This document shows positions 1 to 64,000 of a stretch of 64,000 nucleotides of DNA, piece by piece. The DNA is from Gemmatimonadota bacterium (lineage in GTDB: Bacteria > Gemmatimonadota > Gemmatimonadetes > Longimicrobiales > Gaopeijiaceae): the NCBI GenBank assembly GCA_022560615.1, contig JADFSR010000011.1, positions 1 through 64,000 on the forward strand, given 5' to 3'. Under the pieces are notes generated by a model, which had not been told where the DNA came from, searched no databases, and saw only the letters and a list, made by a program, of their open reading frames with translations. The number at the start of each line of letters is the position of its first letter. Positions within the stretch are counted from its first letter, which is position 1. The position numbers were made by a program, and so were the translations under genes.

Positions 1-556
1 TCCCATCTTCGTCGGGGAAGACCGAGAAGCACCTCCTCCTGTGTCTGATCCGTTCCTGTTGCGCTTCATCGCACCGGCTCAGCGTCTTCCACCCCCTCAC
101 CAGACGCTCCAGGTTGGCGGCCGAACCCGCACGGGCGAACGCGAGCAGCTCAGTTTCGGTGTCGGCTGTCGCTACGCGCGTCAACGCCCGCACTTTGCTG
201 AACGACAGCTCTCCCCTGGCCATCGCCTCCGAGATGAGTGGGAGATGCTCGAGTGCACGAGCGGCTCTGACCTTCTCGTTCGCCGTACCGCGCGTGATGC
301 CGATCCGCCATGCGAGCCACTCGGCGCACGAAGCGAAGCCCTCGTCCTCCCAGTCCCGGTGACGATCCGACTGCGCGAGAGCCGCCAGGAACTCACGGGT
401 CGCCGCCGTGATCTCACCGAACAGCACAGCGACTCGGTCCATGCGCTCGTGGCGAGCGTCGGACGCTAGCGCCTCCTGGTCCTGGCTGCGACCCAGCGCC
501 TCCTGGTCTCGGGTTCGACCCTCCGGCAGCACTTCGGTAGCGTGGATGTGTCCCAT
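1..556 (-). CDS. DUF222 / 13E12-repeat family protein (HNH endonuclease type), N-terminal part, runs off left edge
   Basis: The minus-strand frame is open from ATG 556 to the window edge (about 185 codons). It reads like the DUF222 domain found upstream of an HNH nuclease domain: '..WEDEGFASCAEWLAW' near residues 66-80, then 'RIGITRGTANEKVRAARAL' and 'GELSFSKVRALTRVAT', matching the family pattern of a Trp-rich helix followed by 'S..KVRALTRVA'. The HNH part, if present, lies outside the window. ATG 556 is preferred over the in-frame ATG 568 because GGGAGG sits 4 nt upstream of it. An AT-rich palindrome lies just upstream (574-599). Such proteins are often multicopy and of unknown role; some are linked to mobile DNA. 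Family call is good; function is open. Confidence 0.75.
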   Translation of the reverse strand, partial: MGHIHATEVLPEGRTRDQEALGRSQDQEALASDARHERMDRVAVLFGEITAATREFLAALAQSDRHRDWEDEGFASCAEWLAWRIGITRGTANEKVRAARALEHLPLISEAMARGELSFSKVRALTRVATADTETELLAFARAGSAANLERLVRGWKTLSRCDEAQQERIRHRRRCFSVFPDEDG

Positions 557-573
557 CTCCCCTCCCATATACA

Positions 574-599
574 ATTATGACTATGAGTTACGTCATAAT
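574..599. promoter_or_regulatory. AT-rich inverted repeat, candidate operator of the DUF222 gene
   Basis: Perfect 8-bp arms ATTATGAC (574-581) and GTCATAAT (592-599) are separated by 10 bp. The site lies 18 nt upstream of the chosen start of the minus-strand DUF222 gene, in an AT-rich island in otherwise GC-rich DNA. The 18-bp centre spacing suits a dimeric repressor. Function is inferred from position and symmetry only. Confidence 0.45.
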
Positions 600-839
600 A
601 TATGAGGGGGTTTCGACGGACTCTCACGGCCCCTGAGAGCGCCAAACGGGGGTCGCCAGGGCATCGCGCGAGGGTCTGCGGCCCGATGGAGCTCAGCCGC
701 AGACCGACGTCGTTCAGGGGGGCAAGGACACCGGCGTCTCGGACTGGCAGCACTGCGCTGGCTCGAATCCGTCCATGTCTGGATGGGACAGGTTTTCCAC
801 GATGGGACCGGTCTTCCACAATCGGTAGCCCGCGGACAA

Positions 840-1215
840 GGGCGTGGGCGTTGAGGCCGGGCTGTTCGAAAAGCTGAGGCGGCGTGGACGTGCGTGGATA
901 GCGGTGTGGCCGCCCGCTGCCTTCGCATCATGCATCATGATGGAGCCCCGCGGCGGCGATCTCCAGGCTGCCATGGGAAACATGTCAGAGAAGAGATGGA
1001 GGCCGTGCTCGACGCTGGCGCCATCGACCGACCTCGGCTGCTTCACGGATTCCGGGCCACCGCCTGGCCCCTGATCGAAGAGGCCGCTCGGCGGGGGTAC
1101 GACACGCGCGCGGGCCTCTGAGGACACGTTCGAGCTGCCGGATGACATGCACACCGCGCGTGACAACGCGGAGATCGTGACAGAGGCCAGCCGCCGGATC
1201 GCCGCCGTGACAGGG
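840..1215 (+). pseudogene. Degraded beta-keto acid cleavage enzyme (BKACE / 3-keto-5-aminohexanoate cleavage family) remnant
   Basis: Pieces of one protein occur in order but in alternating frames: 'GVEAGL' (about 847), 'SGVAARCLRIM' (about 897), 'MEPRGGDLQAAMGN' (about 940), 'VREEMEAVLDAGAIDRPRLL' running to 'RRGYDTRAGL' (about 982-1118), then, after a +1 shift at the TGA near 1119, 'EDTFELPDDMHTARDNAEIV'. These match the C-terminal half of the short BKACE type (family pattern 'PRLLHG..AWP...RRGYDTRIGLEDT..LPDG....NA.LV'). At least four frameshifts make an active protein impossible. The N-terminal half is not recognisable upstream (557-840 shows no gene). The remnant ends directly in the tandem repeat at 1207-1293. 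Confidence 0.7.
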
Positions 1216-1293
1216 GCCGGTTACGTGACGGGGGCGGCTACGTGACAGGGGCCGGTTACGTGACAGGGGCGGCTACGTGACAGGGGCGGTTAG
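1207..1293. repeat. Five tandem 17-18-bp repeats (GTGACAGGGGC-type)
   Basis: Five head-to-tail copies start at 1207, 1225, 1242, 1260 and 1277. They alternate between GTGACAGGGGCCGGTTAC (18 bp) and GTGACAGGGGCGGCTAC (17 bp, with one A/G variant), so the first four make two 35-bp double units. The repeat begins at the last recognisable codons of the BKACE remnant, where it would encode V-T-G-A-G-Y, which suggests expansion of the pseudogene tail. No function visible. Confidence 0.85.
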
Positions 1294-1423
1294 ATGATGC
1301 CGTTCCGAAGCTCTACAGAACGACCTCTCGTCATCAACCACCCACCGGCATACAATGGTCGCTCTTGCCCCACGAAATCGTTCTCGCCCATCACGGGCGA
1401 GCCGCACGACGGAGGACAAGCAC

Positions 1424-1846
1424 ATGGGTCGGAAAAACGGAGCGCTGGTGGCTGTGGCAGTGGGTGCGTTTCTCGCCGGGATGTTCGTCAATCCATACCG
1501 CGCGGCCGAAGCGCAAGCCATGAACCATGTCTACGAGCTGCGCACGTACACGACGCTCGAAGGCCAGCTGCCCGCGCTCCTGGAGCGATTCGGCGGGGGC
1601 GAGACGGACCTGTTCGAGAAACACGGCATGAGCGGCGTCGGTTACTGGGTGCCGCTCGACGAACCTGACTCCGAAAACACGCTGGTCTACATGCTGGCTC
1701 ACGAAAGCCGGGAAGCCGCAGCAGCCTCGTGGCGGGCGTTCGGTGGCGATCCCGAGTGGACCGCCATGCGGGAGGCCTCGGGCCGTCTCGTGAGCAACGT
1801 CGTATCGGTGTTCTTGTCGCCCACGGACTTTTCGCCGGCCAGGTAA
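1424..1846 (+). CDS. NIPSNAP family protein, membrane-anchored or secreted
   Basis: 140 aa. Residues 1-32 form a signal or anchor segment (hydrophobic run 'GALVAVAVGAFLAGMFV'), followed by a single NIPSNAP-like alpha/beta-barrel domain opening with 'HVYELRTYTTLEGQ' and containing 'LVYMLAHES' and 'F..DPEW..MR.AS'. The ATG at 1424 is chosen over upstream in-frame codons because GGAGGA lies 9 nt upstream and a signal sequence starts there. NIPSNAP proteins are small dimeric ferredoxin-like folds; the biochemical role of the bacterial, exported forms is unknown. It is followed 52 nt later by an SDR gene on the same strand. Confidence 0.85.
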   Translation: MGRKNGALVAVAVGAFLAGMFVNPYRAAEAQAMNHVYELRTYTTLEGQLPALLERFGGGETDLFEKHGMSGVGYWVPLDEPDSENTLVYMLAHESREAAAASWRAFGGDPEWTAMREASGRLVSNVVSVFLSPTDFSPAR

Positions 1847-1898
1847 GACTCGGCGACTGGCCAGCTCCTCTTCACACGTGACGAGGTAGTGAGGAGAG

Positions 1899-2684
1899 AT
1901 GGAGATCCTGGACAAGGTCATCGTGGTCACCGGCGCCGCCAGCGGCATCGGGAAAGCGCTGGCGGTGCGGTTCAGGGCCGAGGGGGCGAAGCAGATCGTC
2001 TCGGTGGACCTCGACGAAGCCGGCGCGCAGGCGACGGCGGAAGAAGTCGGCGGGATCGCCATGCGCGCAGACGTCGGCGAGGAGGCCGATGTGGCGAGCG
2101 TGATCGAGCGCACCGAAGCGGACGTCGGCCCCATCGACCTGTTCTGCTCCAACGCGGGGGTCGCGCTCGGCGCCGACCTCGAGGCGCCGAACGGCGAATG
2201 GCGAACGAGCTGGCACGTCAATGTGATGTCCCACGTGTATGCGGCGCGGCATGTGGTGCCCCGGATGATCGCGCGCGGTGGCGGGTACTTCCTCATCACC
2301 GCCTCCGCAGCGGGGCTGCTGAATCAGATTGGATTGGCAGCCTACGGCGTCACCAAGCACGCAGCGGTGGGATTCGGTGAGTGGCTCGCGATCACTCACG
2401 GACACGAGGGCATCGGAGTATCGCTCTTGTGTCCACAGGCAGTGCGCACAGCCATGACCGCGAACGCGAGCCCCGCCACCGCGGCCGCCGCTGGCGATGG
2501 CATGATGGAGCCCGAAGTCCTCACGGATTTCGTCGTGGTCGGGCTGCGCGAAGAGAGGTTCCTGATCCTTCCGCACCCGGAAGTTCTGGAGTACATGCGC
2601 CGCAAGACTGACGACTACGACCGCTGGATCGGCGGCATGAACCGCCTGATGCAGAGCTTGACCGGCGTCGAACAGGGGCAATGA
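1899..2684 (+). CDS. Short-chain dehydrogenase/reductase (SDR)
   Basis: 261 aa classical SDR. The Rossmann NAD(P) motif 'TGAASGIG' is at residues 11-18, an acidic residue after beta-2 ('VDLDEA') suggests NAD preference, and 'NAG' is near residue 88. The active site shows Ser ('ITASAAG'), Tyr and Lys ('YGVTK', YxxxK). Cytoplasmic, no signal peptide. AGGAGAG directly precedes the ATG. The C-terminal 60 residues ('LPHPEVLEYMRRKTDDYDRW') resemble SDRs annotated as acyl/steroid dehydrogenases, but the substrate cannot be deduced. Probably co-transcribed with the SMP-30-like gene 30 nt downstream. Confidence 0.9.
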   Translation: MEILDKVIVVTGAASGIGKALAVRFRAEGAKQIVSVDLDEAGAQATAEEVGGIAMRADVGEEADVASVIERTEADVGPIDLFCSNAGVALGADLEAPNGEWRTSWHVNVMSHVYAARHVVPRMIARGGGYFLITASAAGLLNQIGLAAYGVTKHAAVGFGEWLAITHGHEGIGVSLLCPQAVRTAMTANASPATAAAAGDGMMEPEVLTDFVVVGLREERFLILPHPEVLEYMRRKTDDYDRWIGGMNRLMQSLTGVEQGQ

Positions 2685-2714
2685 AGCAATCACCACAAGA
2701 TATGGAGAGCGAAG

Positions 2715-3626
2715 ATGCGCCCCATCAGAGCATTTCTTCTCGTCGCCGCCACCGTGGGCGGTGTCTATCCGCTGCAGGCTCAGCAGAACACGGGCACGCA
2801 GGAGTTCAGAGCGGGGGAACCGCTCGACCTCATGCCCAATACGCGCGTGTTCGGGGGCTTCCACTTCGCCGAGAGCTGTTCGTACGATCCCGTGCGCGAT
2901 CTGTACGTGGCGCCGAGCGCCGGCAACCGCGGCGATGGCACGGAGAACGACGGCTACGTATCGCTCATCAACCCGGATGGGACGGTGCACACGCTGAAGT
3001 GGATCGGGGTCACTCGAGACGGCCTGACCCTCAATCATCCGCTGGGAAGCGACATCATCAACGGCCTGCTCTATCTGGTGGACCGGAACGTCGTTCGCTG
3101 GTTCGACATGTCCACGGGGGAGCCGAGTGGAAGCGCTGAAGTCGAAGACGCGATCAGCTTCAACGATCTCGAAGTGACCGAAGACGGGACGGTGTACATG
3201 AGCTAGACGGGCACGCCTGAGCGCATCTACCGGCTCACACCGGACGGCGGCAGCTCCATTTTCATCGACGGTCCGCCGCTGAATCGGCCAAACGGGGTCG
3301 CTTTCGATCCGGATGGCAACATCGTGGTCGTCAACGCGGGGAACTCGGATATTCTGACCTTCAGCCCCGCCGGGGAGTTGCTCGCGACCGAACAGTCGCT
3401 GGATCCGCGCAACGACGGCCTGGTGATCCTCGAGGACGGCACCAAGTACGTGAGCAGCGTCGGTATTGGCACCGTTGCACGGATCCGCCCGGGTCAGGAG
3501 CCCGAGCTCATCGCTTCCGGCATCCCGAGCGCGGCATCGATGTGCTACGACCCCAGCCGCGAGCGGCTGATCATCCCGATGAACAGTTGGTACGCGCTCG
3601 CCTTCGTGGATCTGAGGAGCCGCTAG
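2715..3626 (+). pseudogene. SMP-30/gluconolactonase-like six-bladed propeller, interrupted by an in-frame TAG
   Basis: One reading frame runs from ATG 2715 to 3626 and encodes a signal peptide (residues 1-22, ending 'LQAQ') and a propeller of the SMP-30/strictosidine-synthase-like type, with blades such as 'GYVSLINPDGTVHTLKW', 'FNDLEVTEDGTVYMS', 'RPNGVAFDPDGNIVVV' and 'NDGLVILEDGTKYVSS'. At 3204-3206 a TAG falls between 'VYMS' and 'TGTPERIYRL'. Homologues continue smoothly there, usually with Gln or Asp before T-G-T, so CAG to TAG is likely. The rest of the frame is intact. It is a recent nonsense mutation, a sequencing error, or two split products. TAG is a normal stop elsewhere in the window, so suppression is unlikely. 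Confidence 0.8.
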
Positions 3627-3745
3627 TCGAATCTCGTCTCAACACATACATTCAGTTCAGTGTCATGTCCCGGAAGAAAGAGTCTGGGGCTAGTTTCATC
3701 ACGTTTGATGCGTAGTTCACTGCTGGCACAGGGGAGAGGATCATC

Positions 3746-5125
3746 ATGGACCTGCAGAATCGGAGCGACCTTCCGCGCCCGTGGATGCGTGGGGTCGGAG
3801 CAGCAACCATCGCGCTCGTCGCGACTTTGGCATTCCAAAGTTCCGCGGACGCCCAGGTCACTTTCGTGTCGGCGGATGGTATCGACGTGGACGTGACGTA
3901 CGCCGCGGACGTGGCGCCCATCATCCAGAAGAACTGTACGGTCTGTCACCGGCCAGGTGGGATCGGGCCCATCGATCTGGTGGACTACGAGGATGCCCGC
4001 AGGTACGCTCGGCGCATCCGCCGTCAGGTCTCCAACCGCTTGATGCCGCCGTACTACTACGATAACGACATCGGCATCCAGGAGCTGAAGCACGACTGGC
4101 GTCTCTCCCAGGAAGACATCAACACCATCGTCGAGTGGGTGGACCAGGGGACGCCTCTGGGCGATCCGGCCGACATTCCGGTGCTGAACATACACGACAC
4201 TGAAGACTGGTCGCTGGCGGCCGAATTCGGTCCGCCGGACATCGTCGCCGCCTCGACACCCATCGACGTGCCGGCTACCGGACTCGACATGTGGCATCGT
4301 CCGTTCGTTCCCACGTTCAACACCTCCGAGCGTTGCATCAAGGCGCTACAGGTGAAGCCGAAGGGGGCTTCCAAGTCCGTGGTTCACCATGCCAACACCA
4401 CGTTCCAGATCCTGCAGGAAGACGGCAGCTTCGAGGGTTCGGGAGACCGGGCCACGGAATACGCCATGGGCAAGCTGGGTGAGATCATTCCCGACGGCGT
4501 GTGCCGGATCATCCCCAAGGATGCATATGTCCGCTGGGACATTCACATGTATCCCGGTGGGCTCGGAGCGTCTGCCCCGAAGGCCATGCTCAAGGACAAC
4601 ATCGTGGAGCTGGGTATCTGGCTGCATCCGGAGGACTACGAGTACGAGTACAAGCAGGATCTGGCCCTCTATGGCCTCCGCGAAGGTCAGCTGCTCATGG
4701 CTCCGCATAGCACGACCATGACCCAGGGCTTCCGCTCGTTCGACCATCCGGTGCGCATCGACAGCTTCCAGCCCCACGGGCACCTGCGGCTGCGGTCCGC
4801 GTCTCTGGAGATCTTCTATCCGAAGACGGGACGGACGGAGGTGATCAGCATGGTCTCGAACTGGAGCGCCACCTGGCACCAGAGCCACATCTATGAGGAC
4901 GACGTTGCGCCTCTGGTCCCGACCGGTGCGGTCCTCGTAATGAAGCAGTGGTACGACAACACGGCGGGGAACCCCAACAACCCTGATGCGGATCAGTGGG
5001 TTGATGGTGGTAGCCGGACCGCGGACGAAATGTCCCACATGTGGATCGCCGTGACGCACCTCGATGAAGAGGGGTACGAGAGGATGGTCGAGGAGCGGGA
5101 AGAAAAGGCGGAGATCATCTCCTAG
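3746..5125 (+). CDS. Secreted cytochrome c / copper type II monooxygenase-like protein
   Basis: 459 aa with a signal peptide (to about residue 37, 'ADAQ'). A c-type heme motif CTVCH (residues 64-68) sits in a short cytochrome domain with a possible Met ligand ('RLMPP', 100). Residues 150-459 show the ligand pattern of PHM/DBM-type copper monooxygenases: a His pair (214-215, 'SVVHHANTT'), His267 ('DIHMY'), a HxH pair (344/346, 'PHGHLRL') and Met432 ('MSHMW'). These correspond in order to CuH (H,H,H) and CuM (H,H,M). It is therefore a periplasmic fusion in which the heme could feed electrons to copper hydroxylation; the substrate is unknown. A secreted hypothetical protein follows at 5277. Confidence 0.8.
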   Translation: MDLQNRSDLPRPWMRGVGAATIALVATLAFQSSADAQVTFVSADGIDVDVTYAADVAPIIQKNCTVCHRPGGIGPIDLVDYEDARRYARRIRRQVSNRLMPPYYYDNDIGIQELKHDWRLSQEDINTIVEWVDQGTPLGDPADIPVLNIHDTEDWSLAAEFGPPDIVAASTPIDVPATGLDMWHRPFVPTFNTSERCIKALQVKPKGASKSVVHHANTTFQILQEDGSFEGSGDRATEYAMGKLGEIIPDGVCRIIPKDAYVRWDIHMYPGGLGASAPKAMLKDNIVELGIWLHPEDYEYEYKQDLALYGLREGQLLMAPHSTTMTQGFRSFDHPVRIDSFQPHGHLRLRSASLEIFYPKTGRTEVISMVSNWSATWHQSHIYEDDVAPLVPTGAVLVMKQWYDNTAGNPNNPDADQWVDGGSRTADEMSHMWIAVTHLDEEGYERMVEEREEKAEIIS

Positions 5126-5173
5126 GAGATTCGCCACCCAACTCGTAGACAAAAAGGCTGGATCGGTATTGAT

Positions 5174-5218
5174 GGGGACCGAAGGACGCTGGGAGCAACC
5201 GCAGCTTCTTCGGTCCCC
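5174..5218 (+). terminator. Long hairpin between the cytochrome/Cu gene and the next gene
   Basis: GGGGACCGAAG (5174-5184) pairs perfectly with CTTCGGTCCCC (5208-5218); the 23-nt loop can form an inner GCTG/CAGC stem (5188-5191/5202-5205). It lies 48 nt after the stop codon and about 60 nt before the next start. The downstream DNA is only weakly T-rich, so it could be a terminator, an RNA stabiliser or an attenuator. Confidence 0.55.
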
Positions 5219-5276
5219 GTCAACTTATTTGGGTCCGGCTCGATTCACCGCTCGAGCATTCGAGAAGGAGTCCCTG

Positions 5277-6278
5277 ATGAAGGTTCGTTTGACCGTGGTT
5301 GGGGCGGCCGTCGCGCTGCTTCTCGGCGGTATTTTGGCCGGTCCGGCCGCGCTGGAGGCGCAGGGGCCGGAAGGACGCTGGCCGCTTCAACCGCGCTCTA
5401 GCCTGGATCAAGTCATCGCCCCGTTCCTGGAAGGGTGGTACGCGAATGAGGATGGGACCTATACTCTCTCCTTCGGATATCTCAACATGAACGACGAGGC
5501 GGTGGAGATTCCTCTGGGAGAGGGCAATGTCATCGAGCCGGCTCAGTTCGACGGGAAGCAGCCCACGACGTTTCTTCCCGGACGACACCGGGGAGTCTTT
5601 GCCGTGACGGTCCCTGCGGCGCTGAGCGGCGACGACGTGTGGTGGAACATTCAGAACCCCAAGACCGGCGAGGTCACGAAGGTGCCCGGCCGCATCAGTT
5701 CCAACGCTTATCAGTTGGATTGGGTCCCGCGGCCTCACGGGTCCGTCCATCCTCTCGTTTCCTTCAGCTCGGACGTTGAGGAGGGCCGGGGACCTCCGGG
5801 CATCATGGCAGGACAGACGCTCACCGTAGCGGTCGGATCTCCGCTCGACGTCTCGGTGAATGCGAGGGACATGTCGGAGAGGGATCGCAGTGATGCTCGC
5901 TTCGCGAAACCCATTCCCCTTCGGGTGGTGTGGAGTAAGTACCGGGGTCCCGGAGAGGTCGAGTACACGAAGCACCCGTCGACGCCTGACCCGCCGGAGC
6001 CCGATTCCGCTACCGCCGCGGCAACAGCTCGTGCTGCCGCTCGTGCTGCTGCTGCCGGTTTTGGCGGACGTGGGGGACGTGGGGGACGTCGTGATCCCGG
6101 GGCCGAAGTGGTCCGCCTTTACGAGGGGCACGGTACAGTGACCGTAGTGGTGACCTTCTCCGAGCCGGGTGAGTACATCTTGCGAGTGCAGGTGGACAAC
6201 TTTAGCGCGACGGACAGCGGCTCCGGCGACCAGTGCTGCTGGACCAACGGCTACGTCAGGGTCACCGTTAGGGAATAG
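5277..6278 (+). CDS. Secreted protein of unknown function with Ala/Gly-Arg-rich segment
   Basis: 333 aa. The signal peptide is residues 1-28 ('LLLGGILAGPAALEAQ'). It has no recognised catalytic motif; beta-rich text such as 'GWYANEDGTYTLSFGYLNMN' and the C-terminal 'GTVTVVVTFSEPGEYILRVQ' suggests Ig-like or carbohydrate-binding-type sandwiches. Residues about 240-275 form a low-complexity linker (Ala/Arg run, then 'FGGRGGRGGRRDP'). AAGGAG is 6 nt upstream of ATG 5277. Its position after the cytochrome/Cu monooxygenase gene suggests a partner role, but this is guilt by association only. Confidence 0.75.
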   Translation: MKVRLTVVGAAVALLLGGILAGPAALEAQGPEGRWPLQPRSSLDQVIAPFLEGWYANEDGTYTLSFGYLNMNDEAVEIPLGEGNVIEPAQFDGKQPTTFLPGRHRGVFAVTVPAALSGDDVWWNIQNPKTGEVTKVPGRISSNAYQLDWVPRPHGSVHPLVSFSSDVEEGRGPPGIMAGQTLTVAVGSPLDVSVNARDMSERDRSDARFAKPIPLRVVWSKYRGPGEVEYTKHPSTPDPPEPDSATAAATARAAARAAAAGFGGRGGRGGRRDPGAEVVRLYEGHGTVTVVVTFSEPGEYILRVQVDNFSATDSGSGDQCCWTNGYVRVTVRE

Positions 6279-6284
6279 GGTTCG

Positions 6285-7235
6285 CTACCGCCCCGAGTAC
6301 TCGCGGTAGACGATCGGTAGCAGGTCCGAGGCGTTCCAGGAGTCCACCTGTCCCCACTTCTCGTCGTATTCGGCCGTGAGGTCCGCGGCCATGACTTCGT
6401 CGAGCGTGCGACCCTGCGCGATCATGGTCGTAACGTCATGGCGGATGTCGAGCATCATCACCAGGACCTCGATCAATCCTTCGCGATCGGTGAATCCAAA
6501 ACCGTGCCCGGGAATAACTTTTGTATCAGGCCCAGCCAAACCGATTGCGATTTCTAGCGCCTCGATCATTCCGGAGAACGTGCCGCCGTTATACACGTCG
6601 ATGATCGGGTACATGTTCGTGCGGAAGACGTCACCCAGGTGCAGGACGTCCGAGCCGGAGAAGTAGACGAAGCTGTCGCCATCGGTGTGAGCGGGTGGTA
6701 CGAGGAACGCTCGCACCTCCTCACCGTTGAGATGGAAAGTCACCGCCTCGGAGTACGTCACGACAGGCCGAGCGCCTTCCGGCGGTTGCGGGAAGAACAT
6801 GCCCCCGCGTCGTGGGATCCGGAGCTGCTGGAGCATCCTCAAGCGCACGTGGTCGTGCGCGAAGATGAGCACGCCGAGCTCGGCGAGATTCTCGTTTCCA
6901 CCGATGTGGTCCGGGTGGATGTGGGTGTTGATCAGAAAGCGGATCTCGGTGTCCGAGATCTCACTGACTGCGGAAATGATGCTCTCGCTGAGGGGCGCGA
7001 ACTGATCGTCCACCAGTAACACGCCGTCGGGCCCCGTGAACACGCCGATGTTGCCGCCGGCGGTGGGGGTCTGAAGCATGTAGACGTTGCCCGCGACATG
7101 GATGGTCTCGAGCGCTGGCGGACGGTCCTGTCGCGCCGCCGCCGGGCTGAATCCGAAGAGCGTCCCAAGGGTCACCCAGGCGGACGCTAGGGTCACCCAG
7201 GCGGGCACGGCCCGCCGACGGGTCACTCTACGCAT
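6285..7235 (-). CDS. Secreted metallo-beta-lactamase-fold hydrolase
   Basis: 316 aa. After a signal peptide (ending about residue 36) comes an MBL fold with the metal motif 'THIHPDHIGG' (HxHxDH), a second metal His in 'PPAHTDGDS', an Asp in 'LHLGDVF' and a final His in 'IPGHGFG'. All zinc ligands of a binuclear site are present. The signal peptide contains a 7-residue duplication (AWVTLAS/AWVTLGT) caused by a 16-bp direct repeat. It is the last gene of a minus-strand pair with the DUF3500 gene 22 nt upstream, and converges on the + gene ending at 6278. The substrate is not predictable; lactone, ester or 'quinoprotein relay' type hydrolases are possible. Confidence 0.88.
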   Translation of the reverse strand: MRRVTRRRAVPAWVTLASAWVTLGTLFGFSPAAARQDRPPALETIHVAGNVYMLQTPTAGGNIGVFTGPDGVLLVDDQFAPLSESIISAVSEISDTEIRFLINTHIHPDHIGGNENLAELGVLIFAHDHVRLRMLQQLRIPRRGGMFFPQPPEGARPVVTYSEAVTFHLNGEEVRAFLVPPAHTDGDSFVYFSGSDVLHLGDVFRTNMYPIIDVYNGGTFSGMIEALEIAIGLAGPDTKVIPGHGFGFTDREGLIEVLVMMLDIRHDVTTMIAQGRTLDEVMAADLTAEYDEKWGQVDSWNASDLLPIVYREYSGR

Positions 7236-7257
7236 CGGTGGACGGGCCGCTATCGCT

Positions 7258-8307
7258 TTAGTGCTGGGTCTGCTGCAGGTGCTCCCTCAGCAGATCGCGG
7301 CCGAAGTCTCCATCGAAGTCACGCCAGGCCGTGTGGATATGATTGGGATCTCTCTGCGTGTGATCGAACTCGATCAAGAACGTCGGTCCTTGCACGCGAT
7401 AGTAGGCGACGTCGCCCTTCTCGGTCCCGCCGGCCCATGCGAAGCCGATGTTCTCGATTCCCGCGGCCCGGATCGCGGCCAGACGGAGCGCCGAGATGTC
7501 GTCGGCCATTACCATGGCGTACGACCGGATCAGCTCCCTCAAAAGATCGCGCTGCGCTCGGTTGAAGTCCGAGGCCATGACGCCAACGGGGGACAACGGA
7601 TCGACCTCGAGCGCGACACCCGTGACGATGTTCGTCGGCGCCACGTCCTCGATGATTGCGGTCTCCCGCTGCGCAGGGGTCAGCGAAGCGAGCAGTGCGC
7701 GCGCCGCGTCCTCCTGGCTCCCCAACGGGCGCAGGCCCTTTCTGGGTCCATCCATGACCTCGGCCGGGCTCGCAGCCAAGAAGGTGGGCGTGCTGACGCT
7801 GAGGTTGCCGTCGATGATCGTGAAGTGCAGCGAGAGGTGATGCCCCTCGAACCGCCACCCCCACGTGCCATCTGTCGAAGGAGTGCCGAACACGGACATC
7901 AGATACAACTCGGGGTCACGTGAGAACTGGGTGCTACCGTCCTCCATGGCCTGAAGGATGCCCTCGACCTCTATGATCTCCATAGCGGTCATGTGCCCGC
8001 TCTGACTGAGGCCCGCGGCGAGCAATGCATGGGTGCGGGCCTTTTGCTCGGGGTTCATCTCCTTGAGCGAGACACCGTGGCGCTCGAACACCTCGGGCGG
8101 GACGAAATGGAAGTTTAGACGCTCCTCCTCGTCGTCGAACGCGTACGCCGCGCGAGCGCGCTGCTCATCGGAAAGCGAGCTGAGAAAGGCGCTCGCACGG
8201 TCAGCCATCTGCGCGACGTCGCGTCGGGACTCGAGCTTTGCCGACAGGCCGGCAGCCATCGCGAGACCAAAGACTGCCACCACACGTCCGATCGTAGACC
8301 GCTTCAT
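7258..8307 (-). CDS. DUF3500 family secreted protein
   Basis: 349 aa. The start ATG 8307 is preceded by AAGGAGATATCC and opens a signal or anchor segment ('VVAVFGLAMAAGLSA'). The body carries the DUF3500 signatures: 'FLSSLSDEQRARAAYAFDDEE', 'W.FHFVPPE'-like text, 'GWRFEGHHLSLHFTI', and the C-terminal 'DPNHIHTAWRDFDGDFGRD'. Family members are usually exported and of unknown function. The frame stays open upstream to 8484, but that extension has a different composition and no ribosome site. Probably co-transcribed with the MBL hydrolase. Confidence 0.88.
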   Translation of the reverse strand: MKRSTIGRVVAVFGLAMAAGLSAKLESRRDVAQMADRASAFLSSLSDEQRARAAYAFDDEEERLNFHFVPPEVFERHGVSLKEMNPEQKARTHALLAAGLSQSGHMTAMEIIEVEGILQAMEDGSTQFSRDPELYLMSVFGTPSTDGTWGWRFEGHHLSLHFTIIDGNLSVSTPTFLAASPAEVMDGPRKGLRPLGSQEDAARALLASLTPAQRETAIIEDVAPTNIVTGVALEVDPLSPVGVMASDFNRAQRDLLRELIRSYAMVMADDISALRLAAIRAAGIENIGFAWAGGTEKGDVAYYRVQGPTFLIEFDHTQRDPNHIHTAWRDFDGDFGRDLLREHLQQTQH

Positions 8308-8580
8308 GGATATCTCCTTCGCTCTTGGGCCGAGGGGCAGGGTAGAGCGGCGTGCCGGCATGGGCAAGGACGGGGAGGGCGGTTCTCTAGGCGCGCTGCC
8401 CGGCCCGCCCGGCGCCAGTAGCGCTTCGATTTCCCGCCTCCCCTCGAACCGCGTCTTCTCCGCGTCTCTCTCGAGTCTGTGCACGATCGACGGGAGTTCA
8501 GCGAACGACTGCCAGGAATTCGAGGTCAGGATTGTCAGCCATTTGTTGGACTATGGATCACGGCAGCACCGGAGGCCACG

Positions 8581-8757
8581 ATGATCGTGGCGGTCGCCGC
8601 CGGGCTCGCCGCATGCGCCGAGGGAGCACAAACGCCGCAGCCCGAACCGCTCCTTGGCGCCGGCGAGATCCCGCCGTCGCCCGCCACGCGCACCTATCTC
8701 GATGACGCGGGTTATCCATGCTGGCGCGTTGCGCCGGAGGCAGCGTTGAGCGACTAG
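8581..8757 (+). CDS. Possible small lipoprotein (58 aa), unrecognised
   Basis: ATG 8581 has GGAGG 5 nt upstream and opens a short hydrophobic stretch ending in a lipobox-like 'GLAAC' (Cys15), followed by a Pro-rich tail and 'RTYLDDAGYPCWRV'. No homology recognised. It could instead be the broken start of a longer lipoprotein. It lies 122 nt before the NHL protein. Weak call based on the ribosome site and lipobox only. Confidence 0.35.
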   Translation: MIVAVAAGLAACAEGAQTPQPEPLLGAGEIPPSPATRTYLDDAGYPCWRVAPEAALSD

Positions 8758-8879
8758 GACCCAGCCAGACCTCCGGGGCTACGCTGGCGATCAGCCCTTG
8801 CCCCTCCAAAACCGGCCGCCTACGGTTGATCCTCGCTCGAGGGGCCGTTCGTGCCTCTCACTCTACACGAGGTGCAACG

Positions 8880-9944
8880 ATGTCCATTCGTAGCCCAATG
8901 CCGAGACCCACCGCCTGGATCTGTGCCCTGGTCGCTATCGCCCTGTTCGTGGCGGGGGGACAGCTTTTCGCCCAATCGGGCCCCAGTCCTTATCGCACTG
9001 TGGATGACTGGGCGAAGCTGCCGGACGGACGGCAGATGGGCGCCGTGGGCAAGGTCACGATCGACCCCGATGGAGAGCACATCTGGGCGGTGATCCGCTG
9101 CGACGCGTTCGGGCCGGGTCGATTTGGGAACGAATGCGTGGACTCCGACCTGGACCCGGTCGTCAAGTTCGACCTCGCAGGCAACGTGGTGGAGAGCTTC
9201 GGCGGCGGGATGTTCATTTGGCCCCACGGGATCGATGTCGACTCGGACGGCAACGTTTGGGTGACCGACGCGGTGAGCTCGGCCAACATCCCGGAAGGTG
9301 ACAGCCGGGGACATCAGGTCGTAAAGTTCAGCCCCACGGGCGAGGTGCTGTTGACGCTCGGCACGCCGGGCGTCGCGGGCAGCGGTCCCAACAGCTTCGA
9401 TTCTCCGGCCGACGTCGTCGTGGCACCCAACGGTACCGTCTTCATCGCGGACGGCCACAACAACAACGGAAACAACCGCGTCGTGACGTTCACGAGCGAT
9501 GGTGAGTTCGTCCGGGCTTGGGGACGGACCGGGTACGGGCCGCGTGAGTTCCGGGCGCTGCACGCCATCGACATGGATTCCAACGGGCGGATCTTCGTCG
9601 GCGATCGCAGCAACAACCGCATCCAGATCTTCGACCAGGAAGGCACGCACCTGGCCACGTGGACCCAGTTCGGGCGGCCGAGCGGGATTGCCTTCGATGG
9701 CAACGGCCAGATCTTCGTGGCCGACTCGGAGTCGGACAACGTGCAGAATCCGGGCTGGGAGATGGGGATCCGCATTGGCGACGTCGAGACCGGTTGGGTG
9801 ACCGACTTCATTCTCTACCCGTGGGGAGACCCGCGTGAGATTGCCGGAAACGGTGCGGAGTTCGTCGCGGTGGACCGTGACGGAAACATGTACGGGGGTG
9901 AGCCCCGTCCTCGGAAGCTCCAGAAGTACGTGCGGGTCCGCTGA
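8880..9944 (+). CDS. Secreted NHL-repeat beta-propeller protein
   Basis: 354 aa. A signal peptide (residues 1-32, '..ALFVAGGQLFAQ') is followed by NHL-type blades: 'PHGIDVDSDGNVWVTDA', 'SPADVVVAPNGTVFIADG', 'LHAIDMDSNGRIFVGDRSNN' and 'PSGIAFDGNGQIFVADS'. The arrangement resembles the peptidyl-alpha-hydroxyglycine alpha-amidating lyase-like group of NHL proteins, but an enzymatic role is not shown. It belongs to a + strand run with the PD40 protein that starts 2 nt after its stop. Related propellers are at 32317 and 33542. Confidence 0.88.
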   Translation: MSIRSPMPRPTAWICALVAIALFVAGGQLFAQSGPSPYRTVDDWAKLPDGRQMGAVGKVTIDPDGEHIWAVIRCDAFGPGRFGNECVDSDLDPVVKFDLAGNVVESFGGGMFIWPHGIDVDSDGNVWVTDAVSSANIPEGDSRGHQVVKFSPTGEVLLTLGTPGVAGSGPNSFDSPADVVVAPNGTVFIADGHNNNGNNRVVTFTSDGEFVRAWGRTGYGPREFRALHAIDMDSNGRIFVGDRSNNRIQIFDQEGTHLATWTQFGRPSGIAFDGNGQIFVADSESDNVQNPGWEMGIRIGDVETGWVTDFILYPWGDPREIAGNGAEFVAVDRDGNMYGGEPRPRKLQKYVRVR

Positions 9945-9946
9945 GC

Positions 9947-10882
9947 ATGTGGACCGCGATGTTGGCATCGAGGCTTGCGACGAGACTCACGACGAGGTTT
10001 GGCACAGCGTGCATTGTCGTTCTCGCAGCGACCTCCGCCCAGGCTCAGACAGCGTTGGCCGCGCAGACTCCGAGCGAGCCGGTGAACATGGGTCCCCTCA
10101 TCAACTCCGGGGCGAGAGACGCGGAGCCCACGTTCACCGCCGACGGCAACACGATGTACTTCAATTGCTTCGACCGGCGGGGTCGAACGGGCAGCGACAT
10201 CTGTGTGTCGACGCTAGTCGACGGGGAGTGGACCGACCCGGAGATCGTCGCGGCTGTCAGCACCGAAGAGTACGTGGAAGTCGAACCGCTGCTCTCCCCC
10301 GATGGACAGCAACTGTACATCATGAGCAACAGACCCGGGGGCCTTGGCAGCATGGACATCTGGGTGAGCGAGAGGATGGACGGCGACTGGAGCGAACCCA
10401 GAAATCTGGGCGCGCCCATCAATTCACCGTACTCCGATCACTGCCTCTATTTTGCTGGCCCGAACTGGGACGTCGCGTATTGGACGTCCACGCGCCCGGG
10501 CGGATACGGTGGCAACGACATCTGGACGTCCGAGCGCATCGACGGTATCTGGCAGGAGGCCGTCAACCTCGGAGCCAACGTCAACTCGTCCGCGAGTGAG
10601 CACCACTCCCTGCCGTCGGAGGATGGGGAATCGCTGTACGTGACATCGGTTCGCCCGGATGGTTATGGGGGCGAGGACATCTTCGTCACCACCCGAGACG
10701 AGGGCGGAGTCTGGGGGCCCTTGATCAACCTGGGGCCGGCCGTGAATTCGGACCAAGACGATCGATGCCCGGCGTTCTCACCCGACTACAGCATCTTCTA
10801 TTTCGATTCGGAGAGGGAGGGGGGGTACGGCAACAAGGACCTATGGAGAGTCCCCTACGCGAGTATTAGGGAGATTCGATAG
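9947..10882 (+). CDS. Secreted PD40/WD40-like beta-propeller protein
   Basis: 311 aa with a signal peptide (about residues 1-34) and repeated PD40 blades of the TolB/OmpA-associated kind: 'DAEPTFTADGNTMYFNC', 'EVEPLLSPDGQQLYIMSNR', 'GSMDIWVSERMDGDW', 'GGNDIWTSERIDGIW' and 'RCPAFSPDYSIFYFDS'. The 'GG.G..DIW.SER.DG.W..P.NLG..IN' pattern recurs three to four times. Likely periplasmic or surface ligand-binding. Starts 2 nt after the preceding gene and ends 3 nt before the nitronate monooxygenase start, so these three genes are probably one transcript. Confidence 0.88.
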   Translation: MWTAMLASRLATRLTTRFGTACIVVLAATSAQAQTALAAQTPSEPVNMGPLINSGARDAEPTFTADGNTMYFNCFDRRGRTGSDICVSTLVDGEWTDPEIVAAVSTEEYVEVEPLLSPDGQQLYIMSNRPGGLGSMDIWVSERMDGDWSEPRNLGAPINSPYSDHCLYFAGPNWDVAYWTSTRPGGYGGNDIWTSERIDGIWQEAVNLGANVNSSASEHHSLPSEDGESLYVTSVRPDGYGGEDIFVTTRDEGGVWGPLINLGPAVNSDQDDRCPAFSPDYSIFYFDSEREGGYGNKDLWRVPYASIREIR

Positions 10883-10885
10883 CCG

Positions 10886-11866
10886 ATGAAAACACGCATC
10901 ACCGAACTCTTCGGCATCGAGCACCCGATCATCCAGGGTGGGATGCACTACGTCGGCTACGCCGAGCTCGCCGCGGCGGTCTCTAATGCCGGCGGCCTGG
11001 GCATCATCACCGCGCTGACCCAACCGACGCCGGAGGATCTGGCGAAGGAAATCGCTCGCTGCAGGGAGATGACGGATAAGCCCTTCGGCGTGAACATCAC
11101 GATCTTGCCGATGTTCAAGGAGGTGCCCTATCCGGAGTACATCCGGGCGGTCATCGAAGGCGGCGTGAAGATTGTCGAAACGGCAGGACGCAACCCTGAA
11201 CCCTTATTGCCGGCCTTCAAGGAAGAGGGCATCAAGGTCATCCACAAATGCACCTCCATTCGGCACTCACTCAAGGCCGAGCGGATTGGATGCGACGCCG
11301 TGAGCGTGGACGGGTTCGAATGCGGCGGTCATCCCGGCGAGGACGACATCCCGAATATGATCCTTGTGCCCCGCGCCGCTGAAGAATTGACGATTCCTTT
11401 CGTCGCCTCGGGTGGCATGGCCGACGCGCGCAGCCTTGTGGCTTCGTTGGCGATGGGCGCCGACGGCATGAACATGGGCACTCGGTTCATCGCTACTCAG
11501 GAGGCGCCGGTACACGAGAACGTGAAGCAGGCGCTCGTCGAAGCGGATGAATTGCAGACGAGCCTCATCATGCGGCCGTTGCGCAATACGGAGCGTGTCC
11601 TGAAGAATGCCGCGACCGAGCGGGTGCTCGAAATCGAGCGACAGAAGGGCAGCGACATCGACATCGAAGACATCCGGCATCTCGTCGCTGGCGCGGGGGG
11701 TCGCACGGTCTTGCACGAGGGCAAGATGGACGCGGGTGTGTTCAGTTGCGGCATGGTCACCGGCCTCATTCACGACATCCCCACCTGCAAAGAACTCATC
11801 GATCGCATCATGACCGAGGCTGAAGAGATCATTCGCGGTCGACTTGAAGGGCTTCTGTCAGCCTGA
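10886..11866 (+). CDS. Nitronate monooxygenase / NAD(P)H-dependent flavin oxidoreductase
   Basis: 326 aa TIM-barrel FMN enzyme of the NMO (2-nitropropane dioxygenase) superfamily: 'PIIQGGMHYVGYAELAAAVS', 'NAGGLGIITA', 'PFGVNITIL', 'DGFECGGHPGEDD' and the phosphate-binding 'PFVASGGMADARSLVASLAM' then 'GADGMNMGTRF'. Predicted to oxidise alkyl nitronates or reduce enoyl/quinone-type substrates using FMN. Cytoplasmic. It is distantly related in fold to PfaD (54635) but much shorter and a different subfamily. Separated by 42 nt from the aldo/keto reductase. Confidence 0.9.
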   Translation: MKTRITELFGIEHPIIQGGMHYVGYAELAAAVSNAGGLGIITALTQPTPEDLAKEIARCREMTDKPFGVNITILPMFKEVPYPEYIRAVIEGGVKIVETAGRNPEPLLPAFKEEGIKVIHKCTSIRHSLKAERIGCDAVSVDGFECGGHPGEDDIPNMILVPRAAEELTIPFVASGGMADARSLVASLAMGADGMNMGTRFIATQEAPVHENVKQALVEADELQTSLIMRPLRNTERVLKNAATERVLEIERQKGSDIDIEDIRHLVAGAGGRTVLHEGKMDAGVFSCGMVTGLIHDIPTCKELIDRIMTEAEEIIRGRLEGLLSA

Positions 11867-11908
11867 CGCGTGACTAGCGACAACTAGACTTCAACCAAGG
11901 TAGGGCTG

Positions 11909-12955
11909 ATGAAGTACAGGGCGCTTGCCGATACCGGTGTATTCGTTTCAGAGCTCTGTCTCGGCACCATGACGTTCGGCGGTCGGGGCCAGATCTGGCA
12001 GGCGATCGGGGGGCTCGACGAGGCATCTGCTGACGCGATCGTCGGTCGCGCGCTCGACGCCGGCATCAACTTCATCGACACGGCGGACGTGTACTCTTCC
12101 GGTGAGTCGGAGACGATGGTGGGGAAGGCTCTGCAGGGCCGGAGGCATGAGGTAGTATTGGCGACCAAGGTGCGCGGGCGCATGGGGGCCGGAGCGAATG
12201 ACGTGGGGCTCTCCCGGCTTCACATCACCGAGGCCGTCGAGGCGAGCCTGAAGCGCCTCGGCACGGATTACATCGATCTCTACCAGATCCACCGGGCCGA
12301 TCCCTTCACCGCCATCGAAGACACACTACGAGCGCTCGACGATCTCGTGCGGCAAGGCAAGGTCCGCTACATCGGCTGCTCGAACTTAATGACCTGGCAG
12401 CTGATGCAAGCGCTCGGGATCTCCCGAGCCGAGGGGCTGGAGCACTTCAAGTGCACGCAGTCCTACTACTCTCTGGCCGGTCGCGAGCTGGAGCGAGAGA
12501 TGATCCCGCTCCTGGAGGACCAGGGGTTAGGGCTACTCGTCTGGAGCCCCCTGGCTGGCGGGTTCCTCACGGGAAAGTTCACGCGCGACGCGACCGACGC
12601 CGAGGCACGGCGTGCTTCGTTCGACTTCCCGCCCATCGACAAGGAGAAGGCCTTCGACACCGTCGACGTGATGCGGAAGATCGCGGAGGATCATGAGGCG
12701 AGCATCGCGCAGGTCGCGCTTGCCTGGGTGCTGTCGAAGTCGGCGGTGACGAGCGTGATCATCGGCGCACGGAAGCTCAGTCAGCTTGAGGACAACCTGG
12801 GTGCCGTGGACGTGTCGCTGTCGGACGACGAGTTGGAATCACTGGACGAGGTCAGTCGGCTCGCTCTCGAGTATCCTGCGTGGATGGATGTGCTGCCCTC
12901 CGACAGGAAGCCCGGGGAGGTGCGCCGGTATGAGGAGGCTCAGGAGGACGAGTAG
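11909..12955 (+). CDS. Aldo/keto reductase
   Basis: 348 aa AKR barrel. The catalytic tetrad is visible: Asp and Tyr in 'INFIDTADVYSSGESE', Lys in 'VVLATKVRG', His in 'DLYQIHRADP'. The NADPH site near the C-terminus reads 'SAVTSVIIGARKLSQLEDNL'. It resembles the YajO/tyrosine-auxotrophy-complementing (IolS-like) AKR group by its N-terminal 'MKYRALADTGVFVSELCLGTM'. Cytoplasmic; substrate unknown. A short 6-nt gap to the next gene suggests co-transcription. Confidence 0.92.
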   Translation: MKYRALADTGVFVSELCLGTMTFGGRGQIWQAIGGLDEASADAIVGRALDAGINFIDTADVYSSGESETMVGKALQGRRHEVVLATKVRGRMGAGANDVGLSRLHITEAVEASLKRLGTDYIDLYQIHRADPFTAIEDTLRALDDLVRQGKVRYIGCSNLMTWQLMQALGISRAEGLEHFKCTQSYYSLAGRELEREMIPLLEDQGLGLLVWSPLAGGFLTGKFTRDATDAEARRASFDFPPIDKEKAFDTVDVMRKIAEDHEASIAQVALAWVLSKSAVTSVIIGARKLSQLEDNLGAVDVSLSDDELESLDEVSRLALEYPAWMDVLPSDRKPGEVRRYEEAQEDE

Positions 12956-12961
12956 CCGACG

Positions 12962-14755
12962 ATGCAACACCAACGGGGCCAACCGATGCACTCTCTGACT
13001 CGCTCAGCCACCTCGGTCGTTCTCCTGCTGAGCGTCGCGCTGCCTTCAGCGGTGCAGGCGCAGGCCGAATGGACCGAGGCCGACACACGCCACGTAGTGG
13101 ACAATACGACGACACTCGTGCTGTCGCCGGATCTGTCGCATCTCAGCGAGGGAGAGCGAACGGTCGTCGCGAAGCTGCTGGAAGCGGGGCAGCTGTTTCA
13201 GGACCTGTACGAGGACCAGCGCCATCCTGATGCCGCGAGGGCGCGAGAGAATCTCGTCCAAGGAACGGCGGAAGCGCACTTGTACAGGCTGTTCCGTGGT
13301 CCCATTGGCACCAACGACATGAACGAACGGGTGGCGTTCATGGACGTGCGGCCCGAGATGCCCGGAAAGAACGTCTATCCGAGCGGTATCGAGCGCACGG
13401 AGCTGGATGCCTACCTCGCGGCGCATCCCGAGCAACGCGATGTACTGCTCGGCGTTCGGCATGTCGTTCGCCGCGCCAGCGCCGCGTGGTTGGAGCGCGA
13501 CCTGGCAACATTCCAGGCGTACCCGGGACTTCGCCTGCTTCATCCCGGAGTGCAGTCGCACCTGGTATCACTCTACCAGAGCCACGTCGAGGGAGCGTTC
13601 TACGCCGTGCCCTATGCGATCGCGTACGCCGATCGAATGATGCGCGTTCGCGATCTGTTACGCGAGTCGGCTGCCGCGATTCAGGGCGAAGACCGCGACC
13701 TCGCAGCGTACCTCCGACTTCGGGCCAACGACCTGCTCACGTCCAACTACGAGGCCGGCGACGCGGCCTGGGTGGCAGGGCAGTTCAACAACCTGAACGC
13801 GATGATCGGCAGCTACGAGACGTACGACGATGCGCTCTTCGGAGTTAAGGCGTTTTACTCGCTCAGCCTGCTCGTCCGCGACCGGGAGCGAAGCGACGGG
13901 CTGGCGGCCGCGCTAACGGATATTCAAGCGCTCGAGAACAGCTTGCCGTACGAGCGCCACAAGGGCGTGCGCAGCCAACTTCCGGTTGGCGTCTACAACG
14001 TGATCGCCGATTTCGGCCAGGCGCGCAGCACCAACACGGCCACGATCCTTCCCAATGACGCAGACCACGCGCGGAAATACGGCCGCACGATCCTGCTGCG
14101 GTACAACATCATGACGAATCCGCAGCTCTTCGAGGGGGCGCATAGCCGCTTTTGCGCAGGAGTGGCCGAACAGCACTGCGTCGAACTCACGATGGACGGC
14201 AACTTCCAACGCACGCTCTGGCACGAAATCGGGCACTACCTCGGTGTGGATCGTACCGAAGACGGACGCACGCTCGACGATGCGCTCGCCAGTGTGACGA
14301 ACCTGTTCGAGGAAATGAAGGCAGACCTCGTCTCGCTTTTCGCGGCTGAGCAGCTGCACGCGAGTGGGTACTACACCGACGCACAGCTGCGCGCCGTGTA
14401 CGCGAGCGGCATTCTGCGCGTGCTGCAGTCCAGTGAGCCACGCCGGGAGCAGCCCTACCAGACCATGCAACTCATGCAGTGGAACTGGTATATGGACACC
14501 GGCCTGCTCACGATGGAAGACGGACGCCTCGCGATTCATTTCGACCGCTACCACGAGGTAGTCGAGTCACTCTTGCGGGAAGTGCTCGCCATCCAGTCTG
14601 CAGGAGACCTCCAGCGCGCCGGGGCCTTCGTGGATCGGTGGGCGACGTGGGACGGCAGCCTCCACGGTGTCATCGCTCAGTCGGTCGGAAGCGCAGGGGG
14701 CGGTGGCTATCGGCTCGTGCGCTATGGGGCGCTGGTGCCAGGTGGGACGCGCTAA
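12962..14755 (+). CDS. Secreted M49-like (dipeptidyl-peptidase III-type) metallopeptidase
   Basis: 597 aa. A signal peptide ends about residue 35 ('SAVQAQ'); the start may be ATG 12962 or ATG 12986. A zinc motif 'LWHEIGHYLG' (H421, E422, H425) followed 25 residues later by 'NLFEEMKADLVSLF' gives a third ligand Glu and the Glu-x-x-x-Asp pattern of family M49. Classical DPP III has a hexapeptide HEXXGH; this protein has the pentapeptide HEXXH form known from a few bacterial members. The all-helical N-terminal half ('YLRLRANDLLTSNYEAGDAAW') fits that family too. Probably removes dipeptides in the periplasm, though activity is unproven. Confidence 0.82.
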   Translation: MQHQRGQPMHSLTRSATSVVLLLSVALPSAVQAQAEWTEADTRHVVDNTTTLVLSPDLSHLSEGERTVVAKLLEAGQLFQDLYEDQRHPDAARARENLVQGTAEAHLYRLFRGPIGTNDMNERVAFMDVRPEMPGKNVYPSGIERTELDAYLAAHPEQRDVLLGVRHVVRRASAAWLERDLATFQAYPGLRLLHPGVQSHLVSLYQSHVEGAFYAVPYAIAYADRMMRVRDLLRESAAAIQGEDRDLAAYLRLRANDLLTSNYEAGDAAWVAGQFNNLNAMIGSYETYDDALFGVKAFYSLSLLVRDRERSDGLAAALTDIQALENSLPYERHKGVRSQLPVGVYNVIADFGQARSTNTATILPNDADHARKYGRTILLRYNIMTNPQLFEGAHSRFCAGVAEQHCVELTMDGNFQRTLWHEIGHYLGVDRTEDGRTLDDALASVTNLFEEMKADLVSLFAAEQLHASGYYTDAQLRAVYASGILRVLQSSEPRREQPYQTMQLMQWNWYMDTGLLTMEDGRLAIHFDRYHEVVESLLREVLAIQSAGDLQRAGAFVDRWATWDGSLHGVIAQSVGSAGGGGYRLVRYGALVPGGTR

Positions 14756-14768
14756 CACCATCAGGCGA

Positions 14769-16208
14769 TCAGAACCCCGACCAGCGACTCCGCCGAAGAA
14801 GCTGGCCCGAACCGGGCTGGGCAAGGATCTCTCCGTTATCGAAGACGACCTCGCCGCGTCGTATCGTCATGGTCGGCCATCCGGTGACCTCCCAGCCCGA
14901 GTAGATCGAGAACCCCGCGCCCGAGAACATGTCCTCGTCGCGGATCGCGCGCGTCTCATCGGCGTCCCAGAGCACAAGGTCGGCATCCGATCCGACTGAG
15001 ATCGTGCCCTTTCTCGGGTACAGCCCGAAGAGCTTCGCTGGGTTGGCGGCGGTCACCGCCACGAAGCGCTCCACGGATATCCTTCCCGCAACGACGCCCT
15101 CGGAGTAGAGCATGGGGCGGACGACTTGGAGATTGTTGAGGCCGGCACGATGCCGGGCGATGGTCTGCGACGGGTCCAGCTTGACCTCACGCCGGTACGC
15201 CACATGATCCGTGCCGACGACGTGGATGGTGCCGTTCGCGAGTCCGGCCCACAGCGCGTCCTGGTCGCGCTGCTCACGCAGCGGAGGCTGTCCCACGTAG
15301 AGTCCCCGATCGGGCCCCTCGAACCGCTCGCGTGTAAGATGTAGGTATATCGGCCGTGTCTCAACGAAAACGGAGACGCCCCGCGCCTGGGCGTCCTGGG
15401 CTACCCGGAGCGCGCGCTCCGAGCTCACATGGACCGCGTAGATGGGCGCTCCCGTCTGCTCAGCCATCGCGACCGCGCGTTGCATGGCGACGACTTCGCC
15501 CAGCACTGGGCGGCTGTCCGGGAAGTACTCGAGCGACGTCTTGCCCTCCGCCGTGAGCTCTGCGACCGCTCGAGCGAGAATCGGTCCGTCCTCGGTGTGG
15601 ACCATCGTGAGGATACCGGCCCGGCCCGCCGCATCCATGGTAGCGAGGTAGTCCCGGATGTTCGCGTCGAACGAAGCGTTTACCATGAAGACCTTCACGC
15701 TCGCCTGACCTGTTTGGGCGAGCAGCGTGCTCATCTGCTCTTGCTGCGTGGCCGGATCATTGATGCCGGCGTGCAGGATGACGTCGGCCAGCGCTTGGTC
15801 CCGGATCAGCGCGGCCTCGCGGGCGACGGCCTCCGCCAACGTTTGCCCCGGCGCGGGAAACGCGAAGTTGGAGATGGTCGTGATCCCGCCGGCGAGAGCG
15901 GCCATCGATCCCGTTCGGTAATCGTCGGCGCGGCTGCCACCGAGATGCACATGGGGATCGACGCCGCCCGGCAGGACGAGCAGGTCGGAAGCGTCGATCC
16001 GGCGGACATCGGGGGACGCGGTCAACGCCTGGCCTAGCTCGACGATGATGCCGTCACGGACGAGCACGTCCGCTGCGAAGCGCCCCTCGGAAGTCACGAC
16101 GATGCCGTCGTGGATCAGCAGGTCCTGGGCGCACAATGGAGCCGACGTGACTGTGGACAGCAGCGTGAGGCACACCGCGAGCCAACCGTTTGGTGCTGTG
16201 GGGCGCAT
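14769..16208 (-). CDS. Secreted dihydropyrimidinase/hydantoinase-like amidohydrolase
   Basis: 479 aa. A signal peptide (1-27, '..SAPLCAQ') precedes a cyclic amidohydrolase TIM barrel: metal motif 'GGVDPHVHLGG' (HxH), the carboxylated Lys in 'ASVKVFMVN', His in 'LTMVHTEDG', His in 'IYAVHVSSE' and the catalytic Asp in 'VVGTDHVAY'. A terminal beta-sandwich piece 'GSDADLVLWDADET' is present. Family members hydrolyse hydantoins, dihydropyrimidines or allantoin; an exported form is unusual. It converges on the M49 gene with a 13-nt gap and no clear terminator. Confidence 0.88.
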   Translation of the reverse strand: MRPTAPNGWLAVCLTLLSTVTSAPLCAQDLLIHDGIVVTSEGRFAADVLVRDGIIVELGQALTASPDVRRIDASDLLVLPGGVDPHVHLGGSRADDYRTGSMAALAGGITTISNFAFPAPGQTLAEAVAREAALIRDQALADVILHAGINDPATQQEQMSTLLAQTGQASVKVFMVNASFDANIRDYLATMDAAGRAGILTMVHTEDGPILARAVAELTAEGKTSLEYFPDSRPVLGEVVAMQRAVAMAEQTGAPIYAVHVSSERALRVAQDAQARGVSVFVETRPIYLHLTRERFEGPDRGLYVGQPPLREQRDQDALWAGLANGTIHVVGTDHVAYRREVKLDPSQTIARHRAGLNNLQVVRPMLYSEGVVAGRISVERFVAVTAANPAKLFGLYPRKGTISVGSDADLVLWDADETRAIRDEDMFSGAGFSIYSGWEVTGWPTMTIRRGEVVFDNGEILAQPGSGQLLRRSRWSGF

Positions 16209-16357
16209 GCCATCCTTCCTCAGACAAGTATTCGAAGAGCGGCGGATAGGATAGCCGACGAGGTGCCTCTCTGGCGACCCCTGGCCTTCGGCTCGCGCAC
16301 TGTCCGGGCGAGAGAGATGTTGTTCCCCGTCTGATCCTCCGATTCCACAGGCACGCC

Positions 16358-16453
16358 GTGTCCGATGCCATCACCCGTCTGAACGCAGCCATCGAGAGCC
16401 GTTACCGGATCGAGCGCGAGTTGGGCGAAGGCGGGTATTACGGCTGGGCCTGA
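16358..16453 (+). pseudogene. N-terminal stub of a Ser/Thr protein kinase (31 codons)
   Basis: GTG 16358 starts 'MSDAITRLNAAIESRYRIER' continuing 'ELGEGGYYGWA' then TGA. 'RYRIERELGEGG' is the standard opening of bacterial PknB-type kinases, with the glycine loop beginning at GEGG; everything after the loop is missing and replaced by unrelated sequence. It ends 5 nt before the direct repeats of the toxin-antitoxin operon, so the kinase gene seems to have been cut when the toxin-antitoxin segment arrived or by a deletion. Region 16209-16357 holds no gene. Confidence 0.6.
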
Positions 16454-16458
16454 TCCCC

Positions 16459-16484
16459 GTTGACCATAGTCGTTGACCATAGTC
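16459..16484. promoter_or_regulatory. Two perfect 13-bp direct repeats upstream of the antitoxin gene
   Basis: GTTGACCATAGTC occurs twice back to back (16459-16471, 16472-16484). Each copy contains a -35-like TTGACC; the second is followed after 16 nt by TAGATT (16495-16500) as a possible -10 element. The antitoxin ATG is at 16507. Repeats overlapping a promoter are typical binding sites for an autoregulating antitoxin; here this is inference from position. Confidence 0.6.
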
Positions 16485-16506
16485 TATAGGATGTTAGATT
16501 CTGGTC

Positions 16507-16761
16507 ATGGAGGAAGACATCGAAGTGATGGCCATCTCGAAATTCAAGGCTACGTGCCTGGCCGTGCTCGAGCGGGTTCGGCGTACGGGACGTCCCGTTC
16601 TCGTCACGCGCCGGGGTCAGCCGATCGCCGAAGTGGTCCCGCCCCGCCCGTCCGTGCGGGGGTCCGGGTGGGTGGGCTCCCTGGCCACGCACGCCGCCAT
16701 CGTGGGTGACGTCGTGGAACCCGTCGCCTCCATCGACGAGTGGGAGGTCCTGGGGACGTGA
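16507..16761 (+). CDS. Phd/YefM-family antitoxin
   Basis: 84 aa. 'MAISKFKATCLAVLERVRRT' and 'GRPVLVTRRGQPIAEVVPPR' match the DNA-binding N-terminal fold of Phd/YefM antitoxins ('...FKA.CL..L..V..TG.PV.VTRRG.P.A.V.P'). The C-terminal tail 'VGDVVEPVASIDEWEVLGT' would bind the toxin. The start may be ATG 16507 or the internal ATG at 16528. The stop overlaps the toxin start (GTGA at 16758-16761), the usual coupled arrangement. Confidence 0.88.
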   Translation: MEEDIEVMAISKFKATCLAVLERVRRTGRPVLVTRRGQPIAEVVPPRPSVRGSGWVGSLATHAAIVGDVVEPVASIDEWEVLGT

Positions 16762-17153
16762 AGCTGCTCCTCGACACCCACATCTGGATCTGGAGTCTCA
16801 TCGAGCCCGCCCGCCTGACCGACGAGGTACGCGTGGCGCTAGAGTCCGACGACAACGAGCTCTGGCTTTCTCCCATAAGCACATGGGAAACGCTGATGCT
16901 CATGGAGCGTGGGCGAGTCTCCGTGGAGGGGGAGCCACAGGCCCTGGTCTCCCGCATGCTGAAGGCGGGCCCGTTCCACGAGGCGCCCCTTACGCATGCC
17001 GTGGCACAGGAGAGTCGTCGGCTCGGGTTCGACCCGTCGGATCCGGCCGACCGCTTTCTCGGAGCCACGGCCGTCGTCTATGAACTGACGCTCGTCACGG
17101 CCGACGCCCGTCTGTTGAGCGCTACCGAGTACCGGACGCTACCCAACCGCTAG
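16758..17153 (+). CDS. PIN-domain toxin (VapC-like ribonuclease)
   Basis: 131 aa from GTG 16758. PIN acidic residues are all present: Asp in 'KLLLDTHIWIW', Glu in 'SPISTWETLML', Asp in 'DPADRFLGATA' and Asp in 'LVTADARLLS'. These bind Mg/Mn for RNA cleavage; many relatives cut tRNA. The opening 'LLLDTHIW' is typical for the type paired with Phd-like antitoxins. Regulation is probably by the antitoxin at the 13-bp repeats. Nothing convincing is seen between this gene and 17358. Confidence 0.9.
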   Translation: MKLLLDTHIWIWSLIEPARLTDEVRVALESDDNELWLSPISTWETLMLMERGRVSVEGEPQALVSRMLKAGPFHEAPLTHAVAQESRRLGFDPSDPADRFLGATAVVYELTLVTADARLLSATEYRTLPNR

Positions 17154-17357
17154 ACCGTCACCCAAGGGGTGTTCGCGAGCTCCTCGGCTATCTCCAAGCG
17201 GATCTCGCTGGCTGCCCGGCGAGGCGAGATCCTTCAGCCGCTCGATCTCCAGGATTTCCCCGACCGCGGCGTTGTTCGCTTGCGCGATGTGAGGCCCCCG
17301 TAGGATGTTGGCGGGGCCTCTGTCGAGGCTGAACGTCCTCTTTATCAGGACCATTCC

Positions 17358-19718
17358 ATGTCCGACGCCATTGCCCGCTCCTTCCTAGTAATCGCCGGCT
17401 CAATCCTGGCCACGCTTCCGCTCGCGACATCGGCGCAGCAAGCCACCGCCGGGGCGTCAGCCATCTCTGCGGACTTTCCCTACGAGTCCCGTTACGTAGA
17501 GGTCCTGGGCTCGCGCATGCACTACGTCGACGAGGGCGAGGGCGAGCCGATTCTCTTCCTCCACGGGAATCCGACATCGTCCTACCTGTGGCGCAACGTC
17601 ATGCCCTTCGTGTCCGACGACTACCGCGCGATCGCGGTCGACCTGATCGGGATGGGGAAGTCCGACAAGCCGGACCTCGCGTACACGTACCAGGATCACA
17701 AACGCTATCTCGACGCATTCATCGAGGCCCTCGACCTGAGCGACGTCACGCTCGTCATCCACGACTGGGGCTCGGTGCTGGGGTTCAACTACGCGATGGA
17801 CCACGAGGACAACGTCGTGGGCATCGCGTTCATGGAAGCAATCGTTCCTCCCGCGTTTCCAAGAGCCCAGCCCATGGGCGGCCCTCTGGGCAGGTATCGC
17901 ACGGCGGACGGTGAGGAGCTCGTCCTCGAGCAGAACCAGTTCGTCGAGGTGATCCTGCCCGGAAGCGTCGTGCGCGGCCTGACGGAAGAGGAGATGGAGT
18001 ACTACCGCGCGCCGTATCCGACGCCGGAGTCGCGGCTGCCGACGCTACAGTGGCCGCGCGAACTACCCGCGGCTGGCGAACCCACGCGCAACGTTGAGGT
18101 CTTGAACCGGATCGGTGAATGGATGCGTGAGACCGACATCCCGATGCTCCACTTCTGGGCGCGGCCGGGCGCGCTCAACAACGAATCTTTCGCCGATGCG
18201 ATGATCGAACGCATCCACAACATCCAGACGTCGTTCGTAGGGTCGGGTCGCCACTACATCCAGGAGGACCAGCCGGAGGCGATCGGGCGCACCCTGGCCG
18301 ACTGGAGGCGGCGGATCGATCAGGTCGCTTCCCCCGGCATCACCAACGGGCAAGGCGAGATCGCGGGGGAGGTGACGACCACCAGCGTCATCCTGCAGTC
18401 TCGGTTGACCCGTGGCAGCGCCTTGGTTCGTGGCGATCTCGCGGGTGCACGGGGGACGGCCCGATTCGAGCTGGCAACGACCATGGGATTTGCGGATTCC
18501 TTCGAGTCGGAGTGGTTGCCTGCGACACCGGACAACGACTTCATCGTCAAGACGAAGATCGACGGGTTGAATCCGGCGACCCGCTACTACTACCGCGTCA
18601 TCTTCGGCCCAGATCGGGAGCGCGTCCGGGCCGGCCCCACGCGCACGTTCGAGACGCTCGACGGCGCGGAGGTGGCGAGCGAAGTCAGCTTCGTGGCGGT
18701 CACCGGCATGCGGTACAACGCGTTTCAAAACCAGTACCAGGGTCCCGACAAGCACCTGGGTTATCCGGCTCTGGAGACGATCCTCCAGCTGAACCCGGAC
18801 TTCTTCGTCGCGACTGGAGACAACGTCTATTACGACGTGCCGTTTCCTCTTGCGGCGAGGACGCGCCCCGAGCTTCGGCAGAAGTGGCACGAACAGTTCG
18901 TGCAGCCCAGGTATGCCGACCTGTTCGCGCAGGTCCCGACGTACTGGGAGAAGGACGACCACGACTCGCGCTACAACGATTCGGACAACACCGGCGATGC
19001 GGAGCCAAGCGTCGAGTTGGGCATCGCGATGTTCCTCGAGCAGGTCCCCGTCGTCGATCCCGACGAAGCGAACCCACTGACGTACCGGACGCACCGAATC
19101 AACAAGGACCTCCAGATCTGGCTGACCGAGGGGCGCGACTACCGCAGCCCCAACATGATGACGAATGGTCCAGGGAAGACGCTGTGGGGTGCCGAGCAGC
19201 TCGCGTGGCTCGAGCGAACGCTGCTCGAGAGCGATGCGACCTTCAAGATTCTGATCTCACCGACGCCGATGATCGGCCCGGACGATGCCGAGCAGGCGGG
19301 CCGGCCCGCGGAAGGTCATGACCCCGTGAAACGGGACAACCACGCCGACCCCTCGGGCTTCCAGTACGAGCGCGACGAGTTCTTCAGCTGGATGACCGAC
19401 AACGGCTTTCTGGAGGATCAGAACTTCTACATCATCTGCGGGGACCGGCATTGGCAGTACCACTCGATCCACCCCACCGGCTTCGAAGAGTTTTCGACCG
19501 GCGCGCTCGTGGATGGCAACTCCCGGCTGGGGAGGAGTCCCGGAGACCCAGGATCAACCGATCCCGATGCGTTGATCGAGCAGCCGTATACGCAGACTGA
19601 GCCCTCGGGCGGGTTCTTGCACGTCACGATCACGCCTGGTGAGCGACCGACTGCGACGTTTCGGTTTCATGACGAACGGGGTGTGTTGCTGCATGCGGTT
19701 GAGAAGGTCGCGAGGTAG
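17358..19718 (+). CDS. Haloalkane dehalogenase-like hydrolase fused to PhoD-like phosphatase, secreted
   Basis: 786 aa. A signal peptide (to about residue 27) is followed by a complete haloalkane-dehalogenase-like alpha/beta hydrolase (about 35-325): 'LFLHGNPTSSYLWRN' (halide-binding Asn), nucleophile Asp and halide-binding Trp in 'VIHDWGSVLG', catalytic Glu in 'AFMEAIVPP' and catalytic His in 'GSGRHYIQEDQPEAIG'. Residues about 340-786 form a PhoD-type alkaline phosphatase/phosphodiesterase: Fn3-like 'TTTSVILQSRLTRGS' then metallophosphatase motifs 'VATGDNVYYD', 'YWEKDDHDSRYNDSDN' and 'IICGDRHWQYHS'. Both catalytic sets look intact, so this is a true two-enzyme fusion in the periplasm, not a truncation product. 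Joint substrate unknown. Confidence 0.88.
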   Translation: MSDAIARSFLVIAGSILATLPLATSAQQATAGASAISADFPYESRYVEVLGSRMHYVDEGEGEPILFLHGNPTSSYLWRNVMPFVSDDYRAIAVDLIGMGKSDKPDLAYTYQDHKRYLDAFIEALDLSDVTLVIHDWGSVLGFNYAMDHEDNVVGIAFMEAIVPPAFPRAQPMGGPLGRYRTADGEELVLEQNQFVEVILPGSVVRGLTEEEMEYYRAPYPTPESRLPTLQWPRELPAAGEPTRNVEVLNRIGEWMRETDIPMLHFWARPGALNNESFADAMIERIHNIQTSFVGSGRHYIQEDQPEAIGRTLADWRRRIDQVASPGITNGQGEIAGEVTTTSVILQSRLTRGSALVRGDLAGARGTARFELATTMGFADSFESEWLPATPDNDFIVKTKIDGLNPATRYYYRVIFGPDRERVRAGPTRTFETLDGAEVASEVSFVAVTGMRYNAFQNQYQGPDKHLGYPALETILQLNPDFFVATGDNVYYDVPFPLAARTRPELRQKWHEQFVQPRYADLFAQVPTYWEKDDHDSRYNDSDNTGDAEPSVELGIAMFLEQVPVVDPDEANPLTYRTHRINKDLQIWLTEGRDYRSPNMMTNGPGKTLWGAEQLAWLERTLLESDATFKILISPTPMIGPDDAEQAGRPAEGHDPVKRDNHADPSGFQYERDEFFSWMTDNGFLEDQNFYIICGDRHWQYHSIHPTGFEEFSTGALVDGNSRLGRSPGDPGSTDPDALIEQPYTQTEPSGGFLHVTITPGERPTATFRFHDERGVLLHAVEKVAR

Positions 19719-19727
19719 GGGGTGGCG

Positions 19728-21446
19728 ATGAGACATCGAACCGTTCGTGGTGCGCTCCTGTTTGTTCCGCTCCTGGTCGTCGCACCCCCAGCCCTCCAGG
19801 TGCAGATCGATGAGCAGCTGGTACGCTCCTACCTGTGGCCGCAGTCCCCCGCCGAGTTCGCGCCAGCCGAGGCAGCTCTCCGTGCCGCTCCTTGGACGAC
19901 GGGAGCGAGTCGCGACGACATGCAGGCGCTCGAGCAGATCATGCGAGCTGGGCCGCCGGTCGCGTTCGACATCATGCAGATCGTTGGAGACCGACTGAAC
20001 CAGTTCGTCGTCTCGACACCCGGCGGCCGGAGCGTGCCCGTCTGGGTTCGTCTTCCCAGTGCTTATTCGCGCGATCGGCAGTGGCCGCTGATGTTCGCCA
20101 TGCACGGTGGGCCGCCGGGGAGTGTGGAGGGCGCTATTGGTAGTGCTGTTCGCATGATCGACGTGTGGGCCGCGGCGGCGGAGACCGCCGGATGGATCGT
20201 GGCGTCGCCTGCGATGGTCGACGTCGTATCGCGAGACGGTCGCACGCAAGAGCGACTCCCGTACGAGATCTTCCAGCCCGAAGAAGCGCTTGCGGTCATC
20301 CATGCAGTGCGCGCCCGCTTCAACGTCGACCCGGATCGCATCGTCTCCACCGGGATCTCCCTGGGCTCGAACTTCTCGATCGCCTATGCGGCCGCGCACC
20401 CAGATTGGTTCTCCGCGATCGTACCGGTATCCACGGAGGGAGAGTCTCGCGAGCACCTGTTGCGCAATCTCGCGCCGGTGCCCGTCTACGTCCTGGAGGG
20501 GTCGCAGGACCAGAACATCAGGGGCGTGGCTGGTCCCCGCGCGTTGAACGACATACTCACCGCTCTGGGGAACGATCTGGTCTATCGCGAGTTCAGCGAC
20601 CGGGCTCACGAGGGCTTCGCGGAGCACTATCCCGACGTGCTGCGGTGGTTGGACAGCCGACCTCGGGTGACGGACCCGCTGGAGGTGCTGCGTGTGCCGC
20701 ATGCCGGCATCACAGGCACGAGCCGTCGCGTGTACTGGGTCGAGTCACGGGACCGACAGGGCGTCGTGCGCGCGCGAGTTGTCAGCCGGACCGAGATTCG
20801 GATCACGGCCCGTTGGACCGGAGCCGTCCGACTTCACCTCAACGACCGTCTGGTCGATCTGGACCGGGCGATCACCGTCCGCGTGAACGGGCAGACGGTA
20901 TTCGAGGGAATGCTCGAGCGCTCGATCCTGACGGCGCTCGAAGGGGCACGGGAGCTGGCGGACGAACGGCGGGTGTACCCAGTCGTGCTGGAGGTGGAAG
21001 TGCCGCGCACGCCAGCTTCGATCGGGGCAGCGGCAGCGCTCTGGGAGGAACTCGAGCCCAAGCACGCCGAGGGCACGCTCTCCTTCTGGGAGATGTACGC
21101 GGTGCGTGCGCTCGAGGAACGCTTCGAGAGCGTGGGCTTCAGCGGAACGGGGGTGCCCATGCCAACGGAGCCCACCGCCCCCGAACAGGTCGCGATCCGA
21201 GTCACCGCGGTGGACGAACGGAGTGACGCTGCCGTGGCCGGTCTGCGCTCCGGGGACATTCTGCTCGGCTTCGGGGGCGAGCCCTTCTTCCGCGACCGAG
21301 GCGGCGTGGCGGGCCTCCATCACTGGCTCGTGCGTGAGCTGAGAACGCATTCCCAGGAGTACGAGCTGCTGGTATGGCGCGAGGGCCGTTCCGTGACGCT
21401 GCGCGGCGGGTTCTCGCTGGGTCCCTACCGGCCACCCACGCGCTGA
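19728..21446 (+). CDS. Exported alpha/beta hydrolase (esterase-like) with C-terminal PDZ domain
   Basis: 572 aa from ATG 19728 (AGGGGG upstream; an in-frame GTG lies 6 nt earlier). Residues 1-26 are a signal peptide. The hydrolase core has 'WPLMFAMHGGPPGS' (oxyanion side), nucleophile 'STGISLGSNFS' (GxSxG-like), Asp in 'LEGSQDQNI' and His in 'SDRAHEGF', as in feruloyl esterase/poly(3-hydroxybutyrate) depolymerase-like enzymes. A beta-rich middle follows, then a PDZ domain at about 480-565 ('AIRVTAVDERSDAAVAGLRS' then 'GDILLGFGG'). The PDZ suggests binding of a peptide tail or partner. Its 3' end overlaps the convergent M14 gene by 22 nt. Confidence 0.85.
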   Translation: MRHRTVRGALLFVPLLVVAPPALQVQIDEQLVRSYLWPQSPAEFAPAEAALRAAPWTTGASRDDMQALEQIMRAGPPVAFDIMQIVGDRLNQFVVSTPGGRSVPVWVRLPSAYSRDRQWPLMFAMHGGPPGSVEGAIGSAVRMIDVWAAAAETAGWIVASPAMVDVVSRDGRTQERLPYEIFQPEEALAVIHAVRARFNVDPDRIVSTGISLGSNFSIAYAAAHPDWFSAIVPVSTEGESREHLLRNLAPVPVYVLEGSQDQNIRGVAGPRALNDILTALGNDLVYREFSDRAHEGFAEHYPDVLRWLDSRPRVTDPLEVLRVPHAGITGTSRRVYWVESRDRQGVVRARVVSRTEIRITARWTGAVRLHLNDRLVDLDRAITVRVNGQTVFEGMLERSILTALEGARELADERRVYPVVLEVEVPRTPASIGAAAALWEELEPKHAEGTLSFWEMYAVRALEERFESVGFSGTGVPMPTEPTAPEQVAIRVTAVDERSDAAVAGLRSGDILLGFGGEPFFRDRGGVAGLHHWLVRELRTHSQEYELLVWREGRSVTLRGGFSLGPYRPPTR

Positions 21447-23128
21447 GGCGGACTCACATCTCCCGGTAGCTCCAGAGTCTGCCGCACTGTCCCCGCCTTT
21501 TGTGACTCCACCACGATCGTCGCACGAGCAGGTTGGGCGTCGTCACGGACGCGCACGGTCCACGCGACGGCACGCGCCTCGGGGGCGCCTCCGCCAGTTC
21601 CCGGTAGCACACCCAACGAGACGACCTCATCGCCCGAGACCAACTCGGCGTTGACCAGCTCCAGCCTCACGAGCACGGGTTTGGCGATGTCCAGCACTTG
21701 TGCGGCGTGATCCGTCGCCGTGGCCATCCACCCGATGTTGGCCACACTCGCCTCGATGCGATGCCCGTTTCCCGACGGCGCGACCGTGGCGTCCTGAATG
21801 GCGACCTGAGGTGTCTTGTCCGCGAACGTGAGCACCCAGCGCACGTTTCGGTCGATCTCGGCAGCCATCATTCGCTCCGGTGGACTTGCGGTCGACCATC
21901 GATCCCACCCGCCGATCTCAACTGGGCCCAGGTCGGGGTGCTCGAACGGGTACCAGTCGATGAAGCCTGCGCCGCCCAGCACGTCGTCGTTCCACGCGAA
22001 GAGCGCGTCTTGTCCCTCGCCCATCGCGTGTGCCCACATCTCCGTGGTGATCGCGAGCACACCGAACTCCTTGGACGCCCAGTCGTTGAAGACGCCGTGC
22101 CCGGGGCTCATCAAGTCGACGATCGCCTTCTTCTCGTAAGCGAAGTTCGCGTAGCCGGTGATGGCAATGCCGTCTTCGGCGATCGCGCGGTGCGCCTCGA
22201 TGTCCTTACTCGGAAAATTCCAGTCCTGATCAGCGAGCGTCGGGAAGCGCAGGATCAAACCGCCGCTGGTATGAAAGGTGTGGATGGCCGCGATCGTCGG
22301 GCGATCGGTGATGTAGGTCACCAGGGCGTGCGTCTCGGGCTCAGACAACGGGAACGGACCCGACGCGAATTGGGCGCCGCTCCAGTTGGCGGGGAAATTC
22401 CGGTTCAGATCGACGCCGCCCACGCGGTCTTCATTGAAGCGCCCGTCGCGATCGTTGTCGACACCCTCTGCCATGACCCGATAGCGGGGACCTCCGGCAT
22501 CGTCGCTGCGGACTCGGACCATTCGACGAGGGTCCGTTGCATGCACCGTCCAGTCACCCTCGGGGTCGGGTACCCGCATCTGAAGCATACGGCCGTCGCC
22601 GTCCAGGTCCTCCGGTGGATCCTCGTCGAAGAGACCGTCCCCGTCCTCATCGACCGGACGCACGTTCCAGCGGTGGTTCTCTGGAGTGCCGATGGAGATC
22701 GCGCGTCCGTCCGGGTTCACGATAGGCACGACGTAGAAGGCGCGCGTGTCCACGAGCTCGGTGATCTCCGGGTCCGTGCCGTGACCGCCCACGATTCGGT
22801 CGAGGAAGGCCAGGGCACCCTCGCCGCCCAACACCTCGCCACCGTGGATGTTGCCGTCTACGTAGAAACCCGGCTTCTCGGACGCCGACCCCGTAGCGGG
22901 GTTGTTCACGTCCAGCGCCCAGATCGCTCGTCCCTCGCGGCTGCGGCCGATCACCTCGAGCGTCACGAGTTGCGGGTACTGCGCGGCCAACGTCTCGAGA
23001 TAGCTGCCGATCTCGTCCAGTGTGTGGTAATGATCGAACTCGATCAGCCCGGTGCCCTGGGCGGTGCAAGCCGAGGGAACGAGGAGCGTGGCGACTAGGG
23101 GCAGCAAGTCCTTCAGAGCACGCAACAC
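21425..23128 (-). CDS. Secreted zinc carboxypeptidase (peptidase M14)
   Basis: 567 aa from GTG 23128. After a signal peptide (residues 1-24) comes an M14 domain: zinc ligands in 'DGNIHGGEVLGGEGAL' (HxxE) and 'AAIHTFHTSGG' (His), a substrate-binding 'DLNRNFPANW', and catalytic Glu in 'AITTEMWAH'. An insertion rich in 'DEDGDGLFDEDPPEDLDGDG' and 'DNDRDGRFNED' looks like calcium-binding loops. The C-terminal 150 residues form a beta-sandwich-like domain. The gene follows the peroxiredoxin gene by 12 nt, so both are probably on one transcript. Specificity (carboxypeptidase versus cell-wall endopeptidase) cannot be told. Confidence 0.9.
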   Translation of the reverse strand: MLRALKDLLPLVATLLVPSACTAQGTGLIEFDHYHTLDEIGSYLETLAAQYPQLVTLEVIGRSREGRAIWALDVNNPATGSASEKPGFYVDGNIHGGEVLGGEGALAFLDRIVGGHGTDPEITELVDTRAFYVVPIVNPDGRAISIGTPENHRWNVRPVDEDGDGLFDEDPPEDLDGDGRMLQMRVPDPEGDWTVHATDPRRMVRVRSDDAGGPRYRVMAEGVDNDRDGRFNEDRVGGVDLNRNFPANWSGAQFASGPFPLSEPETHALVTYITDRPTIAAIHTFHTSGGLILRFPTLADQDWNFPSKDIEAHRAIAEDGIAITGYANFAYEKKAIVDLMSPGHGVFNDWASKEFGVLAITTEMWAHAMGEGQDALFAWNDDVLGGAGFIDWYPFEHPDLGPVEIGGWDRWSTASPPERMMAAEIDRNVRWVLTFADKTPQVAIQDATVAPSGNGHRIEASVANIGWMATATDHAAQVLDIAKPVLVRLELVNAELVSGDEVVSLGVLPGTGGGAPEARAVAWTVRVRDDAQPARATIVVESQKAGTVRQTLELPGDVSPPQRVGGR

Positions 23129-23140
23129 CGATGCCCGGAC

Positions 23141-23806
23141 CTAGTCGTCGCTAGGCTGGGGGACGAGCCGGATGTACGGTAGCGGCTGTTCCCATCCATC
23201 GGGGAACCGCTTCTTCGCCTCCTCGTCGGAAACCGAGGGAGCAATGATCACGTCGTCGCCCTGCACCCAGTTCGCGGGCGTCGCGAGCTGCTTCTCGGCG
23301 GTCAGTTGGCACGAGTCCAGAAGCCGTAGAATCTCGGCGAAGTTGCGGCCGGTACTCATCGGGTAGGTGAGCGTCGCCTTGATCTTCTTGTCGGGTCCGA
23401 TGACGAACACGGAGCGCGCGGTGGCGTTGTCCGCCGGCGTGCGGCCCTCCGACGTATCGCCGGCATCCGCCGGCAGCATGTCGTATGCCTGCACGATCTC
23501 GAGCTTCGGGTCTCCGATCAGCGGGTAGGTCACCGCGTGACCCTGCGACGACTCGATGTCTTTCGACCACGCCTGGTGGTCGCTCACACCATCGACGCTG
23601 ATTCCGATCGTCTTGCAGTTGCGGGCAGCGAAGTCGTCCTGCAGTGCCGCGACGGCGCCGAGTTCCGTGGTGCATACGGGGGTGAAGTCCTTGGGGTGCG
23701 AGAAGAGAATCGCCCAGCCGTCGCCGATCCAGTCGTGGAAGTTGATCGTTCCTTGTGTGGTCTCGGCGGTGAAGTCCGGCGCGGTATCGTTGATACGAAG
23801 TGTCAT
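23141..23806 (-). CDS. 1-Cys peroxiredoxin (Prx6-type)
   Basis: 221 aa. Peroxidatic Cys in 'HPKDFTPVCTTELGAVA' (PxxxT/SxxC pattern), the conserved Arg in 'ATARSVFVIGPDKKIK', and the long C-terminal domain 'RLLDSCQLTAEKQLATPANW' of the Prx6 group, with 'PANWVQGDDVII'. Reduces hydroperoxides in the cytoplasm. First gene of a two-gene transcript with the M14 peptidase. Confidence 0.95.
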   Translation of the reverse strand: MTLRINDTAPDFTAETTQGTINFHDWIGDGWAILFSHPKDFTPVCTTELGAVAALQDDFAARNCKTIGISVDGVSDHQAWSKDIESSQGHAVTYPLIGDPKLEIVQAYDMLPADAGDTSEGRTPADNATARSVFVIGPDKKIKATLTYPMSTGRNFAEILRLLDSCQLTAEKQLATPANWVQGDDVIIAPSVSDEEAKKRFPDGWEQPLPYIRLVPQPSDD

Positions 23807-23834
23807 GGGATGCTCCTTGTTTGCTCTGGTACGT

Positions 23835-24695
23835 TCAGTGTTGGGTCACGTAGCGTGAGAATCTCTCCAGATCGGCGGCGTTTTGTTCGCCGTATATGAA
23901 GTCCCGATAGCGTTCATCCCCGTCGAGGTAGAGCTTCAGCCAGGCGATGCCGTACCGACCGATCGTCGCGAGGTCGAGGCCACGATTCGTGTCCGCGAGG
24001 TAGTGATCGCCCCCGTCGACCTCCATGTAGACCTTCGTCGTCGATTCAGGAATGGATTGAAAGTGCCGCCACGCGTGATCGGCCACTTCCGCAATGCCGT
24101 CCGCCGAGCCGGCGATGATGAGCGTGGGGACCGTGATGTTGCCGAATTCGGCGTCCGGCACCCAAGGCGTGAAGGGAATCGCCGCCTGGATCTGGTCGCC
24201 GTGTTCGTTTGCGGCGAGTAGGACGCCGCCTCCGCCCATGGAATGGCCCATGATCGCCATCTTGCCGACGTCGATCCTGCCCCTGAGGGGGCTGCCGCTT
24301 CGGCTGTTCTCAGCCCTGAGGGTGGTCACTGCCGCGATTAGCGCGTCCGCCCTCGCCTCCGGTCGGTCCCTCCTGTCGTTGGTATCGAGTATCAGCACAG
24401 CGAATCCATGGGATGCGAGGCGAGAACCCCACCAACTGATATTGCTCTGGCGTTCCGTGAATCCGGGCGCGATCGCTACTCCGCCGACCCGCATGGGTGC
24501 ATCCGGCGGATAGTAGATGGTGGCATCACCGAATTCGGGCACGTCCGGGAAGTCGGTGTAGGTCATGACCTCGTATGTGCCGTTCCCCGACAGTGAGGCG
24601 AGGGTTACCTCGGGCGGTGAGGCGACGCTCGCGCAGGAGGCGAGGAGGAAGGTGAGCGCCGGCAGCGACGCACGCGGGAAAGGCCGTCGGGTCAT
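23835..24695 (-). CDS. Cutinase / PET-hydrolase-like polyester hydrolase, lipoprotein
   Basis: 286 aa from ATG 24695, which opens a lipoprotein signal with lipobox LLASC (Cys21); the frame continues upstream to a GTG at 24731. The body follows bacterial cutinases/PETases closely: oxyanion aromatic in 'APGFTERQSNISWWGSRLAS' (Phe79), 'HGFAVLILDTN', nucleophile Ser152 in 'MAIMGHSMGGGGVLL', Trp178 in 'AAIPFTPWVP' (aromatic clamp position), Asp199 in 'LIIAGSADGIA' and His231 in 'VDGGDHYLA'. The mature part seems to lack the C-terminal disulfide of actinobacterial cutinases. Predicted to hydrolyse polyesters or lipids at the outer membrane; PET activity is not implied by sequence alone. Confidence 0.82.
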   Translation of the reverse strand: MTRRPFPRASLPALTFLLASCASVASPPEVTLASLSGNGTYEVMTYTDFPDVPEFGDATIYYPPDAPMRVGGVAIAPGFTERQSNISWWGSRLASHGFAVLILDTNDRRDRPEARADALIAAVTTLRAENSRSGSPLRGRIDVGKMAIMGHSMGGGGVLLAANEHGDQIQAAIPFTPWVPDAEFGNITVPTLIIAGSADGIAEVADHAWRHFQSIPESTTKVYMEVDGGDHYLADTNRGLDLATIGRYGIAWLKLYLDGDERYRDFIYGEQNAADLERFSRYVTQH

Positions 24696-24879
24696 GTGAT
24701 GATCGAGGTCCTGTGAGGTCGGTGTGTGCACGCTGAACGGACAGACTCTGGGTCAACATCCTACGGGGCGGGTCGGCCAGCGCAAGCGGGAGCCTCGCAC
24801 GCTGCGCGCGCGAGATACAGATTGCCGTTGGCACGCTCGCCGGGCCGATGGCGAGCACCCTTCGAATTGAGAGGATCCG

Positions 24880-25674
24880 ATGACCCCTGAGTCAGACAAC
24901 AGAGCGAGGAGGCCTGCCATGCCTGGGCGCGGTCTTGGGCGATTCGTCGGCGGACTGTCGGTGGTAGCGCTGTCCGCCTGTTCGGAAGGCGACGCCGTCG
25001 AGTCGCTCCGAGCGACCGAGTCGACTCAGGCCCAAGCTTCATCAATCGTGACCGCCGCCGACATCCCGAGCGACATCTTCGAGGACTCCTGGGCGCGCCT
25101 CCACCTGCCGCGGAGAGAGGCGCTCGAGGCCGACGGGCGGCGCGCGTACGATGTCATCGTGAACCCCGACAGCAGGTACGCCACAGGTCTTCGCGGGCCG
25201 GTCGCGATGTGGGTCTACAGCCCGCTGATGGCAGAGCATATTTTCCCCGCCAGCAGCTACCTGCGCTACGGGACCGAAAAGGACCAGCGCCTCACCGAGC
25301 TGGTCATTCTGACCACGGCGCGGGAGGTCCGGAGCCAGTACGAGTGGACGTCTCACGAGCTGGCCGGGGTACGTGCCGGCCTGGAGCCGGAGATCATCGA
25401 CCTGGTCAAGCGACGCGGCGACCTGGACGTGGCGGGTGACGTACCGGGCCTGGGTGATCGAGAGCGGGCGATCATCGCCTTCGTCCGCGAAGTGGTCTCC
25501 GAGGAGAAAGTGAGCTCCCTGACCTTCAGCCGCACGCTCCAGCTGTTCGGGGAGCGGGGCGTGATGGATCTGGCGGGGCTGGTCGGCTACTACAGTTTCG
25601 TCAACATGACGCTCAAGACGTTCGACGTGCAGCTGGCACCGGGGGACGAGCGCCTCCTCCCAGACCTCTGGTGA
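24880..25674 (+). CDS. Carboxymuconolactone decarboxylase-like (AhpD-fold) lipoprotein
   Basis: 264 aa. The N-terminus has a lipoprotein signal ('VVALSACSEGD', Cys34; start at ATG 24880 or ATG 24919). The core resembles CMD/AhpD-like proteins: 'GPVAMWVYSPLMAEHIFP', 'LTELVILTTAREVRSQYEWT', 'SHELAGVRAGLEPEIIDLVK' and 'ERAIIAFVREVVSE'. The usual CxxC of AhpD is absent (QYEW at that place), so peroxidase activity is unlikely; a CMD-like or binding role is possible. An exported CMD-fold protein is unusual. The ATG is 125 nt before the first M16 gene. Confidence 0.75.
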   Translation: MTPESDNRARRPAMPGRGLGRFVGGLSVVALSACSEGDAVESLRATESTQAQASSIVTAADIPSDIFEDSWARLHLPRREALEADGRRAYDVIVNPDSRYATGLRGPVAMWVYSPLMAEHIFPASSYLRYGTEKDQRLTELVILTTAREVRSQYEWTSHELAGVRAGLEPEIIDLVKRRGDLDVAGDVPGLGDRERAIIAFVREVVSEEKVSSLTFSRTLQLFGERGVMDLAGLVGYYSFVNMTLKTFDVQLAPGDERLLPDLW

Positions 25675-25799
25675 CGGAAGTGACGCGCCGGCTCCGGTCG
25701 TCTTGTGCGCCTCCGGTTCACCGTACCGTGCTGGTCCGAGCAGCGCGGCCGGCTCCGCCGCTGCACCGGCCGGTTCTGACGAAGAAGTGGAGGACGACG

Positions 25800-27143
25800 A
25801 TGAAGGCGTTTTTCGCCGTGGCTGTGCTGGCGTGTGGGCTAATGAGCTACCACCCGGCACCCGCCGCCGCCCAGGCGGGTCAGGACATCTTCCCCTTCGA
25901 GACCCGCCGCTTCGAGCTGGATAACGGCTTGGCGGCCTATCTGGTCCGTGCGGGATCCCCGGGCATGTTGGCGTACGCTTCGGTGGTGCGTACGGGAGCC
26001 CGGGACGAGGTGGAAGAAGGCGTGACCGGCTTCGCTCACTTCTTCGAGCACATGATGTTTCGCGGGACCGAGAAGTATCCCAACTACGACGGCGTCACGG
26101 AGTCGTTCGGGGCCAACCGCAACGCAAACACGTCACAGGACCGAACCTTTTACTACATCGTGGCGGGGTCGGAATACCTGGAACTGATTGTCGATCTGGA
26201 GTCCGACCGCTTCCAGAACCTCTCCTATGACGAGGCGGGCTTTCGCACCGAGTCAGGAGCGGTGCTCGGCGAATATCAGAACAGCGCAAACTCGGCCTTC
26301 AGCGTTCTCGATCGTGGCGTTCGCGAGACGGTCTTCACCACGCACACGTACCGGCATCAAACCATCGGTTTCGAGGCCGATGTCCGGTCGATGCCCGACC
26401 GGTACGAGTATTCGCTCGACTTCTATCGGCGTTTTTATCGGCCAGAGAACGTCGTTCTGCTCGTGGTCGGAGACTTCGACTTCGACGAGGCCGAGGCTCT
26501 CATTCGTGACCACTACAGCGGCTGGACGGCCGGATACGTAGCGCCTTCGGTTCCGGCTGAACCCCGTCAAACGGCACCCCGCGAAGCCGCGGTGACCTAT
26601 AGGGGCAGGACACTGCCCATGATCACCATCAACTACATGGCTCCAGCGTGGGATCCCGACGACCGCATTACGGTAGCGCTCGAGCTGCTCGGCGGGATCG
26701 CCTTCGGCCCCAACTCGGACATCTATCAGAAGCTCGTCGTCGAGCAGCGCCGCCTTCAGACATTGCAGGGTGGCTTCCTCCTTTCGCGCGACCCGGACTT
26801 CATTCAGATCCTGGCGATGGTGTCGGATCCAGACGAAGTGGACGCGATCAAGACCGAACTGTTGGCCGAAGTCGAACGGTTTCGAGACGAGCTCGTGGAC
26901 GAGGCAAAGCTCGCGGATAGCAAAAGCGCGGCCCGCTACGGCTTTCTCATGGGCCTCGAGACACACTTGGGCGTCGCCAACTCGGTGTCGCGTGCCATCG
27001 TGAACACCGGGGGCCTGGAGGCGATCAACGACTACTATCGCACGTTGGCGGAGGTGACCCCGGAGGACCTTCGTGAAGCCGCTCGCAGGATTCTCGAGGA
27101 GCAAGTCCGTACCATCGTCACCCTCACGCAAACGGAGCGCTGA
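25800..27143 (+). CDS. Peptidase M16 (insulinase family), catalytic subunit, secreted
   Basis: 447 aa from ATG 25800 (GGAGG upstream), signal peptide ending 'APAAAQ' (25). The inverted zinc motif HFFEH occurs in 'GFAHFFEHMMFRGTEKYP', with the distal Glu in 'RTESGAVLGEYQN' downstream. The second M16 half has 'LPMITINYMAPAWDPDD'. This is the protease partner of a two-subunit M16 pair like bacterial PqqL/processing-peptidase types: the next gene, 3 nt downstream, is the inactive partner. Probably degrades peptides in the periplasm. Confidence 0.92.
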   Translation: MKAFFAVAVLACGLMSYHPAPAAAQAGQDIFPFETRRFELDNGLAAYLVRAGSPGMLAYASVVRTGARDEVEEGVTGFAHFFEHMMFRGTEKYPNYDGVTESFGANRNANTSQDRTFYYIVAGSEYLELIVDLESDRFQNLSYDEAGFRTESGAVLGEYQNSANSAFSVLDRGVRETVFTTHTYRHQTIGFEADVRSMPDRYEYSLDFYRRFYRPENVVLLVVGDFDFDEAEALIRDHYSGWTAGYVAPSVPAEPRQTAPREAAVTYRGRTLPMITINYMAPAWDPDDRITVALELLGGIAFGPNSDIYQKLVVEQRRLQTLQGGFLLSRDPDFIQILAMVSDPDEVDAIKTELLAEVERFRDELVDEAKLADSKSAARYGFLMGLETHLGVANSVSRAIVNTGGLEAINDYYRTLAEVTPEDLREAARRILEEQVRTIVTLTQTER

Positions 27144-27146
27144 GCC

Positions 27147-28724
27147 ATGAGCACGACACGAAGAACTCGGTGGGTCACTGGACCAGCGCTCGCCTCAGCC
27201 CTGGCGATATCAAGCCTCACGGCGTGCGGCGGCCCTGAAGCGCGGGAAGCCACGGCTCCCCAAGGAGCGATCGCCCTGCGGGAAGCGGAGTCGCCTTTCG
27301 TGGCCTTCAACATCTGGCTGAAGGTAGGGTCGCAGAACGATCCCGAGGGCAAAGAGGGACTCGCCGCGCTGACGGCGCAGCTGCTTAGCGATGGCTCCAC
27401 GAGCAGCGACAGCTACCAGGAGATCGTGGCGAAGCTGTTCCCCATGGCGGCCGGCTATGTCGCCTCGGTGGACAAGGAAATGACCAACTTTCGAGGCACG
27501 GTCCACACGGACAATCTCGAGGGCTACTACGAGCTGTTCCGCAACGCGCTTCTAGAGCCGGCCTTCGACGAGTCCGACTTCGAGCGCGTAAAGCTCCAGA
27601 TGCTGAACTTCCTCGAGAGAGGGAGGCGGTTCAACCGCGACGAGGAGCTGAGCAAGGAACTGCTCTACTGGATGGCCTACAGGGGCACGCCGTACGAGCA
27701 TCCGGAAGAGGGGTACGTCGAGAGCGTTCAATCGATCACCCTCGACGACGTGCGCGGCTTCTACGACGAGTTCTACGTCCGGAACAACCTCGTAGTGGGT
27801 GTGGGTGGCGGATACCCCGAGGGCTTTGTCGAACAGGTGCGTGCCGACTTCGACGCCCGGCCTGAAGGCGCGGTGCGGCAGGTGCCTCACCCGAACCCTC
27901 GGAAGCCCGACCGTGTCGAAGTTCTCATCGTGGAGAAGGAGACCGATGCGGCTGCCATCTCAATGGGCTTCCCGACGGACCTGGTGCGCGGCGGCGACGA
28001 CTTCTACGCGATGAAGTTGGTCAACTCTTGGATGGGCGAGCACCGGAGCTCGTTCTCCAATCTATATCAGGTCATCCGCGAAAAGCGGGGGATGAACTAC
28101 GGCGACTACACCTACATCGAACCCTTCCCGCTCGGCTACACAACGCAGGACAGACCGGTGAACGCCGTACGGCGCAGCAACCTCTTCGAGATCTGGATCC
28201 GGCCAATCTCTCTTACCGCACCCGGCAACCTGCACCAGCGGACCCTCTTCGCAACGAGGGCGGCCCTCAGAGAGCTGAACAATCTCGTGCAGCGTGGGCT
28301 AAGCGAAGAGGAGATCGAGCGTACGCGCCGTTTCCTCCACGACTTCAGCTTGAACTACGGCTCTACCGTGAGCCGTCGCTTGAGCTTTGCGGTGGACGAC
28401 GAGTTCTACGGTTTGGCCGAGCACGGGTATTTGCCCTCCATCCGTCCGGAGCTGGCCGCGCTGGACAGGGCGGCGGTGAATTCGGCCATCCGCCGGCATT
28501 TGGATTCCGACGGCATGTACCTCGTGTTCATCACTGCTGATGCCGATGCGTTGAAGCGTCTTCTGCTCTCCGGAGCGCCTACGTCCATCGATTATTCGGG
28601 TGAACCGTCTCTCGCGATCATGGCAGAAGACCAAGAAATCGCACGCTTTCCGATCGATGTGACGGAAGCGGACATCACGATTCTCGACATCTCTGAAGTC
28701 TTCGAACGTGCCTCGGGGGGCTGA
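27147..28724 (+). CDS. M16 peptidase-like non-catalytic partner, lipoprotein
   Basis: 525 aa. A lipoprotein signal ends 'SSLTACGG' (Cys27). The fold is M16 ('AFNIWLKVGSQNDPEGKEGL', 'SITLDDVRGFYDEFYVRNNL', 'YQVIREKRGMNYGDYTYI'), but the HxxEH motif is replaced by 'GLAALTAQLL', so it cannot bind zinc. In M16B systems such a subunit pairs with an active one, and the R/Y pair ('VIREKRGMNYGDYTY') helps bind substrate. Lies 3 nt after the catalytic gene. Confidence 0.9.
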   Translation: MSTTRRTRWVTGPALASALAISSLTACGGPEAREATAPQGAIALREAESPFVAFNIWLKVGSQNDPEGKEGLAALTAQLLSDGSTSSDSYQEIVAKLFPMAAGYVASVDKEMTNFRGTVHTDNLEGYYELFRNALLEPAFDESDFERVKLQMLNFLERGRRFNRDEELSKELLYWMAYRGTPYEHPEEGYVESVQSITLDDVRGFYDEFYVRNNLVVGVGGGYPEGFVEQVRADFDARPEGAVRQVPHPNPRKPDRVEVLIVEKETDAAAISMGFPTDLVRGGDDFYAMKLVNSWMGEHRSSFSNLYQVIREKRGMNYGDYTYIEPFPLGYTTQDRPVNAVRRSNLFEIWIRPISLTAPGNLHQRTLFATRAALRELNNLVQRGLSEEEIERTRRFLHDFSLNYGSTVSRRLSFAVDDEFYGLAEHGYLPSIRPELAALDRAAVNSAIRRHLDSDGMYLVFITADADALKRLLLSGAPTSIDYSGEPSLAIMAEDQEIARFPIDVTEADITILDISEVFERASGG

Positions 28725-28784
28725 CTGGGCGCAGCGGAATCGCAGAAGCGATTGCACGGCGATTCAGTCTTCTTCTGCCAGCCT

Positions 28785-28826
28785 GTTGACAGCGCCCTCG
28801 CAAGGAGCGAGGGTGTTGTCGTCAAC
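28785..28826 (+). terminator. Two-tier hairpin after the M16 pair
   Basis: Inner stem CCCTCGC (28795-28801) / GCGAGGG (28807-28813) with loop AAGGA, and outer stem GTTGAC (28785-28790) / GTCAAC (28821-28826). It lies 61 nt after the M16 stop and 170 nt before the cold-shock start. No T-run follows, so it may end the M16 transcript or be part of the cold-shock leader. Confidence 0.45.
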
Positions 28827-28893
28827 CCGAACGGGTTGCAACGATTCTGAGGAGAGGCAGCTGTTTCGTTCTTGGAGACCGCTGCTCTTTTCT

Positions 28894-28912
28894 TGTGACC
28901 ACGACGGTCACA
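28894..28912. promoter_or_regulatory. Inverted repeat TGTGACC-N5-GGTCACA upstream of the cold-shock gene
   Basis: Perfect 7-bp arms (28894-28900 and 28906-28912), 86 nt before the cold-shock ATG. As DNA it would suit a dimeric (CRP/Fur-like size) regulator; as RNA it forms a hairpin in a long leader. Which applies is unknown. Confidence 0.4.
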
Positions 28913-28997
28913 CACCGCGCGGAGGGTACCGCGCATATCGAGCAGTCGGCAGTACGTATCATCGTGGCTCCGACTTGCACATCCAAGGAGCGCATTG

Positions 28998-29204
28998 ATG
29001 CGTACCAAGGGAACAGTGAAGTGGTTCAACGACCAAAAAGGCTTTGGATTCATCACGCCGGAGGACGGTAGCAAGGACTGTTTCGTCCACCACAGCGCGA
29101 TTCAGGCAGAGGGCTTCAAGAGCCTCGCTGAGGGAGCCCAGGTCGAGTTCGACGTCGTTGAGGGAGCCAAGGGCCCCGCAGCGGAGAACGTCGTCGCTCT
29201 TTAG
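28998..29204 (+). CDS. Cold-shock protein (CspA family)
   Basis: 68 aa. RNP1 '[10 protein letters not shown]' and RNP2 'DCFVHHSAI' are present in a single OB fold starting '[13 protein letters not shown]'. RNA/ssDNA-binding chaperone in the cytoplasm. ATG 28998 has AAGGAG 8 nt upstream; an in-frame TTG lies just before. It stands alone with a 273-nt upstream gap containing two hairpins and ends in a strong intrinsic terminator, the usual layout for a post-transcriptionally regulated csp gene. Confidence 0.96.
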
Positions 29205-29226
29205 ACGGCATTCGAAAGCGTAGTAC

Positions 29227-29265
29227 GCGGGCCGCTCCGATTCGTCGGGGCGGCCCGCTTTTTTT
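29227..29265 (+). terminator. Intrinsic terminator of the cold-shock gene
   Basis: GCGGGCCGCTCC (29227-29238) pairs with GGGGCGGCCCGC (29247-29258) over 12 bp with one G-U, loop 8 nt, followed by seven T (29259-29265). It sits 23 nt after the stop codon. Textbook rho-independent form. Confidence 0.92.
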
Positions 29266-29405
29266 GCGTGGCGCCGCGGGTGGTACGGTATTCGGTCCTG
29301 GATCATGCAAACCGGCGGCCCTATTTTCATCCACTGTGATTGTGGGGCCGGCGCACCTCCGATATCCCGTCGACTGCGCCGTCCCCTGGGGAGCCGGAGG
29401 TACCG

Positions 29406-32243
29406 ATGAACCCCCTCAAGACCCTTTCCTTCGTCTCTCTGCTCGTCTTGCTCGGTGCGCCCTTGGCGTCGCAGGAGAGCTCGGACCTCAAGATCGATTA
29501 CGAGAGCTATACGCTCGATAACGGCCTGGGCGTCGTGCTTCACGTGGATCGCTCGGACCCGATCGCCGCCGTGGCGATCCAATACCACGTGGGTTCGAAC
29601 CGCGAGGTGCCCGGAAGAACTGGCTTCGCCCACCTGTTCGAGCACATGATGTTTCAGTCTTCCCAGCACGTCGCGGAAGACCAGTTCTTCAAGAAGATCG
29701 AAGCGGCGGGTGGGATGCTGAACGGAGGCACCAGCAACGACAACACGACGTACTTCGAGGTCGTGCCGAACAGCGCGCTGGAAATGGTCCTCTGGCTCGA
29801 GTCCGACCGCATGGGATATCTGCTGCCCACCGTGACGGACGAAGCGTTCCTGAACCAGCAGGACGTGGTCCAGAACGAGAAACGCCAGCGCGTGGACAAT
29901 GTCCCCTACGGGTACACGACATACGTGACCGGCAAGCTGCTGTACCCAGAGGACCACCCATACAATTGGGACGTCATCGGGTCGTTCGAGGACCTGGCGA
30001 ACGCGACGATCGAGGACATCCAAGGCTTCTTCCGCACCTGGTACGGTCCCAACAACGCCACGCTGGTCGTGGCGGGTGATATCGATGTGGGGGAGACGAA
30101 GGCGTGGATCCAAAAGTATTTCGGTGAGCTGCGGCCGTCGCCTGCTATGGCCGACCCGGAGCCGCGTGCGGTAACCCTCACCGAGACCAAGCGCGCCTTT
30201 CACGAAGACAACTTCGCGCGCTCGGCGGAGCTGAATATGTCGTTTCCGACGGTCGAGCAGTACCACGCGGACGCGTATCCGCTTCAGCTACTAGGGCTAC
30301 TCATCTCGGATGGCAAGAGCGCTCCGCTGTACAAGACGATTGTCGAAGAGGAGCAGCTCGCTCCTTCGGCCGGTGCGTTCCAGCGCAGCCTGGAGGTCGC
30401 GGGCACGTTCCGGTTCCGTGTCCGGGCCTTCCCGGGCAAGAACCTGACCGACGTGGAACGAGCGGTTCACACGGCGCTCGAGCGCTTCGAGTCGGAGCGC
30501 TTCACGGACGACGACCTGAACCGGATCAAGGCGGGGTATGAGACGGGGTTCTACAACCGAATCTCGAGCGTGCTGAACAAAGCCTTCCAGCTCGCAGCGT
30601 ACAACGAGACCGCTGGTAGCCCCGGCTTCATCAGCGAAGACCTCGGACGCTATCTGGCGGTCACGGGCAACGACGTCTGGCGGGTCTACAACCAGTACGT
30701 CAAGGACAAGAACTACGTCATCACGAGCTTCGTGCCGAAGGGGCAGGTCGACCTCGTCGCAGAAGGCTCGGAGCGCTTCCCCATCGTTGAAGAGGCGATT
30801 GAGACGGCCGGCATCGCCGGTAGGGAGCGTGCCGCAGCGGGAAGCGCGGTAGCTGCCATCCCCTCGTCCTTCGATCGCTCGATTCAGCCCCCCATGGGCT
30901 CCATGCCGGAGATCACGCTTCCGGAGATCTGGACCTACACGTACTCGAATGGGCTCAGGGTCTTCGGCATCGAACACAACGAGCTCCCGCTCGTCCAGTT
31001 CGGGCTCACGATTAAAGGCGGCATGCTCCTGGATGACGCCGACCGAGTGGGCGTCGCCAACCTCATGACCGATATCATGATGCAGGGGACCCGGGACAAG
31101 ACGCCGGTCGAGCTCGAGGAGGCGATCGATGCTCTGGGTGCCAGCATCAACATGTTCACGGGCCGTGAGTCCATCACGATTCAGGCGAACACGCTGCGCT
31201 CGAAGCTAGACGACGTCTTTGCGATCTTCGAGGAGATCCTGCTGGAGCCTCGCTGGGACGCGACCGAGTTCGAGCGGCTCCAGCGCCAGACGATCGAGAC
31301 CATCAACCGACGCGGTGCGAGCGCGGCGGCGGTAGCGAGTTCTGTCTTTACCCGGCTCGTGTACGGCGATGATCACATCCTGGGGAACAACACATTAGGC
31401 ACCGTGGAGGATGTCGAGTCGTTCACCGTCGATGACCTCAGGCGGTACTACGAGGCGAACTATGCCGCGAACGTTTCGCACCTCACCATCGTGGGCGACA
31501 TCGCGAGGGATGAGGCGATCGAGCTGTTCCGACCCCTAGGGGAGAGGTGGAAGTCGAAGGATGTGATGTTCCCCACCTACGTGGATCCCACGCCGGCTGC
31601 TGAGCCCGCGGTGTATTTCGTCGATATCCCGCAGGCGAGGCAGTCCGAGATCCGTATCGGGCACCTGGGCCTGGCCTATGAAGATGCGGACTACTATGCG
31701 ACGAGTGTCATGAACCACGCGCTCGGGGGGAGCTTCAACGGACGCGTGAACCTGATCCTGCGCGAGGAAAAGGGCTACACCTACGGCGCGAGGTCGGGCT
31801 TCTCCGGGTCGAGCTACCCCGGCAGCTTCACGGCGTCAGCCGGAGTGCGGTCGAACGTGACGCTCGAGTCGGTCCAGATCTTCAAGGACGAGCTCGAGAA
31901 GTTCAGACAGGGCATCACCGCTGAGGAGCTCGCGTTCACCAAGGGCGCGTTGATCCAAGGAAACGCTCGCCGCTTCGAGACTCTCGGGGCGCTCAGGTCG
32001 ATGCTCACCACGATCGGGACCTACGGACTGCCTTTCGACTACATCAAGGACCGGGAGCAGGTGGTCCAGGACATGACGCTCGAGCGCCACCGGGAGCTCG
32101 CGAACATGTACATCAATCCGCAGCAGCTGATCTACCTGATTGTGGGTGACGCCGAGACCCAGTTCGAGCGCCTCGAGGAGCTCGGGCTCGGCGTCCCGGT
32201 CATGCTCGATAGAGACGGGAAGCGAGTGCCGGTCGTGTTCTGA
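29406..32243 (+). CDS. Large two-domain M16 peptidase, secreted
   Basis: 945 aa from ATG 29406 (GGAGG 6 nt upstream; the open frame extends upstream without support). Signal peptide about 1-22. The N-terminal M16 unit holds HLFEH in 'TGFAHLFEHMMFQSSQHVAE' and the distal Glu in 'QDVVQNEKRQRVDN'. The C-terminal unit (about 510-945) lacks HxxEH and carries 'ILREEKGYTYGARSGF' (substrate-binding R/Y). It is thus the fused version of the two-gene pair at 25800/27147. Predicted periplasmic oligopeptidase. Confidence 0.93.
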   Translation: MNPLKTLSFVSLLVLLGAPLASQESSDLKIDYESYTLDNGLGVVLHVDRSDPIAAVAIQYHVGSNREVPGRTGFAHLFEHMMFQSSQHVAEDQFFKKIEAAGGMLNGGTSNDNTTYFEVVPNSALEMVLWLESDRMGYLLPTVTDEAFLNQQDVVQNEKRQRVDNVPYGYTTYVTGKLLYPEDHPYNWDVIGSFEDLANATIEDIQGFFRTWYGPNNATLVVAGDIDVGETKAWIQKYFGELRPSPAMADPEPRAVTLTETKRAFHEDNFARSAELNMSFPTVEQYHADAYPLQLLGLLISDGKSAPLYKTIVEEEQLAPSAGAFQRSLEVAGTFRFRVRAFPGKNLTDVERAVHTALERFESERFTDDDLNRIKAGYETGFYNRISSVLNKAFQLAAYNETAGSPGFISEDLGRYLAVTGNDVWRVYNQYVKDKNYVITSFVPKGQVDLVAEGSERFPIVEEAIETAGIAGRERAAAGSAVAAIPSSFDRSIQPPMGSMPEITLPEIWTYTYSNGLRVFGIEHNELPLVQFGLTIKGGMLLDDADRVGVANLMTDIMMQGTRDKTPVELEEAIDALGASINMFTGRESITIQANTLRSKLDDVFAIFEEILLEPRWDATEFERLQRQTIETINRRGASAAAVASSVFTRLVYGDDHILGNNTLGTVEDVESFTVDDLRRYYEANYAANVSHLTIVGDIARDEAIELFRPLGERWKSKDVMFPTYVDPTPAAEPAVYFVDIPQARQSEIRIGHLGLAYEDADYYATSVMNHALGGSFNGRVNLILREEKGYTYGARSGFSGSSYPGSFTASAGVRSNVTLESVQIFKDELEKFRQGITAEELAFTKGALIQGNARRFETLGALRSMLTTIGTYGLPFDYIKDREQVVQDMTLERHRELANMYINPQQLIYLIVGDAETQFERLEELGLGVPVMLDRDGKRVPVVF

Positions 32244-32306
32244 TCGCGAGAGCGATCGGCTGGTGGACGGCTGAGAGCCCCGCAGCGTTGCTTGGCGTTG
32301 CGGGGC
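32242..32306. terminator. Two hairpins between convergent genes
   Basis: GATCGC-GAGA-GCGATC (32242-32257) is a 6-bp stem with a GNRA-type loop beginning at the M16 stop codon. GCCCCGCAGCG (32277-32287) pairs with CGTTGCGGGGC (32296-32306), 11 bp with one G-U. The second stem lies between the M16 gene (+) and the NHL gene ending at 32317 (-) and can serve both directions, though neither side has a strong T-run. Confidence 0.6.
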
Positions 32307-32316
32307 CTGGTCGGCT

Positions 32317-33516
32317 TCAATTTCTTCTGGGCCAGGTCGCTCCCTGGTGCCGCGGAGCGTCCCCGATCCCCATATAGACGAACTTGTGAAGCCGCCGACC
32401 CTCGTAGGTCTCGGTAGCATAGATATTGCCTTGCGAGTCCGTATCGATGCTATGCACCGCCTGGAACATCCCGGCATAGCGGCCGCCGGTACCGATGGTG
32501 GAGACCTCTTCCATCGTCTGCCGATCGATGATGCGGATCCGGGCGTTCTTCCCGTCGGCGATATAGAGGAAGCTCTGCTCCGGGTCGGGCGAGAAGGCGA
32601 TGTCCCAGGTCGATCCATCACCAAGCGTCTCAGGCGCGTAGTACGCCTCCCGAACGAAGGTGCCGTCGGTCTGGAAGACCTGGACGCGGTTGTTGGGGCG
32701 GTCGCATACGTAGACCAGCCCATCGTTCGAGGGCTCCGCGCAGTGGACCGGGGTACGGAACTGCTGCTCCTGGTACTGATCGGCGGACCAGCCGGTGCCG
32801 GCCTGTCTCAGTCCCTCGTACTCGTAGTCGTCGTCCGGCCGATTACCGTAGGCGCCCCAGTATCTCTTGATCTCCCCGGAGTCCATGTCGACGACCGCCA
32901 CTCGCTTGTTCGCGTACCCGTCCGCGAAGTACGCCTCGTTGGCCTCGAAGTCGAACTCGATATCCGCCACTCGTCCATAATGCTCCATACTCGTGCTGTT
33001 AGGGTCGTTCCCCGGCTCGCCGTACGTCTCGAGGTACTCACCCTGCTGGGTGAACTTGAGCACGTGGGAGTCGCCGCCTCCGTTCCCGCCGATCCAAATG
33101 TTCCCCATCTGGTCGATGCCGAGTCCGTGATTCGAGGCCGGCCAGACGTACTCTCCGGTCTCTGAGGGGCCACCCCATGCTCGGACCAGGTTCCCTTCGG
33201 GGTCGAATTCGAGGACCGGGGGCGCGGAGGAGCAGCACTCGGCGAGAGGGGGATCCTGGTCCGCACCGGCCTCGGCGCCGGCGACGCCTCGATGCACGAT
33301 GTAGACATGATCCTGGGCGTCGATGCTCACACCGATGACGGTCCCGTAGATCCAGGCGTTCGGGAGGGGCTTCGGCCAGAAGGGGTCCACCTCGAAGATC
33401 GGCGCTCGCACCGTCTGCGAAAGGGCCACGCCTTCGAGCGCTGCCTGCCCGACGCCCAGAAGCGCGATGGCCACAACGAGACCGCCGCCGATGATCAGAT
33501 TCCGCTGCCGGTTCAT
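32317..33516 (-). CDS. Secreted six-bladed NHL-type propeller protein (copy 1)
   Basis: 399 aa. A signal anchor at 4-26 ('LIIGGGLVVAIALLGVG') is followed by propeller blades: 'IYGTVIGVSIDAQDHVYIVH', 'NHGLGIDQMGNIWIGGNGGG', 'YVCDRPNNRVQVFQTDGTFV' and 'VHSIDTDSQGNIYATETYEG'. A Cys pair 'ECCSS' and 'HCAEPSNDG' are shared with the neighbour copy at 33542, which lies 25 nt upstream; the two share 'F.VD.FWP.PL' near the N-terminus and 'ADGYANKRVAVVDM', so they are tandem duplicates. Binding or lyase role unknown. Confidence 0.88.
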   Translation of the reverse strand: MNRQRNLIIGGGLVVAIALLGVGQAALEGVALSQTVRAPIFEVDPFWPKPLPNAWIYGTVIGVSIDAQDHVYIVHRGVAGAEAGADQDPPLAECCSSAPPVLEFDPEGNLVRAWGGPSETGEYVWPASNHGLGIDQMGNIWIGGNGGGDSHVLKFTQQGEYLETYGEPGNDPNSTSMEHYGRVADIEFDFEANEAYFADGYANKRVAVVDMDSGEIKRYWGAYGNRPDDDYEYEGLRQAGTGWSADQYQEQQFRTPVHCAEPSNDGLVYVCDRPNNRVQVFQTDGTFVREAYYAPETLGDGSTWDIAFSPDPEQSFLYIADGKNARIRIIDRQTMEEVSTIGTGGRYAGMFQAVHSIDTDSQGNIYATETYEGRRLHKFVYMGIGDAPRHQGATWPRRN

Positions 33517-33541
33517 CTCTTCTCTCCTGTTACGAACGTCC

Positions 33542-34744
33542 TCATCGGGACGCTGCTGGATAGAGCGCCCCTTGGTGCTCGGCCGTGACCAGACCCATCC
33601 CGAGGTTCACAAATCTCTGGACACGCCGCCCCTGCCCGTTCTCAGCCGTGTAGACATTGCCCTGCGCATCCACAGCCACCGCACCCAACTCGCGGAAGTG
33701 GCCCGGGTAACGTCCCCCGACGCCGAAGGAGGTCTGGAACTCCAGCGATGCTCGGTCGAGGATCATGACCCGCTCGTTCATGCCATCGGCGACGTACAGG
33801 AATCGCTGGTCCCGGTCCGGCGAGAAGGCGATGTCCGACACCGAGCCATTGCCCAGAGTGGCGCGCGCAAGGATCGCCTCGGTTACGAACGTCCCGTCCG
33901 TTTCGAATACCTGGATCCTATTGTTCCCCCGGTCGCACACGTAAACGAACCCGTCGTTGGAGAGCTCCGCGCACGTGACCGTGCGGAACTGCTGGGCGGC
34001 GGGAGCCGCGGGGTCGTACGGTCCGAGATCCGTGTCGTCGGGCGTGTTGCCATAGGCGCCCCATGACCGCTTCACCTCACCCGTGCTCATATCGAGCACG
34101 GCTACTCGCCGGTTGGCGTAGCCATCGGCGACGAACACCTCGTTCGCGTCTTCGTCGAAGGAGAAACCAGCCGCACCTCCGAAGCTGCCGGTGCTCTGGC
34201 CGACCTCACCGATCGTCATCAGGTGCTGGCCATCGCGTGAGAATTTGAGGATGTGGCTGTCCACAGTTGGCGCGGGCGGTGGGGCGCCGCCGCGGCCACC
34301 TCCACGACCTCCACGACCTCCACGGCCACCGCCTCCCCTCGCCACGCCACCGCCGATCCAGACATTCCCTTCGGGGTCGACAGCGATCGCATGGGGCCGC
34401 TCGGGCCACGGATACCCCTGATCTGGCTCGCCCCACTCACGGACCAACGAGCCGTCCGGGGCGTATTCCAACACTGCCTTCGTGGGCGTGCAGCAGTCGC
34501 CAGTACCGGTCACCGAGTTGATCTCGTTGCCCCGGCTGAAGCCGTCCTGGCGGGTCACGATGAGCACGTTGCCGTCGGGGGCCACGGTTACACCCGACAC
34601 CGGTCCCAGGATGTTCGGATAGTCCAACGGCATGGGCCAAAAAGCGTCCACCTCGAAGGTCGGGACCTGGCCGTCGTCGTCAGTGCAACCGACGCTCAGG
34701 CCGACCAGCAGCGCCGCGACCGCCCCCTCGACGATCAGTCTCAT
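33542..34744 (-). CDS. NHL-type propeller lipoprotein (copy 2) with Gly/Arg-rich insert
   Basis: 400 aa from ATG 34744 (AAGGAG upstream). The lipoprotein signal ends 'VGLSVGCTDDD' (Cys20). Propeller blades match copy 1 in order ('VSGVTVAPDGNVLIVTRQ', 'PHAIAVDPEGNVWIGGG', 'YVCDRGNNRIQVFETDGTFV', 'LGAVAVDAQGNVYTAENGQG'). After the second blade comes 'ARGGGGRGGRGGRGGGRGGA' and a Pro run, absent from copy 1; the DNA (about 34270-34345) is a near-tandem CCACGACCT/CCACC array. First gene of the two-gene minus-strand unit. Confidence 0.88.
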   Translation of the reverse strand: MRLIVEGAVAALLVGLSVGCTDDDGQVPTFEVDAFWPMPLDYPNILGPVSGVTVAPDGNVLIVTRQDGFSRGNEINSVTGTGDCCTPTKAVLEYAPDGSLVREWGEPDQGYPWPERPHAIAVDPEGNVWIGGGVARGGGGRGGRGGRGGGRGGAPPPAPTVDSHILKFSRDGQHLMTIGEVGQSTGSFGGAAGFSFDEDANEVFVADGYANRRVAVLDMSTGEVKRSWGAYGNTPDDTDLGPYDPAAPAAQQFRTVTCAELSNDGFVYVCDRGNNRIQVFETDGTFVTEAILARATLGNGSVSDIAFSPDRDQRFLYVADGMNERVMILDRASLEFQTSFGVGGRYPGHFRELGAVAVDAQGNVYTAENGQGRRVQRFVNLGMGLVTAEHQGALYPAASR

Positions 34745-34963
34745 CGGTCTCTCCTTGTGCTCATGTGACTTCCCCATGGTCCTTGGGCCGGGAACAGTAG
34801 GCGACACTCCGGCATCCGTCCAGGATGACCCGGGCCGGTGGTTCGCGTCACTGCCCGCGCGGCCCGATGAAACGGTAGGACAGCCCTTTCCTCCCGATCA
34901 ACGGGGGGCTCTCTTGCGGTGTCCCCGAGAAGAGGAAGCCTGCCCCACCAGGTGGAGGAGTAC

Positions 34964-36271
34964 GTGCTGAAGACCCTGATCGGCAGATTCGTTGACTTCA
35001 AGAACGACGACGAGCTGAAAGGGATGTTATGGGCCGCCGCCTACGGCTTCTTCATCATGTTCTCGTACTACATCCTCAGGGCTGTACGTGACGAGATCGG
35101 GGCAGAGGAGCGAGGGAATCTGCAGATCCTGTGGACCGTTGTGTTCTTCGTGATGGTCTTCGCGGCGGTCCCTGCATACTCGTGGGTCGCGTCGCGGTAC
35201 TCGCGGGGCGTCTTCGTTCCGCTCGCGAATCGCTTCTTCATCGCCTGTCTGATCGCATTCTGGGCTAGTCTCGTCTTCCTGCCCGAGGATGCTCGCCCGT
35301 GGATCGACCGCGTCTTCTACGTATGGACGAGCGTCTTCGCGCTTTTCGTCGTGACGATCTTCTGGGGACTCCTGGCGGACTGTTTCGACCACGATCAGGG
35401 CAAGAGGCTCTTCGCGTTCATCACGGTCGGAGCCTCTGTCGGAGGCCTCGTCGGCTCGGCTGTCACGATCCGGTTGGCGGAGCAGATCCCTGTCTTCTAC
35501 CTGCTCCTGATCTCGTGCGTGCCGCTCGAGGTGGCCTCCTGGTTTGCCGGAGCACTGCACCGGAACTTCGGAACCGGCGCGGTCGCGGCCGCGGGCGAGT
35601 CGGAACGTCCTCTCGCCGGAGATGCGATATCGGGGATGCGTGCGGTGTTCGCTTCCCCCTACCTCGCTGGGATCGCAGGGTTTATCGCCTTGATGACGTT
35701 CGCGTCGACGATCCTCTACTTCGCCCAGTCAGACCTCGTGTACGGGGCGATGACCGATCGGGGCGAGCGCACCGCTTTTTTGGCAAAGATCGATCTTACC
35801 GTGAGCTCGCTCACGATTTTCTTCCAGGTCTATCTGACTGCCCGGATCATCCGCTGGCTGAACGTGGGAGTGGCACTGGCACTGATCCCGGTGGCGGTAG
35901 CGGTGGGATTCGTCGCGCTGGGCCTCTACCCGACGCTGGCGACGCTGGTCGTCGTGCAGGTGATCTACCGCGCTGGCCGGTATGGCATCACCAAACCGGC
36001 CCGCGAGGTGCTCTTCACCGTCGTGTCGCGTGAGGAAAAGTACAAATCCAAGGCCTTCATCGATGCCGCGGTGTATCGCGGTGGTGATCTCGTCAGCGGC
36101 TGGGTCTATGCAGGCCTCGCCTGGGTGGGGCTTTCACTCGGCGTGATCGCTCTGATCGCGGCTCCCGTCGCAGCCGTCTGGGCGATTGCCGCACTAGGGC
36201 TCGGCGCGCGCGGCGACGTGATGGCGGCCAAGAGTGAGAGCGCGCAGCAGGAAACGGCCTCGGTCGGGTGA
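34964..36271 (+). CDS. MFS/NTT-like multi-span transporter (ADP/ATP-translocase-like family)
   Basis: 435 aa from GTG 34964, chosen because GGAGGA lies just upstream; the frame opens at GTG 34919. About 11-12 membrane segments; the first contains 'FFIMFSYYILRAVRDEIG', the signature of bacterial proteins annotated as NTP/NDP exchange or MFS transporters. Others: 'VVFFVMVFAAVPAYSWVASR', 'FWGLLADCFDHDQGKRLF', 'GASVGGLVGSAVTI' and 'YRAGRYGITKPAREVLFTVV'. Inner membrane. The substrate is uncertain; in free-living bacteria members of this family are not known to exchange ATP. A 12-bp palindrome GGCTCGCGAGCC follows at 36278-36289. Confidence 0.82.
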   Translation: MLKTLIGRFVDFKNDDELKGMLWAAAYGFFIMFSYYILRAVRDEIGAEERGNLQILWTVVFFVMVFAAVPAYSWVASRYSRGVFVPLANRFFIACLIAFWASLVFLPEDARPWIDRVFYVWTSVFALFVVTIFWGLLADCFDHDQGKRLFAFITVGASVGGLVGSAVTIRLAEQIPVFYLLLISCVPLEVASWFAGALHRNFGTGAVAAAGESERPLAGDAISGMRAVFASPYLAGIAGFIALMTFASTILYFAQSDLVYGAMTDRGERTAFLAKIDLTVSSLTIFFQVYLTARIIRWLNVGVALALIPVAVAVGFVALGLYPTLATLVVVQVIYRAGRYGITKPAREVLFTVVSREEKYKSKAFIDAAVYRGGDLVSGWVYAGLAWVGLSLGVIALIAAPVAAVWAIAALGLGARGDVMAAKSESAQQETASVG

Positions 36272-36409
36272 GCCCGAGGCTCGCGAGCCGACTCTTCTTA
36301 CCGAATCCCACGCGGAAGACAATGTCGGCGCGGCGATGGGTCGCCTCCCAGATGCGAACTTGCGACGCGAGATGGAGCGCTTCATAGACCCGCTGATGGC
36401 GTCTGGACG

Positions 36410-37096
36410 CTAACGCCGTGCCACCAAGGCGGCGACGTAGCCGTCGGGCACCGGCACTTCGAAGACCCGCCAGTCGGTGGGATCCTCACCGTCGATCTCG
36501 GTGTGGAGCAGCGCGGGCGGGACGCCGGGGAGGAACGTGACCTCGAATGCGTGCAGCTCCGTGGTCAGGCCAGTGCCTTTGGCTTTCAGGTAAGCCTCCT
36601 TCCGGGTCCAGCAGCGGTAGAAGTTGGGTAACCGCTGCTCGGAGGGCGCTTGCTCGAGGAGGAGGCGAGCTTCCCCCGGGGCGAAGTAACGCCGTGCGAT
36701 GGCCTCGACGGCCAGACCCTCCTTCTTCCACTCCACGTCCACGCCCACCGTTCGACCCCGCGACACCGCGTAAAGGAAGACGTCGCCGGAGTGGGAGACG
36801 TTGAACTCGATGCCGCTCTCGGCGTGCGCGCCGGTGAGCAATGGCTTGCCATGCTCTCCTTCGCCGAAGCGAATGGCCTCCGGCGCGCACGCCAGTGCGT
36901 CACCCAGGATCGTGCGCAGGAAGCCCCGGGACACGATGAAGGAGTCGCGGGCGTGCTCGACCTTGAAGCCGGACGCGCGCGCGCTCTCATCCTCACTGAG
37001 CAGGTCGCACAGCGCCGAGTGCTCTGACTCCGTCCCGGGGCCCTCGACGAGCCAGAGATCGATGCCGTCGGGGGCAGGCAGTCTTCTTGGCTTCAT
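36410..37096 (-). CDS. Sfp-type 4'-phosphopantetheinyl transferase, last gene of the pfa-ole operon
   Basis: 228 aa. Motifs of the Sfp/Gsp class are complete: 'FNVSHSGDVFLYAV' (P2 region), Mg-binding 'VGVDVEWKK', and 'CWTRKEAYLKAKGTGL' (W-x-x-K-E-A-x-x-K-x-x-G-x-G-L). It transfers the phosphopantetheine arm from CoA to the carrier-domain serine, here most plausibly Ser1165 of PfaA, converting the synthase to its holo form. Starts 2 nt after oleD stops (TAGCCATG), so it is co-translated with the operon. PUFA synthase loci elsewhere often include a dedicated enzyme of this type (PfaE role). Confidence 0.93.
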   Translation of the reverse strand: MKPRRLPAPDGIDLWLVEGPGTESEHSALCDLLSEDESARASGFKVEHARDSFIVSRGFLRTILGDALACAPEAIRFGEGEHGKPLLTGAHAESGIEFNVSHSGDVFLYAVSRGRTVGVDVEWKKEGLAVEAIARRYFAPGEARLLLEQAPSEQRLPNFYRCWTRKEAYLKAKGTGLTTELHAFEVTFLPGVPPALLHTEIDGEDPTDWRVFEVPVPDGYVAALVARR

Positions 37097-37098
37097 GG

Positions 37099-38085
37099 CT
37101 AACTACGTAGCGATGCCGCGAGCCGCTCCATGCCCTCGTCCAGGCTGATGGCCGGCTCGTAGCCCAGGTCGCGGCGCGCCGCCGAGATGTCGAACCAGTG
37201 CGCGGTGGAGAGCTGGCGCGCCACGAAGCGGGTCAGGGGGGGCTCGTTTTCGATGCCCAGGAGCCCGTAGACGCTCTCCATCAGCGCGCCCAAGAAATAC
37301 GCGACGCCCGCCGGAATCCGCCGCTTCACGGGTGGCAGGCCTCCCGCTGCGAGGATTCGGTTCACTAGGTCCGCCAGCGGCAAGGGTTCGCCCTGCGAGA
37401 TGAAGTACGCCTTACCTGCGATAACAGAGCCCGGCGCGAGTCGATCGGCTGCGAGTACGTGCGCATCGGCCGCGTTGTCGACGTAGACCGAGTCGACCTC
37501 GTTGGGTCGGTCGCCCAGGAGGCACAGCGTACCGGAGCGGCCTCGGTCGAGGATGCGCGGCACCAAGTGCGGGTCGCCGGGGCCCCAGATGAGGTGCGGA
37601 CGAAGCGCCACGGTCGCGAGATCGGCACCGTTGCTCTCGAGCACCCGGCGCTCAGCGATCGACTTCGTGCGGGGATAGTCGCTCAGGTAGCGCTCCGCGT
37701 ACGGTGCGCTCTCGTCCACGCCGATCTGGTCGGTACCGGCGAAGGTCACACTGGGCGTGCTGGTATACACGAGACGCTGGATCGCTTCCGCGGAGCACGC
37801 CTTCAGCACGTTGTCGGTGCCGACTACGTTGGCGCGGTGGTACGACTCCGTGGAGCCCCACACCCCGGCCTTAGCCGCTACGTGGAAGACGATGTCGCAA
37901 CCGCGGGCTGCCCGCAGGACCGCGGCTTCGTCGGCGAGGTCTCCGCGCACGCTCTCCACGCCGAGCTGCTCGAGGGCAGGGTAGGCGCCCCGCGAGAAGC
38001 TGCGCACCTCGTCGCCACGCGCACGCAGATTGCGCACGATGGCCAGACCCAGAAAGCCGCCCCCTCCGGTGACGAGGGCCTTCAC
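37099..38085 (-). CDS. oleD: OleD, NADPH-dependent 2-alkyl-3-ketoacid reductase
   Basis: 328 aa from GTG 38085, overlapping the oleC stop by 4 nt (GTGA). Extended SDR/3-beta-HSD-like: Rossmann 'VKALVTGGGGFLGLAIV' at residues 1-17, 'GDLAD' after beta-3, 'DIVFHVAAKAGVWGS', and the catalytic 'SDYPRTKSIAE' (YxxxK). 'ALRPHLIWGPGDPHLVPRI' and 'HWFDISAARRDLGYEP' match the OleD/NSDHL-like group. In the Ole pathway it reduces the beta-keto acid made by OleA to the beta-hydroxy acid before OleC. Its place in a complete oleABCD set supports the name. Confidence 0.9.
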   Translation of the reverse strand: MKALVTGGGGFLGLAIVRNLRARGDEVRSFSRGAYPALEQLGVESVRGDLADEAAVLRAARGCDIVFHVAAKAGVWGSTESYHRANVVGTDNVLKACSAEAIQRLVYTSTPSVTFAGTDQIGVDESAPYAERYLSDYPRTKSIAERRVLESNGADLATVALRPHLIWGPGDPHLVPRILDRGRSGTLCLLGDRPNEVDSVYVDNAADAHVLAADRLAPGSVIAGKAYFISQGEPLPLADLVNRILAAGGLPPVKRRIPAGVAYFLGALMESVYGLLGIENEPPLTRFVARQLSTAHWFDISAARRDLGYEPAISLDEGMERLAASLRS

Positions 38086-39719
38086 GAGAGTTGGCTTGTA
38101 GCCCAGACGGCCAGCTTCTCGCGGAAGATCTTCGCGTTGTGGCGGATGTCCACGGGGAAGTCCGCATGGAAGAGGAACGTGTCGATGCTCCGCGTTCGCT
38201 CGTTGCCGGCGGCCGTGGCGCGAAGCTCTGCTTCCGTCTTGGCGCGGTCCACCGGGTGGTCCTTGAGCAGCTCCACGCAGAGTACCGGAAGCGTGCGTCC
38301 ATCCCGCTGCACGCCGACCAGCGCAGTCCGATACACGTCCGGGTGGGCATTGAAGACGCCCTCGCACTGTAGCGAGTAAAGAGTCTCGCCTTCGAGCTGG
38401 ACCCGGTGGGCCTTTCGGCCACAGAACCAGAGTCGTCCCTGCTCGTCCACGTAGCCCACGTCCCCCATGCGGTGCCAAAAGCCGCCTTCGGGATCGGCGA
38501 TCTTCGCCAGCGCGGTGGCGTGATCCCGCCCGTAGTATGCGCGACTCACTTGGCTTCCCTTCACGGTGAACTCCCCCACCTCTCCGGTGGGCAGCTCCAG
38601 ATCGTCGGACCAGGTCGGGATCGGCTCGTCGTCGATTCCGATGACCCGCACGTGCACACGCTCCACCGGAAGGCCCACGCAGACACCTCGGCCCAGCTTC
38701 GTCTGGGCGGCGGTCTCCGCGAGGATGGCCCGGCTCCCTATGGAGCTGACCGGCAGCGCCTCGGTCGCGCCGTAGGGCGTATGAATTTCGGTGCCCTCGG
38801 GGAGCATGCGGCTGAAGCATTCCAGCACCGTGGGCTGTGCCGGGGCCCCTGCCGAGATCACTCGGCGGAGAGTCGGCAGCTTTACGTCGTGCGCGGCGCC
38901 GTAGCTTCCCACGCGGTGCAGAAGCGCCGGTGAGGCGAACGTGTTGGTGACGCCGTACCTCTGGATGGCGGTGAGGATCTTCTCCGGATCCACGTTCGCC
39001 GGACGTGTGGGGTCCATCTCCGGGATGACTGCGCTCATGCCCAGCGCAGGATCGAAGAGGGCGAACAGCGGAAAGGTGGGTAGGTCGACCTCCCCCGGTT
39101 CGATCCCATACGTCTTCCTCAGCAGCTCCACCTGGGCCAGGAAATTCCCGTGCGTGTAGACGGCACCCTTGGGCACGCCTGTGGAGCCGCTCGTGAACAA
39201 GATCGCGGCGACGTCGTCCTCCGACGTCTCGACCGGCTCCATGAGATCGAGGGTGCTGGCGCGGAGCTTCGCGAGCGTCGTTCCGCCCCAAGAGAGCCTG
39301 CGCCCGGCGGTGACCCGCAGCCGGATCGTGTCCTTGCCCCAGCCCAGGACTATTCGTGCCGCGTGGGCTTTGGGGATGCCGATGAAGGCCTCCGGCTCCG
39401 CTTCTGAGAGGCACGCCTTCAAGCTCCTGAGACCCATACCGGGGTCCACCATCACGGGAACGATGCCCGCCTTGAAGAGGCCGAATGTGAGCGCGAAGAA
39501 GTCCCAACTCGGCGGCACCATCAGGACGGTGCGCATGCCGCGTCCGATGCCGTACGCCGTCAGCGCTGTCGCGAGACGGCTGCTGTCCTCGTCCAGCTCG
39601 CGAAAAGTGCGCTCAGAGAACCCGCCTCGCCCGTCGGGCCACGCGATCGCCATTCTATCGGGCTGGCGCGCGGCCATGTCCGGCAGCGCGGCGGCGATGT
39701 TCATCGACCTCTGCTTCAC
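38082..39719 (-). CDS. oleC: OleC, beta-lactone synthetase (AMP-dependent ligase family)
   Basis: 545 aa from GTG 39719, overlapping the oleB stop by 4 nt (GTGA). ANL-superfamily enzyme: P-loop 'AAILFTSGSTGVPKGAVYTH' at 171-190, 'PYGATEALPVSSIGS', and 'FWHRMGDVGYVDEQGRLWFC' with the hinge Asp, then 'HNAKIFREKLAVWA' carrying the C-terminal Lys. 'FGLFKAGIVPVMVDPGMGLR' is typical for OleC. It adenylates the beta-hydroxy acid from OleD and closes it to a beta-lactone. The family alone could be an acyl-CoA ligase; the oleABCD context decides. Confidence 0.92.
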   Translation of the reverse strand: MKQRSMNIAAALPDMAARQPDRMAIAWPDGRGGFSERTFRELDEDSSRLATALTAYGIGRGMRTVLMVPPSWDFFALTFGLFKAGIVPVMVDPGMGLRSLKACLSEAEPEAFIGIPKAHAARIVLGWGKDTIRLRVTAGRRLSWGGTTLAKLRASTLDLMEPVETSEDDVAAILFTSGSTGVPKGAVYTHGNFLAQVELLRKTYGIEPGEVDLPTFPLFALFDPALGMSAVIPEMDPTRPANVDPEKILTAIQRYGVTNTFASPALLHRVGSYGAAHDVKLPTLRRVISAGAPAQPTVLECFSRMLPEGTEIHTPYGATEALPVSSIGSRAILAETAAQTKLGRGVCVGLPVERVHVRVIGIDDEPIPTWSDDLELPTGEVGEFTVKGSQVSRAYYGRDHATALAKIADPEGGFWHRMGDVGYVDEQGRLWFCGRKAHRVQLEGETLYSLQCEGVFNAHPDVYRTALVGVQRDGRTLPVLCVELLKDHPVDRAKTEAELRATAAGNERTRSIDTFLFHADFPVDIRHNAKIFREKLAVWATSQLS

Positions 39720-40603
39720 GAAGGCTCCGCTTCGGCCACGAACGCCTCCACGAGCGAGCGCACCTCGTCGCGGGCGTCCTCCAGTATGTAGTGGCCGGCT
39801 CCCTCATACCTGTGCGTCCGGGCGTGGGGCATTCGCCGCTCCCACTCCTTCAGGTAGTCCGGGTCGAATACGAAGTCACGCAGGCCCCAAAGCAGCAGGG
39901 TCGGAGTGTCCTGGAAGTGCCTGAGGCTCGCCTGGACCTCGCTCACGACGTCGTAGCCCGGGTCGGTGGGTCGGAGAGGGATGTCCTGGATGAAGCGGTG
40001 CACGGCCAGGCGGTGATCCCATGAATCGTACGGCGCCAGGTAGGCGCTGCGCTCACCTTTTGTGAGCCGTCGCTGTGTGGCGCAGTACCGGAGGGCGCCG
40101 CGGCTGAACAGGTTCAGCCTGCGCACGAGGAAGCCGCCGAGCGCCGACCGGGCGAGGCGCAGAGAGAGCGGCACTCGCTTGCCGGCAGGTAGATGGAAGG
40201 CTGCGCTGTTCAGGATCACCAGGCGCTCGATTCGTTCGGGGTGACGCGCAGCCCAGGCCATGCCGATCATGCCCCCCCAGTCGTGCACGACCAGCGTGAC
40301 CTTCCCGTCCAGCTTCGCGTGGTCGACGAGGCGCTCTAGGTCCTGCACCCGGCGTTCGAGACGGTACGGGTACGAGTCGTCATCCGGCTTGTCCGAGAGT
40401 CCGCACCCGACGTGGTCGGGCACGATGACCCTGTGTCTGTCCCGAAGCGCGAGCACCAGGTGGCGGTAGTAGTACGACCAGGTGGGGTTGCCGTGCACCA
40501 TGAGCACGGGGGTACCTGCGCCTTCGTCCAAGTAGTGCATGCGGACGCCGTCGAGATCCAGGAAGCGGCCTTCGAAAGGATAGTCCTCGAACGGCGGCTC
40601 CAC
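39716..40603 (-). CDS. oleB: OleB, beta-lactone decarboxylase (alpha/beta hydrolase)
   Basis: 295 aa. The start is placed at GTG 40603, 2 nt after the oleA stop with GGAG 8 nt upstream; another GTG at 40612 overlaps oleA. Haloalkane-dehalogenase-like fold: 'VLMVHGNPTWSYYYRHL' (Asn39 in the oxyanion region), nucleophile Asp108 in 'LVVHDWGGMIGM', His in 'EGAGHYILEDARDE'. Length and motifs fit stand-alone OleB, which decarboxylates the cis-beta-lactone to the internal olefin. Note that the unrelated locus at 17358 carries a second protein of this superfamily. Confidence 0.9.
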   Translation of the reverse strand: MEPPFEDYPFEGRFLDLDGVRMHYLDEGAGTPVLMVHGNPTWSYYYRHLVLALRDRHRVIVPDHVGCGLSDKPDDDSYPYRLERRVQDLERLVDHAKLDGKVTLVVHDWGGMIGMAWAARHPERIERLVILNSAAFHLPAGKRVPLSLRLARSALGGFLVRRLNLFSRGALRYCATQRRLTKGERSAYLAPYDSWDHRLAVHRFIQDIPLRPTDPGYDVVSEVQASLRHFQDTPTLLLWGLRDFVFDPDYLKEWERRMPHARTHRYEGAGHYILEDARDEVRSLVEAFVAEAEPS

Positions 40604-40605
40604 GC

Positions 40606-41661
40606 CTACCACTCCACTCCGAGCATGATGCAGTTCAGACCACTTCCGATACCCAGGAAGGCCACGCGGTCGCCCGGCCCGAGGACCTCTCTCTCCTCCG
40701 CCAGCGCGGCAGTCAACGGGAGCGACACAGTGCCGATGTTGCCCAGGTAGGGGAAGGTCGAGAAGTCCTTCTGGGGGTCGATGCCGATCGACCCGAGGAT
40801 CGTGTCCCTGTGAGCCGCGCCCACCTGGTGGCAGATCACCCGGTCCACGTGGTCGGCTTCCCAGGCCATCTGATGCAGGAAGTCCTGCCACGTTTCCTTC
40901 GCCAGGGTGACGCCGTGCTGCAGGACCGACGCGGCATCCGTGTACATCCACTGCGGCAGCGGCTCGACGCGGTGTAGGGTAGGTGCGTCTTCGAGGCCCC
41001 AGCGGCACAGATCATTGTGCTCGGGAGCCGCGCGCTGCGAGCCTCCGAGCACGCGGTGCGTACCCCCGTTGCCGAAGGAGCCATCGGTGATGAGCACCGC
41101 GACCGCGCCGGAGCCGCCAGTGAGCGTGGCCAGGCCCTCGGTGTAGGTAGCCATCGTGGCCTCGCGCAGCATCCGCTCGATGGTGACGTCCACGATCTCT
41201 CTCGCGGTTTCGGCCGAGACGACGATGCCTGCGCGAATCTGGCCCAGCTCGATCCGGTTGGCGATCTCGAGAACGCCGTTGAGGATACCGAGGCACGCGT
41301 TGCTGATGTCGTAGACGGACACGGCGCCCTGCACGCCCAACTCCGCGGCCACGGCGCACGCGGTAGCGGGCTCGAAGTGCTCGCGGCAGACACCGGCGTA
41401 CACCACCGTCTCCAGCGCCTCGGCGGGGACTCCGGATCTGGCGAGCGCCTTCTTCGCCGCCGCGGCAGCGCTCCTGGACAGCGAATGGTTCGGCTCCCAC
41501 CAACGACGCTCTTTGATGCCGGTGAGCGCCTCGAGAGAGCCCTCCGGGACGTGCAGCTGCTTGTAGAGCGGCTCGAGGCGCTCCTCGAGCTCGTCGGACG
41601 TGACGACGACGGGCGCGAGCTCGTAGCCGATGGCTTCGAGATGAACCTTGTCGTACCTCAT
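40606..41661 (-). CDS. oleA: OleA, head-to-head acyl condensing thiolase
   Basis: 351 aa; ATG 41661 overlaps the pfaC stop (ATGA). KAS III-like thiolase with all OleA residues: nucleophile Cys123 in 'YDISNACLGILNGV', Glu97 in 'CREHFEPATACAVA', His278 in 'ICHQVGAAHRD' and Asn308 in 'LGNIGTVSLPL'. The spacing (Glu to Cys 26, His to Asn 30) equals that of Xanthomonas OleA (E117/C143, H285/N315). It joins two fatty acyl thioesters without loss of both carboxyls, giving a 2-alkyl-3-keto acid. Direct fusion of its reading frame to the PUFA synthase genes implies that the synthase product is its substrate. Confidence 0.94.
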   Translation of the reverse strand: MRYDKVHLEAIGYELAPVVVTSDELEERLEPLYKQLHVPEGSLEALTGIKERRWWEPNHSLSRSAAAAAKKALARSGVPAEALETVVYAGVCREHFEPATACAVAAELGVQGAVSVYDISNACLGILNGVLEIANRIELGQIRAGIVVSAETAREIVDVTIERMLREATMATYTEGLATLTGGSGAVAVLITDGSFGNGGTHRVLGGSQRAAPEHNDLCRWGLEDAPTLHRVEPLPQWMYTDAASVLQHGVTLAKETWQDFLHQMAWEADHVDRVICHQVGAAHRDTILGSIGIDPQKDFSTFPYLGNIGTVSLPLTAALAEEREVLGPGDRVAFLGIGSGLNCIMLGVEW

Positions 41662-44600
41662 TCGGCTTCCCCCACGATCTCGACGCTGAAGTCGCCCATG
41701 TGGTAAATGGTGCGCCCGTCCACGGTGAGGTATCCGGATGCGATCACGCGGCCAGCCTCATCGTCCACCTCGGTGATGACCGCTTCCACCTCGACCCTCG
41801 CGTCGGTGGGCAGCACCTGGCCACGATAGGTCCAGTTGTGCTCACGCCCCAGGCCGTTCGTCCGCCACGCCGTGTCGGCATCGACGTGCCACCGGTCCGT
41901 GGCGTACGCCTTGAGGAGCTGGAGGAAGGACTCGCACCCCAAGGAGCCCGGCCACACGGGGTCATGCATGAAATGTGCCTTGAAGAACCACGCCTCAGAA
42001 TCCACCGGGATGCTCCCCCGGACGAAGCCGAGGCCGTGGGGCCCACCCTCGCGCAGGAGCACGTCGATGCTCGCCAGCATGCGGAAGCCCTCGTCGGGAT
42101 GGGGCGCCTCGGTAGGGTAGCCGAAGCTGACGGCCTGAGTCATCTCGGCCTGGGTGGGCTCGTACTTCTCCGCCTCTCGGATGCCGATCTGGTCGGCCAG
42201 GGACTCCGCGCTGAAGAAGCCGAAGTAGGTATCGCCCTCGAAGACCACACCCTGGGCGTCGGTCATGCGCATGTCGAAGCGCTCGATGATCATGCCGCCC
42301 GAGTGGGACACGTCCGTCAGCCGCACCTCGGTGGTGAGCGTACCGGAGTCCGGGCGCACCGCCCGTCTCTGGACCGCGCGTCCCCCCAGATTCCTGAAGC
42401 GGAGGTCCGTCTCACTCGTCAGAGCCGAGCCGCAATACGCGGCCAGCCAGCCGCACGGTTGCAGCGCGACCTCCAGCAGTACAGCGAACGGCATATCCGC
42501 CTGGCGGTTGGACTCGAAATACCAGCCGTCCGTGGGCACGTCGTACTCCACTGTGGCCGCTGCGCCGGCCTCCAGGTCCCAGGCCGCACCCACGGTGTCT
42601 ACGACACGGTCCATGAAGGCGTAGGGCGGGCCCGGCAGGCGGGCGATAGCCCGCTCCTCATCGAACGGCAGATAGCGGTCACCGAACGCTTCAGACGGCT
42701 TGCCGATGGCGAAAGCCAGGATGGACTCCTGATCGTACAGCACACGTTTTTCACGCGGATGCCAGAGCGCCTCCACGTCCTCGCGCACGAGGCCCGTGAG
42801 CCGCATGGACATGTCCGCGATCTCGACGACGGGCCTGCCGTCGGCGTACATGAGCGCGTCGACGATGGCGTAGGGCTCCGGCCGGTAGCCGAGCTCCTTG
42901 ACCTCGATCTCATACGTGACGCGCCGCGTGGTCTCGGTGACCTGGCCCCGGCACTTCAGACGGCTCTTCACGCCGGGCACCGGTTCGTACCGGACCTTAC
43001 CCACTTCTCCCACCCACCCCATGCGTAGCAGATAGATGCGCAGCGTGTGCAGACAGCACTCGTACATGAGCGTGCCCGGCATGACCATGTCGTCGCTGAA
43101 GTGGCAGGTCAGGAACCAGTCGTCGGGGTGGATGTCGGCTTCCCCGCGGATCATCCCTATGCCGAAGCGGCCGCCCTCGGGATCCACGTGGGTCACCCGG
43201 TGCACGAGCTCCATGAGCCCACTGGGCAGCGTCTCCGGCGTGCCGATAGGCAGGTCCGCGAAGGTCGGACCGAAGCACGTTGTGAGGTCGCCCCGGCGCA
43301 ATGCCGCGATCTGCTCCTCGTCGTAGGAGTCGCCGGCCCGCATGGGCGCGAGGTTCGTCCAGCCCTCCGGCAGGACACCCGGTCGGGGCTGTTGGTCGAT
43401 CTTGGTTCGCACGATGCCCTGGCCCGCCTCGAGTTCCTCGATCGTGAAGAAGCCCGCGCAGCCCTCGCGCATGGATAGGAGCGGACGGCCGTCCACCGTC
43501 GCCTCGAAGCCGAAGTAGAAGAGCCACGTCTCACCCTGGCGGAAGAAGCGCTCGATGTTGATGTCGTACCGGATGACCTTGCCCGGTTCTGGCAGGTGGT
43601 CGTGGAACGTCACCACAGCATCCAGGAGGCGATACACGGCCAAGCCGTCGGTCTGTGCGTCGATGCCCAGCCAGCCGGCGAGAAAGAGGTCGGCCTGTCC
43701 CGACTCGACGGCGATGCATGTCGGGATCGCGCCGCAGCTCAGGTACCAGGGGCGCACGCCTACGTCGTGCTCCGTCACGACACGTCCGCCGGTCATGGAG
43801 TGCGGCTCGCCCTCGATGCTGAGGATGCGGTCCACCAGCATGAGCGGCTCGTCCGGCAGGCGGACTCGCGTGGCGTGTTCGTCGATGGACGCGTACGACT
43901 CTCCCAGTACCTTGCCGATGGACCCGACTGCGAACTCCAGGCACGCCTCGCGATCGAGTGCAGTGGGCGGGGAGAGAGGCGTCCGCGTCGCAGGGGCAGC
44001 CAGCAACTGCTCGACAAGCCGGAACTGGAGGGCCGCGGTCTCCTGCAGCGCGCGGTCGAGGTCGTGGGCGGTGCGCAGGTAGGTGCTATGCGCTTGAGCC
44101 CGGGCCTCGCTCGAGGCGCTCAGCCCCGCCAGCAGTGTCGGGTCGGCGGCGAGGAGCACGCCCCCGGACGCCAGAGCGGGAAACTCAATCAGCGTCGCTG
44201 CCGGGGCGGAGGCTGCCGCGGTCTGCACTACTGGCACAGGTGGCATAGCGCCGGGCGCGGGTGTCGGCCCCGCTGCATCCAGCGGAGCAGAGGCGGGCAC
44301 CGGGGAAGGCTGCGCGTGGGACACAGCAGGCTCCATCTGCGGGCCGCGCCAGCGGATATGGAACGGGTCGCCGCCGATGGGGATCCGCAGCGCCGATGAG
44401 GCCTCGCGCAGGACGCTGCGATGGCCGAGCGCTCTGGTCTCGACGCCGTAGAGAGGCTGTAGGTCCACGTGGATTCGCTCAGCGATGAGCCGACCCAGCA
44501 AGCGCAGCAGCGAAGACACGTCACCCTTGTGAGCGCTCAGCGCAGACTGAGCGACGTGTGGGCGGCCCTCGAGGATGCGCGCGATCATGCGCGTGCACGA

Positions 44601-47600
44601 GGAGCCCGGGCCCATCTCCAGGAAGATACGGACCCCCTGATCGTACGCCCGCTCGATGAGCCTCGGGAAGTCGAAGCCCCGCACGGCTTGCTCGAGAATG
44701 CTGTCGGCCGCGCTCTCCCTGGTCACATCGTAGACGTCTCCCGCCGCGGCGCTGAAGAAGCGCACTCCGGCTGGAGCCGTCGTCGGGAAGAGGTGGAAGT
44801 CGTGGTACTCCTTGGCCACAGGCTCGGCGACCGCGCAGTGCACCGTGGGCACGCCCTCGAGCGCGTGGAAGTTGCAGTGCAGGGCGTCCACTACGGCGGC
44901 CACGCGCCTGCGGTCTCCTCCGATGACGCACTCCGCGGGCGTGTTGATGATGAGGAGGTAGACGCGTTCCTCCGCGTCGAGCACGCCACGCACTGCCGCG
45001 GCTGCACGATCCACCACGCCGGTGACCCAGTCCACCTCCTCGTACTCCGTCAGGCCCCAGCTCTTGCGAATACTGTCGCAGCGGCCCGCCAAATCGTCGG
45101 TGAAGAGGGAGCTCTCCATGAGGCGAGCGAGCATCATCTCCCGGTCCCCCCAAGCGCGTAGCGAGAAGAGTCCGGCGGGTTCTCCGAGGCTGTAGCCCAA
45201 CACGCTGCCAGGCTCAACGCCGAAGGAGCGCACCAGGTCGGAAACCACCGTGCCCAGCGCGACCTGGGCGATGATGAACGCCCGCTCGTCATCGCCCAGA
45301 TCTTTGCTGGACGACGCGTTCCAGAAGCGGTCGGGCAAGAGCTGTTGCGGAAGGTAGAGCGTCTCGGCGTCTTGCCTGCGAGCGATCTCCGGCCACTCCA
45401 CCGCCAACTCGCGTCCCATGCCGGTGTAGTGATTGCCCGACCCCGGGAAAACGAAGGCGAGTCTGCCGTGCCCGCCCAGCGGGTGGAAGTTCCAGAGGAT
45501 GCGGTTCGACTCTGGGAGGGTGCTGTCGTCGGCCTCACCGCGCAGCATGGCGCCCGCCGCGTCTGCAAGGCGTAGCAGTTCCTCGCGTGAGCGCGCCACG
45601 AGGGACAGGCCGAGCTTGGCGTCTGGACTCTGGCCGACCTTTCGGAACCAGTCGCGCGCGAGCAGCTCGATGGGCTCGGCCTCGTGGCGCGCGTGGGTCG
45701 TGAGAGCGGCGAGCCGCGCTCCCAGCAGAGAGATGTCGTCGGCTTCCACGGCGAAGAGTGCCTCGCTGCGCGCACCGAGGGGTTGGCGCCGCTCCGGGAG
45801 CGTGGCCGCGCCCTTGCTGTCCTCGTGCTCCTCTAGCACGAGGTGGCAGCAGCCTCCGTCGACACCGAACGCGCTGACACCAGCGCGGCGGGGGCCGTCG
45901 GCGCGGTTTCTCAGCCAGTATTGGGGCTCCCTCGCGAGCAGGAAATCCCTCGGTGAGAGGTCAGCCCGCACCGAGCGTAGCCCGCGTACGGCCGGCAGCA
46001 CCTCCTGGTAGAGGCAGAGTGCCGCCTTGACCACCGAGGCGAGCGCGGCGGCGGCGCCTGCGTGTCCCACGTCGGCCTTCACGCTGCCGAGATGGCGCAC
46101 GGGTGCCATGTGTCGTGGCGAGAAGAACGAGCAGAGCGCCTCGGTCTCGATGCGGTCCTCGATGTGGTTCCCGCTTCCGTGCGCCTCGACGTAGCCGACT
46201 AGGGACGGATCGAGATCCGCGTCTTCGTAGGCGCGCACGAGGGCTCGCGAATACGTGTCGGGAGTGGGCATGGGCCGCTGGGCTGAGCCCCCCGAGTTCG
46301 CGCCGAATCCGCGGAACACGGCGTAGATTCGGTCGCCGTCGCGTTCCGCGTCCTCCAAGCGTTTGAGCACCAAGGCCGCGGCTCCCTCGCCCACCACCGC
46401 ACCATCCGCGTCCGCGTCGAAGGGACGCGCGCGCCCGCTTGCCGAGTAGTGGTGGAGCGCGTGAGTTGCGAGTACTGCGCGCACGTCGCCGGCGAGATCC
46501 ACCGCGCCTACGAAGCAGCTGTCCAACTCACGCCCCTGCAGCGCTCGGACGGCGACCTCCAACGCACGCATGCCCGACGTCTCCTCGCTGGAGATCGTGA
46601 AGCTGGGACCACCGACGCGGAACTCTCGAGCGATGCGACTGGCGACGATGCCTCCCAACGCCCCCATGGTGCGGTTGGCCGTAAGAGGTGGCACAGTGTT
46701 GGCGCGGACGCCTTCGTCCACCGACCAGCGGAAATGGAAGTTGGTCGTGTTGAGGTCGAGCGCGATGCCGATGAAGACGCCGGAGCGTACCCGCTCTTGG
46801 GCCTCGAAGCCCGCGTCCTCGATGGCGTTCGCCATGACGTTGAGCATGAGGAGCTGCTGCGGAAGCATCTCCTCCAACTCCCTGGGAGGAATGCGGAACC
46901 GACCCTGGGGAATCTCCAGCCGATCGATGTAGTGGCCGCGGAAGTCGTTCGCGTGCAGCCCGAGGCCCTCGAACCAGTCGCACTCGGTGGCGCCCCACCA
47001 GCGCGTCGGCGTGGAGGGCTGTATCTCCGGATCGCCGCCGAGCACACGCTCCTGGAACGCGCGCAGGCCCTCCCATGGACCGAAGTGAGCGTCCATGCCA
47101 ACGATGGCGATAGGGTCGGAATGGGGTGATCGCGCGGCAACCACCGCGTGCACGCCCGGCCGCCACTCCTCGAGAAGCACATGGGCGTTGATCCCGCCGA
47201 AGCCGAACGCGCTGATGGCGGCGCGTCGGGGTGACCCGTCGGAGCGTCGTAGCCAGGGCTCGCCTTTGGAGAGCACCCGGAAGGGACCGGTAAGCAGGTC
47301 GTCGTCTGCCGGTGTCTCGAAGTTCGCGGTCGGCGGCAGTGTCTCGGCCTTCAGGGCGAGCAGGACCTTCGCCAGCCCCGCGGCAGCGGCAGCGGTGAGC
47401 AGGTGGCCCACGTTGGACTTCACCGACCCGATGATGCAGGGCCGCTCCCGGAGCGGCACGTCGGCCCAGAGTGCTTGTAGGCTCCGGAGTTCCGCCTTGT
47501 CTCCGGCGGGGGTGCCCGTGCCGTGACATTCGATGAGGTCGACGTCCTCCGGTGCCCAGCCGGCCTGCTCGTAGGCGGCCTGCATGGCGCGGAGCTGTCC

Positions 47601-48494
47601 CTCGGAATCCGGTGACATGAGGCTGCCGCCCACGTCGTTGCTCAGGCCGATTCCACGGATGACGGCGTGGACCCGGTCCCCGTCGCGCTCCGCGTCCACG
47701 CGTCGCTTGAGCAGGAAAAGCCCCGCACCTTCCCCCACCACGAGGCCGTCTGCCAAGCGGTCGAAGGGTGAGCATCGGCCGCTGGGTGAGAGGGCGCGCA
47801 ACTGGCTGAAGCCCATCTGAGTATAGAGCGATGACGGCCGGGAGACCCCTCCAGCGAGCATGGCGTCAGCACGGCCTGACACGAGTTCGTCGCACGCGAG
47901 CTTCAAAGCGTAGAGGGACGACGCGCATGCCGCGTCCAGCGTGTAGCTGCCGCCGCGTAGGCCCAGAGCGTGTGCCACCAGGCCCGCGGGAAGTCCCGCG
48001 ACATAGCGATTGAGGGGCTCGGTGGCCTCGGGCTCAGGGCCGACCTGCCCGAGGCGCTCCGCAAAGCTCCGGCCGAGGGTCTCCAGCGCCAGAGCTGAGG
48101 ACGCGTCCGTGGGCAGGACGATGTTGCCGAAGATGACGCCGGTACGATCCCGGTCGAGGGTTTCGGGCAGGCCGTCTGCCACCGCCATCTGCGCGGCGCG
48201 CAACGCCACCCGAAACATGGGGTCCAGCCGCTCCAAGAGGTCTGCGTCGATCCCCAGGTCGTCGGTGTCGAGATCGATCTCACCCAAAAGGCCAACGCGG
48301 CGTGAGTAGACCCGGTCCGCGGTGGCGATCTCCGGTGAATACGCCTCGTCCGGATCGAGGTACCAACGCCGGGACGGAACCTCGACGGCGGCGTCGTTGC
48401 CGCGCTCGATGTTGCTCCAGAAGTCCTGCGGGCTCTGGGCGCCGGGGAAGACCCCCCCGAAGCCGACGATGGCTATGTCGAGGCGTTCACTCAC
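41658..48494 (-). CDS. pfaC: PfaC-like PUFA synthase subunit: KS-CLF-AT-DH-DH
   Basis: 2278 aa from GTG 48494 (GGGGGAG upstream, 27 nt after pfaA). Domains: KS 1-450 with 'TLDAACASSLYAL' (Cys190), His324 ('ECHGTGT') and His364 ('SNVGHL'); chain-length-factor KS 458-890 where the Cys position is Glu638 ('FTISSEETSGMRAL'); acyltransferase 1010-1340 with Ser1102 ('LGYSLGEPAG'); linker rich in Pro/Ala; then two double-hotdog dehydratases, DH1 1515-1900 (His1798, 'CHFSDDMVMPGTLM') and DH2 1945-2270 (His2174, 'AHFMHDPVWPGSL'). The protein stops after DH2: no glycerol-phosphate acyltransferase domain as in some myxobacterial Pfa3. Together with PfaA and PfaD it completes an iterative synthase. Confidence 0.93.
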   Translation of the reverse strand: MSERLDIAIVGFGGVFPGAQSPQDFWSNIERGNDAAVEVPSRRWYLDPDEAYSPEIATADRVYSRRVGLLGEIDLDTDDLGIDADLLERLDPMFRVALRAAQMAVADGLPETLDRDRTGVIFGNIVLPTDASSALALETLGRSFAERLGQVGPEPEATEPLNRYVAGLPAGLVAHALGLRGGSYTLDAACASSLYALKLACDELVSGRADAMLAGGVSRPSSLYTQMGFSQLRALSPSGRCSPFDRLADGLVVGEGAGLFLLKRRVDAERDGDRVHAVIRGIGLSNDVGGSLMSPDSEGQLRAMQAAYEQAGWAPEDVDLIECHGTGTPAGDKAELRSLQALWADVPLRERPCIIGSVKSNVGHLLTAAAAAGLAKVLLALKAETLPPTANFETPADDDLLTGPFRVLSKGEPWLRRSDGSPRRAAISAFGFGGINAHVLLEEWRPGVHAVVAARSPHSDPIAIVGMDAHFGPWEGLRAFQERVLGGDPEIQPSTPTRWWGATECDWFEGLGLHANDFRGHYIDRLEIPQGRFRIPPRELEEMLPQQLLMLNVMANAIEDAGFEAQERVRSGVFIGIALDLNTTNFHFRWSVDEGVRANTVPPLTANRTMGALGGIVASRIAREFRVGGPSFTISSEETSGMRALEVAVRALQGRELDSCFVGAVDLAGDVRAVLATHALHHYSASGRARPFDADADGAVVGEGAAALVLKRLEDAERDGDRIYAVFRGFGANSGGSAQRPMPTPDTYSRALVRAYEDADLDPSLVGYVEAHGSGNHIEDRIETEALCSFFSPRHMAPVRHLGSVKADVGHAGAAAALASVVKAALCLYQEVLPAVRGLRSVRADLSPRDFLLAREPQYWLRNRADGPRRAGVSAFGVDGGCCHLVLEEHEDSKGAATLPERRQPLGARSEALFAVEADDISLLGARLAALTTHARHEAEPIELLARDWFRKVGQSPDAKLGLSLVARSREELLRLADAAGAMLRGEADDSTLPESNRILWNFHPLGGHGRLAFVFPGSGNHYTGMGRELAVEWPEIARRQDAETLYLPQQLLPDRFWNASSSKDLGDDERAFIIAQVALGTVVSDLVRSFGVEPGSVLGYSLGEPAGLFSLRAWGDREMMLARLMESSLFTDDLAGRCDSIRKSWGLTEYEEVDWVTGVVDRAAAAVRGVLDAEERVYLLIINTPAECVIGGDRRRVAAVVDALHCNFHALEGVPTVHCAVAEPVAKEYHDFHLFPTTAPAGVRFFSAAAGDVYDVTRESAADSILEQAVRGFDFPRLIERAYDQGVRIFLEMGPGSSCTRMIARILEGRPHVAQSALSAHKGDVSSLLRLLGRLIAERIHVDLQPLYGVETRALGHRSVLREASSALRIPIGGDPFHIRWRGPQMEPAVSHAQPSPVPASAPLDAAGPTPAPGAMPPVPVVQTAAASAPAATLIEFPALASGGVLLAADPTLLAGLSASSEARAQAHSTYLRTAHDLDRALQETAALQFRLVEQLLAAPATRTPLSPPTALDREACLEFAVGSIGKVLGESYASIDEHATRVRLPDEPLMLVDRILSIEGEPHSMTGGRVVTEHDVGVRPWYLSCGAIPTCIAVESGQADLFLAGWLGIDAQTDGLAVYRLLDAVVTFHDHLPEPGKVIRYDINIERFFRQGETWLFYFGFEATVDGRPLLSMREGCAGFFTIEELEAGQGIVRTKIDQQPRPGVLPEGWTNLAPMRAGDSYDEEQIAALRRGDLTTCFGPTFADLPIGTPETLPSGLMELVHRVTHVDPEGGRFGIGMIRGEADIHPDDWFLTCHFSDDMVMPGTLMYECCLHTLRIYLLRMGWVGEVGKVRYEPVPGVKSRLKCRGQVTETTRRVTYEIEVKELGYRPEPYAIVDALMYADGRPVVEIADMSMRLTGLVREDVEALWHPREKRVLYDQESILAFAIGKPSEAFGDRYLPFDEERAIARLPGPPYAFMDRVVDTVGAAWDLEAGAAATVEYDVPTDGWYFESNRQADMPFAVLLEVALQPCGWLAAYCGSALTSETDLRFRNLGGRAVQRRAVRPDSGTLTTEVRLTDVSHSGGMIIERFDMRMTDAQGVVFEGDTYFGFFSAESLADQIGIREAEKYEPTQAEMTQAVSFGYPTEAPHPDEGFRMLASIDVLLREGGPHGLGFVRGSIPVDSEAWFFKAHFMHDPVWPGSLGCESFLQLLKAYATDRWHVDADTAWRTNGLGREHNWTYRGQVLPTDARVEVEAVITEVDDEAGRVIASGYLTVDGRTIYHMGDFSVEIVGEAE

Positions 48495-48521
48495 GCACGA
48501 CTCCCCCCGATCCGCTCACCC

Positions 48522-51500
48522 TCAGGAGCTGACCTCGAGGGGTAGTCTATTGCTGCGGAACGTGCTCGTCAGCCCCTCGTCGATGGTGTTCTCGCAGCCC
48601 TCGAAACGCGCGACCAGTTGGCCGTCGGCATCGAGGAACTCCAGGTCGGCGAATACCCGGGTCTCGTCACTCTTCGTGATGCGAGCCACCACCTGGGCAC
48701 CGTCCTTCGGGAACGCGCGGTACTGGCGGTAGCTGGCCGCCGCACACGGCAGCGAGGGACCGGCGCCGTGGATCCCCGTCCAGAACGTGAGCAGCTGGAT
48801 TCCCACGTCGAGCACCAACGGATCGGTCAGCCAGCGCCGGCGGAACGGACGGTCCATCCACTGGTTCGGCGGCGGGGCCGCCGATGCGTCCGCGATCACA
48901 CCCTCGGGGGAGCAGATGTGCACCCGTTCGATTCCCTGGAGATCGGGGCCGTGGAAGAGGTGATCGCGGTAGATCTCGGCCGCAGTCTTCTCGTATGCGG
49001 GTCCCTGAGGTGGGTCCAAGCGGGCCTCGCCCTGGGGGAGGCTCTCAGTCAAAAGGATCTCCGCCCGAGCGTGCAGGAACTCCCTGCCGTCGTCCTGCGT
49101 GGCGCGCAGCTCCACCGGGACCCGGTAGTAGCCTTCTTCGTCCTTCCGTGCATCACCTGCGTGGATCTTCAGGCGCAGGCTGGCGTCGGCGTCCAGGACC
49201 AGACCCTTGAGCAGGCTGAGGTTGTCACAGCCGTGGAACTTCAGGCCGGGGTTACCATGCAACGCTCCGTGGGCGAGCCATTCGGGCAGCATCGCCATGG
49301 GCACGACGGCCTTGCCATCCAGGACGTGGGAGCGCAGGAACGAGCAGCTGGCTACGTCGATCACCTCTTCAGCCACCAGCGGCAGCGCAGACGACGCGGC
49401 GGACTCCATGATTGCGGCGTCGGGGGCGGGTCCCAGGACTACACGCTCGACGTCGGCCTGGTCGGTGGCCAGCTCGCGGAGCACGTGGTCTGCCCCCTGG
49501 GCTAGCGGAATGAGGGGTACGCCTTCGTTGGCGAAGACCGTCCTCAGGGACTCGTCCACCATGCCGCCTTCCCAGGGGCCCCAGTTGAGACTCAGGACCC
49601 TGCAACCTGGAAGACGCCGGGCCTCCTGTTGAGCGACCTTGTTGAGCACCTCGTTGGCGATCGCGTAGTCCACCTGACCCACGCGACCGTATCGCGCTGT
49701 GGACGAGCTGAAGAGGACGAGAGCGCGCAAGGCGTCGCGATCCACTGCCTCGAGGAGGTTGCGCAGGCCCGCCACCTTCGGCTCATAGACCTTCTTGAAA
49801 CTCTCGGCTGTCTTGTCGAGGATGTGCTGGTCGGCCAACACGCCCGCCCCGTGCACGAGGATACGGATCGGGCCGTACTGCTCGCGAATCGAAGAGAGAG
49901 CGTCGCGCACGGCGGACGCGTCGCGCACGTCCACCTGCATGTAGCGTACCGTCGCGCCCGTCTCGTTCATGCGCTCGAGGTTGGTGCGGATTTCCCGCTC
50001 CGCGCGGATGCGGTTGTAGATCTCACCGGCCTCGCGGGGCGACGTCGCGTCACCGCGGGCGAGCACGGCCTGCTTGATCTCAGCCTCGGTTCTGAGCTCC
50101 GCCCGCCACTCGGGTTCGACTTGCGGCTCCGGGCTGCGGCCGAGTAGGACGAGGGTAGGCCGGCACGCCTTCGCAAGCGCCAGGGCGACCTCCGCGGTCA
50201 CGCCTCGGGCCCCGCCGCTGAGCACTACGACATCGCCTTCGCCGAGGGGCAAGGAGCCGTTGGCGGACGGGAGCTCTCCGCCGCCCACCAGCTCGAGCAC
50301 GCTACGGCCCCCGGCGCTCAGACCCACTTCCACAGGACCGGCGCGGAACAGCTCCGCCACAATGGCGCGCGCAGCGTCTGCATCCTGCAGCTCCGGCGCA
50401 AGGTCGAGCGCCCGGCAACGCACCTCCGGCCACTCACCAGCCGCCGACTTCGTGAGGCCTGCGAAGCCTCCGGAAAGCGGGTCGGCGATCTCGTCGCCCG
50501 TGGTACCGAAGGCTCCGTCCAGGCGGGAGGCGCTCACGAGGAACGCTCCTCCCTCCCTCCCGGCGGTGCGCAGGCCGTTTCCGGCCGCCTGAACCACCTG
50601 GAGCACGCCCAGCAGGTCCGCGTCCGACGCACCTTCGCGGGGCGGGAGGATGATAACACCCACGACGGGCTCGTTCATCGAGCCGTTCAGCGACTTCACC
50701 GACACGACGCGCGGCTCGTAGCCATCGCTCTTGAGGAGTGCGAGGATCTCGGACGCCAGCACGGTGTCTCCGTCGGTGATCCAGATCGGCGCTCCAGCGG
50801 CGGGCCGAACCACATCCTCTTCGGGGGCGCCGTTGAAGTCCCGCGACCGCAGCACATACCGCTGCAGCGGTCGCTGGGCCACGCCCTCGACATGCGCTTC
50901 GGCATCCGCAGGGGCTGTCGGTGCCTCCGCCTCCGCTACCGACGTCGCACTCTCCGCGGCGGGCGGCTGAACCGTGACTTGTTCCTCGTCGACGGCCGGC
51001 GTGGGCTCGCGTGCGGCGCCCTCTCCGGGGATCAGGTCGAGCAACGACTGGAGGGTGCGCAGCGTGCCGAGCTGGTCGGGTCCGACCTTGGGAGCGTTGG
51101 GTAGCTGATCCTGAAGCGCCGAGAGGATCTCGACACGCTTGATGGAATCGATGCCGAGGTCCGAGTCGAGCTCCATCCTGAGCTCGAGCACTTCCACAGG
51201 ATATCCCGTCTTGTCGGAAACGATGTCCAGGAGGATCTTCGCCGCGTCGGCGCCCGGCGCTGCCGCGGGGGCCACAGCGGCGGTGGCCGGTTCCGACGCC
51301 CTCGCTGGCACCGAGGACGCGGCCGGCGCCTCGGCCGCGACAGGTGCATGGGTCTCAGAGCCCCCAGCGGCAGGGGTTGACAGGGTGGTCGGTTGAGCGT
51401 CGGGCGCCGCGGGTGCAGGTAGGGAAGTCAGCGGCGGTGGAGAGGACGCTGCGGGAAGCATCGGAGGTGCCGGTGCCACGGGCATGCCCATGGACATGTC

Positions 51501-54500
51501 CAAGAAGCGCTGCTGTTGCTGAAGCAGAGTGTGGTAGTGCTGCTGAGACGCATTCTGACCCTCTAGGAACTCCTGGTGCAGCTGTGCGGTCTGCTGCTGC
51601 AGGTGCTGAAGCGTCACCATGTTCTCCTGAGTGATCCGTAGGGCTTCAGCCACGGAACCCGCCACTGGAGCCGGCACGGGAGCGACGGGTGCGGGCGGTG
51701 GAGCAGGGGCACCCGGCTGGGTCGGCGCTGTGTCTTCAACGTGCGCGCTTTGGCCCGGTGCGGGCTGTACTGCCTTGATTTCGTCGCGTGGCATCGGTTC
51801 TCTCTTGCGAGTCCGGATATTGGCTCCCCCCACCCGATACGTGAGCGCCGCGCGCCCGGCTGTTGCCGGGGCAGCGGACGGGTGGAAGGAAGCGTCCCAT
51901 GGCTGCAGGTCTATGGTGTGGCCGAGTGAGCCGATCTGGGCCAACACTCGTGCTAGATCTCTGATTCCCGAGCGCGATCCGTGGCTTGCGTCGAGAGCAA
52001 AAGCGTGGTGCGGCTCGCCGTCCAGGACAGAGGCGACGAGCCCGCTGAGGCGCGCGTGCGGCCCCGTCTCCACAAAGGTCCGCACACCGTCCTTATGCAT
52101 CTGGCGGATGAGGTCGTCGAAGAGCACCGGGCGGGCGAGTTGGCTGGCCAGGAGCGCTTTGGCCTCCTTGGCGTCGGCAGGGTACGGCATGCCCGTGGTG
52201 TTCGCGTATACGGGCACTGTGCCTTCGCCCAGTTGGATTCTCTCCAAGGCGCTGGCGAGCGGTGCCTCGGCCTCGGAGACCAACGGAGAGTGGAACGCGG
52301 CCGAGACGGGCAGGCGCCGCGCGTCGATCTGACGGACGCGAAGGGCCCCTGCCGCCCGCTCGATCTCACCGGCGGCACCGGAGAGGACGACCTGCGCCGG
52401 CGCGTTGCGGTTCGCTACCACCAGGTCCAGGGACTCCGCGGCGATGACCTTTTCCACTTCCCGGACGCCGGCTCGCACGGCGAGCATCGCCCCCCGTCCA
52501 CCATCCAGGTCACCCATCAGGCGACCGCGCAGCCGGGCGAGCTCGTGGAAGTCCCGGCTCGATAACAGTCCCGCGGCGCACAGCGCGCTGAGCTCGCCGA
52601 AACTGTGGCCGGCGGTGGCGACAGGCGTGACGCCGAACAGGCGAAGAACCGCGTCGGCGCCGAGGCTAACGGCTCCGATTCCCGGCTGCGCGTTGCGCGT
52701 GTCTCGCAGGACGTCTTCCTGGAGCTGCCGTGCGTCGTCGTCGAAGGCCGGATGCGGATAGATGAGGTCGCTCAGGCGGTTCTCCGAGTCTCCGGCGTCG
52801 GCGAGCTCGAGGGACGCCCGCATGGATGGGAACTGACAGGCGAGGTCGCGCAGCATGCCGACGTACTGGGAGCCCTGCCCGGGAAAGAGAAACGCCAGGT
52901 CGCCCGCTGAGGGGCCACGTCCGTAGTAGACGCCGTCCGGCGTGGACCACGTCGTCTCCTTGTGGGCGTCGAGTAGGCTGCCGACACGCGTTGCCAGAGC
53001 CGTCGCATCGGTGTGGCCCTTCTCGACGACGAGGAGGAGTCGCTCGGCATCGTCCTGACGGAAAGCCTTCCGGGAAATCTGGCCCAGCTCGCGCACTGCG
53101 TTCCAGTCCGAAGCGTCGCCCAGGCGGGTCAACCATTCCTTGAGGCTATGCTGCGTAGGTGCACTGAAGGCAAGGACTTGAACCTCTCCGTCCCAATCCG
53201 CATCCGAGCGGTCAGTGCCGTCACCGCTGATGTGCTCCTGCAGTATGCAGTGGAAGTTGCTGCCACCGAAGCCGAAGGAGCTGACGGCCGCACGGCGAGG
53301 ATGGCCGACCGGGGCGAGCCAGGGACGTTTGTCCGTGTTCACGTAGAAGGGCGAGACACCTGGGGCCACCTGGGCCAACGGCTTCTCGACCTTCAACGTG
53401 GGCGGGAGCACCTTGTGGTGGAGCGCCATCGCCGCCTTGATCAGGGACGCGGCGCCGGCGGCGGCCTTGGTATGGCCGATTTGTGACTTGACCGAACCGA
53501 GCGCGCACCACGTGCCCTCGGCTCGGCTCTCCCGGTAGACCGCGGTGAGCGCTTCGGACTCGGCGGCGTCACCCACGATTGTGCCCGTACCGTGGGCCTC
53601 CACGAGCTGCACGGTGTCAGGGGTGGCGTCGGCACGCTCGTAGGCCCGGCGGAGCGACTTGGCCTGACCGGACGAGCTGGGCGCGTAGATGGCATTGCCC
53701 TTGCCGTCGCTGGACGTGCCCATACCGCGGATCTCGGCGTAGATGCGGTCGTCGTCACGGACGGCGTCGTCTAAGCGCTTCAGGACGAGGATGCCTACTC
53801 CTTCGCCCAGGATCGTGCCGTCGCCTTCGTGGTCGAAGGGACGTGCATTGCCCGTGGCGCTCAGCGCAGGGGTCTTCGAGAAGCACATGTACATGAAGAT
53901 GTCGTTGAGCGTGTCGACACCCCCGGTGATGGCCATGTCGCAGCGACCGTCGGCGAGCTCCATGGCGGCGAGGTGGAGCGCGCTCAGCGAGCTGGCGCAT
54001 GCCGCGTCCACGACGCAGTTGGTGCCGCCCAGGTCTAACCTGTTCGCGATCCGGCCCGCGACGACGTTGCCGAGAAGTCCCGGGAAGGAGGCCTCCTGCC
54101 ATTCGACGTACGAGTCCGAGATGCGGCGCACCACGTCGTCCGCCACCTCCCCGTGAACGCCGGATTCAGCCAGGGCCCTGCGCCAGAACGGATGCCCGAG
54201 GCGCGCACCCAAGGAGATCGTGAGCTCCAGAGTGCCGGTGACACCCATGACCACACTCACGCGGTCCCTGTCGAATTCGCGGTCAGGGCCGTAACCCGCG
54301 TCGATGAGTGCCCGGCGCGCCGTGTATAGTGCCAGGAGCTGTGCGGTATCGGTCGCCTCCAGGGCGTTCGGCGCGATGCCGAAGTCCAACGGATTGAAGT
54401 CCACCGGGGGCAGGAAGCCGCCCCGTACCGCGTAGGTCATGTCCGGCGCCTTGGGATCGGCGCTGAAGTAGTCGTCCGGTGACCAGTGCGTGTCGGGAAC

Positions 54501-54638
54501 GTCCGTGATGGCGTCCACGCCGTTGCGGATGTTGTGCCAGTACTCTTCCAGGCCATCTGCGTCGGGGAAGATGCAGGATATGCCGATGATGGCCAGCGGG
54601 ACGTCGTGCCTGCGCGCCTGAGGAGATTGATCGTTCAT
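48522..54638 (-). CDS. pfaA: PfaA-like PUFA synthase subunit: KS-AT-ACP-KR-DH
   Basis: 2038 aa; ATG 54638 overlaps the pfaD stop (ATGA). KS 10-470: Cys214 ('VVDAACASSLSAL'), His349 ('EAHGTGT'), His389 ('QIGHTKAAAG'). Malonyl-type AT 580-900: Ser679 ('TAGHSFGELSAL'), 'FLFPGQGSQYVGM'. A Gln-rich helix 1000-1050. One carrier domain 1130-1203, arm site Ser1165 ('DLGIDSIKRVEIL'). KR 1465-1740: 'LSGGARGVTAEVA', Tyr1658 and Asn1662 ('VDYAIANEVL'). C-terminal DH-type hotdog with His1771 ('HVLDGKAVVP'). The order is that of PfaA/Pfa2, but PUFA synthases usually have three to nine tandem carriers; here just one is seen. Confidence 0.94.
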   Translation of the reverse strand: MNDQSPQARRHDVPLAIIGISCIFPDADGLEEYWHNIRNGVDAITDVPDTHWSPDDYFSADPKAPDMTYAVRGGFLPPVDFNPLDFGIAPNALEATDTAQLLALYTARRALIDAGYGPDREFDRDRVSVVMGVTGTLELTISLGARLGHPFWRRALAESGVHGEVADDVVRRISDSYVEWQEASFPGLLGNVVAGRIANRLDLGGTNCVVDAACASSLSALHLAAMELADGRCDMAITGGVDTLNDIFMYMCFSKTPALSATGNARPFDHEGDGTILGEGVGILVLKRLDDAVRDDDRIYAEIRGMGTSSDGKGNAIYAPSSSGQAKSLRRAYERADATPDTVQLVEAHGTGTIVGDAAESEALTAVYRESRAEGTWCALGSVKSQIGHTKAAAGAASLIKAAMALHHKVLPPTLKVEKPLAQVAPGVSPFYVNTDKRPWLAPVGHPRRAAVSSFGFGGSNFHCILQEHISGDGTDRSDADWDGEVQVLAFSAPTQHSLKEWLTRLGDASDWNAVRELGQISRKAFRQDDAERLLLVVEKGHTDATALATRVGSLLDAHKETTWSTPDGVYYGRGPSAGDLAFLFPGQGSQYVGMLRDLACQFPSMRASLELADAGDSENRLSDLIYPHPAFDDDARQLQEDVLRDTRNAQPGIGAVSLGADAVLRLFGVTPVATAGHSFGELSALCAAGLLSSRDFHELARLRGRLMGDLDGGRGAMLAVRAGVREVEKVIAAESLDLVVANRNAPAQVVLSGAAGEIERAAGALRVRQIDARRLPVSAAFHSPLVSEAEAPLASALERIQLGEGTVPVYANTTGMPYPADAKEAKALLASQLARPVLFDDLIRQMHKDGVRTFVETGPHARLSGLVASVLDGEPHHAFALDASHGSRSGIRDLARVLAQIGSLGHTIDLQPWDASFHPSAAPATAGRAALTYRVGGANIRTRKREPMPRDEIKAVQPAPGQSAHVEDTAPTQPGAPAPPPAPVAPVPAPVAGSVAEALRITQENMVTLQHLQQQTAQLHQEFLEGQNASQQHYHTLLQQQQRFLDMSMGMPVAPAPPMLPAASSPPPLTSLPAPAAPDAQPTTLSTPAAGGSETHAPVAAEAPAASSVPARASEPATAAVAPAAAPGADAAKILLDIVSDKTGYPVEVLELRMELDSDLGIDSIKRVEILSALQDQLPNAPKVGPDQLGTLRTLQSLLDLIPGEGAAREPTPAVDEEQVTVQPPAAESATSVAEAEAPTAPADAEAHVEGVAQRPLQRYVLRSRDFNGAPEEDVVRPAAGAPIWITDGDTVLASEILALLKSDGYEPRVVSVKSLNGSMNEPVVGVIILPPREGASDADLLGVLQVVQAAGNGLRTAGREGGAFLVSASRLDGAFGTTGDEIADPLSGGFAGLTKSAAGEWPEVRCRALDLAPELQDADAARAIVAELFRAGPVEVGLSAGGRSVLELVGGGELPSANGSLPLGEGDVVVLSGGARGVTAEVALALAKACRPTLVLLGRSPEPQVEPEWRAELRTEAEIKQAVLARGDATSPREAGEIYNRIRAEREIRTNLERMNETGATVRYMQVDVRDASAVRDALSSIREQYGPIRILVHGAGVLADQHILDKTAESFKKVYEPKVAGLRNLLEAVDRDALRALVLFSSSTARYGRVGQVDYAIANEVLNKVAQQEARRLPGCRVLSLNWGPWEGGMVDESLRTVFANEGVPLIPLAQGADHVLRELATDQADVERVVLGPAPDAAIMESAASSALPLVAEEVIDVASCSFLRSHVLDGKAVVPMAMLPEWLAHGALHGNPGLKFHGCDNLSLLKGLVLDADASLRLKIHAGDARKDEEGYYRVPVELRATQDDGREFLHARAEILLTESLPQGEARLDPPQGPAYEKTAAEIYRDHLFHGPDLQGIERVHICSPEGVIADASAAPPPNQWMDRPFRRRWLTDPLVLDVGIQLLTFWTGIHGAGPSLPCAAASYRQYRAFPKDGAQVVARITKSDETRVFADLEFLDADGQLVARFEGCENTIDEGLTSTFRSNRLPLEVSS

Positions 54639-56353
54639 GGCAGGTGCATCTCCAACTGTGACAAGGTGCGCGGTAGCACTTGCTGTTGCTCGGGGCTCAG
54701 AATCACGCCCTGGCTGCGCAACGTTTGTATCCGACCCAATACGGCAGCGCCGTACAGGAGATTCAGGCTGACGGTGACCACGCTCCGGTTCCGCGCCTCG
54801 GCCAGGAAGCTATCCTGAACCCAGGCATTGAAAGCCCCCATGGCGGGGCCGCACCAGATCTGGTAATCGAGGGTCCTCGACGGCTCGCCGGTGTTCGCCC
54901 AGATAGAAGATTGGCCGAGGTACCAGCGGAAAGCCAGCGCCATGCGGTGCTTGGGGTCGACCCGGGCTCGCTCCCATTGAGTGGGGTCGCGCTCGAGGAA
55001 GTAGGTGCGCACCTCCTCGAGGACCTCGTCGAAGGTCATCCTGAACACTGTCTGCTCGAGCTTCCTGCGCTCGTCCGCCGGAATTTCGTCGATGGAGTCG
55101 TAGGCCCGGTAGAGCTCGTACAGGCGACCTGCCCGCATGGCGAACATAGTGCCCCGCTTGAGCACCTGCACCTTGACGCCCATCTCGAACATGTCGGCCG
55201 CGGGCGCCATGGCGATGTCCGCCTGCTCAGAGGCGGCCAGCATCTCTCGGACCGCCTGCGACGTGCCTGCCTCTACGCAGGACTGGTTCACCGAGCCCAC
55301 GAGGACGTACGCGGCGCCCATGGCGAAAGCCGCCGCCGCCGCGTGCGGCGTAGCGATGCCGCCGGCAGCTCCTATCCGCAGGGGCTCCGGGTACCCGTAC
55401 TCACGCTGAATGCGGTCCCGGAGCGCGATCATCGTCGGCAGCAGGCCCAGCGCGGGGCGGTTGTCGGTATGCCCGCCACTGTCGGCCTCGGCCGTGAGGT
55501 CTTGGGCGACGGGGATCTCCCTGGCGAGGCGCGCCTGTGTTTCCGTGATGTCGCCGCTGGCGACGAGCTCCTGCAGGAACGACTCGGGTGGTGGCGAGAA
55601 AAAGCGGGTCGCCACCTCAACGCGCGACGCCTTGGCGATGACCCGGTTCGGCGTCACCACCCTGCCGTCCGTGTCCCGGTAGATGCCGCTCACTCGGTAA
55701 CGAATGAGGGGAAGCGTGAGGCGCATGTACGCCGAAGCCTCAACGAGGCGCACGCCGTGGCGCAGGTAGAGGTCCACCACACCGTGCTCGACGTCGGGCT
55801 CGTTGGGGCTGTGGATGAGGTTGAAGCCGAAGGCCGCTCCGCTGAGGGACGACGTGAGGTGGTCTATGGCCGCTTCGACGGTCCTCAGCGGGAGACCCGC
55901 GGCGCCGAAGACGCCCAGCATGCCCGCGTGGCACATGGCTTCCACGACCTCCACCGATCCGATGCCGTTGGCCATGGCGCCGGCTACACATGCGAGCCTC
56001 AGCCGGTGCGCTGTGCGAAAGTTGGGGTCCCCGAGGTTGTCCAGGCGCAGAGGCGCGGCGTGGCCGACGATGGCGCGGTCCCCCTCGTAGAGCCGCACGT
56101 CGGTCCCAAAGCGCGTTTCCCCACGGCAGGCCACGGCTCGTCGGACTCCTGTTTGGGCGGCGGCATCGCGGCCCAGCACGTACACCGGCCGGCGAATGTC
56201 GGCGATGGTCTCGCGCAGCGCGTCTGCCCCCGTGAGCACGTCGGCGACGTGCCCCGACCACGCGCCCAGCACGGCAGGAGCCGGCTGGGCGGGTCCGGTC
56301 GTGGCACTGGGCCCGCCGGTCCGCTGCGGAGATGTTCGCGTTACTGGGCTCAT
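54635..56353 (-). CDS. pfaD: PfaD-like trans enoyl reductase, first gene of the pfa-ole operon
   Basis: 572 aa, ATG 56353. FMN TIM-barrel of the nitronate-monooxygenase superfamily in its long PfaD form: 'GSVEVVEAMCHAGMLGVFGA', 'AAFGFNLIHSPNEPDVEHG', 'RVIAKASRVEVATRFFSPPP', the phosphate motif 'LRIGAAGGIATPHAAAAAFA', 'MGAAYVLVGSVNQSCVEAGT', and the PfaD-specific C-terminal helical part ('FDEVLEEVRTYFLERDPTQW'). It reduces selected enoyl intermediates in trans, deciding which double bonds are kept. Upstream (56354-56553) is the likely operon promoter region with a small palindrome at 56403-56416. Confidence 0.95.
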   Translation of the reverse strand: MSPVTRTSPQRTGGPSATTGPAQPAPAVLGAWSGHVADVLTGADALRETIADIRRPVYVLGRDAAAQTGVRRAVACRGETRFGTDVRLYEGDRAIVGHAAPLRLDNLGDPNFRTAHRLRLACVAGAMANGIGSVEVVEAMCHAGMLGVFGAAGLPLRTVEAAIDHLTSSLSGAAFGFNLIHSPNEPDVEHGVVDLYLRHGVRLVEASAYMRLTLPLIRYRVSGIYRDTDGRVVTPNRVIAKASRVEVATRFFSPPPESFLQELVASGDITETQARLAREIPVAQDLTAEADSGGHTDNRPALGLLPTMIALRDRIQREYGYPEPLRIGAAGGIATPHAAAAAFAMGAAYVLVGSVNQSCVEAGTSQAVREMLAASEQADIAMAPAADMFEMGVKVQVLKRGTMFAMRAGRLYELYRAYDSIDEIPADERRKLEQTVFRMTFDEVLEEVRTYFLERDPTQWERARVDPKHRMALAFRWYLGQSSIWANTGEPSRTLDYQIWCGPAMGAFNAWVQDSFLAEARNRSVVTVSLNLLYGAAVLGRIQTLRSQGVILSPEQQQVLPRTLSQLEMHLP

Positions 56354-56402
56354 TCGTTGTCCAGTCGGCTCATCGAGCCTGGCGTTCTACGGAAGCATAA
56401 TT

Positions 56403-56416
56403 TGTCAGTGTTGACA
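56403..56416. promoter_or_regulatory. Inverted repeat TGTCA-GTGT-TGACA upstream of pfaD
   Basis: Perfect 5-bp arms (56403-56407 and 56412-56416) lie 50 nt upstream of the pfaD ATG, next to the AT-rich AATTATGCT (minus strand), which could serve as a -10 region. It is the only clear symmetric element in the 200-nt gap between pfaD and the divergent thioesterase remnant. A repressor site is possible; no regulator gene is adjacent. Confidence 0.35.
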
Positions 56417-56553
56417 CCAGGATGCGACCCCTCCAACCGCTTCCTTCACAATCGGATAGGCCGCGCAGCCGCCTTCTCGTCCGGGGTCCACACGGCGGCA
56501 CAAGGCGGGACGCATTACTTGCGCTGCTGCCGCGGGGACTGGAGGACTTCCCC

Positions 56554-56824
56554 ATGACCGACCTGACCCTGCTGTCCGACCTGCCAGTGCGCGTCACCAT
56601 CCCTGTGGCGTGGAGGGATCTCGACGCCCTCCAGCACCGTGGAAGTGGGCGCGCGGGTCACCGAATTGGGCGAGGACCGCGTCACCGTCATCTACCGCAT
56701 CACGAGCCAGCAGCTCGGCGCGGTGGCGGCGAAGGGCGACGGTCGCATCGTCTGCTTCGACTACGACGCGGGTCAGAAGGCGCCGTTGTCGGAGGCGGTA
56801 CGAGAAGCGCTGGAGGCTCTGTGA
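56554..56824 (+). pseudogene. Acyl-CoA thioesterase (4HBT, YbgC/FcbJ-like) with central deletion
   Basis: ATG 56554 begins a typical 4HBT hotdog start, 'VRVTIPVAWRDLDALQH', which should continue 'VNN..Y..YFE'. Instead, at about 56636 the sequence jumps, in another frame, to the end of the same family: '(T)VEVGARVTELGEDRVTVIY' to 'FDYDAGQKAPLSEAVREAL', stop at 56822-56824. Roughly 55-60 central codons with the catalytic region are missing and the frame is shifted, so it is inactive. It is divergent from pfaD; its 3' end overlaps the end of the secretin-like gene. Confidence 0.78.
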
Positions 56825-57399
56825 ACCAATGGGGCCAGGCGCGGGACTCTTAATCGAGAAGTGTCCGTTGAGACCCCCAGCAGCCGCGCGACCGCGCGTT
56901 GCACCCGAGCGATGTCAGAGACGATCAGCGAGTTCGTACTCTCCGCAGCGGTGACGCTGCCACGCGGGGAGAGCAGGGGGGCGATCGTCGCTCGGAGCTC
57001 GGATGCCCGCGAGAATGAGATTCGGTAGACTCTCGTCACGATCGGCTCGACCGCTTCCCGCGTGTTCAGAGCCTCGATGTTGCTGACCCGAATGATCCCG
57101 TACTCGTCTTCGACAGCGATGAGACCCTGCGCGGAGAGGATCGCACGTAGCGCGGCATCCCACGGCTGATCCTTGATCTCGGCAGTGACGGATCCCGTGG
57201 CGTTCTCACCGCGCACGATCGATTTGCCGGAGAACGTGGAGAAGGCGAGCAGAACGTCGGCGATCGGTGCTTCCACCCACGTCGCCGAGATCCGGGGCAG
57301 CTCGGTCCGGTCTGACGGCTCGGCTGGCACCGCCTGAGCTAGCGCGGGCGCCGCGCACAGAGCGAGCCCGAGACCTGCCAGCAATGCTGTTGAGGACAT
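56773..57399 (-). CDS. Secretin/TonB N-terminal (STN) domain protein, probably truncated
   Basis: 208 aa from ATG 57399 (GGGAGG upstream). After a signal peptide (1-22, '..APALAQ') comes an STN/N0 domain ('WVEAPIADVLLAFSTFSGKS', 'WDAALRAILSAQGLIAVED', 'YGIIRVSN') and an N1-like secretin segment ('TRVYRISFSRASELRATIAP', 'SVTAAESTNSLIVSDI'). Secretins such as PilQ would continue into a barrel; here the family similarity stops near residue 172 ('VARLLGVS') and the last 35 codons run through the thioesterase remnant in antisense. Likely a secretin cut at the same junction. Stand-alone STN proteins exist, so activity is not excluded. Confidence 0.7.
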   Translation of the reverse strand: MSSTALLAGLGLALCAAPALAQAVPAEPSDRTELPRISATWVEAPIADVLLAFSTFSGKSIVRGENATGSVTAEIKDQPWDAALRAILSAQGLIAVEDEYGIIRVSNIEALNTREAVEPIVTRVYRISFSRASELRATIAPLLSPRGSVTAAESTNSLIVSDIARVQRAVARLLGVSTDTSRLRVPRLAPLVHRASSASRTASDNGAF

Positions 57400-57563
57400 C
57401 GTAACCTCCCTTCGGGCGCCCGGTGAGCCGTCTCCCCGGCCGGCCACCGCGAATCGACGACTCCTTCGACGTTGTGACAAGATGGGCTGTACATCGGCCG
57501 GGTCGGGCCTACAATACGCGCGCCATGGCCCAGAAGCTCTCGCCCTCTGACCAGCCAGCACAC

Positions 57564-59459
57564 ATGCGCATCGTCTCCCTAGCCTTTTTTGCTGCCGCGC
57601 TGAGCGCGTGCGGTGCAGGCGACTCGTCGGATGCGCGTGGCTCGAGGCCCGCCGACGTTACCACCCGACAGCTCGAGGCGGCAGCCGGCGAGCCCGCGAA
57701 CTGGGTTACCCACGGTGGCGACTACGCGGAGGACCGCTTCAGCACGCTCGAGCGGATCACCCCCGAGAATGTCGAACGGCTCGGCCTCGTGTGGGCCTAC
57801 GATATGCCCCTGCGTGGGGGAGTGGAAGCCACGCCGCTCGTCGTCGGGGGCGTCATGTACACGACCGGGCCCTGGAGCATGGTCTTCGCCTTCGATGCAC
57901 GCTCCGGCGAGCTCCTGTGGAGCTTCGATCCCCAGGTGCCCCGACTGCGCGGGCTTCAGGCCTGCTGTGACGTGGTGAACCGGGGCGTCGCGCTGTACGA
58001 AGGCCACGTGTTCGTCGGTACTCTGGACGGGCGGCTGATCGCGCTGGACGCGGGGCGTGGCACGCCGGTCTGGGAGGTGGTGACCGTAGACCAGACAAAG
58101 GATTACAGCATTACGGGCGCGCCGAGGATCGTGAACGGACTCGTGATCATCGGAAACGGCGGCGCTGAGTATGGCGTGCGCGGTTACGTGACCGCGTACG
58201 ATGCCGGGACGGGTGAGCAAGCGTGGCGCACTTTCACGGTGCCGGGTGACCCCGCTCTGGGCTTCGAATCGGCCGCGATGGAGCGGGCGGCCGAGACGTG
58301 GTCGGGGGAGTGGTGGAGCTTGGGTGGTGGTGGCACGGCCTGGGACGGCATGGCGTATGACCCGGCTCTGGGTCTTCTCTACGTGGGGACAGGGAACGGC
58401 TCCCCCTGGAACTGGCGCGTGCGGAGCCCGGGTGGAGGCGACAACCTCTACCTCTCGTCGATCCTCGCCCTGCGCGCGAGCGACGGCGAGATCGTCTGGC
58501 ACTATCAGACGACGCCGGGCGATCACTGGGACTTCACCGCCACGCAGCCGATGATCCTGGCCACTTTGCAGATCGAGCGTCAGGCGCGCGAAGTGCTCAT
58601 GCAGGCGCCCAAGAACGGCTTCTTCTACGTGCTCGACAGAGCGACCGGGGAGCTGATTTCCGCGGAGACCTTCGTGGAGGTGACCTGGGCCGACGGCATC
58701 GATCTCGAGACCGGGCGACCACGGATCCGGGAGTCCGCTCTGTACGGAGACGCTCCCGCGGTAGTAGCTCCGACGGCGATCGGAGGGCACAACTGGCAGC
58801 CGATGGCGTTCAATCCCGGCACGGGTCTCGTATACGTCCCGATCACCGAGATGGCCGCGCGGTATTCGGGGAACCCCGAAGGCGGCCTCTACGCGGGCTT
58901 GTGGAATACCGGGGCAGATTTCAGAATCGCATCGATCCCCATGGGCTTTCTGCTCGCGTGGGATCCGGTCCGGCAGGAGGAGGTCTGGCGGGTAGGGCAC
59001 GAGCACTGGTGGAACGGCGGCGTCTTGACCACTGCGAGCGGGCTCGTATTCCAGGGCGCTGGAGACGGCCGCTTCGTCGCGTACCGGGCCTCGACAGGAG
59101 AAGCGGTTTGGGACATATCGACCGGGCTCGGCATCATCGCTCCACCGGTCACCTACGAGTTGGACGGCGTCCAGTACGTCACCGTCTCAGCGGGCTGGGG
59201 CGGGAACAGTGGCCGATATTTCTCACCGGCGGGCGACGCGGCCCAGTACGAGCAGATCGGCCGCGTCATGACGTTCGCGCTCGACGCGAACGCACCGATG
59301 CCGACACCGCAGCTGAGGGCGACGGAGCCCTACGTCGCCCAGCTGGAGCTGTCCACGGACGCGGCTTCGACCGAGCGCGGCGAGTCCCTGTTCGCGGTCG
59401 ACTGTTCATGCGTACCTCGTTCAGCAGGCACGACAAGCTACGGGGGGGGGTTGACTTGA
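57564..59459 (+). CDS. PQQ-type quinoprotein dehydrogenase-like lipoprotein, C-terminal cytochrome part degraded
   Basis: 631 aa from ATG 57564, which starts a lipoprotein signal ('FFAAALSACGAG', Cys15). Eight-bladed PQQ propeller: 'WVTHGGDYAEDRFSTLERIT', a vicinal Cys pair in 'LRGLQACCDVVNRGVAL' (PQQ disulfide), 'AWDGMAYDPALGLLYVGTGN', 'WHYQTTPGDHWDFTAT', 'GHNWQPMAFNPGTGLVYVPI' and 'VSAGWGGNSGRYF'. Relatives end with 'ERGE.L....C..CHG' binding heme c; here 'ERGESLFAVDCSCVPRS' loses CxxCH, a G9 run (59442-59450) follows, and the usual ending 'DLTARFAS' is readable only in another frame. The propeller may still be active with an external cytochrome. Confidence 0.85.
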   Translation: MRIVSLAFFAAALSACGAGDSSDARGSRPADVTTRQLEAAAGEPANWVTHGGDYAEDRFSTLERITPENVERLGLVWAYDMPLRGGVEATPLVVGGVMYTTGPWSMVFAFDARSGELLWSFDPQVPRLRGLQACCDVVNRGVALYEGHVFVGTLDGRLIALDAGRGTPVWEVVTVDQTKDYSITGAPRIVNGLVIIGNGGAEYGVRGYVTAYDAGTGEQAWRTFTVPGDPALGFESAAMERAAETWSGEWWSLGGGGTAWDGMAYDPALGLLYVGTGNGSPWNWRVRSPGGGDNLYLSSILALRASDGEIVWHYQTTPGDHWDFTATQPMILATLQIERQAREVLMQAPKNGFFYVLDRATGELISAETFVEVTWADGIDLETGRPRIRESALYGDAPAVVAPTAIGGHNWQPMAFNPGTGLVYVPITEMAARYSGNPEGGLYAGLWNTGADFRIASIPMGFLLAWDPVRQEEVWRVGHEHWWNGGVLTTASGLVFQGAGDGRFVAYRASTGEAVWDISTGLGIIAPPVTYELDGVQYVTVSAGWGGNSGRYFSPAGDAAQYEQIGRVMTFALDANAPMPTPQLRATEPYVAQLELSTDAASTERGESLFAVDCSCVPRSAGTTSYGGGLT

Positions 59460-59536
59460 CTGCCCGTTTCGCCAGCTAGCGGCTACGTTCCGTTCCAGGG
59501 TCATGACCCCGGAACCGCCGATCCCATGAGGCTTTC

Positions 59537-60781
59537 GTGATCGCCGTAACGCGCAGAAGAACTGTTCCCGTCGACGTCGGAGGCGTGACGATCGGCGGAG
59601 GCGCGCCGGTGGTCGTCCAGTCGATGACCAACACGGACACCGCCGACGTCGAGTCGACGGTCGATCAGGTTCGGCTGCTCGCGGACGCCGGAAGCCAGAT
59701 CGTGCGGGTCACAGTCAACAATGACCAGGCGGCGCAGGCGGTGCCGGAGATCGTGAGCCGACTCCACGACGATGGCTACGAGACACCCATCGTGGGCGAT
59801 TTCCACTACAACGGCCATCTCCTGCTCACGAAGTACCCGGACACTGCGGACGCGCTCGCGAAGCTACGGATCAATCCCGGAAACGTCGGGACCAAGCGCC
59901 GCGACGAGAATTTCACGCAGATCATCGAGGTCGCGATCGAGCACGACAAGCCCGTGCGCATCGGTGTGAACTGGGGATCGCTGGACCAACGCTTGCTCAC
60001 CGAGTTCATGGACGCGAACGCGCTGGCGGACGTCCCCAAAGAAGCTCGGGAGGTGCTGCTCGAGGCGATGGTCGAGAGCGCGCTCCGCTCCGCGGCGTTG
60101 GCGGAAGAGACGGGGCTCGGCCACGATCGCATCGTGATCTCCGCGAAAGTCTCCACCGTTCGCGACCTCATCGCGGTGTACCGCATGCTCGCGGCCCGCA
60201 GTGACTATCCGCTGCACCTCGGCCTCACCGAGGCGGGCTTGGGCACCAAGGGAATCGTGGCTACAACCGCGGGGCTGGCTCCCATCCTGCTCGACGGGAT
60301 CGGCGACACCATTCGCGTGTCACTGACGCCGAGGCCGGGTGGCGACCGGGCCGAAGAGGTGCGCGTAGCTCAACAGGTGCTCCAGTCTCTGGGCATTCGT
60401 CACTTCGAACCCCAGGTGACGTCCTGCCCCGGGTGCGGCCGCACCACCAGCACCTTTTTCCAGGAGATGGCGGAGGACATCACCAACTACATCAGGGAGA
60501 TGATGCCTGAGTGGCGTGGCGAGTATCCGGGCGTCGAGGAAATGGACGTCGCGGTGATGGGCTGCGTGGTGAACGGACCCGGTGAGTCGAAGCACGCGAA
60601 TATCGGGATCTCGTTGCCGGGCACCTCCGAGGATCCCAAAGCGCCCGTCTACATAGACGGCGAACACTCCACGACCCTCAAGGGCGACGGGCTCGTGGAC
60701 GAGTTCAAGGAGATCCTTCTCGACTACGTGAAGAGAAGGTACGCGCGTCGCGCATCCGCGGGCGCGCTGGGCGAAGAGTAA
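59537..60781 (+). CDS. ispG: 4-hydroxy-3-methylbut-2-enyl diphosphate synthase IspG (GcpE)
   Basis: 414 aa from GTG 59537. TIM barrel start '[20 protein letters not shown]' and the Fe4S4 domain with Cys in '[13 protein letters not shown]' (two Cys) and '[20 protein letters not shown]' (third Cys). Penultimate step of the MEP isoprenoid pathway in the cytoplasm: reductive ring opening of MEcPP. Full length for the short bacterial form. It is a single gene, flanked by the quinoprotein remnant and the RND efflux operon; 60782-60963 shows no gene. Confidence 0.97.
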
Positions 60782-60963
60782 GGTCAGGGGCGAGCGACCC
60801 ATGACCGGCCGATCCGGCTTCTTTCGGCTCTCCGCAATGATCATCTACAACTGTCGGTGCAACGATCCCGGGAAGGTTCCGCGTCCTATGGACGACCGCT
60901 TCGGACGGACGGTCGGATGAGGCCACCACTACACCTGAGAAACCCGCACCTCGAGGACGTAAC

Positions 60964-62169
60964 ATGAGCTTTTCCAGACGCACACTGAGCTTGGTCACAG
61001 TGCTGCTTGTCTTCGGTGTCCTCATCGTCGGCGTCTGGTGGCGTCTTGGCGGCTTCGCCCGAGAGGCGGAGGCCGGGAACGTCGCGGAAGGGGGTGAAGC
61101 CGACCTCCCGGAGACCAGTGGTGGCAGCCAGTTCTCGGCCGATATGCCTCAAGCCGTAGGCGGTGCGGAGGTGGTCAGGGACACGCTTTGGATCCGCGTC
61201 GGCGCGGCCGGACAGGCGGAGGCTTTTCGCAGGACGACGCTCACCGCTCAGGTCGGGGGCGTCGTGCAGGAGCTCCCGGTACGGGAGAACCAGCGCGTGA
61301 CGGAGGGCACTCCCTTGCTGCAAATCGACAGCACCGAGTACGCCCTGGGGGTCGCACAGGCGCAGGCCGATCTGCTCGCTGCGGAGACGGACTACCGGCA
61401 GTTGACCCTGTTCGATGACGAGATCGAGGATCCGGCGGTTCGGGCCGAGCGTGAGCGAATCGCGCGCACGCGCAGCGGGCTCGACCAGAGCCACGTCGCT
61501 CTCCGGCAGGCGCAGTTGCAGCTCGAGCGCTCTCGGGTCACCGCTCCCTTTGCAGCGAGGATCGCCGACATCCGTGTGGTGGAAGGGCAGTACGTGAGCG
61601 CCGGCACTGAGTTGATGACGGTCGTCGATCTCGACCCGATCAAGGTCGAAGTGCAGGTCCTCGAAGCCGAGCTCGGCTTCCTCTCAGAGGGCCGTCGAGC
61701 GGAGGTCCAGTTCGCGGCCTATCCGGGTGAGACGTTCATCGGCTCCATCGAGACGATCAATCCGGTCGTCGATCCCGACAGCCGCACGGGTCGCGTCACT
61801 GTCCTGCTCCCCAACCACGACCACCGCATCAAGCCGGGCATGTACGCGGAGGTGTCCCTGGATGCCGAGGCACTGCCCGACCGCGTCATGGTTCCCCGTG
61901 CGGCGATCCTGGAGCGCGGGGAAGGAACGCGGCGCACCATGCTGTTCGTTTACGAACAGAATGGGAACGTGGGCGTAGCGGCGTGGCGGTACGTCAACAC
62001 GGGTCGGGAGAACGACACCCACGTAGAGATCCTCCGGGAAGGCCCGGAGAACGGCATGGTGGAGCCGGGCGAGATCGTGCTCATCGACGGGCACCACTAT
62101 CTGGCGCACGACACGGCGGTCCGGCTCGTCGACAACGTGGAAGCCGCCGGGGGAAGGCCGAGCCGATGA
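60964..62169 (+). CDS. RND efflux periplasmic adaptor (HlyD/MFP family)
   Basis: 401 aa. One N-terminal membrane anchor ('LVTVLLVFGVLIVGVWW'), lipoyl/barrel-sandwich halves ('LTAQVGGVVQELPVRENQRV' and 'VTAPFAARIADIRVVEGQYV'), a coiled-coil hairpin between them ('RAERERIARTRSGLDQSHVA', 'LRQAQLQLERSR') and a beta-barrel ('VDPDSRTGRVTVLLPN', 'KPGMYAEVSLDA'). Links the inner-membrane pump to the outer-membrane channel. First gene of a tripartite operon; its stop overlaps the next start (ATGA at 62166). Confidence 0.93.
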   Translation: MSFSRRTLSLVTVLLVFGVLIVGVWWRLGGFAREAEAGNVAEGGEADLPETSGGSQFSADMPQAVGGAEVVRDTLWIRVGAAGQAEAFRRTTLTAQVGGVVQELPVRENQRVTEGTPLLQIDSTEYALGVAQAQADLLAAETDYRQLTLFDDEIEDPAVRAERERIARTRSGLDQSHVALRQAQLQLERSRVTAPFAARIADIRVVEGQYVSAGTELMTVVDLDPIKVEVQVLEAELGFLSEGRRAEVQFAAYPGETFIGSIETINPVVDPDSRTGRVTVLLPNHDHRIKPGMYAEVSLDAEALPDRVMVPRAAILERGEGTRRTMLFVYEQNGNVGVAAWRYVNTGRENDTHVEILREGPENGMVEPGEIVLIDGHHYLAHDTAVRLVDNVEAAGGRPSR

Positions 62170-63560
62170 GGTCCAGGACGCTCGTCGCCGCGCTCATCGC
62201 GACCGGGCTTGTCGGCCCCGGGTTGGCGGCTCAGTCGGCGGACACGCTGCGGCTCACGCTTTCGACAGCGCTCGACATCGCCGAGGGGAACAACCCGACC
62301 TACCGGCAGGCGAGCAACAGCGCGCTGCTGAACGATATCGAGATGCGGACGACATGGTTCGATCAGCTGCTGCCGCGGGTGAACCTGCAGCTCTTCGATA
62401 CAGGGTTCCGCGGCAACATTCAGCGCGTCGGCTACGACAACTTCGGCAACACGATCGTGAACGATTCCGCGGACTGGCAGTACTCCTCAAACACCCAGCA
62501 GGCGATGTCCTTCAACTGGAATGTCCGCGGTCGGTCGCTATTGCAAGCGCATCGCCGGCAGTCCATCACGAACGAGGATCGGGAGCTCAGTGTGGTCAGG
62601 GCGCTCACGGGGCTCCAGGTCCAGATCCAGCGGCTGTACATGGACGCGCTCGAGCAACGCGACCTCATGCGCGCGGAGGAGGAGTTGGTAGAGGCGCGGC
62701 AGATCGACATGACCGTTGCCGAACGGCTGTTCAGCCTGGCTCTGCGCACCCGCGTGGACGTGCTCAACGCCGAACTCGCGGTCGAGCAACAGTTGCTCGA
62801 ACTTCAGCAGCAGCGGGCGACGTACGAGCAAGCAGTGCTCGCTTTGCGAACCCAGCTCGGAAGTGAGGAGCGGGTATCACTGTCCCTGGCTGATGAGGAT
62901 CTGCCGATCTTCGATCCGTCCGGCCTCGAAGTCGAGCAGTTGGTCGCCTCGGCGCTGGTCGTGAACCCCGAGCTCCGGCAATCGAGACTCTCGATAGAGT
63001 CCGCTAGCCTCGGAGTGCAGGAGGCCCAGAACTCCTGGTGGCCCGCGGTGTCGATGAGCGTCGACGTGTGGCGGCGTTCCCAGCCGCGGGGTTTGTCGGT
63101 ATTCGACGTCGGAATCAGCGAGCCGCTGGAGGCCCAGTTTCGCGTGCAGTTCTCCATCCCGATGTTCAACAACTTCTTCCAGAATCGTCAGGCGATGGAA
63201 CGGGCCGCGGTTCAGCTCGACAACGGCCGCGAAGCCGAACGGGAGGCCAGGCTGCGCATCGAAGAGACGGTGCGCAGTGCCGTGCTGGAGATCTCGAATC
63301 AGTACGAGGTACTTCGCCTCGCAGAGCGGTCTCTCGAGATCGCCCAGGAGGCGCTGCGCCTCGCTCGTGAGGAGTACCGCATCGGGACCCGTACCTTCGA
63401 GGACCTGCGATCGAGCTTCGACTCGGAGGCGACGACCCGCCGCCAGGTGATCACCGCCCGGCACAGCTTCGTGGACGCAGTTCTGACCCTCGAGGAGGCA
63501 GTGGGAGCCCGTGTCCGCGGCGGCACGCCGCCCATTGCGTCCGGCTCGGGAGGGCGCTGA
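62166..63560 (+). CDS. TolC-family outer membrane efflux channel
   Basis: 464 aa. Signal peptide to residue 22 ('GLAAQS'). Two repeated OEP halves with long coiled coils: 'LTLSTALDIAEGNNPTYRQA', 'VDVLNAELAVEQQLLELQQQ' and 'RLAERSLEIAQEALRLAREE' with the typical 'YRIGTRTFEDLRSSFDSEA'. Translationally coupled to the adaptor gene and followed 3 nt later by the RND pump gene. Confidence 0.92.
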   Translation: MRSRTLVAALIATGLVGPGLAAQSADTLRLTLSTALDIAEGNNPTYRQASNSALLNDIEMRTTWFDQLLPRVNLQLFDTGFRGNIQRVGYDNFGNTIVNDSADWQYSSNTQQAMSFNWNVRGRSLLQAHRRQSITNEDRELSVVRALTGLQVQIQRLYMDALEQRDLMRAEEELVEARQIDMTVAERLFSLALRTRVDVLNAELAVEQQLLELQQQRATYEQAVLALRTQLGSEERVSLSLADEDLPIFDPSGLEVEQLVASALVVNPELRQSRLSIESASLGVQEAQNSWWPAVSMSVDVWRRSQPRGLSVFDVGISEPLEAQFRVQFSIPMFNNFFQNRQAMERAAVQLDNGREAEREARLRIEETVRSAVLEISNQYEVLRLAERSLEIAQEALRLAREEYRIGTRTFEDLRSSFDSEATTRRQVITARHSFVDAVLTLEEAVGARVRGGTPPIASGSGGR

Positions 63561-63563
63561 GCG

Positions 63564-64000
63564 GTGTCCATACCCGGTGCCTCGACCCGAAGGCCAGTAG
63601 CGGTTTGGATGCTTTTCCTGGCGATCATCTTGCTGGGTGGCATCTCGTACGTCAGGCTGCCGATCGATCTGCTGCCGGACGTGAGCTACCCGCGTCTCGT
63701 CATCTACACGTCGTACCCCGACGTCGCGCCCGCTGAGGTCGAACGGCTCGTCACGGAGCGCATCGAGGGACAGGCGGCTGCCGCGCCCGGTGTGGAGCGG
63801 GTGACGTCTGTGTCGCGGGAGGGTGTGAGCCTGGTGACCCTACGCTTCGCGTGGGGCACGGACATGGACTTCGCGATGCTCAACGTGCGCGAGCGCATGG
63901 ACAACGTGCGCGAGTCCTTGCCGGAGAGCGCCTCGCGGCCGGCGATTCTTCGTGTCGATCCCGAGTCCGACCCGATCATGACCTTGTCGGTCTCCGGCGG
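63564..64000 (+). CDS. RND family efflux pump, N-terminal part, runs off right edge
   Basis: The frame from GTG 63564 is open to the window end (145 codons). It shows the first membrane helix 'VAVWMLFLAIILLGGISYVR' then 'LPIDLLPDVSYPRLVIYTSY', 'PAEVERLVTERIEGQAAAAP', 'GVERVTSVSREGVSLVTLRF' and 'MDFAMLNVRERMDNVRESLP', the porter-domain start of AcrB/MdtB/CusA-like pumps. Inner membrane proton-driven exporter; the substrate class is not clear from this part. Third gene of the efflux operon. Confidence 0.95.
   Translation, partial: MSIPGASTRRPVAVWMLFLAIILLGGISYVRLPIDLLPDVSYPRLVIYTSYPDVAPAEVERLVTERIEGQAAAAPGVERVTSVSREGVSLVTLRFAWGTDMDFAMLNVRERMDNVRESLPESASRPAILRVDPESDPIMTLSVSG

Follow-up and report, generated by a model that had tools for sequence, protein, structure and literature searches.

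A putative Geobacter-type pfa-ole operon in Gemmatimonadota and the likely release of its polyunsaturated chain by OleA

The closest described counterpart of the locus analysed here is the cluster of Geobacter bemidjiensis, in which pfaD, A, B, C, oleA, B, C, D and pfaE lie in tandem, and this bacterium makes C31:9 (Yoshida et al. 2016, PMC4882568). Researchers had earlier proposed that Type I clusters, to which ole genes are often linked, feed olefin synthesis (Shulse and Allen 2011, PMC3098273). In Shewanella, both EPA and C31:9 come from one synthase, and Shewanella pfaA-E together with oleA gave a 31:8 ketone when expressed in an E. coli fadD mutant (Allemann et al. 2019, PMC6463001). Because an inactive OleA still cut EPA about tenfold, those authors inferred direct ACP binding, and in their view the acyl-ACP of PfaA is what OleA uses; the same paper reports earlier descriptions in which OleA uses acyl-CoA (PMC6463001). 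The marine PfaC has the architecture KS-CLF-DH2 without a C-terminal glycerol-phosphate acyltransferase (AGPAT) (PMC3098273), and the AGPAT has been described as a unique feature of the Pfa3 of terrestrial myxobacteria (PMC8436480; PMC6731297).

The window, which is the whole 64-kb stretch of Gemmatimonadota DNA that was analysed, carries on its minus strand a run of eight genes in the order pfaD-pfaA-pfaC-oleA-oleB-oleC-oleD-PPTase (Table 1), all of which have domain and family matches. The features by which such clusters are recognised were found together: pfaD, pfaA and a fused pfaBC are in one operon, and oleABCD and pfaE follow directly downstream. Adjacent frames overlap by four bases or are separated by only a few, consistent with a single operon, and most relatives likewise have the order pfaA-pfaC-oleABCD-PPTase. 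The nearest public relative is the Gemmatimonadetes MAG SZUA-1190, with an OleA identity of 90%. From gene content and described homologues, we consider it highly likely that the locus is a Geobacter-type pfa-ole operon in Gemmatimonadota, which would make a polyunsaturated long-chain hydrocarbon by OleA off-loading.

Table 1. Positions in the window of the operon genes and of two associated features
Feature	Description	Position	Strand	Basis
pfaD	trans-acting enoyl reductase, 572 aa	54635..56353	(-)	TIGR02814 PfaD family, 630.8 bits (cut-off 449.25)
pfaA	KS-MAT-ACP-KR-DH, 2038 aa	48522..54638	(-)	TIGR02813 PfaA, 1354.5 bits (cut-off 1010.1)
pfaC (pfaBC fusion)	KS-CLF-AT-DH-DH, 2278 aa	41658..48494	(-)	Pfam and TIGR02816
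pfaC stop/oleA start overlap	ATGA, four bases	41658..41661	(-)	
oleA	thiolase-fold head-to-head condensing enzyme, 351 aa	40606..41661	(-)	
oleB	beta-lactone decarboxylase (alpha/beta hydrolase, haloalkane-dehalogenase-like)	39716..40609	(-)	domain and family matches, conserved order
oleC	beta-lactone synthetase (AMP-binding)	38082..39719	(-)	NCBIfam OleC models, 692 and 671 bits, below the strict cut-offs of 900 and 850
oleD	2-alkyl-3-oxoalkanoate reductase	37099..38085	(-)	NCBIfam OleD models, 471 and 460 bits, below the cut-off of 580
pfaE-like PPTase	4'-phosphopantetheinyl transferase	36410..37096	(-)	PF01648, HetI-like
Thioesterase remnant	broken hot-dog (4HBT_2) gene, divergent from pfaD	56553..56826	(+)	

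Several other genes were noticed around the operon. STN and Secretin_N domains occur in a short stand-alone protein next to pfaD (56773-57561, minus strand), and a similar frame occurs in the congener (L111:13146-13622). Downstream of the operon lie two adjacent NHL-repeat (beta-propeller) proteins (32317-34807, minus strand), which are adjoined by a TLC-transporter-like gene (34919-36271, plus strand). Farther away, one frame (17358-19718, plus strand) joins an alpha/beta hydrolase domain to a following PhoD-like phosphatase domain.

The first-pass annotation had stated that PfaC stops about 100 residues after the His motif of its second dehydratase (DH2), that it has no lipid acyltransferase and that oleA is the next frame and overlaps its stop, and all three observations hold. 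The motif reads HFMHDPVWPG in the PfaC sequence, the two genes share ATGA, and the profile search that had been suggested for PlsC-type domains (E up to 10) gave FabA (PF07977, residues 254-386) as the sole match in the last 399 PfaC residues. PF01553 was absent from this tail at E up to 10 and also from the whole PfaC, in which KS, a CLF-like KS, AT and FabA were found; the AT stretch (1009-1348) corresponds to a PfaB-like match to TIGR02816 that falls below the model cut-off. Only 13 residues remain beyond the final FabA-type match, too few to conceal an acyltransferase domain, and the idea that PfaC ends in an unrecognised or divergent PlsC domain was rejected. As a positive control, the same profile library detected the PlsC-type domain of L099, a locus of genome G263, so the same search would have found one in PfaC. 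However, "missing" is an apt word only relative to the Pfa3 of Sorangiineae.

The same PfaC end was found across the relatives. The comparison comprised 48 rows in which DH2 and OleA could both be placed, covering Desulfuromonadales, Planctomycetota and Gemmatimonadota and including probable duplicates, as the pairs L006/L057 and L007/L060 look like the same contigs; PfaC ended 0-10 residues past the aligned DH2 in 47 of these 48 rows, the exception being a broken frame (L024), and oleA lay no more than 500 bases behind pfaC in 35 of them. The 4-bp overlap of pfaC and oleA recurs in the relatives L006, L009, L020, L051 and L059-L061, and such an ATGA is the usual sign of translational coupling from pfaC to oleA. 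Where the gap between the two genes is wide, open frames inspected by eye, without profiles, in eight relatives included no recognisable thioesterase; the gap of Desulfuromusa holds an oxidoreductase-like frame.

Within Gemmatimonadota, a PfaC-type DH2 was present in 16 of 298 sampled genomes, and 11 of these 16 had no OleA at a threshold of E<=1e-40. Four PfaC proteins of a type not linked to OleA (L100-L103) end 4-8 residues past DH2, with a PPTase or pfaA as the next gene. One of them, L101, belongs to genome G226 of the same family, which has an other-type Pfa synthase and, on a separate contig (L079), an unlinked ole cluster; its OleA is short (338 aa) and Xanthomonas-like, and its OleB-D are 58-59% identical to those of the window. 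In G263, of the same class, we also noticed a 2715-aa PfaC homologue (L099:3259-11406) in which both a PlsC-type domain (PF01553) and a PS-DH-like stretch come after DH2, an arrangement that resembles the myxobacterial AGPAT type in a Gemmatimonadota genome.

These data bear on the proposal that an ancestral PfaC carried a C-terminal glycerol-phosphate acyltransferase and that, after its loss here, OleA took over its function. The G263 protein indicates that such fusions exist near by, but none occurs in the compared members of the OleA-linked clade, the AGPAT has been regarded as special to terrestrial myxobacteria (PMC8436480), and PfaC stops after DH2 in genomes without OleA too. Because AGPAT-free PfaC occurs in Gemmatimonadota without OleA, a missing AGPAT does not predict OleA, and the replacement put forward by the first-pass annotation was not borne out; we regard such a loss with replacement as highly improbable. 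Judging from the compared proteins, a PfaC of this type ordinarily has no AGPAT.

The assignment of OleA itself appears to be right, as sequence, predicted fold and catalytic residues agree, and a condensing activity is predicted. Its best solved relatives are Xanthomonas OleA, and its predicted fold has a TM-score of about 0.91 to the X. campestris structures 3row and 4ku3. Glu97, Cys123, His278 and Asn308 are invariant in all 61 aligned OleA sequences; the catalytic residues of the family are Glu117, Cys143, His285 and Asn315 in the tagged Xanthomonas numbering, partly on the basis of titles of mutant entries in the PDB. A further common trait of the Pfa-linked OleAs is an insertion, at least nine residues long, that follows an LC(R/L)WG motif (after residue 222 here); this insertion is absent from the OleA of X. 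campestris and the unlinked one of G226, and the structure model of this region is of low confidence (pLDDT about 61-64, residues 221-240). Three arginines, R136, R143 and R324, are specific to the Pfa-linked clade and lacking in the X. campestris and G226 proteins, in a comparison of one clade with four outsiders, and this specificity may reflect only shared ancestry. In the tree, whose long branches leave some placements unsure, the Pfa-linked OleAs stand apart from both the Xanthomonas OleA and the unlinked OleA of the same family.

By analogy with the homologues, the Pfa synthase would build a polyunsaturated acyl chain on the PfaA carrier, which the PPTase would activate. OleA would then move the chain onto Cys123 and join it to a second one by head-to-head condensation, with the help of Glu97 of the partner subunit, and this would free the chain from the synthase. 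Subsequently, OleD would reduce the keto group, OleC would make the beta-lactone, and OleB would remove CO2; the resulting long-chain alkene would be polyunsaturated and probably near C31:9 as in G. bemidjiensis and Shewanella. The first-pass annotation had likewise proposed OleA as the release step, perhaps acting on the carrier. The first part of this idea stands, since OleA very probably removes the chain from the synthase, and its second part gains from the in vivo evidence in Shewanella (PMC6463001), in the light of which we think it probable that OleA accepts chains bound to the carrier and not to CoA; this mechanism was already proposed with that evidence in 2019.

Alternatively, OleA may act on ordinary acyl-CoA, in which case a thioesterase would free the chain and an acyl-CoA synthetase would reactivate it before condensation. 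This route agrees with the earlier descriptions of OleA as a user of acyl-CoA (reported in PMC6463001) and with a hot-dog thioesterase gene that lies divergent beside pfaD in the congener, where an intact 145-aa 4HBT_2 copy occupies the same place (L111:12417-12854); other 4HBT proteins also occur in the source genome, where genome-wide statements rest on targeted searches. In Shewanella, the thioesterase PfaT (Orf6) has to be intact for full yield (PMC6463001), and no molecule named P. profundum Orf6 was found with which to compare the linked 4HBT_2 gene of the congener and the window. In the window, however, about 155 bp are missing from inside this gene, which is broken by the resulting frame shift, and no similar thioesterase gene was found beside the clusters of seven other relatives, which weakens the route by hydrolysis and re-activation. 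Moreover, the ketone of the Shewanella genes forms without FadD (PMC6463001), and we judge the acyl-CoA route to be unlikely.

PfaA contains the Pfam domains KS, AT, one PP-binding, KR and PS-DH, and thus one ACP (motif GIDSIKR, at 51024-51251 of the window), as does the PfaA of the congener, while 2 ACPs are present in the family relatives and 3-5 in Desulfuromonadota. Because the same count occurs in the independent genome of the congener, assembly collapse is an unlikely cause, although both are draft assemblies. Single-ACP clusters were accepted by Shulse and Allen (PMC3098273), so the lone ACP is a deviation and not an exclusion, and tandem ACPs are usual but not obligatory. A single ACP would lower the flux, and we count this against our preferred explanation.

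The destination of the chains also has to be considered. The targeted searches gave five PlsC matches in the source genome, separate from PfaC, and PUFA might reach the phospholipids via such proteins, which we likewise count against that explanation. The operon could thus have two outputs as in Shewanella, where EPA and C31:9 come from one synthase (PMC6463001), with most full-length PUFA passing to phospholipids via separate acyltransferases and OleA diverting only a shorter intermediate. On the other hand, the ole genes lie inside the operon in clusters of the G. bemidjiensis type, for which the literature consulted reports C31:9 alone (PMC4882568), and one ACP with a coupled oleA suggests a dedicated route; we consider two outputs somewhat less likely than not. 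The strictest form of the opposite reading is that the single carrier, the lack of an intact linked thioesterase, the coupling of pfaC to oleA, and an OleA that would dock on the PfaA carrier with its loop and R136/R143/R324 make up a machine devoted to hydrocarbon, with OleA as the only exit and no PUFA in the membrane. We consider this form doubtful.

The Geobacter-type operon with OleA off-loading would extend a described hydrocarbon pathway to Gemmatimonadota, a phylum for which no paper on polyunsaturated hydrocarbons was found within the literature searched. Its compact version, with one ACP and no intact linked thioesterase, suits a clean in vitro test of whether the chain reaches OleA on the carrier or as a CoA ester. 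Among known systems, the OleABCD of Xanthomonas campestris shares the OleA fold, all four catalytic residues and the OleB-C-D chemistry, but it draws on chains of the type II FAS, and its OleA has no loop insertion. The Pfa1-Pfa2-Pfa3 clusters of Sorangiineae (Aetherobacter, Minicystis) resemble the window in having the ER gene first, an AT within the PfaC homologue and a PS-DH in the PfaA homologue (PMC6731297; PMC8436480), but their Pfa3 ends in an AGPAT, which is thought to load PUFA onto lysophosphatidate, and no ole genes have been described in the cluster. In Shewanella pfaABCDE and oleABCD, OleA also joins the Pfa synthase to a hydrocarbon and its catalytic Cys123 bears the same number, but pfaB is separate, there are several ACPs, pfa is not always linked to ole, and full yield needs an intact PfaT thioesterase. 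The cluster of Geobacter bemidjiensis, a known C31:9 producer, has the same gene order pfaD-A-(B)C-oleA-B-C-D-pfaE, an AT at the PfaBC position and no AGPAT; the window differs from it in its Gemmatimonadota host, its one ACP (3-5 in the Desulfuromonadota relatives counted) and the ATGA overlap of pfaC and oleA. Both the order of the genes and the transfer of the chain to OleA have known precedents in Geobacter and Shewanella, and what seems to be new is the operon in a Gemmatimonadota genus, its one carrier, the OleA loop with the clade-specific arginines, and the hot-dog thioesterase gene by pfaD, of which the congener has an intact copy and the window a broken one.
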